Source: Shewanella sp. SG41-4
Lineage (GTDB): Bacteria > Pseudomonadota > Gammaproteobacteria > Enterobacterales > Shewanellaceae
Direction of reading: 5' to 3'
DNA: 33,308 nt
NCBI RefSeq assembly: GCF_014164505.1
Contig: NZ_JACJFI010000016.1
Span: 1 to 33,308 of the forward strand
Under the pieces are notes generated by a model. The model had not been told where the DNA came from. It made no database searches and was given only the letters and a program-made list of their open reading frames with translations. Position 1 is the first letter of the stretch; the number at the start of each line of letters is the position of its first letter. Position numbers and translations under genes: made by a program. This document shows positions 1 to 33,308 of the stretch, piece after piece.

Positions 1-1
1 G

Positions 2-997
2 TCGAGTCAAAAAGTCGCCCAGATTGTAATAGAAGAAACGCAAGTCGGCGCAGTCGCCATTACCGACACCAGCAAGTTACTTGCATTTATTGGTATTGGG
101 GCCGATCACCATATTCCTAATACGCCTATTTCCTCAAAAATCACTCTTGAAGCCATCACACAAAATAGTGTTATGTTTGCTGATGGTGTCGATACCACAT
201 ATTCCTGTTCTATATCGCCCAACTGTAGTTTAGGCTCAAGCCTAGTTATTCCGTTGCGCAGTAACGACGAAGTCATTGGCACCATTAAATTATACGAACC
301 TAAAAACAAATTGTTTTTAAACATCAACCGCACCTTAGGCGAAGGCATTGCGAGGTTATTGTCTAACCAAATTCTTTATGGTCGCTTTGAACAACAACAA
401 CACTTACTGATGCAAGCAGAGATAAAATTGCTACAAGCTCAAGTTAATCCCCATTTTTTATTTAATGCACTCAATACCATCAGTGCAATTATTAAGCGTG
501 ATCCGCAAATGTCTAAACAATTATTGCAGCAGTTATCGCAATTTTTGCGCATCAATTTGACCCGAACAACAGGGCTGGTGACAATGGCTGATGAACTTGA
601 GCATATAGACGCTTATCTCGCTATTGAACGAGCTCGTTTTATTGACAAACTTCAAGTCAATATTGATATTCCTATTATTTATCATCACCAGAAAATGCCT
701 GCATTTACCTTACAACCGTTAATTGAAAACGCGGTTAAGCACGGTACATCGCGGATGCTTGATGCTGGCATTATTAATGTTAAAGCCACATTAGACGGTG
801 ACGACTTATTGCTCAACGTGACAGATAATGCAGGTTTATATCAACCTTCTAACAACACTGATGGTTTAGGGATGAACTTAGTCCACAAACGAATTCAGAA
901 TTTATTTGGCAGCCAATACGGCATTGAAGTTGAGTGTGAACCAGACGTGTTCACCCGTGTTAGTGTGCGTTTACCGTTAAAGGAAATTGACCAATGA
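2..997 (+). CDS. btsS: LytS-type sensor histidine kinase BtsS, 3' part
   Basis: The frame is open from base 2, so the N-terminal membrane part lies outside the window; about 331 residues are visible. The first ~110 residues resemble the GAF-like domain of LytS/YehU kinases (QVGAVAITDTSKLLAFIGIG). The His-kinase box follows (NPHFLFNAL, His at 452-454), then the HATPase N box (LIENAVKHG) and a glycine-rich GLGMNLVHKRI segment. This family sits in the inner membrane and phosphorylates a LytTR regulator; E. coli BtsS responds to extracellular pyruvate. The stop overlaps the next gene's start by 4 bases (ATGA), so the two are translationally coupled. The BtsS assignment rests on the LytTR partner and the CstA-type gene downstream; the pyruvate ligand is inferred. 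Confidence 0.88.
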   Translation, partial: SSQKVAQIVIEETQVGAVAITDTSKLLAFIGIGADHHIPNTPISSKITLEAITQNSVMFADGVDTTYSCSISPNCSLGSSLVIPLRSNDEVIGTIKLYEPKNKLFLNINRTLGEGIARLLSNQILYGRFEQQQHLLMQAEIKLLQAQVNPHFLFNALNTISAIIKRDPQMSKQLLQQLSQFLRINLTRTTGLVTMADELEHIDAYLAIERARFIDKLQVNIDIPIIYHHQKMPAFTLQPLIENAVKHGTSRMLDAGIINVKATLDGDDLLLNVTDNAGLYQPSNNTDGLGMNLVHKRIQNLFGSQYGIEVECEPDVFTRVSVRLPLKEIDQ

Positions 998-1704
998 TCT
1001 CGTGCTTAATCATTGATGATGAACCCTTCGCCCGTCAAGAAGTGGCAGATTTACTCGACAAACATTCTGATATAAAAGTACTTGGACAGTGCAGTAATGC
1101 CATCGAGGCCTTACAACAAATCAACCTACTGAAACCCAATCTGATTTTTGTTGATATTCAAATGCCGCGGATAAATGGCATGGAATTAATCGCCATGCTT
1201 AATCCTGAACAAATGCCACGAGCGGTGTTCATTACCGCGTTTGATGAATATGCAATCAAAGCATTTGATAACAATGCATTCGATTATTTACTTAAACCCA
1301 TCGATGAAAAACGCTTCAACCAAACTCTAGACAAAGTCCGCTCCAACATGACGCCACAACCAATGACGCAAATATTGCCGACACAATTAGCCCATTTACC
1401 CTGCTACAGTGGCAGTAAGCTAAAAGTTGTTGCTGCCGCTGATGTAGAATTTATTGTCAGCGATGTAGGTGGTATTCATGTGTGCTCAAATAAAGGTTTT
1501 AGTCACACTCAATTAACCCTTAAGGTTTTAGAGCAAAAAACCACGTTATTTCGTTGTCATAAACAATACTTACTGGCCCCTGGTGCTATTTCTGAAATTG
1601 AAATCACCGACACTGGCGCAGAAGTCACTACCCATAGTGGGGCAAAAGTTCCTGTTTCACGTCGTTATCTTAAAGAGTTAAAGCAGTTACTTGGATTTCA
1701 ATAA
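994..1704 (+). CDS. btsR: LytTR-family response regulator BtsR
   Basis: This 236-residue two-domain response regulator has a receiver domain at about residues 1-120, with acidic pair D8/D9, phospho-acceptor D54 (FVDIQMPR) and the conserved lysine in YLLKP. A LytTR DNA-binding domain covers about residues 140-236 (FRCHKQYLLAPGAI, PVSRRYLKELK). The length matches E. coli YehT/BtsR (about 239 residues). It overlaps the sensor gene by 4 bases. The CstA-family gene starts 175 bases downstream, and the gap carries a paired direct repeat like the published BtsR target. The role, activating the transporter when the kinase senses pyruvate or a similar compound, is inferred from E. coli. Confidence 0.92.
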   Translation: MISCLIIDDEPFARQEVADLLDKHSDIKVLGQCSNAIEALQQINLLKPNLIFVDIQMPRINGMELIAMLNPEQMPRAVFITAFDEYAIKAFDNNAFDYLLKPIDEKRFNQTLDKVRSNMTPQPMTQILPTQLAHLPCYSGSKLKVVAAADVEFIVSDVGGIHVCSNKGFSHTQLTLKVLEQKTTLFRCHKQYLLAPGAISEIEITDTGAEVTTHSGAKVPVSRRYLKELKQLLGFQ

Positions 1705-1758
1705 CTAGGTTTACGCCACATAAAGCGTGACATGCCCCAAATTTATCTCACAACCAAA

Positions 1759-1786
1759 ACCGCTCAGGGTGCCTATTTACCGCTTA
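1759..1786 (+). promoter_or_regulatory. Candidate BtsR (LytTR) operator, direct repeat
   Basis: Two direct copies, ACCGCTCA (1759-1766) and ACCGCTTA (1779-1786), are separated by 12 bases, so the copies repeat every 20 bases. As I recall it, the E. coli BtsR/YehT site in front of the CstA-type gene yjiY is a direct repeat of ACC(G/A)CT(C/T)A with a similar spacer. Both copies fit that pattern exactly, and they lie about 95 bases upstream of the transporter start, on one face of the helix. Confidence 0.75.
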
Positions 1787-1878
1787 CTCTGCCTTTTTAA
1801 CCTGTCACTCAGTTTGCCCCCAATACCCTATTTTGATGTTTTAAAATGGTGTCACTATAAAAATGGGGAGATAACAAA

Positions 1879-3339
1879 ATGACGTGGTTTTTACTCTGTG
1901 TAGGCCTGCTTATTGGCGGCTATTTTATTTACGGGGCTTTTGTCGAGAAAGTATTCGGCATTAACACCCAAAGACAAACACCCGCTTTCACTCAAACAGA
2001 CGGTGTCGACTTCGTGCCGATGTCTAAAGGGAAAGTCTATTTAATTCAATTGTTAAATATTGCTGGTGTGGGTCCAATTTTTGGTCCGATCCTAGGTGCC
2101 CTTTATGGCCCAGCGGCGATGCTATGGATTGTATTTGGTTGTATTTTTGCCGGTGCAGTACACGATTACTTTTCGGGGATGTTATCGGTACGCAATAACG
2201 GTCAATCAGTTCCTAACTTGGCCGGTAAATATTTAGGTAAAAATGCCAAACACTTTATGAACTTGTTTGCCATTATCTTATTATTGTTAGTTGGCGTGGT
2301 GTTCATATCTGCTCCTGCAGGATTACTAAGCAAACTTACCGGACTCGATGTCACCATCTTTGTTGGTATCATTTTTGTTTATTATTTAATTGCCACCATA
2401 GTACCTATCGACAAAATTATTGGTCGCTTATATCCATTCTTTGGTGCATTACTGGTCTTTATGTCACTTGGACTGATTATAGCGTTAGCATTATCAACCG
2501 AACATACCATGTTACCTGGTTTTGAAATGGGTGACTTCTTTAGCAACTTAAACCCAAATGACATGCCATTATGGCCAGCCTTGTTCATCACGATTGCATG
2601 TGGTGCAGTATCGGGTTTCCATGCAACACAATCACCTCTAATGGCTCGTTGTGTTGAGAATGAATCAAACGGCCGCTTTGTATTTTTTGGTGCCATGATT
2701 GGTGAAGGTGTAATTGCATTAATTTGGTGTGCAATTGCATTATCATTCTTTGGTGGGGTTGAAGGATTGAATGTCGGAATGGCTGGCAACCCAGCTAACG
2801 TCGTATACGAAGCCTCTAATGGGCTGTTAGGTACATTTGGTGGCTTCTTGGCTATCTTGGGTGTCATCGTATTACCTATCACCTCTGGCGATACCGCATT
2901 TCGTTCAGCACGGTTAATTTTGGCAGAGTTCTTTAACATCAAACAAATCGAATTACCGAAGCGTTTAATGCTCGCGTTACCATTATTTGTCGTCGGTGCC
3001 GTGTTGACTCAAGTCGACTTTGGTATTATCTGGCGCTACTTTGGTGTCGCAAACCAAACCACGGCGGTATTAATGTTATGGACCGCTTCAGCTTACTTAT
3101 TGCGCCACAATAAATTCCATTGGATTTGTACTGTACCCGCTATGTTCATGACCTGTGTTGTAATTAGCTTTATGCTGAACTCTTCAACATTAGGAGCAGG
3201 TTTACCGATGACAGTGTCAACCATTGCAGGTTTAGTCACTACCGCAATTATTGCGATAATGGTTATTATTAAAACCAAAGGCAAAGGTGATATTGAAACT
3301 GATGAAGAAGATCAAGTTGAACTAGCCAACGAACTATAG
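1879..3339 (+). CDS. cstA: CstA-family transporter (short form), probable pyruvate or peptide permease
   Basis: This 486-residue polytopic inner-membrane protein has a CstA-type N-terminus (GPIFGPILGALYGPAAMLWI, VHDYFSGMLSVRNNG) and a later ITSGDTAFRSAR motif, all typical of carbon-starvation family transporters. E. coli CstA and BtsT are about 700-716 residues, so this is the shorter branch. The ATG has a GGGGAG ribosome site 8 bases upstream. It lies directly behind btsSR with a BtsR-like operator in between, which suggests it is the target transporter, taking up pyruvate by analogy with BtsT. A strong terminator follows. Peptide uptake, as proposed for CstA, is the alternative. The family is secure; the substrate is inferred. 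Confidence 0.9.
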   Translation: MTWFLLCVGLLIGGYFIYGAFVEKVFGINTQRQTPAFTQTDGVDFVPMSKGKVYLIQLLNIAGVGPIFGPILGALYGPAAMLWIVFGCIFAGAVHDYFSGMLSVRNNGQSVPNLAGKYLGKNAKHFMNLFAIILLLLVGVVFISAPAGLLSKLTGLDVTIFVGIIFVYYLIATIVPIDKIIGRLYPFFGALLVFMSLGLIIALALSTEHTMLPGFEMGDFFSNLNPNDMPLWPALFITIACGAVSGFHATQSPLMARCVENESNGRFVFFGAMIGEGVIALIWCAIALSFFGGVEGLNVGMAGNPANVVYEASNGLLGTFGGFLAILGVIVLPITSGDTAFRSARLILAEFFNIKQIELPKRLMLALPLFVVGAVLTQVDFGIIWRYFGVANQTTAVLMLWTASAYLLRHNKFHWICTVPAMFMTCVVISFMLNSSTLGAGLPMTVSTIAGLVTTAIIAIMVIIKTKGKGDIETDEEDQVELANEL

Positions 3340-3356
3340 ATGGTAATATCATCAAT

Positions 3357-3386
3357 AAACGGCAGCTTCGGCTGCCGTTTTTGTGT
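3357..3386 (+). terminator. Rho-independent terminator after cstA
   Basis: A perfect 10-base stem AAACGGCAGC / GCTGCCGTTT closes on a TTCG tetraloop (3367-3370) and runs into a T-rich tract. It lies 18 bases after the transporter stop. Confidence 0.9.
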
Positions 3387-3448
3387 TGATATCACTTTGG
3401 CGACAATGTGGGTATAATATTGCCAAACTTAATTAGCTCGCACGGTCC

Positions 3449-3880
3449 ATGACACAAGCAAACAATCCGCTTCACGGCATCAAACTAGAAACTATCGTGA
3501 CTTCACTCGTTGAAAAGTACGGCTGGGAAGAACTCGCATCTAGGATAAACATTCAGTGTTTCAAAGATAATCCGAGTGTAAAATCAACCTTGAAGTTTTT
3601 GCGCAAAACCCCTTGGGCTCGCGATAAAGTTGAATACTTGTATCTTAAAGCAAACAAGTTACCTTTGCCGCCACCGAAAGAAGATAGCCGCGGATCTTTT
3701 GCGAGTAAAACTCGGCCTGCTAAAGGGAAAGTTATGGCAACTAAAGCCGTCTCAGTTAAATCGAGCTTAACTAAAACAGTCCCAAATAAAGCGGCATCAC
3801 CTCAAGCAAACTCAGATAAAACCACCACAGGATCTGCAGCCCCTGTTAATGCGGATATTTGGGGATCAGGTTCAAATTAG
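3449..3880 (+). CDS. VF530 (DUF2132) family DNA-binding protein with basic tail
   Basis: Residues 1-70 form a VF530-type domain ([52 protein letters not shown]). Proteins of this family are small and have been described as DNA-binding. Here a tail of about 70 residues follows, rich in Lys, Ala, Ser, Thr and Pro and ending in DIWGSGSN; it looks disordered and basic, like a histone-type tail. A TATAAT box lies at 3413-3418, about 30 bases before the ATG, which suggests a short leader. The gene converges on the outer-membrane protein gene at 3908. The domain call is good; the cellular role is unknown. Confidence 0.8.
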
Positions 3881-3907
3881 TTTATTAATGTAAATTATCG
3901 GTAGGGT

Positions 3908-4774
3908 TTATAACGGAAATTCGAAAATTAATCGCCAAACTTTAAGCCCGCCACCAACTTGATAACTTAATCCAAAATGTTCAATTTCGACACTGTCTAA
4001 GCCTATCGCACTAAAGTTGATGGGCTTTGAAAAGGCTAACGTTGTGCCAATTTCATAAGTGTATGAAGTTAAAACATCCTTGCCAACTGGGGTAACAAAT
4101 TTTAGTTTGTCGAAATACCAATGTCCTGCAATAAACAATCTCGGCTCAACACGAACATCTTGCCACTGCCAATCATAATTAACCCCAAAATCGATTCCGG
4201 TTTTAAAAACCGAATAGCCTTCTGTGCTGTCGTTTTGATTACTTTGGTAACCTGCATAATAAATCCGATTTACCCAAATAGGGGTGAACAAAGGCGCATC
4301 AAGTTTATAGAGTGCAGAAACGCCAGTGGAAAAAACCCCCACATGACTGTAAGTTGAAAAATTATGTCCATAGCCTAAATCAACATAGCTCTCTAGCGTT
4401 AACTTGTCGTCCACCAGCCAATGATATTCAAGTCCAGGGGTTAGAGTAATGGTGCCGACATTGTTAGGAATACTGCCTTGAGGTAAGTCATTAAAGGAGT
4501 AATCAAAAAAACCGAATGATGCAGTAAAGCGTAGTTTCAACAAATATTCATCTGTTGAGTCAAGCACAAACCCCATGGGAATATTGGCGACAGCCGCGCT
4601 TTGGCCTGACGTTCGATAAACACCGCTGCCTAAATAATTGGCAAATGCATAATGAGATGCGTCAGGTTCAGTGATCAGCTCAGGTGGTGTTGTAGGAGTT
4701 AATTCAGCAGCATGAATAATACTGCTGCTGACAACGAGCAATATCATCAAGATTAAACGGAAGGAAACGTGCAT
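3908..4774 (-). CDS. Orphan outer-membrane beta-barrel protein
   Basis: From the ATG at 4774 the product has 288 residues and a classic signal peptide (MHVSFRLILMILLVVSSSII, cleaved after HA). The mature part alternates polar and aromatic residues in beta-strand style (TPGLEYHWLVDDKLTLESYV, VRVEPRLFIAGHWYF), as in an 8-12 strand barrel. The frame stays open to an ATG triplet run at 4840 (310 residues), but that would give an unusually long signal n-region. Neither start has a good ribosome site. It follows ribA on the same strand with little spacing. I do not recognise the family with certainty; a solitary autotransporter-type barrel is possible. Function unknown. Confidence 0.7.
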   Translation of the reverse strand: MHVSFRLILMILLVVSSSIIHAAELTPTTPPELITEPDASHYAFANYLGSGVYRTSGQSAAVANIPMGFVLDSTDEYLLKLRFTASFGFFDYSFNDLPQGSIPNNVGTITLTPGLEYHWLVDDKLTLESYVDLGYGHNFSTYSHVGVFSTGVSALYKLDAPLFTPIWVNRIYYAGYQSNQNDSTEGYSVFKTGIDFGVNYDWQWQDVRVEPRLFIAGHWYFDKLKFVTPVGKDVLTSYTYEIGTTLAFSKPINFSAIGLDSVEIEHFGLSYQVGGGLKVWRLIFEFPL

Positions 4775-4861
4775 AAAACGCAAATAATCAAACAATGATG
4801 ATCCAATTAGCGGTATGTTCTGCCTTTGTTTCATCATCATTTAGACTATTATTGTGCCAGA

Positions 4862-5470
4862 TTATTCATCGTGGAAATGGTATTCAGACATCATATGGCC
4901 CAACTCGGTTGATTTGGTCTTTAAATATGATTCGTTATAACGATTTTTGCCCACTTGTAACGGAATACGTTCTGCGACTTCGATACCCATATTTTGCATC
5001 GCCATCACTTTACGCGGGTTATTGGTCATTAATTTCACTTTGGTCACGCCAATTTGCGTTAACATCGGCAAAATCATGTCGTATTTACGCATGTCAGCTT
5101 CAAAGCCTAAACGCTCATTCGCTTCAACGGTATTGGCACCGGCATCTTGCAGCTCATAAGCTCTAATTTTATTAAGCAGCCCAATCCCACGGCCTTCCTG
5201 GCGCAAGTACAGCAGAAACCCCTGCCCTTGTTCAGCAATACTCTGCATTGCTGCTTGTAATTGAAAACCACAATCACAACGTAAACTAAATAATGCATCA
5301 CCGGTCAAACATTCAGAATGAATACGACCTAACATGGGCTGAGTGGGATCCAGTTGACCAAATGTCAACGCAACGTGTTCTTTACCTGTCGCGATTTCTT
5401 CAAAACCGTGCATAGCAAAAACACCCCAAGGAGTGGGTAACTTAGATGTTGCGATATACTTTACCGACAT
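4862..5470 (-). CDS. ribA: GTP cyclohydrolase II
   Basis: This 202-residue enzyme opens GTP to the pyrimidine precursor of riboflavin, with release of formate and pyrophosphate, in the cytoplasm. The zinc ligands C54, C65 and C67 are visible in [20 protein letters not shown], followed by the active-site segment [20 protein letters not shown] and the C-terminal LMTNNPRKV motif. The length matches E. coli RibA (196). It is a stand-alone enzyme with no fused DHBP synthase domain. It lies 37 bases downstream of yibL on the same strand, so the two are probably cotranscribed. I see no FMN riboswitch in the short upstream gap. Confidence 0.97.
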
Positions 5471-5507
5471 GAATTAACCTTACGACTACTAACTGTAAAA
5501 GAAAATA

Positions 5508-5864
5508 TTAGAACTTAGCAGGCGCAAAACCTGTCACATCTTTTATGCCCATTTCACGGCCTAATGCCGTTAAAGGATGCACAACAACTAAACCTTTAAC
5601 CGATTTATTTAACTTACCCATATCGGCTTGTTCGGCTTTAGTCAGCGTGCGCTTAAATCCTAACGCTTTCAACGCTAAACCTTCTTTGCTGAACTCGCGA
5701 GTTTGCTGACCTTTAATGCTGGCGATTCGCTTAGTCACTGTCGCCACTTCTTTCTTAAACTGCAGGACAATAGTGGCATCGCCACGTGCTTCAGCCGCTG
5801 CTAACTTACGACGAAACTTGTCTAATTTATCGTTCAATGTTTGCAGTTCTTGCTTTAAATTCAT
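5508..5864 (-). CDS. yibL: YibL family ribosome-associated protein
   Basis: This 118-residue, lysine-rich protein begins with a helical segment (MNLKQELQTLNDKLDKFRRK, then KLAAAEARGDA) that looks like a short coiled coil. A compact C-terminal part follows (KGLVVVHPLTALGREMGIKD, VTGFAP). Sequence and length match the YibL family, reported as ribosome-associated in Enterobacteria; its exact job is not settled. It is the first gene of a minus-strand run followed by ribA after 37 bases. Nothing in the sequence links it to riboflavin synthesis, so the pairing may only be transcriptional. Confidence 0.85.
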   Translation of the reverse strand: MNLKQELQTLNDKLDKFRRKLAAAEARGDATIVLQFKKEVATVTKRIASIKGQQTREFSKEGLALKALGFKRTLTKAEQADMGKLNKSVKGLVVVHPLTALGREMGIKDVTGFAPAKF

Positions 5865-6263
5865 TTTATTACCTTAAGTGCTTTGGTGTGTTGGTGAATC
5901 ATTTACGCTTATACGTTTATCACAACACCGTTTCGGAGGCAGATTATATACCCAAAACCACCTAAGATGCGAATAGCAAACGCTTCATATATGAATGTAC
6001 AGGCAAAGTTTTTCAGCCTGAACAAACAATCTGGATATTATCACATTACAACTAATCATAAGTGCGATGACACGGTGTAATTATCGTATCACCAACACAA
6101 ATCTACTTAAGCCACTTATTACCTAAGTTTCAACATGATTTATTCCCTTTACTGGCAAGTTCACCCTGTTCACTCCTTGCACAAATTGTTCAATCGGTCG
6201 GCAACCAAATCAGCAAAACCTGTTTCACGTTACATTTATCTAAAAACACCATTGCAATACTTA
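5865..6263. other. Intergenic region between yibL and the TonB receptor
   Basis: About 400 bases between two divergent genes with no convincing ORF. It is AT-rich and must hold the yibL promoter and the distal part of the receptor promoter; the only clear element nearby is the Fur box just to the right. I see no hairpin with a T-tract and no repeats here. Confidence 0.5.
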
Positions 6264-6278
6264 TGATAATCATTATCA
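6264..6278 (+). promoter_or_regulatory. Fur box upstream of the siderophore receptor
   Basis: TGATAATCATTATCA is a perfect 7-1-7 inverted repeat that matches the Fur consensus (TGATAATNATTATCA). It ends 34 bases before the receptor ATG, so Fe-Fur bound here would block transcription when iron is plentiful. Confidence 0.93.
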
Positions 6279-6312
6279 TTCGTAATAATGTTAATAAAGA
6301 GTCTAACCCATT

Positions 6313-8790
6313 ATGACGCCACTACGTTTATCTCTACTTGCCCTTGCTTGTCAAAGTGTACTGTTTCCTGTTTATGCTCACGCACAAACGCCGACTTCCC
6401 AATCAGAGGTTGCAGCACAATCTTCAGATGACACGGCCAATGCATCACCCTCAGCCAACTATGAACGAATAACGGTTTATGGCCGACAAAACCAAGTAGT
6501 GATGAACTCGGGTTTAGCAACCAAATCTGATATGTCGCTGATGGAAACGCCTGCGGCGGTAGTGATTGTTGATGAAGCATTAATTGATGCACAAGGCATC
6601 ACCAACATGCAAGATTTAGTTCGTAATATCAGCGGCGTAACCCAAGCGGGTAATAATTATGGTATCGGCGATAATTTGGTCGTGCGCGGATTAGGCGCCA
6701 ACTACACTTACGATGGTATGTATGGCGGTGCTGGATTAGGTAACACCTTTAATCCAACTCGTTCACTAACCAACGTGAGTTCCGTTGAAGTGCTCAAAGG
6801 CCCTGCTACTGGTCTGTATGGTATGGGTAGCGCGGGAGGAGTGATTAACCTTATTGAGAAAAAACCTCAATTTGACAGTAAACAGTTGTTTGAAGCCGAA
6901 GTGGGTCAATGGGATAGCTATTCTCTCATGGCTGATTCTACTGGTGGTATAACTGACGATTTAGCCTATCGTCTGGTGGCGAAAACAGCTCGTAGTACAG
7001 GTTATCGAGATCTTGGTACCGACCGCGATGAAATATATGGCTCGCTTAAATATGTGTTGAATGACAACCAAAATATTATGCTATCAACAGCATATATTAG
7101 CGATGCGATCCCCGTCGATTCAATCGGCCATCCTATCCGCATTTATAACGCAGCTTCAGTCGATGGAAAAACCGCTGGTGAAGTCAGCTGGCAAGACTTA
7201 GTCAACGACCCTACCAATAATGGTTTACAACTAACAGACGATCAGCGCCAACAATTAACCGACTCGTTAAGCGCAAATGATGGCCTAACACCGTATGAGT
7301 TTGGTCATAACGGTCTTATCTCACCAATGGCTAAAGACAATGAAGGCGAAGAGTTGCGCTTTAAACTAAGCCATAATGTGTACTTAACCGATGACTTATT
7401 TTTAAACCAACAACTGCAATACCGTAATTACGAAACCAGTTTTGCTCGTCAAACAGGGGCTTACAACTATGTTTACTGGCAACGTAGTGGCGTAATTAAC
7501 GCCGACCCACGCGCACCTTTGGTTGAAGATGGCACCCTATATCCGTATGCAGCTCGTCGTCAGGAATACCGCAAAGTCTCGGCAGAAGAAAAGTCATGGC
7601 AGTATTTTGCCGACTTACGTTATGACTTCGACATTGGCAATATCAGTAACGAATTATTAGTTAATGCTAACTTTGAAGATCGCGATATTCGCTTTAAACA
7701 ATATTCAATTTACGACGCTGATTACACCTTGAAAGATACCGATGGTAATTTGTCATATCAAGGTTCGCTACCGTATATTTATGATATCCGTAACCCAAAT
7801 TGGGGCGAAGGTGAATTTGAAGACTACGATCCATTATTAACCAGTAACTACAATAAATCTGTCACAGCTTGGGGCTTGGGCTTACAACATGTGGGTTATT
7901 TAGGTGGCGGATTTACTAGCCGTATTGGTGTCGCATTCAATGAAATTAAACAAAGTTATGAACACTTGGGTGTCGATGCTCGTTACAGTAGTAGCTTAGC
8001 TGACCCTCAACCAGAAGCGGATACCACCGATAACGGTGTAACCTACAATTTAGGCCTAACTTATATGCCTACTGACGATATCTCTATTTTCGTTAATCAC
8101 TCAAAAGGCCGTACAGCATACAGTGTATTAGGCGATGTAAAAGGCAATGAAGCGGACCGTGAAGATTCTCAATCTATCAGTAATGATTTAGGTATTCGTG
8201 CCAAAGCATTTGATGATCAATTGCTCGCCTCTTTGGTCTTTTTCAAAACATCACGTACTAATGTGGCTTATACCAATCCAGAATACGAAAGCAGCGAAGC
8301 AACACCAGATATCTTCCCGTATTTTTACGACGGCAGCGAAGATACTAAAGGGGTGGAGTTAGATCTGAATGCTTATTTAGGTGACCAATGGAAAGTCAAC
8401 GTTAACGCGGTTTACCAAGATGCTAGAGACAATCAAAATCCAAATAGTAGTGATTATGGCCAACGCCAAAAAGGTGTACCTTACGTCACAGCGGGCGCTT
8501 GGGTAACTTATGCCGCAGAATTTGCCTTACCAGCACCGGTATCAATCAGTCTTGGGGCTAAATATGTCGATGAACGCAGCACACACTCTAGCTCATTTGG
8601 TATTCCAGATGGTTATGTGCCAAGTTATACGGTAATCGATTCAGCGATTAGTTATGACGTTGAACGTTATAAAATCCAATTGAACATTAATAACTTATTT
8701 AATGAAACCTACTACGATAAGGCGATGTTCTTAGGCGGATTACCCGGCGAAGAGCGTAATGCAAAGTTAACCCTAACTTATCGTATTTAA
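6313..8790 (+). CDS. TonB-dependent siderophore receptor
   Basis: The 825-residue outer-membrane receptor starts with a signal peptide (MTPLRLSLLALACQSVLFPV, cleaved near AHA). A TonB-box-like ITVYG follows near residue 53. The plug domain (about residues 70-180) has the typical METPAAVVIVD, VVRGLG, SSVEVLKGPATGLYGMGSAG and GGVINL elements. A 22-strand barrel makes up the rest, ending in ERNAKLTLTYRI with the usual NINNLFNETYYD motif before it. This is the FhuA/FpvA-like siderophore class; the ligand cannot be told from sequence. Iron control is supported by the Fur box, and a terminator follows. No biosynthesis or ABC transport genes adjoin it, so it may serve uptake of foreign siderophores. 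Confidence 0.93.
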   Translation: MTPLRLSLLALACQSVLFPVYAHAQTPTSQSEVAAQSSDDTANASPSANYERITVYGRQNQVVMNSGLATKSDMSLMETPAAVVIVDEALIDAQGITNMQDLVRNISGVTQAGNNYGIGDNLVVRGLGANYTYDGMYGGAGLGNTFNPTRSLTNVSSVEVLKGPATGLYGMGSAGGVINLIEKKPQFDSKQLFEAEVGQWDSYSLMADSTGGITDDLAYRLVAKTARSTGYRDLGTDRDEIYGSLKYVLNDNQNIMLSTAYISDAIPVDSIGHPIRIYNAASVDGKTAGEVSWQDLVNDPTNNGLQLTDDQRQQLTDSLSANDGLTPYEFGHNGLISPMAKDNEGEELRFKLSHNVYLTDDLFLNQQLQYRNYETSFARQTGAYNYVYWQRSGVINADPRAPLVEDGTLYPYAARRQEYRKVSAEEKSWQYFADLRYDFDIGNISNELLVNANFEDRDIRFKQYSIYDADYTLKDTDGNLSYQGSLPYIYDIRNPNWGEGEFEDYDPLLTSNYNKSVTAWGLGLQHVGYLGGGFTSRIGVAFNEIKQSYEHLGVDARYSSSLADPQPEADTTDNGVTYNLGLTYMPTDDISIFVNHSKGRTAYSVLGDVKGNEADREDSQSISNDLGIRAKAFDDQLLASLVFFKTSRTNVAYTNPEYESSEATPDIFPYFYDGSEDTKGVELDLNAYLGDQWKVNVNAVYQDARDNQNPNSSDYGQRQKGVPYVTAGAWVTYAAEFALPAPVSISLGAKYVDERSTHSSSFGIPDGYVPSYTVIDSAISYDVERYKIQLNINNLFNETYYDKAMFLGGLPGEERNAKLTLTYRI

Positions 8791-8863
8791 GCTCGTTCAA
8801 CGTAAGCTTTGTTTGTTCAAAATTCAACTGCAAATCTAGCTGCTAATTTAGTACGAGATGATC

Positions 8864-8891
8864 AAAGCACTGCTTAATCGCAGTGCTTTTT
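8864..8891 (+). terminator. Rho-independent terminator after the TonB receptor
   Basis: A perfect 10-base stem AAAGCACTGC / GCAGTGCTTT with a 6-base loop (TTAATC) is followed by Ts. It lies about 75 bases after the receptor stop and 90 bases before the next gene, so the oxidoreductase is transcribed separately. Confidence 0.88.
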
Positions 8892-8982
8892 CATACCTTT
8901 AGGATAAGGATAATTGACTATCTAGGCTACATGTAGGATAAACAACACATTAATTCAGCAGGTTACCTTAGGATTTTATTTC

Positions 8983-10221
8983 ATGGCTAATACCATTTTT
9001 ACACCATACACCTTGAGCAATGGTGCAGTCATTTCCAATCGATTGGTCAAAGCCGCAATGGAAGAAAACCTCGCCAATACCTTGCAACAACCAGACGATG
9101 CATTGTTCAACTTGTATGATGCTTGGGCAAAAGGCGGCGTTGGATTAATGATTACGGGTAATGTGATGATTGACCCCTTAGCCATGACAGGCCCTGGCGG
9201 AGTAGTATTAGATCCCAATAGCGCACTTGAGCCGTTCATCCGATGGGCCAAAATAGCGAAGCAAAATAACGCTAGAATATGGATGCAAATCAATCACCCT
9301 GGTCGTCAGGTGTTTAAAGCGATGGGTGGTAAAAATCTAGCCCCTTCAGCCATAGCACTCGATTTAGGCAAACACTCATCCATGTTCTCTCAACCAAAAG
9401 CGATGACAACGGCAGACATTGAAGACGTTATCCAACGGTTTGTTACCACAGCACAATTGGCTCAACAAGCTGGGTTTGATGGGGTGGAAATTCATGCTGC
9501 ACATGGATACTTACTCGCTCAATTTTTATCGCCGTTAACCAATCAACGTAATGACCAATGGGGCGGAAAGCTTGAAAATCGTGCCAAGTTATTACTCGAA
9601 GTGGTTAAGCAAGTGAGACTTAAATGTGGTGCCGATTTCGACATAGCAGTAAAACTCAACTCTGCCGATTTCCAACGCGGTGGCTTTGATGTCGACGATG
9701 CAGAAAAAGTCATTAATATGTTGGCACAATTTCAAGTTGAAATGGTCGAATTGTCAGGCGGCAGCTACGAGGCTCCAGCCATGCAAGGTCGCAGTGCCGA
9801 TGAGCGAACGCTAGCCAGAGAGGCTTATTTTTTAAGTTTAACAGCGCAATTGGTCCAGCGTAGCCCTATTCCATTAATGTTAACCGGCGGTATTTATCGC
9901 CTACCTGTGGCTCAACAAGTCATTGATGCAGGTTTTGCTTTATGTGGTATCGCTAGCGCTCTCGCCTTCTATCCCGACTTAGCCAATAAATGGCAAATTC
10001 AGCCGGAGTTTGTCCCGTCTATTCCAACAGTTAATTGGCAGAGTAAACCTTTGGCGGGACTGGCGACGATGGCCGTTATTAAACGTCAGCTTCGCCGCAT
10101 AAGCCAAGGTAAGCAGCCACACATTAATGATTCACCATTGTGGAGTTTATTAATCGATCAATATAAAACTAAACAGCGCACTAAACGTTATCGCCATATT
10201 GTGGGTCTTTCTAATCAATAA
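8983..10221 (+). CDS. NADH:flavin oxidoreductase, Old Yellow Enzyme family
   Basis: This 412-residue TIM-barrel flavoprotein binds FMN and reduces activated alkenes or similar electrophiles with NAD(P)H. Visible family marks are the N-terminal FTPYTLSNGAVISNRLVKAA, the INHPGRQ motif near residue 103, the substrate-binding pair H171/H174 in EIHAAHGYLLAQFLSP, the QRNDQWGG segment and the late LTGGIYR phosphate-binding loop. It has no C-terminal Fe-S or second nucleotide domain, so it is the short single-domain form rather than 2,4-dienoyl-CoA reductase. It stands alone, with a terminator upstream and a repeat tract downstream. The physiological substrate is unknown. Confidence 0.92.
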   Translation: MANTIFTPYTLSNGAVISNRLVKAAMEENLANTLQQPDDALFNLYDAWAKGGVGLMITGNVMIDPLAMTGPGGVVLDPNSALEPFIRWAKIAKQNNARIWMQINHPGRQVFKAMGGKNLAPSAIALDLGKHSSMFSQPKAMTTADIEDVIQRFVTTAQLAQQAGFDGVEIHAAHGYLLAQFLSPLTNQRNDQWGGKLENRAKLLLEVVKQVRLKCGADFDIAVKLNSADFQRGGFDVDDAEKVINMLAQFQVEMVELSGGSYEAPAMQGRSADERTLAREAYFLSLTAQLVQRSPIPLMLTGGIYRLPVAQQVIDAGFALCGIASALAFYPDLANKWQIQPEFVPSIPTVNWQSKPLAGLATMAVIKRQLRRISQGKQPHINDSPLWSLLIDQYKTKQRTKRYRHIVGLSNQ

Positions 10222-10253
10222 CGGATTGACGATTAGCGGGTTAAACATTTATT

Positions 10254-10313
10254 TGCTAACGATTAACGTGCTAACGATTAGCGCGCTTACAATTAAAGTG
10301 CAGACATTAAGCG
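10254..10313. repeat. Degenerate 15-base tandem repeat, about four units
   Basis: The units are TGCTAACGATTAACG (10254-10268), TGCTAACGATTAGCG (10269-10283), then two decayed copies CGCTTACAATTAAAG and TGCAGACATTAAGCG. The array sits between two convergent genes (the oxidoreductase and nrdG). No terminator hairpin with a T-tract is obvious in this gap. Confidence 0.7.
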
Positions 10314-10341
10314 ACTAGTCTTAACGCCTTCACATAAAACG

Positions 10342-10809
10342 CTAGCGCGTAAAACGATGGATCTGTTGGTTGCTGCTACCGCGCCATAATAGCGCGGGGT
10401 CGGCTTTATCTTGCTCATACTTGCCGTCAATCAACACATTCACAAAGTTCACCACTGCTTGTTGCTGCGGTGTGAGTTCGGTTAGTTGATAACCGGTCCA
10501 CAACCAAATATCTTTATCAGGGCATTCCTGCTTTACCCGCGTAACCAATTTTAATACGCCTTCAAGATTGGCGGGATGCAACGGGTCGCCTCCACTTAAC
10601 GACAAGCCTCGGCGGTAAATACGAGTATCGGTTAAATCGTCAATGATCTGATCTTCTAGTGCCTGGCTAAAGACATGACCCGCATCCGTGCGCCAAGCAC
10701 TTTGGTTATAACAACCTTTACAACCATGATCGCAACCGCTGACAAATAACGTACAGCGGGTGCCCTCGCCGTTGATCACATCAACACTATGGTATGCGCT
10801 GTAATACAT
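10342..10809 (-). CDS. nrdG: Anaerobic ribonucleotide reductase activating protein NrdG
   Basis: This 155-residue radical-SAM enzyme installs the glycyl radical on NrdD. The cluster-binding cysteines C26, C30 and C33 are in GCDHGCKGCYN, followed by SLSGGDPLHP, DIWLWTGYQL and the terminal WRGSSNQ motif, all matching E. coli NrdG (154 residues). Its ATG overlaps the nrdD stop by one base (TAATG), so the genes are coupled. The gene itself is intact, although its only known partner, nrdD, is interrupted here. Confidence 0.97.
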   Translation of the reverse strand: MYYSAYHSVDVINGEGTRCTLFVSGCDHGCKGCYNQSAWRTDAGHVFSQALEDQIIDDLTDTRIYRRGLSLSGGDPLHPANLEGVLKLVTRVKQECPDKDIWLWTGYQLTELTPQQQAVVNFVNVLIDGKYEQDKADPALLWRGSSNQQIHRFTR

Positions 10810-12416
10810 TATAAATGCTTCACTCTTCGCTTAACTTCTTCTTGCTTACCGAAGTTAAATGGTCGTGCATCTGGGCTGCCTAAATAACCACACACGCGAC
10901 GAGTAACAGACACTCGGCTTGGCTCATGATTACCACATTTAGGGCACACAAAGCCCTTACTAGTACAATTGAATTCGCCAATAAAACCGCAATCGTAACA
11001 TTCATCAATCGGGGTATTGGTGCCGTAATATGGCACTCGGCTATAACTGTAATCCCAAACGTTTTCGAGCGCTTCAATATTGTGCTGCATGTTGGGATAT
11101 TCGCCGTAACAAATAAACCCGCCATTGGCGATGGCTGGATAAGGCTGTTCAAAATCAATCTTATCAAAAGGATTTACTTTCTTTTCAACATCTAAGTGAA
11201 AACTATTGGTGTAATAGCCTTTGTCGGTCACACCTGCCACAACGCCAAACTGGGTGGTATCAAGCTGGCAAAAACGGCTGCATAAGTTTTCACTTGGGGT
11301 ACTGTATAAACTAAACCCATAACCTGTTTCTTGTTTCCAAGACTCAGTGGCTTGCTTTAAATGACTAATAATGGCGACAGCTTTATCGCGCAATTGAGCA
11401 TTATCAAACACGTGTTCAGCATTGCTATATAAAGCATTAATGGTTTCGTGAAGACCAATAAACCCTAACGAAATTGATGCTCGGCCATTTTTAAAGATTT
11501 CGCTAATATCATCATCTGCATTTAGGCGTACACCACAGGCGCCTTCCATATAAAGGATTGGTGCTACTCGTGCTTTGACTCCAGCTAAGCGGGCAATACG
11601 CGTTTCTAACGCTTTACGGGCAATTAACAACCGCTTATCAAGTAATTGATAAAAGCGCTGTTCATCTTTGCCTGCTTCCAACGCTATACGCGGTAAATTA
11701 AGGCTGACAACACCTATGTTATTGCGACCTTCGTGGACCAATTGACCATTTTCTTCATAAGCGCCCAAGAATGAACGGCACCCCATAGGGGTTTTAAACG
11801 AACCGGTGACCTTCACGACTTGATCATAATTGAGAATATCTGGGTACATGCGCATACTTGAACACGTTAAGGCCATCTTTTTAATGTCGTAATTAACATC
11901 AGTCGCTTTATGATTCACGCCATCTTTAATGGCAAACACCAATTTTGGAAAGACTGCTGTTTTACGATTTTTACCTAAACCAGCCATGCGTACAGTTAAC
12001 ATCGATTGCTGAATTAAACGCGACTCCCACGACACGCCTAAACCAAAACCAAAGGTCACAAACGGTGTTTGCCCATTAGCGGTATGCAAAGTGTTGACTT
12101 CGTATTCAAGTGACTGGAATGCGTCATGACACTCTTTTTCGGTTTGCGTCATCGCATAACCTTCTACGTCAGCCACTTGCCATTTTTTTGCGACGCTAAG
12201 GTGCTTTTGGTAACTGATTTGCACAAACTCAGCTAACACTTCGTCGATACGGTTAATCGTGGTACCACCATAAATGTGGCTCGCCACCTGGGCAATAATT
12301 TGCGCCGTAACAGCAGTAGCAGTTGAGATAGACTTAGGCGGTTCTATTTCAGCATTACCCATTTTAAAACCATGAGTTAACATGCCGGCCAAATCAATTA
12401 GCATGCAGTTAAACAT
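10809..12416 (-). CDS. nrdD: NrdD C-terminal fragment: catalytic barrel, zinc site and glycyl-radical loop
   Basis: The 535-residue open piece begins at the first Met after the TAA (MFNCMLIDLAGMLTHGFKMG). It contains the substrate and catalytic regions (TANGQTPFVTFGFGLG, CGVRLNADDD, STPSENLCSRFC), four zinc-type cysteines in CYDCG / NCTSKGFVCPKCG, and the radical glycine near residue 510 in RVCGYLG. There is no ribosome site before this Met, so it is probably an internal residue of full-length NrdD and not a real start. Ten conserved residues (HDLDYAPFFP) between the TAA and this Met would be lost. Confidence 0.7.
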   Translation of the reverse strand: MFNCMLIDLAGMLTHGFKMGNAEIEPPKSISTATAVTAQIIAQVASHIYGGTTINRIDEVLAEFVQISYQKHLSVAKKWQVADVEGYAMTQTEKECHDAFQSLEYEVNTLHTANGQTPFVTFGFGLGVSWESRLIQQSMLTVRMAGLGKNRKTAVFPKLVFAIKDGVNHKATDVNYDIKKMALTCSSMRMYPDILNYDQVVKVTGSFKTPMGCRSFLGAYEENGQLVHEGRNNIGVVSLNLPRIALEAGKDEQRFYQLLDKRLLIARKALETRIARLAGVKARVAPILYMEGACGVRLNADDDISEIFKNGRASISLGFIGLHETINALYSNAEHVFDNAQLRDKAVAIISHLKQATESWKQETGYGFSLYSTPSENLCSRFCQLDTTQFGVVAGVTDKGYYTNSFHLDVEKKVNPFDKIDFEQPYPAIANGGFICYGEYPNMQHNIEALENVWDYSYSRVPYYGTNTPIDECYDCGFIGEFNCTSKGFVCPKCGNHEPSRVSVTRRVCGYLGSPDARPFNFGKQEEVKRRVKHL

Positions 12417-12446
12417 CGGGAAAAAAGGTGCATAATCTAAGTCGTG

Positions 12447-12926
12447 TTAGTGAATTTCGCCTTTTTCATGGGCGGCTACCACATCTTTTGGCAGTAAATG
12501 GGTTTTAGCATAATGCTTGGCCACAATACCCGCTAATAAATCACGCTGGGTCGGAATGACTTTGGCATCTTTATTGGCATTTTCATTTAAAATCGCACTA
12601 TCCGATTGCTCAACTAAACCGCGAATAGCACAATTTAATTTACTCTGGGTTTCACGGTGTTTATCTCTATCGTGACGGTACTCAATGTAATGACGCGCCA
12701 CCGACTTAAACGGGCCCGACATCAATAAGTTTTCAACTGCATCTTGTAGTTCGTGAATATCAACTTCGGTCTTCACAGTCATTTGCTGCTCTACCGTCTG
12801 CGCTAACTGCTGTGCATATTGATGGTCGGCTATACCTGCAGACTCCATTGCTGCCACAACAGCCTCTTTGATTCGACATCCATCAAACGCAGTTCGGCAT
12901 CCATCCCTTTTCACTACTACAAGCAT
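12447..12926 (-). CDS. nrdD: NrdD N-terminal fragment: ATP-cone and start of the catalytic domain
   Basis: The upstream piece ends at the premature TAA after 159 residues. It carries the ATP-cone (VVKRDGCRTAFDGCRIKEAV near the N-terminus, IEYRHDRDKHRETQ), which senses ATP and dATP, and then the VEQSDSAILNENANKDAKVI and IPTQRDLLAGIVAKHYAKTH segments that lead into the barrel. Without the rest it cannot catalyse reduction. The protein sequence is otherwise free of odd substitutions, so the disruption looks recent or artefactual. Confidence 0.75.
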   Translation of the reverse strand: MLVVVKRDGCRTAFDGCRIKEAVVAAMESAGIADHQYAQQLAQTVEQQMTVKTEVDIHELQDAVENLLMSGPFKSVARHYIEYRHDRDKHRETQSKLNCAIRGLVEQSDSAILNENANKDAKVIPTQRDLLAGIVAKHYAKTHLLPKDVVAAHEKGEIH

Positions 12927-13018
12927 ACAGCCATCCTTTACAAGCACTATATATAGCGCTTAAATACACACACAACACAAGATAGAGTGTATTAGACACA
13001 TTAACGCTGAGCATTACC

Positions 13019-13032
13019 TTGATCCAGATCAT
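13019..13032 (-). promoter_or_regulatory. Candidate FNR (EtrA) box upstream of nrdDG
   Basis: TTGATCCAGATCAT matches the FNR consensus TTGATNNNNATCAA at 9 of 10 fixed positions. It lies about 93 bases upstream of the preferred nrdD start, a plausible distance for anaerobic activation of class III reductase, which FNR-type regulators control in other gammaproteobacteria. The site is near-symmetric and could also act to the right. Confidence 0.7.
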
Positions 13033-13174
13033 AATTGTCGGCAGTACTTAATATTGAAAAAACACTTGCTATCAGCGATAGATATTGTAGGAATTGCAAC
13101 TGATTTTGACAGAGTAATACAATGGCAGAAAATCGACATAATTTAACGATTTGGATGTTTTGCTGAAGGATAAT

Positions 13175-13216
13175 ATGATGTCAAAACACCATAAGTGTTG
13201 TATTTGTCGGCTTTAA
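13175..13216 (+). CDS. Possible 13-residue Cys/His-rich micro-ORF
   Basis: ATG ATG opens a tiny frame, MMSKHHKCCICRL, with AAGGA ending 4 bases before the first ATG and 7 before the second. Three Cys and two His in 13 residues is unusual. It lies about 145 bases from the FNR-like site on its right-hand side. No gene follows closely on this strand, so a leader peptide role has no obvious target. It may be chance; I do not recognise it. Confidence 0.2.
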   Translation: MMSKHHKCCICRL

Positions 13217-13320
13217 ATGGTGCGAAATGACGATATTAAGTCATTGATCGAACCTTAAATGGCTAGATCAACAACATAAATAACGTGCCCACTGTACCTA
13301 ATTGTTCGGTCGTTATCGTT

Positions 13321-13461
13321 AGATAATTACGGGTAGATAATTACGGGTAGAGAACTATGGGTAAGTAACTACTAGATAATGACTCAATAACCATGAGATA
13401 ACTATTAGACAGCTATTAGACAACTATTAGATAACTACCAAATAGAAATAAGATAACTATG
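13321..13461. repeat. Degenerate tandem array with 14-base and 11-base units
   Basis: Two identical AGATAATTACGGGT units (13321-13334, 13335-13348) and a near copy AGAGAACTATGGGT (13349-13362) are followed by irregular copies. Then come four 11-base units: AGATAACTATT, AGACAGCTATT, AGACAACTATT and AGATAACTACC (13396-13439). A last AGATAACTATG is at 13451-13461. The shared core is AGAtAAcTA. It fills much of the gap between nrdD and the patatin gene. No ORF spans it. Confidence 0.8.
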
Positions 13462-13633
13462 AGAGTGAATAGTCTCTTCAACCACATCAGACTGCGCAGG
13501 TTTGACAATACCCTTGCAGGGGAACAACCCAGAATTAATGGAAAACATCTATTAACTAGCAAATATTGACCTAGCGGCGGTTAACGGGTGTATTTATGAT
13601 AAACACACCACCATATTCGATACCGCTGCAAGG

Positions 13634-14572
13634 TTACTTTAAGGTTGCTTCGATTAAATGCTTAATATCATTTACGGCTTGCTCACCGGCTTTAATCGCT
13701 TCTTTAGCGCGATGAAACTCCATGGTGCCAATGTCACCCACATCCGGCACGATACAAATATCAGGTGGCTCGCCCATTAAGCGTGAACGTTTATGGCGTT
13801 GTTCCAAAATATCCATCGATTGCGACATCACCGCCAGCATACCAGGATGAGATTTTGAACTTCCCAAAGAAAACTTATCGGTTAAGCCATTCATGTAATC
13901 TTTGCCTTTACCCCATAAATCTATAAAGCCCGATTCAAGCTCGCGCTTTTCATCAATAGGCTCAGACTTAGAGGCTTTACGGCTTTTTACTTGCTCTGGG
14001 ATTAAGTGCATTTGGCCACGACGATGACCATTTAAATCCACCGCAATAACCACATCAACGCCCATAGATCGAGCTAATGATACCGGCACAGGATTCACTA
14101 CCGCACCGTCAACAACCCAACGGCGGCCTTGCTGTACTGGGGGTAAAAAGCCCGGCATTGAACATGAAGCCCTAACAGCATGGCGTAAGTCACCTTCTTT
14201 AAACCAAATTTCTTGCCCTGAATATAAATCAGTAGCGACTGCTGCAAAGGGACGATTTAACTGTTCAATATTGAGATCGCCAATACGATTAGCTAAGACA
14301 TCAAATACTTTCTCGCCGCTAATTAAGCCGCCTTTACGCCAACCCAAATCCATTAATCCGAGTACATCCCAACTCGAAAAACCACTCACCCAGGTTTCAA
14401 GTTCATCCAAGTGGTCATTGGCATAGGCAGCACCCACTAACGCCCCCACCGAACAACCCGCTACTTTGTCAGGATAAATACCTAACTTGGCTAAACCATT
14501 CAATACCCCAATATGTGCCCAACCTTTAGCGGCTCCACTGCCTAGCGCTAATCCCACGGTGAGCTTTGTCAT
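13634..14572 (-). CDS. rssA: Patatin-like phospholipase, RssA family
   Basis: This 312-residue cytoplasmic patatin has the oxyanion-type loop GSGAAKGWAHIG (residues 11-22), nucleophile S41 in GCSVG and the dyad aspartate D155 in VVDGAVVNPVP. This matches the RssA/YchK family (about 300 residues), predicted serine hydrolases of uncertain substrate. The ATG has AAGGA 7 bases upstream. A lysine-rich insertion follows the core at about residues 195-225 (VKSRKASKSEPIDEKRELES). Its neighbours (nrdDG and a helicase) give no functional hint; E. coli rssA lies next to rssB, which is not seen here. Confidence 0.9.
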   Translation of the reverse strand: MTKLTVGLALGSGAAKGWAHIGVLNGLAKLGIYPDKVAGCSVGALVGAAYANDHLDELETWVSGFSSWDVLGLMDLGWRKGGLISGEKVFDVLANRIGDLNIEQLNRPFAAVATDLYSGQEIWFKEGDLRHAVRASCSMPGFLPPVQQGRRWVVDGAVVNPVPVSLARSMGVDVVIAVDLNGHRRGQMHLIPEQVKSRKASKSEPIDEKRELESGFIDLWGKGKDYMNGLTDKFSLGSSKSHPGMLAVMSQSMDILEQRHKRSRLMGEPPDICIVPDVGDIGTMEFHRAKEAIKAGEQAVNDIKHLIEATLK

Positions 14573-14693
14573 CTTTCGTTCCTTCCATGCTCGGTATTCA
14601 TTTTACGATACGCCAGCCTGAATCGACCAATAGCGGCGTCAAACTCAGTCAATAATATAAAGCTAAAAAATAGCATAACTAAAGCGACTCTTG

Positions 14694-14723
14694 TTGGCTA
14701 TAGCAAGGTGAAACAGCTATAAT
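14694..14723 (+). promoter_or_regulatory. Candidate sigma-70 promoter of the DEAD-box helicase
   Basis: TTGGCT (14694-14699) and a perfect TATAAT (14718-14723) are 18 bases apart. Transcription would start near 14730, about 25 bases before the helicase TTG codon. Confidence 0.55.
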
Positions 14724-14754
14724 CGTCGGCTATCATTTTTTAGGGGATTTACCT

Positions 14755-16110
14755 TTGCAATTTACCGATTTTTCGTTGGACAAGCGCCTGCTTGACAGTC
14801 TAAAGCACCTTGGCATTTCTACGCCTACCGATGTTCAAGCGCAAGCACTTCCCATTGCCTTATCAGGTAAAGATTTAATGGCATCGTCTAAAACCGGCTC
14901 AGGTAAAACCTTAGCGTTTTTATTGCCAGCAATGCAACGCGTGATATCCACTAGAGCATTGTCGAAAAAAGATCCTCGGGTACTTATCTTGTTACCGACT
15001 CGTGAATTAGCCCAGCAAGTTTATGGCCAATTACGCTTATTAGTCGCCAATACCCAATATAAAGCCATTAGCGTACTCGGCGGTGAAAACTTTAACGACC
15101 AAGCCAAAGCATTGTCCAGAGATCCGCACTTTATTGTTGCCACACCAGGACGTATTGCGGATCACTTACAACAACGCCATTTATATTTAAATGGTTTAGA
15201 ATTATTGGTTCTTGACGAAGCTGACCGTATGCTCGATTTAGGTTTTGCTCCGCAACTTAAAGCCATTAACGATGCAGCCGATCATAAACGTCGCCAAACC
15301 TTAATGTTTTCGGCCACGTTAGATCACAACAGCATTGGTGAAATTGCGACAACATTGCTTAAAACACCAAGCCATGTGTCTATCGGTGAATCTTACACTG
15401 AACATAAAGATATTGAGCAACGGATTATTTTGGTTGATCACTTAGACCATAAACAAGCCTTGTTGCAACATATCTTGAGCCATGAAACACATAAGCAAGT
15501 CATTGTATTTACCGCAACGAGATCAGATACAGACCGTTTAGCCACGCTATTGGCAGCACAAGGTTTTGCCACCTCAGCACTCAGTGGTGATTTAAAGCAA
15601 TCGGCTCGTAACCAGATAATGGATCAATTTGCTCGTGGCCAATCGCAGATATTAGTCACCACCGATGTCGCATCGCGCGGGCTTGATTTAATCAACGTAT
15701 CATTAGTGATTAACTTTGATATGCCAAAGTTTGCCGAAGAATACGTCCATCGAATCGGCCGTACAGGTCGTGCTGGCGCTAAAGGTGATGCGGTTTCATT
15801 TGTAGGTCCTAAAGATTGGGACAGCTTTAAAAAAGTGCAGATATTTTTACGCAAAAACTTTGAACCTACAGTAATCGAAGGCCTTAAAGCCAAATTTAGC
15901 GGTCTAAAAGATAAGCCTCAAGCAGGTAAAACGGGTACAAGTGCAAAAGCAGCTGTAGTCAGCAATAGAGTTAGCGCGCCTAAAAAAGCTAAAGCGGCAC
16001 CAAAGAGTGATAAACGCTTTATTACTGGCATCGATGTCGGTGATGCCCCAGTGCGCCGCAAAGTTAAACCTATTGTCATTATCGAAGAAGACGGCACAAC
16101 AGAAGACTAA
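14755..16110 (+). CDS. DEAD-box ATP-dependent RNA helicase
   Basis: This 451-residue helicase unwinds short RNA duplexes, probably in ribosome assembly or RNA decay. It has the Q-motif region, motif I SSKTGSGKT (residues 44-52), Ia PTRELA (81-86), TPGR (130-133), DEAD (154-157), SAT (186-188), TTDVASRGLDL and HRIGRTGRAG. A basic Lys/Ala tail from about residue 390 ends in acidic EEDGTTED. The start is TTG, with AGGGGA upstream, and gives the family-typical MQFTDFSLD. Sequence resembles the RhlE/SrmB group, but I cannot separate these by eye, so no symbol is given. Confidence 0.95.
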   Translation: MQFTDFSLDKRLLDSLKHLGISTPTDVQAQALPIALSGKDLMASSKTGSGKTLAFLLPAMQRVISTRALSKKDPRVLILLPTRELAQQVYGQLRLLVANTQYKAISVLGGENFNDQAKALSRDPHFIVATPGRIADHLQQRHLYLNGLELLVLDEADRMLDLGFAPQLKAINDAADHKRRQTLMFSATLDHNSIGEIATTLLKTPSHVSIGESYTEHKDIEQRIILVDHLDHKQALLQHILSHETHKQVIVFTATRSDTDRLATLLAAQGFATSALSGDLKQSARNQIMDQFARGQSQILVTTDVASRGLDLINVSLVINFDMPKFAEEYVHRIGRTGRAGAKGDAVSFVGPKDWDSFKKVQIFLRKNFEPTVIEGLKAKFSGLKDKPQAGKTGTSAKAAVVSNRVSAPKKAKAAPKSDKRFITGIDVGDAPVRRKVKPIVIIEEDGTTED

Positions 16111-16176
16111 ATGGCTCATAAATCGCGGAGAATCTGCAGATAAATGGCCAATCATTTTCGATGACAGAATAATGAA

Positions 16177-16200
16177 TGTAAGGTAATACAATACCTTACA
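16177..16200. promoter_or_regulatory. 9-base inverted repeat in the DUF3010 leader
   Basis: TGTAAGGTA and TACCTTACA flank a 6-base loop (ATACAA). There is no T-tract, so it is not a standard terminator. A second imperfect stem-loop follows at 16216-16238 (CGAG/CTCG outer, TGCC/GGCA inner). Either could be an operator or an RNA structure. Confidence 0.45.
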
Positions 16201-16263
16201 ACAAATGAACGATAACGAGCATGCCAACGGCACTCTCGTATGAATAAACCAGTAAGGATTAAC

Positions 16264-16701
16264 ATGAAAATTTGTGGTGTGGAATTAAAAGGCGGCGAAG
16301 CCATTATCTGTTTACTGACCTATGAAGGCGAAACTTATAACGTGCCAGCATGTCGTAAAGTTTCATTTAGTATTTCACAATCAGCTAGCACTGACTCAAT
16401 TCGTGAATTCGATTTTGCGTTTAAAAAACTCATGAACGATTACAAAGTCGATGAAATAGCCATTATTGAACGTGAGCAAAAAGGTAAGTTTGCCGGCAGT
16501 GCCACCAGTTTCAAACTTGAAGCGGTACTTCAATTAATGGACATGCCTGTTTCGCTTATTTCACCATTGACTATTAAAGAGCAATTAAAGCGTAACCCGC
16601 CACAAGTTGACTTTGAATCATTGGATCTTAAACGCGTCCAGCTTAATGCATTTGACGTTGCTTATGTTCAGCATAACCGACTCATCTTCGGTAAAGTGTA
16701 A
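16264..16701 (+). CDS. DUF3010 family protein
   Basis: The 145-residue product (MKICGVELKGGEAIICLLTY at the N-terminus) matches the DUF3010 family as I recall it. It looks like a single soluble alpha/beta domain with VDEIAIIEREQKGKFAGSAT in the middle, reminiscent of an RNase H-like or RuvC-like fold, which is a guess. The ATG at 16264 is preferred over one at 16240 because AAGGA lies 6 bases upstream and the next residues fit the family start. It follows the helicase on the same strand after 150 bases that contain two hairpins. Function unknown. Confidence 0.8.
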   Translation: MKICGVELKGGEAIICLLTYEGETYNVPACRKVSFSISQSASTDSIREFDFAFKKLMNDYKVDEIAIIEREQKGKFAGSATSFKLEAVLQLMDMPVSLISPLTIKEQLKRNPPQVDFESLDLKRVQLNAFDVAYVQHNRLIFGKV

Positions 16702-16724
16702 CCCACGGCTTTCACCGTTCTATA

Positions 16725-16764
16725 TTGGCGTTATCGATACCGACTCAGATAGCGGTAACGCCAA
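16725..16764. terminator. Hairpin between DUF3010 and YgjP-like genes
   Basis: TTGGCGTTA (16725-16733) and TAACGCCAA (16756-16764) form a 9-base stem; TACCG / CGGTA inside offers a competing shorter pairing. The A-run after it becomes a T-run on the minus strand, so it is a terminator-type structure mainly for leftward transcription. No known leftward gene ends here, so its role is unclear. Confidence 0.4.
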
Positions 16765-16785
16765 AAAATCAGTTGAACTACAACC

Positions 16786-17427
16786 ATGTCAGATACTAAA
16801 GTTAAAACTCATAAAGCCCCACCTAAAATGCCGGTCAAGTCGGCAAGCCAATCGTTAAAGCCAAAAGCAGATCTCAGCCTTTTAGTCACCAGTGCCGACA
16901 TTAAAAAGCAGCAAAGTGAACAAAGTGCATTGCGCTATTTGAATGGTTATCGTCCTGACGTGGTTGAGAAAATCCGCCAACTCGTTGATGCTAACGCCTT
17001 AGCCGCTCACTTTTTAACACGCTACCCCAAAATACACGACGTTCGTACAGACAAAGCCTTATACGATATGACAATAACGTTAAAAAATACCTATATGCGT
17101 CAGTCTGACCCATTATCCAAAGTCATTTTTGACGAAAAAATCAGCTTAAGTCACCATGCCCTGGGTTTGCATTCTTATGTTAATCGCCGCCAAGGTAATA
17201 AAGTTAAAGCCAAAAATGAAATTAGAATTGCTGCACACTTAAAACACGTTCCGTTTGAGCTATTACAAATGGTAGTAGTGCACGAACTGGCCCACCTGCG
17301 TGAAAAAGAACACAACAAAGCTTTTTATCAGTTATGCTGCTTTATGCTAGCAGATTACCACCAGCTAGAATTTGATATGCGAGTATGGTTAGTAGCAGAA
17401 GAAGTCGGACAATCACCCTACCAGTAA
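16786..17427 (+). CDS. YgjP-like M48/DUF45-type zinc metallopeptidase
   Basis: The 213-residue protein has a zincin motif at residues 166-176, HELAHLREKEH, which reads HExxHxxxxxH and supplies three His ligands and the catalytic Glu. The upstream KAKNEIRIAAHLKHVPFELL stretch and overall size fit the YgjP/DUF45 family, cytoplasmic predicted metallopeptidases. The first ~50 residues are polar, Lys-rich and probably disordered; the ATG at 16786 has no clear ribosome site, so an internal start is possible. It follows DUF3010 after an 84-base gap with a hairpin. Substrate unknown. Confidence 0.85.
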   Translation: MSDTKVKTHKAPPKMPVKSASQSLKPKADLSLLVTSADIKKQQSEQSALRYLNGYRPDVVEKIRQLVDANALAAHFLTRYPKIHDVRTDKALYDMTITLKNTYMRQSDPLSKVIFDEKISLSHHALGLHSYVNRRQGNKVKAKNEIRIAAHLKHVPFELLQMVVVHELAHLREKEHNKAFYQLCCFMLADYHQLEFDMRVWLVAEEVGQSPYQ

Positions 17428-17816
17428 TGATTAAGACCGTTTACTGATTATTATCAGAATTTTGTTATTAACTTGTATTATTAAATATCGTTCATGAGTG
17501 TAAAATAGACAATACTGAGCTATCCAGTAGATTCAAAGCAGCACTAGCGGTTTGATCCGCCTTGTAGCTTCATCCGCCCAATATCAGTCCTTTTATCACA
17601 AGCCCTTTATCAACAGAACCTAATCTCGCCATTTTATTATTCGCTGTGTTTTTTATTAGTTACATGCTCAAACATTATAACTGAGTCACAATTTTTGCAT
17701 CTAAGTACAAGGCAAGATGTATACAAATTGTAACCACTGTAACAACTGGCGTATGCTGCAAACCACTGTTAAATCATTTCCTTATTTGATATTTATTCTA
17801 AGAGAGTTTCATCATA
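17428..17816. other. Intergenic region upstream of the LysR gene
   Basis: About 390 AT-rich bases with no credible ORF and no T-tract hairpin. It must hold the end of the YgjP transcript and the LysR promoter. A weak near-palindrome GTATACAAATTGTAAC at about 17718-17733 is the only symmetry that I noticed; I cannot assign it. Confidence 0.4.
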
Positions 17817-18776
17817 ATGACTCAGCTACTTAAAAAGAAAATCCGTGAACTCGATTTTTTCAGTCTACTGGTATTTAAATGTATCTTTGATACTGGTCAG
17901 GCGAATATTGCAGCCAAAATGCTGGCGGTTTCGGCATCCAAGATCAGCCGCAGTCTCAGCTTGCTTAGGATTGCCTTCGATGATGATCTGTTTTATCGGC
18001 GGCAGCAAGGGCTCAAGCCCACACTATTAGCCGAAAACCTGTATCAACCCGTTTATCAATTAATCAATTCCGTAACCAGTCTAGAACAGGTGGTCACCGA
18101 AAAAGCGAGTCAAGACCAGCTGCCGATATTGCAACTGGCTGTGGAGCCGATGCTAATGCGAAGCCTCTCACTCAAACTGGCCGATAAGGCAATACAACAA
18201 ACGTTGGGACCAGTGCGCTTGCATGTTTGGAATGATAACTCGCTCGACATGATCCATAGGGGCGAACTTGATTTTGGGATTGCCTTTGAGGCGTGCGATT
18301 TCAACGAACTGACCAGTGAAAAAGTCTATTACAATGGCTCTGTGTGTTTGGTTGCCAAAGAAACTCATTCCATTTGGCAGTCATATCCCGATATCCGGCT
18401 CGAAGATATCTGTAACTATTCTTTTATATATTTAGTCGCCAAGGGGTTCAACGATAAAATCGATCCTCTGGAACAATTCGCCCGAGAGCAAGATCTCAGC
18501 ACAAGCCGCATGGAAAAGATGGTTAATTATGAAGAGTGGTTAGCCCACTTACAGACCTTGAACAGTATAGCTTTTGCCTCTTCATCGGAAATGGCGTTAC
18601 TCGACAGCATGCTGGGATTCAGATGCGAGTTATTACCCCAACAGGATATTGTCAGATTATTTGATTCTATCAAACAACCCAAAGCTTATTTAGTGGAAAG
18701 AACCCAAGCCCACAGACGTTACCACAATGACATTAGGCAGGAATTACTGACCTTGCTTAATAAATGGTTTAATTGA
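17817..18776 (+). CDS. LysR-family transcriptional regulator next to the decahaem cytochrome
   Basis: This 319-residue regulator has an N-terminal winged helix-turn-helix (about residues 12-70: ANIAAKMLAVSASKISRSLS, LLRIAFDDDLFYRRQQGLKP) and a C-terminal periplasmic-binding-type effector domain. The start is supported by AGAGAG upstream and by normal LysR length. It is encoded 177 bases upstream of, and on the same strand as, the decahaem cytochrome gene, not divergently as many LysR targets are. Regulation of that cytochrome is the simplest guess. The effector is unknown. Confidence 0.9.
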   Translation: MTQLLKKKIRELDFFSLLVFKCIFDTGQANIAAKMLAVSASKISRSLSLLRIAFDDDLFYRRQQGLKPTLLAENLYQPVYQLINSVTSLEQVVTEKASQDQLPILQLAVEPMLMRSLSLKLADKAIQQTLGPVRLHVWNDNSLDMIHRGELDFGIAFEACDFNELTSEKVYYNGSVCLVAKETHSIWQSYPDIRLEDICNYSFIYLVAKGFNDKIDPLEQFAREQDLSTSRMEKMVNYEEWLAHLQTLNSIAFASSSEMALLDSMLGFRCELLPQQDIVRLFDSIKQPKAYLVERTQAHRRYHNDIRQELLTLLNKWFN

Positions 18777-18913
18777 TGGATATTAACTTTATTTTCACTT
18801 TGTGCAATAAGGGTTTTCGGATAGAGGGATTGCCCTTTCAGCATCTATAATCACCTTTCACAAATCAAGTACAAATTCCCAACAACGTTCCTAACTTACC
18901 TTAAGATGAAATC

Positions 18914-18927
18914 ACTGCGATAGCAGT
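18914..18927. promoter_or_regulatory. Palindrome in the decahaem cytochrome leader
   Basis: ACTGC-GATA-GCAGT is a symmetric 14-mer about 33 bases before the cytochrome start. It could be an operator for the adjacent LysR protein or a short RNA hairpin; the sequence alone does not decide. Confidence 0.3.
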
Positions 18928-18959
18928 TCGGATCAATCAAAAAGTGTAAAGGAATGATG

Positions 18960-21278
18960 ATGAACAAAAAAATAAATTTATCTATATTAACATTGGCGCT
19001 CGCTAGTGTTCTGAGCTTAAGCGCATGTGGTGACGGCAACGATGGTAAAGATGGTGTGGATGGCGCAACCGGTGCCGCTGGTTTAGCAGGCCCTTCAGGA
19101 TTACCAGCCGGATCATTTGTCGACACAGTAGCTAACGCTGCCGATTTTGTATTAACCATAGCACCAACAGATATTGTGGTAACCGGTTCAGCACCTTTTT
19201 CGATTAAATTTACTGCGACAGGTAAAAATAACACCGGAGACGTGGTTCCATTTGTTGGTTTAGACACTATCGCGCTCTATGTTACTAACCAAGTAGAAAA
19301 TGCCACTGAAACTGGCGCACCCATGGTGTGGTCCAATAATGCATTGGTCAATAAGTTTGGCACAAGCATGTATTGTACCCTAGACGGCTCAGCCACTACT
19401 CACAGCGGTGATGTTGTTGATGCTTGTACATTAGTTGCCGATGCTGAAAACCCTGGCACTTATACTGGTACTTGGGAACATGATGGCAATGCGCCTGTCG
19501 TGCTTGCTGATGGCAACCCAGAAAGCTTGTTTAGAGTGATGGTTCGTACCTACAATGTGACTGATAGTTCAGGTGAAGGGATTAGTGATAAGTTATTATC
19601 AGCGCCACTCGATTTTATTCCTGCCACCGGTGAACTTGCGGTATCGGCTAAAGATTTAGTCGCTAATACCAGCTGTATCAAGTGTCACAGTGAGATAACT
19701 GGCTATGGTGAAGGTGATGAACGCATCGCTAATATTGGTGCTCATCATAACTATCAGCAAGTTGAAAACTGTATCGCCTGTCATAACCCAGCGAATGCCG
19801 CTGACCCTGAATATGCAGAATTAGGCTTTAACATTGACTTGGGGCCTATGGTTCACACCATTCACTCAGGTGCCTATAATGCTGAACAAGATCTGCTAAC
19901 TGGCAAGGCCCTTGAGTTCAGCAAAATTGGCTCCCCCAACGATCTGGAAGACTGTACTAGCTGTCATACCAGCGATGAAAGCTGGAACAAAAATGTCTAT
20001 GCCCAAGCATGTGTAGGTTGTCATATGGAGGTTGACTTTAAGACGGGCGCAGGCCACTCAGAGTTTAACCTAGCCCAAGCCGATGATAGCCAGTGTATGG
20101 CTTGTCATGCAGAAGGTGATCTTAGTCCTGTTAACGCCCATAAAATTGGCGATCGTGCAGCGACCATAGCAGCGCTTGACGTCAAGGTTAGCAATGTGTC
20201 TTACACTGAAGGCGTTGCCGTTGATGATGAAGATTCATTATCAGTCACACTTGACGTGCAATTTAACGGTCAAGCTGTTGCCGAAGGTTTTGCTTTCACT
20301 GACTATGCACAGAGTAGTCGTGGCGCTCCTCTTGCCTATCTATTGGTAGGAACCGTAGATGAGCAAGGCACTATCACATCAAACTTACAGATGGATTTTG
20401 TCGATGCTAAAGCAGATGCCGCAGGCAAGGTAACCGTAACAACAACGGGTCTTTTAAACCTTGATCAACAAAGTCTGTATCTAGCATCATCAATGCTGCT
20501 TTGTAATAATAAAGCACTTGAATTAGCCGCTTGTGACGGTTCTGAACATCAGGATCGAATTTCAGTTGCGATGCCAACAAAATACTGGAATCTTGCCGAA
20601 GCTGATGGTAGCAAGGCTAACGAGGGACGCTTAAGCCAACCAGAACGTATGACGGCAAGTGAAGAAGGTTGTAATAGCTGCCACGGCACGCTAGTCAATC
20701 ATCATTATGGCAACCTTACGTTTACCCAGTGTGCTAACTGTCACAACGATACCACTCCGGGTTCTGTCTTTGAAGGCGCGTATACCCAATCTGGCGTAGA
20801 TGCAGATGGTGAGTTTGAATATGAAGCTATGCCTGGTGTCAAATTCTACAACCATGATTTGGTGACTGTTGCTCATCGCTTACACAGCGGTATTATGAAC
20901 AGAGGCACCGGCGCCTCTATCTATCGTGACACCGCCAACGAGTTGGTTAACTACTCTGCAGTGCAAACTGAGTGTACGGCGTGTCATAAAGCCGACGCAA
21001 AATTCTTCACCGCCGATGGCGGCCTAACTTCTGGTAAACGTGCGATTGCGGTCAAGAGTAATGACGTGATCAATTACATCTCACCAGTAGCAGAGTCTTG
21101 CCGCTCATGTCACGCCCACGCCAATGAAGCAGCTTACGCTCACTTCAGAAGCAATGGCGCGACAACAGTTGAAGACGCGGCAACGACGGCTAATCTGCCC
21201 GTCGAGTCTTGTGCGACTTGTCATGCTGAAGGTAAAGCTTATGGCGTAGATAAAGCACATGCAGGTATTGTACATTAA
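18960..21278 (+). CDS. OmcA/MtrC-family decahaem c-type cytochrome, outer-surface lipoprotein
   Basis: Ten CXXCH haem sites are visible: CIKCH, CIACH, CTSCH, CVGCH and CMACH (about residues 241-385), then CNSCH, CANCH, CTACH, CRSCH and CATCH (about 573-757). This 5+5 layout with beta domains before and between, and a Cys pair (CX9C, about residues 517-527), is that of the OmcA/MtrC/MtrF family. The signal peptide ends in a lipobox (LSACG), and collagen-like Gly-X-Y triplets follow. At about 772 residues it is longer than MtrC (671) or OmcA (735). The third ATG of the ATGATGATG run is best spaced from AAGGA. It should pass electrons to metals or other external acceptors, but no mtrA/mtrB partners lie nearby. 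Confidence 0.95.
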   Translation: MNKKINLSILTLALASVLSLSACGDGNDGKDGVDGATGAAGLAGPSGLPAGSFVDTVANAADFVLTIAPTDIVVTGSAPFSIKFTATGKNNTGDVVPFVGLDTIALYVTNQVENATETGAPMVWSNNALVNKFGTSMYCTLDGSATTHSGDVVDACTLVADAENPGTYTGTWEHDGNAPVVLADGNPESLFRVMVRTYNVTDSSGEGISDKLLSAPLDFIPATGELAVSAKDLVANTSCIKCHSEITGYGEGDERIANIGAHHNYQQVENCIACHNPANAADPEYAELGFNIDLGPMVHTIHSGAYNAEQDLLTGKALEFSKIGSPNDLEDCTSCHTSDESWNKNVYAQACVGCHMEVDFKTGAGHSEFNLAQADDSQCMACHAEGDLSPVNAHKIGDRAATIAALDVKVSNVSYTEGVAVDDEDSLSVTLDVQFNGQAVAEGFAFTDYAQSSRGAPLAYLLVGTVDEQGTITSNLQMDFVDAKADAAGKVTVTTTGLLNLDQQSLYLASSMLLCNNKALELAACDGSEHQDRISVAMPTKYWNLAEADGSKANEGRLSQPERMTASEEGCNSCHGTLVNHHYGNLTFTQCANCHNDTTPGSVFEGAYTQSGVDADGEFEYEAMPGVKFYNHDLVTVAHRLHSGIMNRGTGASIYRDTANELVNYSAVQTECTACHKADAKFFTADGGLTSGKRAIAVKSNDVINYISPVAESCRSCHAHANEAAYAHFRSNGATTVEDAATTANLPVESCATCHAEGKAYGVDKAHAGIVH

Positions 21279-21312
21279 GTAACGTTACCTATGGATTGAC
21301 CTTGTTGTATAA

Positions 21313-21366
21313 GGGCTCATAACTATTCTTTATCTTAATTGGGGGCCTTAGAGCCCACTTTTTTGG
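21313..21366 (+). terminator. Possible terminator after the decahaem cytochrome
   Basis: GAGCCC (21351-21356) is followed closely by a T-run. It can pair with GGGCTC at 21313-21318 (long loop), or its GCCC can pair with a nearby GGGC. It lies in the right place, about 35-85 bases after the stop, but the stem is not clean. Confidence 0.4.
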
Positions 21367-21517
21367 CGATTGAAAATGTTATCAGCAGTAATTGTGGAGG
21401 CTATGTTTACTTGCTGAATTTTCCTCCAAGAAGCGACAGGTACATTTATCGTCTTTACCTTCTGCACTATTCAAATATATAAATTGAACGGGAATTATCA
21501 ACAAATTGAGTGCAAGA

Positions 21518-21566
21518 TGGAAAATGGAAAATGGAAAATGGAAAATAGAAAATAGAAAATAGAAAA
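21518..21566. repeat. Heptamer tandem repeat, seven units of T(G/A)GAAAA
   Basis: Four TGGAAAA units are followed by three TAGAAAA units with no interruption, 49 bases in all. It lies in the gap between the cytochrome and the convergent 129-residue exported protein. Such perfect short arrays change length easily by slippage. Confidence 0.95.
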
Positions 21567-21698
21567 TGGCGAGTAATACTGTAAATTCAACGCAGTACTA
21601 ACAAAAATGGGTGGCAATTTTCTATCCGCTAAGCCTTTTGCATCCGAGTTTAGCACTAGAGTATATTTTTATTGCAGGGAATTTGCGCTGCAATAATA

Positions 21699-22088
21699 TT
21701 ATAAGCGAAACTGTATTGACAGGCCCATATAAGTTTCCTTGTCTGTTGTATGAATAACAGGCAGTAGAATATATTTGTCTGTTACATAGGCGCCGATAGC
21801 GGAGCCTAGTGCATGTGATAGAGCGTCGGCAAAAGCGTTACGAAAGTCGTTTTCTCCTTGGGCATATTCATAATATTGAGAAATACTTCCTACGACTGTG
21901 CTTATAGTAAATCCCATCCATGCCCTGTCATAGTTCGGCCAGAAGTCATCTGAAATAGCAACTATGGCCCCTGCGGTAACTGCTCCGCCGAACGCATGGC
22001 TAATTTCGCTATTAAAACTTATGCTTCCATTTGCATGGGATTGCGTCGAAAAAAGCAGCGCCAATAAAAGTAAAATAATTTTCCCCAT
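21699..22088 (-). CDS. Small exported hypothetical protein
   Basis: The 129-residue product starts with a clear signal peptide (MGKIILLLLALLFSTQSHA) after a strong ribosome site, AAGGAGGGAATA-ATG. The mature part has two small-residue-rich hydrophobic segments (HAFGGAVTAGAIVAI and ADALSHALGSAIGAYV), and a MGLSIQFRL end that could be a beta strand. The FADALSHALGSAIGA stretch faintly recalls YfiM/DUF2279-type small proteins, but that is a weak resemblance. The gene stands alone in a gene-poor region. Function unknown. Confidence 0.65.
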   Translation of the reverse strand: MGKIILLLLALLFSTQSHANGSISFNSEISHAFGGAVTAGAIVAISDDFWPNYDRAWMGFTISTVVGSISQYYEYAQGENDFRNAFADALSHALGSAIGAYVTDKYILLPVIHTTDKETYMGLSIQFRL

Positions 22089-22493
22089 TATTCCCTCCTT
22101 AAAGCAAACGCATTGCGATATGAGCTTAAAGCTTATCAGAACAACTCTCAGTTGACGTATTTATTTCAGGAAGTAACAACAATATCAACTGTTAGAACGA
22201 GTGTTAGAAATTCGCAAACAACCGTTCTGCTAAACGCCCATGCCGATTATGAGTATACCCAACACCCATAGATCGACAACCGAAAGCCCACAAGTTGTGT
22301 TGAAACATTACGTTGCGGAAAATGAGGGCTAAATTGGTACACCATAATGGCATCAAAATATTTGTAAATACATTTACATCAGATGTGTTATCTAAAGCGT
22401 TTGTGTTTTCATTTATTGCAATAAAAAAAACAATAAACAAGATCAATAAAACTCATAAATTAAATTAACATTTTGGCTTGTAGCCATGAAAAA
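22089..22493. other. Gene-poor stretch left of the possible micro-gene
   Basis: About 400 bases with no convincing gene. An 80-codon open frame on the minus strand (22204-22446) has no ribosome site and an unlikely composition. I see no repeat, no terminator and no mobile-element end here. Confidence 0.4.
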
Positions 22494-22521
22494 TTGTTTT
22501 GACTTTGGCTATAGATATAAT
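22494..22521 (+). promoter_or_regulatory. Candidate promoter of the 19-residue micro-ORF
   Basis: TTGTTT (22494-22499) and a perfect TATAAT (22516-22521) are 16 bases apart. Transcription would begin near 22528, about 70 bases before the micro-ORF start. Confidence 0.45.
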
Positions 22522-22597
22522 TTAGAAAAATTACGAGACACAAGGCGTTATGCACTAACAACCTTCGATTTTATCTTACTACAGTGTAGGAGCTGTT

Positions 22598-22657
22598 ATG
22601 ACATTAGTGGCCAATAGCCTTAAAGTAATGAACCAAGACAATGATATTGCTGGTTAA
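22598..22657 (+). CDS. Possible 19-residue micro-ORF
   Basis: MTLVANSLKVMNQDNDIAG is preceded by AGGAG 5 bases before the ATG, a near-ideal ribosome site. It sits between a plausible promoter and a strong hairpin. The set promoter, leader, ribosome site, short frame, hairpin within about 220 bases is complete enough to be a small-protein or small-RNA gene. It could equally be the truncated start of a lost gene. I do not recognise the sequence. Confidence 0.3.
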   Translation: MTLVANSLKVMNQDNDIAG

Positions 22658-22687
22658 CGGTGATGTCGAATAAACAAAAAACATAAA

Positions 22688-22711
22688 AAATGCAGCCAAC
22701 TGGCTGCATTT
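22688..22711 (-). terminator. Terminator of the mepM-like gene
   Basis: AAATGCAGCC / GGCTGCATTT is a perfect 10-base stem around AACT. On the minus strand it runs into TTTTTTATG, so it ends the peptidase transcript about 45 bases after its stop. On the plus strand a weaker T-rich tail could end the micro-gene. Confidence 0.88.
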
Positions 22712-22756
22712 AATATTTGTGTCACAACTAAAGTCTGTGTAATGAGCCTTAGCTAA

Positions 22757-24061
22757 TTAACCTAAGTCCATCATCATGCTGCGGCTACGAACCAAAGCTT
22801 GAAACTCTTGTAATTGCTTTTTAGGTAATACGTTAGCTTCTGCAATATTGGCTTTCATTGCGTCAATAGGACGACCATTAACGATGAACTCATAATGTAA
22901 ATGTGGGCCAGTGGAAGCACCGGTATTGCCGGATAACCCAATCACTTGACCACGAGTGACACGCTGACCTCTTTTAACTAAAAATCTCGATAAATGCAGA
23001 TAACGAGTCTGCACCTTATTGTCATGTTCAATCACAATATAATTACCCGCGAAAGCATGTTTAGTCACCATAGTGACAACACCGTCACCCGGAGCAACTA
23101 CTTGAGTTCCTATCGGAGTCGCAAAGTCGGTACCGTTATGTGGACGGATACGACCTGTAATTGGGTGTTTGCGACTAGGGTTAAATCGAGAACTCAAGCG
23201 GACTTTTCTATTTAACGGAATACGTTGGAAGGCTGGAGTTAAACTTTGACCTGTAATGTCGTAATAGTTGCCATCAGTATTTTGAAAAGCAGTAATGTCG
23301 CGACGACCAGTATTAATCCTAATACCTTCGACGGATGTTATACCGGTAGGCTCACCTTCAACAAATTGATCGTTAACTAATACCGAAAAAGTATCACCTG
23401 CACGCAGCTCACGCGAAAAATTTAGTTTAGATGTTAAAAGTGACTCAACTTTTTGAATTTCTGCAGCACTTAGGCCTGCTTTTTTAGCCGATACATAAAA
23501 AGAGCCATTAATTTCGCCGCCAACGATACGATTTTGCCAAATGCCATCGATGTTAATGTCATTTACACCGTATGTTCCGTCTTTAAAACGAGTGAACACC
23601 ACTTGATGAGCTGGGCTAAAGTACAGTTCTAGCTTATCAAGCTCGCCATTAGCGTTGTCCCAAAATTGGATTCGGTTACCCGGTAAAAGCGTATCTAGTG
23701 CTAAGACTTCTAAATCAGCCTCAAGTACTTTATACATAGTTCGTTGGTCGATACCAGCTAGCTCGAATAAATGACTTAAGGTATCACCACGTTCAATTAC
23801 GCGATTTAAAATCGGTGAAATAGGCTTAACAAGCTTCAAAGCGCTATCTTGCTGAGCTATGTGTGGCAATAACGAATCGATATCGATTGCCACTGGAATA
23901 CGTTGGGATGAAAACTCTTGTTGTGTTGGCCATAATAAAGCAGCCCCGACAACAAATACACTCGCTAACAAGAGTTTCTTGTGCAAGTTTGGCAAGTTCA
24001 ATTGACTTACCGCTGGCCTTTGGAAGCCCATAATTTTACTCATTAGCAATGTATAATCCAC
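22757..24061 (-). CDS. mepM: M23-family murein DD-endopeptidase, MepM-like
   Basis: The 434-residue envelope protein has an N-terminal membrane anchor (about residues 28-45, KKLLLASVFVVGAALLWP), an OapA/LysM-like region with RGDTLSHLFELAGID near residues 92-106, and a C-terminal LytM peptidase domain. The zinc ligands are visible as H308 and D312 in HNGTD and H389 in HLHYE, with GNYIVIEHDN and YLHLS between. Length and order match E. coli MepM/YebA (440), which cuts cross-links in peptidoglycan so that new strands can be inserted. The start could be Met1 or Met7. It has its own terminator and lies 294 bases from sbcC. Confidence 0.93.
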   Translation of the reverse strand: MDYTLLMSKIMGFQRPAVSQLNLPNLHKKLLLASVFVVGAALLWPTQQEFSSQRIPVAIDIDSLLPHIAQQDSALKLVKPISPILNRVIERGDTLSHLFELAGIDQRTMYKVLEADLEVLALDTLLPGNRIQFWDNANGELDKLELYFSPAHQVVFTRFKDGTYGVNDINIDGIWQNRIVGGEINGSFYVSAKKAGLSAAEIQKVESLLTSKLNFSRELRAGDTFSVLVNDQFVEGEPTGITSVEGIRINTGRRDITAFQNTDGNYYDITGQSLTPAFQRIPLNRKVRLSSRFNPSRKHPITGRIRPHNGTDFATPIGTQVVAPGDGVVTMVTKHAFAGNYIVIEHDNKVQTRYLHLSRFLVKRGQRVTRGQVIGLSGNTGASTGPHLHYEFIVNGRPIDAMKANIAEANVLPKKQLQEFQALVRSRSMMMDLG

Positions 24062-24336
24062 CTTAAAAGATGACGCTTTATATTTTTTATTTTTCTTTTA
24101 CTGCAAATTGTTATTGCGATATTGGGCATAAATTCAGTTAACTCGATGCCTTCATGTCGTTTTTTATGGTGAATATGACCCAATATTTGATACTACGGCA
24201 TCCAGTATAAACAGCTAAAAATACCGACTTTTGCACTCAAATTGCATATCAACGCTCTTTTATATCAAAAAACAATCAAATTACAAATATAAAATGATAT
24301 TTAATTAATAATTAATTTGAACTCGATTACAGTAAT

Positions 24337-24367
24337 AACGGGAGTTTGAGGCAGATCAACTCCCGTT
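24337..24367 (-). terminator. Inverted repeat spanning the end of sbcC
   Basis: AACGGGAGTT and AACTCCCGTT form a perfect 10-base stem with an 11-base loop, and the proximal arm includes the last codons of sbcC. No T-tract follows on the minus strand, so it may protect or attenuate the transcript end and not be a classic terminator. Confidence 0.45.
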
Positions 24368-27300
24368 AATGGCAAATTCGTTCTGTAATTTGCTAATACC
24401 AAGACCGTTCATTTTAGTCACTTTTATCTGTACGTCGATCCGCTCTTTCATGGCTTCAATATGGCTAATTACACCAATCATTTTGCCCGACGCATTTAAA
24501 TTATCTAATGCATCTAAAGCGGTATCTAACGTTTGACTGTCCAACGTACCAAAGCCTTCATCTAAAAACAGTGAGTCAATGCTCGTTTTATGACTAACAA
24601 GGTCAGATAATGCGAGCGCAAGGGCTAAACTCACTAAAAAGCTTTCACCGCCCGACAAGGTTCGGGTGTCTCGCACAGCATCACCTTGCCAGGTATCGAG
24701 CACTTGTAGCTCTAACGCATCGGACTCTTTGCGTTCAAGTAAGTAACGACCTTGCAAACGTTCCAGCTGCCTGTTCGCCAATGCCACTAAATGATCTAAA
24801 GTAAGCCCCTGAGCAAACTTACGGAACTTATCACCTTTTTGTGAGCCAATTAACGAATGTAAATAAGCAAGATCGTCGTAATCTTGTTGCATTTGGGCTT
24901 GTTCCGCTAACAGTTGCTGTTGCCCTGCCCGCTTATTGGTATCTTGCTCCAACTCATGACTTAAACGCCAAAGAGTTTGCTTGTCTTGTTGATGTTTCAC
25001 TTCCATCGTTTGATGTTGCAGCATTATATCGCCATGTTGAGCAATATCGTATCCGTGTTGCTCTGCCAACTGCGCTAACTCTGTTTGTTTTGCTATGGCT
25101 TGCTCAACTAACGTATTGGCTTTAACAATATCGTTATCAAGTTGCTGTTTTAGTTGCTGTAAGGTGTGACGATCTTGTGGCGTCAATAAAGCTTGCTCAA
25201 ATGATTGTTGATCTGCAAATGGACTAGAGTGTAATGCTGCTTGCCATTTTTCCTGCAACTGTTGTAACTCTTGATTCGCCTTGGTTGTTTGCTGCGTTGT
25301 CGATTGCAGCTGCGCTTGCAAACCAGCAAAATGTTTATCCGTCGTTTGCAGTTGGTGTTGAATTGAGACAAATACCTGCTGAGCTTGATCTACTGCGTGT
25401 TGACTAAGCAGTTTTTCATCTTCAACTACTTTATCTGCAAATACGGCTTTACGCTTTGTGAGTACCAACTCGAGTTGCTCGTTAAGCGTAACCACTTGCT
25501 CAGTCACTTCAGCTAGCTTAGTTGCCATTTCAGTGGCGTGTAGATTGTTTGCGGTGAGCTTTTCTGCGGTGACACTGAGCTGCTGTTGGTTATCAATAGC
25601 CTGCTGCTGCGCTTCAGCCCAACGCTCAAGTTGTTGTTGTAAATGATGCAGCCAAGTGTCGGCATCCTCAAGTGTCGGCGGCGTTAACCCTGTAGCAATA
25701 ATGTGCGAATCCAGAGCGCTACTCAGTTGCTGCAGCTGCTTGCTAACAGATTCAATTTGCTGCTTATGACTCACTAAACCTTGCGACAAATTATCGAGCT
25801 GCTGTTGCAATAACCCTTGCTGATTAATTAATACTGCCAACGCTTGTTCTGCTTGAGTAACATTATGCTGATGTTGATGTAAGGTTTTTTGGCATTGATT
25901 AAGCTGGCTTATCGTTTGGGCAAGTTGCTGCTGTTTGGCTTCTGACTGGGCAATATAATCATTTAGTTTATGTTGTTGCTCCTCATGTAATTCAAGCGTT
26001 ACCGCAAGCACCTGAGTGTGTTGCAGCCACTGTTGCTCAGTTAATTGTAATTCAGTTTGGGCCAGGCTTAATTGCTTGAGCGAATTGTCATGGTTAACTT
26101 GCAACGCCGTTTGTTGATTTTTAAGCAGTTCACCTTGCTGCTTAATCGCATCTAGTTCAATTTGTAGTTGCTGCATTCTTTGCTCGGTAACAGACACATT
26201 CAATGCTTCATAACGCTCAACTAACGGGTGATCTGTCGAACCGCACAATGCACAAGGTTCACCGGCTTTAAGCTTGGCACGTTCTAAGGTTAAATTAGCA
26301 ATTTGCTGTTCTTGCTGCAGTATGGTTTGCAGATCTTTTACTTGCTGATTTTTTTCACTCCATTGGGCTCTTACCAGCGAAAGTGACTGCGCTAAAGCCT
26401 GTAAATCAGTGTTAAATTGCACCGATTGACTGCTTAATTGCTGGCATTGTTGCTGCTGACGCACATAGTGACTAAATAACTGGGTTAACTGATAACGCCC
26501 TGCTTGCTGCTCGACCAATTGTTGGTAATCATAATTAATCTGACTTTCGTCTTGCCCGGCCAATAATGCCGTTATTGCTTGCTGGCTATCGACTTGTTGA
26601 GTCAACGCTTGGGTGACCGTCGTTTTGGCAATGTCTATCTGTGGCGAAAGCTCAGTTAACGTTGTTTGAGTTTGCTCGATATTGTATTGTTGCTGAACTT
26701 GTTGAGAGTCAAGTTGGCTCAACTGCTGGTTTAATTGCAACACTTGGTTGTACTGTGTCTGCCAAGCCGCAAACTTTTTAGCCACTTCTTGGCCTTGTGG
26801 CAAACTATCAAGTTGTTGCTGTATATCTTGCTTTGCAGACGTGAGTTGCAGTTGCAGCGCCATCAATTGTTGCTGTTGCTCAATCGTTTTGTGTTGTTGC
26901 TCGGCCGTTTGCTGATGGCTTAATCTGACCTGAGACAATTGATAGTTCAATTGGCTAATGTGTTGGTCTAACGGCAACACCTGTTTGTCGATAAGATTAA
27001 GCAAATCTTTGTGTGCTTGATTGGTTTTATCAACGCTTTGCTTAGCTTCCGTTTGCTTTTGGGTATGCTGTTGCAGTGTTTGCTCTGCTACACCAACTTG
27101 TTCTGTTAACTGTTCAATCTGTTCCGATAATGCTCGGGCGCTTAACTGGGCTTTTTGTTGCTGTTCAAATAGAGGCTGAATTTGCTGTGCTGGCTCACTG
27201 TATTCAAGTCGAGTTAGTTCATCGCTATGTTGCTGTACGCTAGACAGTGCTTGTTGCTGTTGAGCCTGAATGTTAACTAATGTCTGCTGCGATTGCTCAG

Positions 27301-28054
27301 TACTGTCTGCCCAGGTTATAAATTGGCTTAATTGAGCTAATTGCTGTTGATCGATCACAAGCGCCTGATTGAGTTGTTCAATCTGTAGTTGCTGCGCCAC
27401 AACTTGCTGTTCATCAAATAACTCAACACTGCCAAGCTTAGCTTCAAGTACTTTCAAGTTCGTTTTGGCATCAGAATAATGCTGATGGACTCGCGCTGAA
27501 ATTAAACTATAAATTTCAGTACCGGTTAGTTCTTCCAAGAGTTCTGCGCGCTCATTGGCTTCGGCATTTAAAAACGCGGCAAACTGGCCTTGTGACAACA
27601 TCATCGACTTAGTGAAACGAGCAAAGTCGAGTCCGGTGATTTCTTCAATTAATTCGGTTTTACGTTTTATCTGACTGGCAAGAATTTTACCGTCACTGAG
27701 TTTAGCCAATTCGACTTGCGCATCTTGTAAATTGCCATCGGCTTTGTCGCGCGAACGACGCTGGCTCCAAAAAGCGCGATAAGCGACACCTTTAACTTCA
27801 AATTCAACTTCAGCTAAACATTCTGCGGTGCCACGAGTCATTAACTCGTTGGTGGTTTTAGAGATGTTACTTAACCGCGGTGTACGATGGTAAAGCGCTA
27901 AACAAATCGCATCGAGAATGGTGGTTTTACCTGAGCCTGTAGGACCTGTGATAGCAAATAAACCGTTTTCAGCAAATGGCGATTGGGTAAAGTCAATTTT
28001 CCACTCATTTTTAAGTGAGTTAATATTTTTAAAACGAAGGCTTAGAATTTTCAT
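24356..28054 (-). CDS. sbcC: Exonuclease SbcC, SMC/Rad50-like ATPase
   Basis: This 1232-residue protein is the ATPase of the SbcCD nuclease, which cuts DNA hairpins and trims double-strand ends. It has Walker [10 protein letters not shown] (about residues 37-45), a zinc hook CALC at residues 601-604 in the centre, signature LSGGES near 1133 and Walker [12 protein letters not shown] near 1165. Between them run two long coiled coils that are extremely rich in Gln (many QQQ and QLQQ runs). E. coli SbcC is 1048 residues, so the arms here are longer. Its ATG overlaps the sbcD stop by one base (TAATG), which implies translational coupling. Confidence 0.97.
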
Positions 28055-29382
28055 TATTGCTCACCCTCGGTTGTACTTTTTGTGGCAACAGCTTCTGTCG
28101 ACGTTTCTTGTAACACATGGCTCGCGGCCGTTTCTTGACTGTTTCGCTCTGACTCCACCTCGGCATACACTTGGTTAAAGCGTTGCTTTATTCGCCCTAA
28201 CTGTGCCTGTTGCGATTCACTCTCAAACTCTTCTTGCGACAAACGTCGCCCAAAGACCTCGTCGACACTGAGCTCGGATAAGGTTTCATTATCGAGCTGC
28301 TTAATGTGTTGCTGTCGTTGACTGCGGGCACGTTTTAACTGCAATACTTCAACCGCTTTGTCTTGCGTCATGTCGGCAATGCGTGATTGTAAATCAGACA
28401 AATAATCTTGTTGTGACACTTCAATGCTTAACCAAGTCATTTCTGCGGATTCTGCTCGCAAAGCAAATGTGCTTATCTGCTGTTCAATGCTATCTAGGTC
28501 ACCTTTTAGCACCTGCATCGGCTGGAAAACTGGCACCATTAGTGGTGTAATTTGAGATAATTTAGCGTCACTAAATTCGACCAAAAACACCGATTTGTTA
28601 GTGGTATTATCTGTTGCCAGTTCATCAAAACTTAACGCTATCGGTGAGCCGCTATAACGAATATGTTCAGATTTAGCCACCACTTGGGGCCGATGAATAT
28701 GACCTAATGCAATGTAGTCTGCTGCTGGAAATAGCGCCGCATTAAAAGCATCTAAACTGCCAATATAGATATCACGCACGGATTCTGAGGTGCTTGCACC
28801 CACTGTGGTTAAATGACCTGTCGCGATAATAGGTACAGGCGTGGTTAATGTATTATTGAGTTTTTCAGCTTGCTTAAAACAGCGCTGATATAACTCACTA
28901 ATGGCATCACCTAATTTGCGCTGTTTGTCTATTGATGATTCACCAGACTCACTTAACACCACATCACGCGGGCGTAAAAAAGGTAAGCCACATAAAATAG
29001 CACCAACGTCACCTTGACGGTTTTTTAGGGTAAAGACATGCTCTTCAAAATGCTCTAATGCACCAGGGATAACCACAGTATTTAGGCAGGCAAGGAGATT
29101 TTTAGATTCATTCAACGTCGACACAGAGTCGTGATTACCGCCCAATAAAATCAGCTGGCAACCTGTTTGCTGAATGTGAACAATAAATTGATTGTATAGC
29201 GTACGGGCATAACTTGGCGGTGTGCCAGTATCGAAAATATCCCCTGCGACAATAAGCGCATCAACTTGGTGAATGTTTATTTGTTCAAGTAACCACTGCA
29301 TAAAGGCCTGGTGCTCAGCTGCGCGACTTTTACCATAAAAATATTGGCCAAGATGCCAATCTGATGTGTGAATAATGCGCAT
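28054..29382 (-). CDS. sbcD: Exonuclease SbcD, Mre11-like nuclease
   Basis: The 442-residue metallophosphoesterase is the nuclease partner of SbcC. The metal-binding motifs are in order: DWHLG (D8, H10), [24 protein letters not shown] and LGHIHRP. A capping region follows, then a polar tail of about 40 residues rich in Glu, Ser and Thr ([20 protein letters not shown]), which is longer than in E. coli (400 residues) and probably disordered. It is the first gene of the sbcD-sbcC pair. The upstream gap to yfcA is about 105 bases. Confidence 0.97.
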
Positions 29383-29456
29383 AACATCCCTTCAATAAAA
29401 ACAAACACGTACACCACATAATGATGGCGTTAATAAACCCGAACTATCGCTACTAT

Positions 29457-29501
29457 GATCACATGTACCGCGATCACATGCACTGCTATCACATGTATTG
29501 C
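29457..29501. repeat. 15-base tandem repeat, three units, over the yfcA stop codon
   Basis: GATCACATGTACCGC (29457-29471), GATCACATGCACTGC (29472-29486) and TATCACATGTATTGC (29487-29501) are adjacent 15-mers; a fourth partial copy may start at 29502. On the minus strand each unit reads a codon ending in Met then TGA in the yfcA frame, so the gene ends in the first unit and two spare stop codons follow. Confidence 0.85.
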
Positions 29502-30250
29502 GACCACAATAATTTGCCGCTCATGCCTAATGACATCACTACCACCAAAGGTTTAATAATTTTAACGCCTTTGGTCACCACTAAACGCGAGCCTAACGTT
29601 GCACCAATTGCTTGGCCGACCAGCATAATTAATCCCAATACCACCGCAACTTGACCACCAATTAAAAAGAAAATTAACGAAGCAATGTTAGTGGCAAAAT
29701 TGAGTAGCTTTGCATGGGCGGTTGCCTTGGCCAAACCAAAACCAGCCAATGAAACAAATGCTAAGGCAAAGAAACTGCCGGTGCCTGGGCCAAAAAAACC
29801 ATCATAAAAACCAACGCCTAATGCGGCTGTAAAGGCAAACACACTTGGAGTGAGAATTTGCTGACGATCTTGTTCACTTATTTTTTTAGAGAATAAAAAA
29901 TAACAACCAATGGCTAGAATCAAAAACGGTAGCACCACTTCCAGTAGTTTAGTGTCTATCATTTGCACTAATATTGTGCCAATTGACGCACCAATAAAAG
30001 CGCATATCAACGACAGTTTGATACTGCGTAAATCAACCATCCCTTTACGTACAAAATATAAACTCGCAAAAAAACTCCCACCGCATGCTTGCAACTTATT
30101 AGTACCCAATGCCGCAGCAGGAGGTAATCCTGCCCACATTAATGCGGGAATGGTCAACAAGCCTCCTCCACCAGCAATTGAGTCAATAAACCCCGCAACC
30201 AGAGCAACAAAAAATAAAATAATCGCGAGTTGGAGCGTGAGTTCAAGCAT
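29489..30250 (-). CDS. yfcA: TSUP family inner-membrane permease YfcA
   Basis: This 253-residue polytopic protein has the TSUP/DUF81 marks GFIDSIAGGGGLLTIPALMW, LGTNKLQACGGSFFASLYFV and GFYDGFFGPGTGSFFALAFV, plus AKATAHAKLLNFATN, close to E. coli YfcA (269 residues). Members carry sulphur-containing anions or sulphonates; the YfcA substrate is not firmly known. The frame opens further upstream to 30334, but homology begins at the Met at 30250 (MLELTLQLAI), though its ribosome site is weak. It is followed by sbcD-sbcC on the same strand, with a repeat at its 3' end. It is divergent from the dehydrogenase gene at 30547. Confidence 0.9.
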   Translation of the reverse strand: MLELTLQLAIILFFVALVAGFIDSIAGGGGLLTIPALMWAGLPPAAALGTNKLQACGGSFFASLYFVRKGMVDLRSIKLSLICAFIGASIGTILVQMIDTKLLEVVLPFLILAIGCYFLFSKKISEQDRQQILTPSVFAFTAALGVGFYDGFFGPGTGSFFALAFVSLAGFGLAKATAHAKLLNFATNIASLIFFLIGGQVAVVLGLIMLVGQAIGATLGSRLVVTKGVKIIKPLVVVMSLGMSGKLLWSQYM

Positions 30251-30482
30251 GGAGAGTCTCGTTATTAGGAATAGCGTGAAGTCGGCAGACATAATATAAG
30301 GCGTTATTAGACAATCTTTATCGTCAAAATACAAAGCGTTCTGTGTAATTTATTCAGCTTTAGTTAACTAATTTCGGCTTGGGCTAATAAACGGTTACCA
30401 AATAGCTGATAGCCCAGTAATAACCTTATATTGACTCAAACAACAGATTTAAAATCGATTTGAGAAATGGACTACTACTACT

Positions 30483-30510
30483 TTGCGCTTCACTTAGGCA
30501 TTGTTATAGT
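30483..30510 (+). promoter_or_regulatory. Candidate promoter of the short-chain dehydrogenase
   Basis: TTGCGC (30483-30488) and TATAGT (30505-30510) are 16 bases apart, and lie 36 bases before the start codon. Confidence 0.5.
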
Positions 30511-30546
30511 AGCCAACCTAGTAAATATTGAGCTGAAGGTTTTATT

Positions 30547-31224
30547 ATGATTGTTATTACCGGCGCAAGTAGCGGCTTAGGTGCTGCACTAACACAACTG
30601 TATGCAGCAGAAAATCAGCCGTTATTGGTGACAGGTCGCAGTGAGCAAAAATTAGCGGATGTGATGGCTGGCCTCATTACACCACAACAAGCTAACGTTC
30701 AAACTCACGCAGCTGACTTATGTGTGGCCGAAGATGTCAGTGCATTATTTTCGCGTTTATCAACGCCGCCAAGCAAGGTTATTCATTGTGCAGGTAGTGG
30801 TTACTTTGGACCAATAGAACAACAAGCACCAGAAGCGATTAATCAGTTAATCCACAACAATCTCACCTCAAGCATTTTAGTGCTGCGTGAGCTTATTAGT
30901 CGCTATCGTGATCACAACGTTACAGTGGTAGTCGTGATGTCGACAGCCGCTCAGGCAGGCAAAGCAAATGAATCAACTTACTGCGCCGTAAAATGGGCCG
31001 TAAAGGGATTGGTAGAATCGTTGCGTTTAGAATTGAAAGGCAGCCCAATGAAATTGATTGCGGTATATCCCGGCGGAATGGCAACGGACTTTTGGCAAAC
31101 AAGTGGCAAAGACATTAATACATCAAGCTTTATGACGGCAATAGAAGCCGCCACAATGCTCAAGCAAGCTTTAATAGCGACAGAACATGGTTACGTCTCT
31201 GACATCACCATTAACCGAGGTTAA
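30547..31224 (+). CDS. Short-chain dehydrogenase/reductase
   Basis: The 225-residue Rossmann protein has a dinucleotide loop TGASSGLG (residues 5-12), an NNLTSSI-type structural Asn, the HCAGSGYFGP segment corresponding to NNAG, the catalytic Ser in MSTAAQAG and the YCAVK active-site pair. The PGGMATDF motif completes a classical SDR. AAGG lies 7 bases upstream of the ATG. It is a stand-alone gene, so the substrate cannot be told; acting on a small carbonyl compound is likely. Confidence 0.92.
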   Translation: MIVITGASSGLGAALTQLYAAENQPLLVTGRSEQKLADVMAGLITPQQANVQTHAADLCVAEDVSALFSRLSTPPSKVIHCAGSGYFGPIEQQAPEAINQLIHNNLTSSILVLRELISRYRDHNVTVVVVMSTAAQAGKANESTYCAVKWAVKGLVESLRLELKGSPMKLIAVYPGGMATDFWQTSGKDINTSSFMTAIEAATMLKQALIATEHGYVSDITINRG

Positions 31225-31282
31225 TATTCCGTTAATAAGTTAACCTAAAACAGAACGAACGGTTTATTATCTCATCCTAGTT

Positions 31283-31315
31283 GTTCGTTTTTTTCTTGAG
31301 TTCGTTTTTTCTTGA
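31283..31315. repeat. Tandem duplication, two units of GTTCGTTTTTTCTTGA
   Basis: Unit one (31283-31299) has one extra T compared with unit two (31300-31315). The two sit between the dehydrogenase and the convergent small membrane gene. An AACGAAC at about 31255 could pair with GTTCGTT to make a weak terminator for the dehydrogenase. Confidence 0.6.
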
Positions 31316-31323
31316 GTTTGGAT

Positions 31324-31527
31324 TTATTTGGGTAAAAACGGTTTAGTTGACCAATACCAGCAATATATCCATCCTGCAGGAGCAAAGATGAGGTTTAACA
31401 CAATAGCGTAAAATCCCACCAATGGTAAATTTGTGGTTTTCCCCTTGGCAAACTTTAAGGTAAAGAACACCACAACTAAGGTTAAAACGAAAATAATTTG
31501 GCCAATCAATGTGCCATTTAACGCCAT
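31324..31527 (-). CDS. Small two-helix membrane protein
   Basis: The 67-residue product has two hydrophobic helices, about residues 5-24 (GTLIGQIIFVLTLVVVFFTL) and 36-57 (LVGFYAIVLNLIFAPAGWIY), joined by a basic KFAKGKTTN loop and ending in KPFLPK. AAAGGGTGG upstream provides a ribosome site. It is probably an inner-membrane protein. An overlapping frame starting at 31564 has no such pattern and is rejected. I do not recognise the family. Confidence 0.65.
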   Translation of the reverse strand: MALNGTLIGQIIFVLTLVVVFFTLKFAKGKTTNLPLVGFYAIVLNLIFAPAGWIYCWYWSTKPFLPK

Positions 31528-31624
31528 GATGCCACCCTTTAATCATCAAACCCGTTATGCTCAAATAGCAACGACGTTAAGCTGATGATACATCTCATAT
31601 TAGATTATTGATAAGGCTACTACA

Positions 31625-31831
31625 ATGTGTAAAAAAGTCATCGCAATACTGGTGTCGATTGGTTTTATTTTGTCCTTGTCAGCTTGTGCTGAATTAAAGC
31701 AGACTGGTAAAGAGATCGGTCATACCACAAAAAAAGTGACCACTGCTATCGGTCACGGCACCCGCGATACCGTCAAGGCCATTGGTCACGAAACCAAAGA
31801 AGTGATTAATGACATAAAAGAAGATGACTAA
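31625..31831 (+). CDS. Small lipoprotein with three 11-residue repeats
   Basis: The 68-residue product has a signal peptide with a lipobox (LSLSAC, Cys about residue 21), so it should be lipid-anchored. The mature part has three 11-residue repeats: EIGHTTKKVTT, AIGHGTRDTVK and AIGHETKEVIN, followed by an acidic tail. The 11-residue period predicts one amphipathic helix, like the LEA-type or apolipoprotein repeats. It resembles entericidin-like small lipoproteins only in size and anchor. A perfect 15-base terminator follows. Function unknown; it could be a stress or envelope protein. Confidence 0.75.
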   Translation: MCKKVIAILVSIGFILSLSACAELKQTGKEIGHTTKKVTTAIGHGTRDTVKAIGHETKEVINDIKEDD

Positions 31832-31852
31832 TCAGATTGCTTTGTATAATCA

Positions 31853-31885
31853 AAAAGCCGTTAATGCTGGGCATTAACGGCTTTT
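31853..31885 (+). terminator. Bidirectional terminator between the lipoprotein gene and rraB
   Basis: AAAAGCCGTTAATGC / GCATTAACGGCTTTT is a perfect 15-base stem on a TGG loop. A T-run on each strand lets it end both the lipoprotein transcript and the leftward rraB transcript. Confidence 0.95.
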
Positions 31886-31937
31886 GTTTAATTGGATTTT
31901 CAATCTTCAGTAATGGCTATGTTAGTTGCTGGCAATG

Positions 31938-32324
31938 TTAGTGTTTACAATGCTCGCTGTGAACATGCTCATCATCTGCGAATTCATTATCACTGGCTTG
32001 GTTTTGCATCACGCCCCAACCATCAGAAATACCGTCAAACTCTTGTGCAAAGGTATTTAACTCAGTTTCTTTTGCAACAAGTGCTGTGTATTCAGGGACC
32101 ATTTGCAAACAAACAATCACTTCCCACTTGGTACTTTCTTCATCAAAATTAAGCTCAAGCTCACCTTGCATGTCTTTTTGGCTTAACGCTTCTAAGGCCG
32201 ATTCGGCATCACGCTGGTCGTCAAACACCAAGAAAAAATCAACTTCTATTGATTGAGTAAGATCAATACCGGCATCAGCCATTGCAGCCAACATTTGGCC
32301 ATTATCATCGTCTGGGAATTGCAT
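31938..32324 (-). CDS. rraB: RraB-like regulator of RNase E
   Basis: The 128-residue protein binds RNase E and dampens its activity in E. coli. The sequence here keeps the acidic RraB character and the conserved segments DFFLVFDDQRDAESAL, WEVIVCLQMVPEYTALVA and EFDGISDGWGVM. It has AAGGATTGATAG before the ATG. It differs at the C-terminus, which ends in His-rich DDEHVHSEHCKH. It follows the S4-domain gene by 10 bases, so the two RNA-related genes are cotranscribed. Confidence 0.85.
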   Translation of the reverse strand: MQFPDDDNGQMLAAMADAGIDLTQSIEVDFFLVFDDQRDAESALEALSQKDMQGELELNFDEESTKWEVIVCLQMVPEYTALVAKETELNTFAQEFDGISDGWGVMQNQASDNEFADDEHVHSEHCKH

Positions 32325-32334
32325 CTATCAATCC

Positions 32335-32568
32335 TTACTGTGTAGGAACAATTTCAATTGTCGTGCCATTGAACGAAACAATATCGCCAACAACACACTT
32401 TTTACGTTTACGAGTATCAACTTCACCATTGACGGTTACTTGACCTTCGGTAATGACATGCTTTGCTTCGCCACCACCGTTCACTAAACCGAGTACTTTG
32501 AGTACTTTGTACAGTTCTACGAATTCATCACCTTGAAGTAATGCAAACGCTTGAGTTTGAGTCGTCAC
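32335..32568 (-). CDS. YbcJ-like S4-domain RNA-binding protein
   Basis: The 77-residue protein is a single S4 domain: VELYKVLKVLGLVNGGGEAK followed by ITEGQVTVNGEVDTRKRKKC and VVGDIVSFNGTTIEI. It matches E. coli YbcJ, a small protein that probably binds structured RNA. It lies 10 bases before rraB and about 50 bases after the YeeZ-like gene, all on the minus strand, which suggests a three-gene operon. The RNA target is unknown. Confidence 0.88.
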   Translation of the reverse strand: MTTQTQAFALLQGDEFVELYKVLKVLGLVNGGGEAKHVITEGQVTVNGEVDTRKRKKCVVGDIVSFNGTTIEIVPTQ

Positions 32569-32618
32569 AATAATCGCCTTTTAATCAAAATATGTCGGCT
32601 ATTATAGCCTATGCCAGT

Positions 32619-33308
32619 TTAGCAAGCATCAAGCATTTTGAATGGGCTATCAAACGAATATTTAAATCCTAATTGACAGCAGATTAACTGACCGTTGATA
32701 ATTTTATTCGGTTGCTGCTGTTGATTAAACTGCGGGGGATTTAACCCAAGATGTTCTGCAGCAGCAACATAAAACACCCCACGAGTAGGATGGTCGTCTG
32801 CTGCCAGATTATAAATCGGTAAAGTATCACTACGAGAAAGGATTAAGCTAACGGCTGCAATACAGTCGTCTAAATGCACCAGATTAACCGCAACATTGGC
32901 ACCAGTGACATCCGTTTTTCCGGCAAAAAAACGTCCGGGGTGTCGCTTAGGCCCAACCAAACCTGAAAATCTTACGATACAGCTGTTTTCCATTGCAGAA
33001 AACATCGCCTCAGCTTGTAATAATGTGTCACTGGTATCATTAAATGCAGCAGCATCTTGTTCGGTTACGGTTTGATCTAGCGACGGATAAACCCCAGTCG
33101 TGCTGATAAAAATAACTTTTTGATATTGGCGATCACCCATCAAGTTTGTCAACTGAGTTAAATAGCCAAGGTATTCAGTTTCGCCTCGTCTAAGTCCCGG
33201 TGGTAAGTTAATCAAGATGGCGTCGGCATCGAATAAAGAAGCCTTTTTTGTCAAATTAGTAACATTTGCCAAATCTAATTGATAAGCATCAATACCGGCC
33301 TGCTGTAA
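32619..33308 (-). CDS. YeeZ-like NAD(P)-binding SDR protein, 5' end outside window
   Basis: The frame is open to the right edge (it continues past the TTG at 33272 as LQQAGIDAYQLDLANV), so the N-terminal Rossmann loop is missing. About 230 codons are visible. The stretch SGLVGPKRHPGRFFAGKTD, the VNLVHLDDCI segment and GVFYVAAAEHLGLNPPQF match E. coli YeeZ closely in order; FISTTGVYPSLDQTVTEQD fits an extended SDR active site. It is a predicted epimerase or dehydrogenase-like protein of unknown substrate. It is the first visible gene of the likely yeeZ-ybcJ-rraB transcript. Confidence 0.88.
   Translation of the reverse strand, partial: LQQAGIDAYQLDLANVTNLTKKASLFDADAILINLPPGLRRGETEYLGYLTQLTNLMGDRQYQKVIFISTTGVYPSLDQTVTEQDAAAFNDTSDTLLQAEAMFSAMENSCIVRFSGLVGPKRHPGRFFAGKTDVTGANVAVNLVHLDDCIAAVSLILSRSDTLPIYNLAADDHPTRGVFYVAAAEHLGLNPPQFNQQQQPNKIINGQLICCQLGFKYSFDSPFKMLDAC

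Follow-up and report, generated by a model that had tools for sequence, protein, structure and literature searches.

We examined the class III reductase gene nrdD in a window of 33,308 nucleotides, which is the whole stretch of Shewanella sp. SG41-4 DNA that was analysed. The gene lies in a 713-codon frame on the minus strand (10809-12947), and the sole internal stop of this frame is a TAA at 12447-12449, codon 160 of 705 when numbered from the first ATG (12926). The nearest nrdDG pair is that of genome G031 (96% DNA identity), followed by that of G090 (95%). Among genomes, S. frigidimarina KCTC 23109 lies closest, and its nrdD is identical to that of G031. The features of the locus are given below.

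12447-12449, minus strand: in-frame TAA, codon 160 of nrdD (sequence, translated frame)
12450-12926, minus strand: upstream piece of nrdD, 159 codons with the ATP-cone and the first part of the catalytic domain, frame open from 12947 (profile match)
10809-12446, minus strand: downstream piece of nrdD, with the rest of the catalytic barrel and the glycine-radical domain (profile match)
10342-10809, minus strand: intact nrdG of 155 aa, encoding the activating radical-SAM enzyme (profile match)
13019-13032, no strand assigned: FNR-like site, identical in G031 and G090, with a single mismatch (consensus match)

On its own, the downstream piece scores above the curated cut-off of the NrdD model NF006732 (940.6 bits, cut-off 657); the upstream piece aligns with the beginning of this model at 178.4 bits. 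When the frame is read with X at the stop, it contains an ATP-cone (residues 3-89), an NRDD domain (115-704) and a glycine-radical domain (581-685). A working class III reductase calls for an uninterrupted frame, and this one is cut at codon 160. The first Met past the stop, at 12416, opens a 535-aa ORF, ahead of which no Shine-Dalgarno sequence was seen by eye. The adjoining nrdG is intact (275.2 bits, cut-off 199). Upstream, TTGATCCAGATCAT at 13019-13032, which G031 and G090 share, departs from the FNR consensus at one position. The window also holds a decahaem cytochrome with MtrC/F domains. These observations bear out the initial annotation, which had described an in-frame TAA in an otherwise intact nrdD frame, no ribosome site for the downstream piece, an intact nrdG, a probable FNR site and a surface decahaem cytochrome. 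The cytochrome, a 774-aa MtrC/MtrF-like protein with 10 CxxCH motifs (18954-21278), is encoded within a segment (17824-22755) for which blastn (E up to 1e-50) found no counterpart in the syntenic regions of G031 and G090. The same segment contains most of a LysR-type regulator (17817-18776).

Next, we read codon 160 in relatives. Among 49 genus loci, drawn from 47 of the 128 other genomes, 48 have Tyr and one has Phe; the column holds Tyr in 72 and Phe in 8 of 80 named genome loci (80 of 584), and Tyr in 107 and Phe in 12 of 119 full-length proteins (from the best 120 of 7990); these three sets overlap. A stop was found in none of them (0/49, 0/80 and 0/119). The two aligned solved structures have Phe (9d3x) and Val (1h78) at this position. 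The earlier statement that the family has Tyr here holds for most of the sequences read. The 46 records from the plasmid collection all fell within the 60-80% identity band, the exact pattern around the stop had no match in viral_contigs, and a literature search did not find a paper on this nrdD stop.

In a search of 129 genomes of the genus, the canonical NRDD domain was whole and stop-free in 121 of the 128 others. In 120 of them the frame spans 705 codons or more; that of G067 has 637, and its start may be broken. Intact canonical nrdD is missing from the remaining 7 of 128, which is a new observation: in G083 the gene is broken into two frames with one TGA, G079, G115 and G120 have a distant second NrdD only, and G096, G114 and G118 gave no NrdD match in the search. 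All seven retain a whole class I reductase barrel.

The initial annotation had proposed that another oxygen-independent reductase, such as NrdJ, might take over, and had called for a search for nrdJ or a second nrdD. The own genome (5.0 Mb in 808 contigs, rated 99.98% complete) contains one NrdD match. In 125 of the 128 other genus genomes there is a single reductase-barrel gene, and in three (G025, G067, G105) it is in pieces, probably through sequencing error. We read this single gene as nrdA, given the presence of nrdB in all 10 of the other genomes tested for it and the size of the barrel gene in the rest. No NrdJ or other class II reductase was seen in the genus pattern of the 128 genomes, and rescue by NrdJ or by a second NrdD is therefore unsupported. 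In the own assembly, PF02867 and PF00268 gave no match either. Here the match of contig C488 (20175 bases) to S. frigidimarina stops at a contig end, at C13:319923; at C13:332792 it is taken up again by the end of contig C76 (9422 bases). Between them, ~12.9 kb of S. frigidimarina carrying nrdA, nrdB, a 2Fe-2S protein and neighbours has no counterpart. We attribute the missing nrdAB to this assembly hole, which has contig ends on both sides and in which the own genes should lie. For the same reason we rejected the argument that nrdD must work since a class I reductase is absent.

A draft of 808 contigs with such a hole also raises the question of whether the base itself is wrong, through a base call or assembly error, with the gene intact in the cell. 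Several observations are compatible with this: only 46 tRNA matches were found, against 104 and 90 in relatives, nrdD is otherwise fully constrained, and the three nrdA genes in pieces among 128, if they are sequencing errors, show that such genes do break in this collection. Against it, the site has no homopolymer, and a second record shows the same end. This database protein, P0121, has 159 aa, of which 158 are identical to the own upstream piece (the difference is E106G), and its last residue is also that of the own piece; its contig has 8691 bases, compared with 33308 for the own one. The same end, with one residue different and on another contig, makes a lone base error less likely. P0121 is the strongest single point for a real stop, although it could come from another assembly of the same strain or be cut short by the edge of its contig. 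P0162, a 160-aa NrdD fragment of another organism (61% identical) on a 755-base contig, ends at the same codon, which we treated as chance or a contig edge. The own downstream 535-aa ORF did not occur as a separate protein among the best 120 matches of either of two protein searches. This counts against a real stop, although the ORF could be hidden among the 119 members of the P0001 cluster.

To place the stop against the background of disrupted genes, we surveyed stretches of 19 own contigs by protein-level alignment, omitting ORFs less than 75% identical and those covered by less than 90% unless split in neighbouring frames. Against G090, 134 of 253 ORFs (49,733 codons) were conserved in one piece, and internal stops occurred in nrdD and in a dubious 124-aa ORF (80% identity); one further ORF was frame-split. 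The reverse control gave 133 of 228 in one piece, with one stop and one split. Against G031, 23 of 40 were in one piece and nrdD alone was stopped, and the reverse comparison (25 of 228) had no stop. An earlier count from DNA gaps had flagged 36 of 132 ORFs with G090 and 34 of 132 in reverse, and with G031 7 of 23 ORFs and, in reverse, 7 of 25; being equal in both directions, these looked mostly like gap-placement noise, and the count was replaced by the protein-level alignment. Similarly, none of the 128 genus genomes has an nrdA that is whole but for a single stop. With such stops nearly absent elsewhere, the one in this highly conserved frame is not explained by chance. Together with P0121, this leaves a wrong base, which the initial annotation had listed among its explanations, as an unlikely reading that still carries some weight.

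We then asked how old the stop might be. Between the own nrdD and that of G031 there are 73.5 silent and 3.5 amino-acid differences (dN/dS 0.0115); the ratio is 0.024 for own against G090 and 0.016 for G031 against G090. Codon changes confined to the own lineage, where G031 and G090 agree, comprise 25 silent and 2 missense changes (E431K, V474I) plus the stop. Over the 179 bases from 12328 to 12506, own and G031 differ solely at the stop. Judged from these ratios, nrdD was strongly constrained until recently, and selection past the stop shows no relaxation. This is expected if the stop is very recent; an error or a functional product would explain the lack of decay equally well. The few own-lineage changes and the otherwise unchanged 179 bases likewise suggest that the stop is very young, or an error, or harmless. 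As a separate observation, dS against S. frigidimarina is 0.05 in the first 159 codons of nrdD (12450-12926) and 0.23 in the remainder, as if the start had undergone a recombination exchange or were under stronger constraint. G090 shows a weaker form of this pattern.

A harmless stop could be one that is read through by a near-cognate or suppressor tRNA, so that the cell still makes full-length NrdD, though perhaps little of it. TAA followed by C, as here, is a weak termination context. The low dN/dS means that the gene still looks selected, and the own assembly has no other reductase, though the hole accounts for that. However, programmed readthrough would be expected to leave the stop conserved among relatives, and every relative read has a sense codon. 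With the surrounding 179 bases otherwise identical to such a relative, there is no new recoding signal nearby. TAA is also the ordinary stop in 101 of 135 conserved genes. Finally, ARAGORN called no tRNA with anticodon TTA, a weak point given that the tRNA set is incomplete (150 of 283 candidates were scored, and two of the 46 matches are partial and were not called by ARAGORN). We therefore regard readthrough, also raised in the initial annotation, as very unlikely. The more specific version, in which readthrough supplies enough NrdD, the enzyme is throttled at translation and the whole frame is still selected, is less probable again. One locus, L116 (contig C149, 190-265), resembles a tRNA-Lys but is damaged; ARAGORN gave it an ambiguous anticodon, Lys or Stop. 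It lies next to a truncated array, which in each of four relatives has six intact tRNA-Lys. By eye, the bases of the damaged copy fit anticodon TTT, with base 33 changed and the stem damaged. We considered it as a suppressor tRNA and tentatively read it instead as a relic or an assembly fault.

The genomes compared represent one per species, and the species or population may be polymorphic for the stop, with the sequenced clone carrying one allele that arose, for example, in aerobic culture. P0001, a 705-aa protein that is intact and 99% identical across the downstream piece, would fit the other allele, and the end of P0121 may mark a branch point between the two. We consider such a polymorphism improbable.

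Taken together, these data suggest that the nrdD stop is a real, recent nonsense mutation that would kill the class III reductase, a reading to which we assign a probability of about 0.7 on sequence evidence. Most likely it is an ordinary loss-of-function mutation, absent from the relatives examined. This agrees in its main point with the initial annotation, which had proposed a cell without a working class III reductase, with a wrong base and readthrough kept as rivals. Tolerance of the loss elsewhere in the genus also counts for the nonsense reading: among the 129 genomes, three have no NrdD match, three the distant form only and one a broken gene.

If the stop is real, translation would end after residue 159 and leave the ATP-cone with a small part of the barrel. 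If translation restarted at Met170, the product would lack the ATP-cone and the HxHD stretch, with what we presume to be the thiyl-radical cysteine at its residue 4. The lineage would then have no active class III reductase, and NrdG would be left without a partner. In the absence of a class II enzyme from the genus pattern, the loss of NrdD would leave class Ia NrdAB, presumably encoded within the assembly hole, as the source of DNA precursors. Strict anaerobic growth would probably be lost or much weaker. A study listed among the references of PMC3458845 reports that E. coli needs nrdD and nrdG for strict anaerobic growth, and PMC4860495 describes strongly reduced anaerobic growth of a P. 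aeruginosa nrdD deletion. The only oxygen-independent route to DNA precursors found here would thus be gone from a Shewanella with a gene for a surface-type decahaem cytochrome, and anaerobic respiration could support its survival but not sustained growth. With intact canonical nrdD missing from seven other genomes of the genus, such a loss would not be unique.

Among database entries, 13 of 94 (P0241-P0334) begin at the same MFNC Met, so a restart there is nothing special. P0036, a 535-aa NrdD of S. baltica, begins at this restart Met as well. P0123 carries the NrdD start of this species group followed by unrelated sequence after KVIP, and represents either another break, distinct from this one, or a contig that is chimeric.

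In comparison with known systems, the gene resembles class III NrdD (NF006732 / PF13597) with NrdG in its domains, operon order and near-identity to the S. frigidimarina NrdD, and differs in that its frame is cut at codon 160. A conserved frame also seems to be interrupted in the short NrdD entries P0229 (E. coli), P0235 (Shigella flexneri) and P0036. The broken nrdD of G083 is alike in this respect, but there the interruption consists of a change of frame plus a TGA, whereas the gene described here has a single in-frame stop and no further decay.
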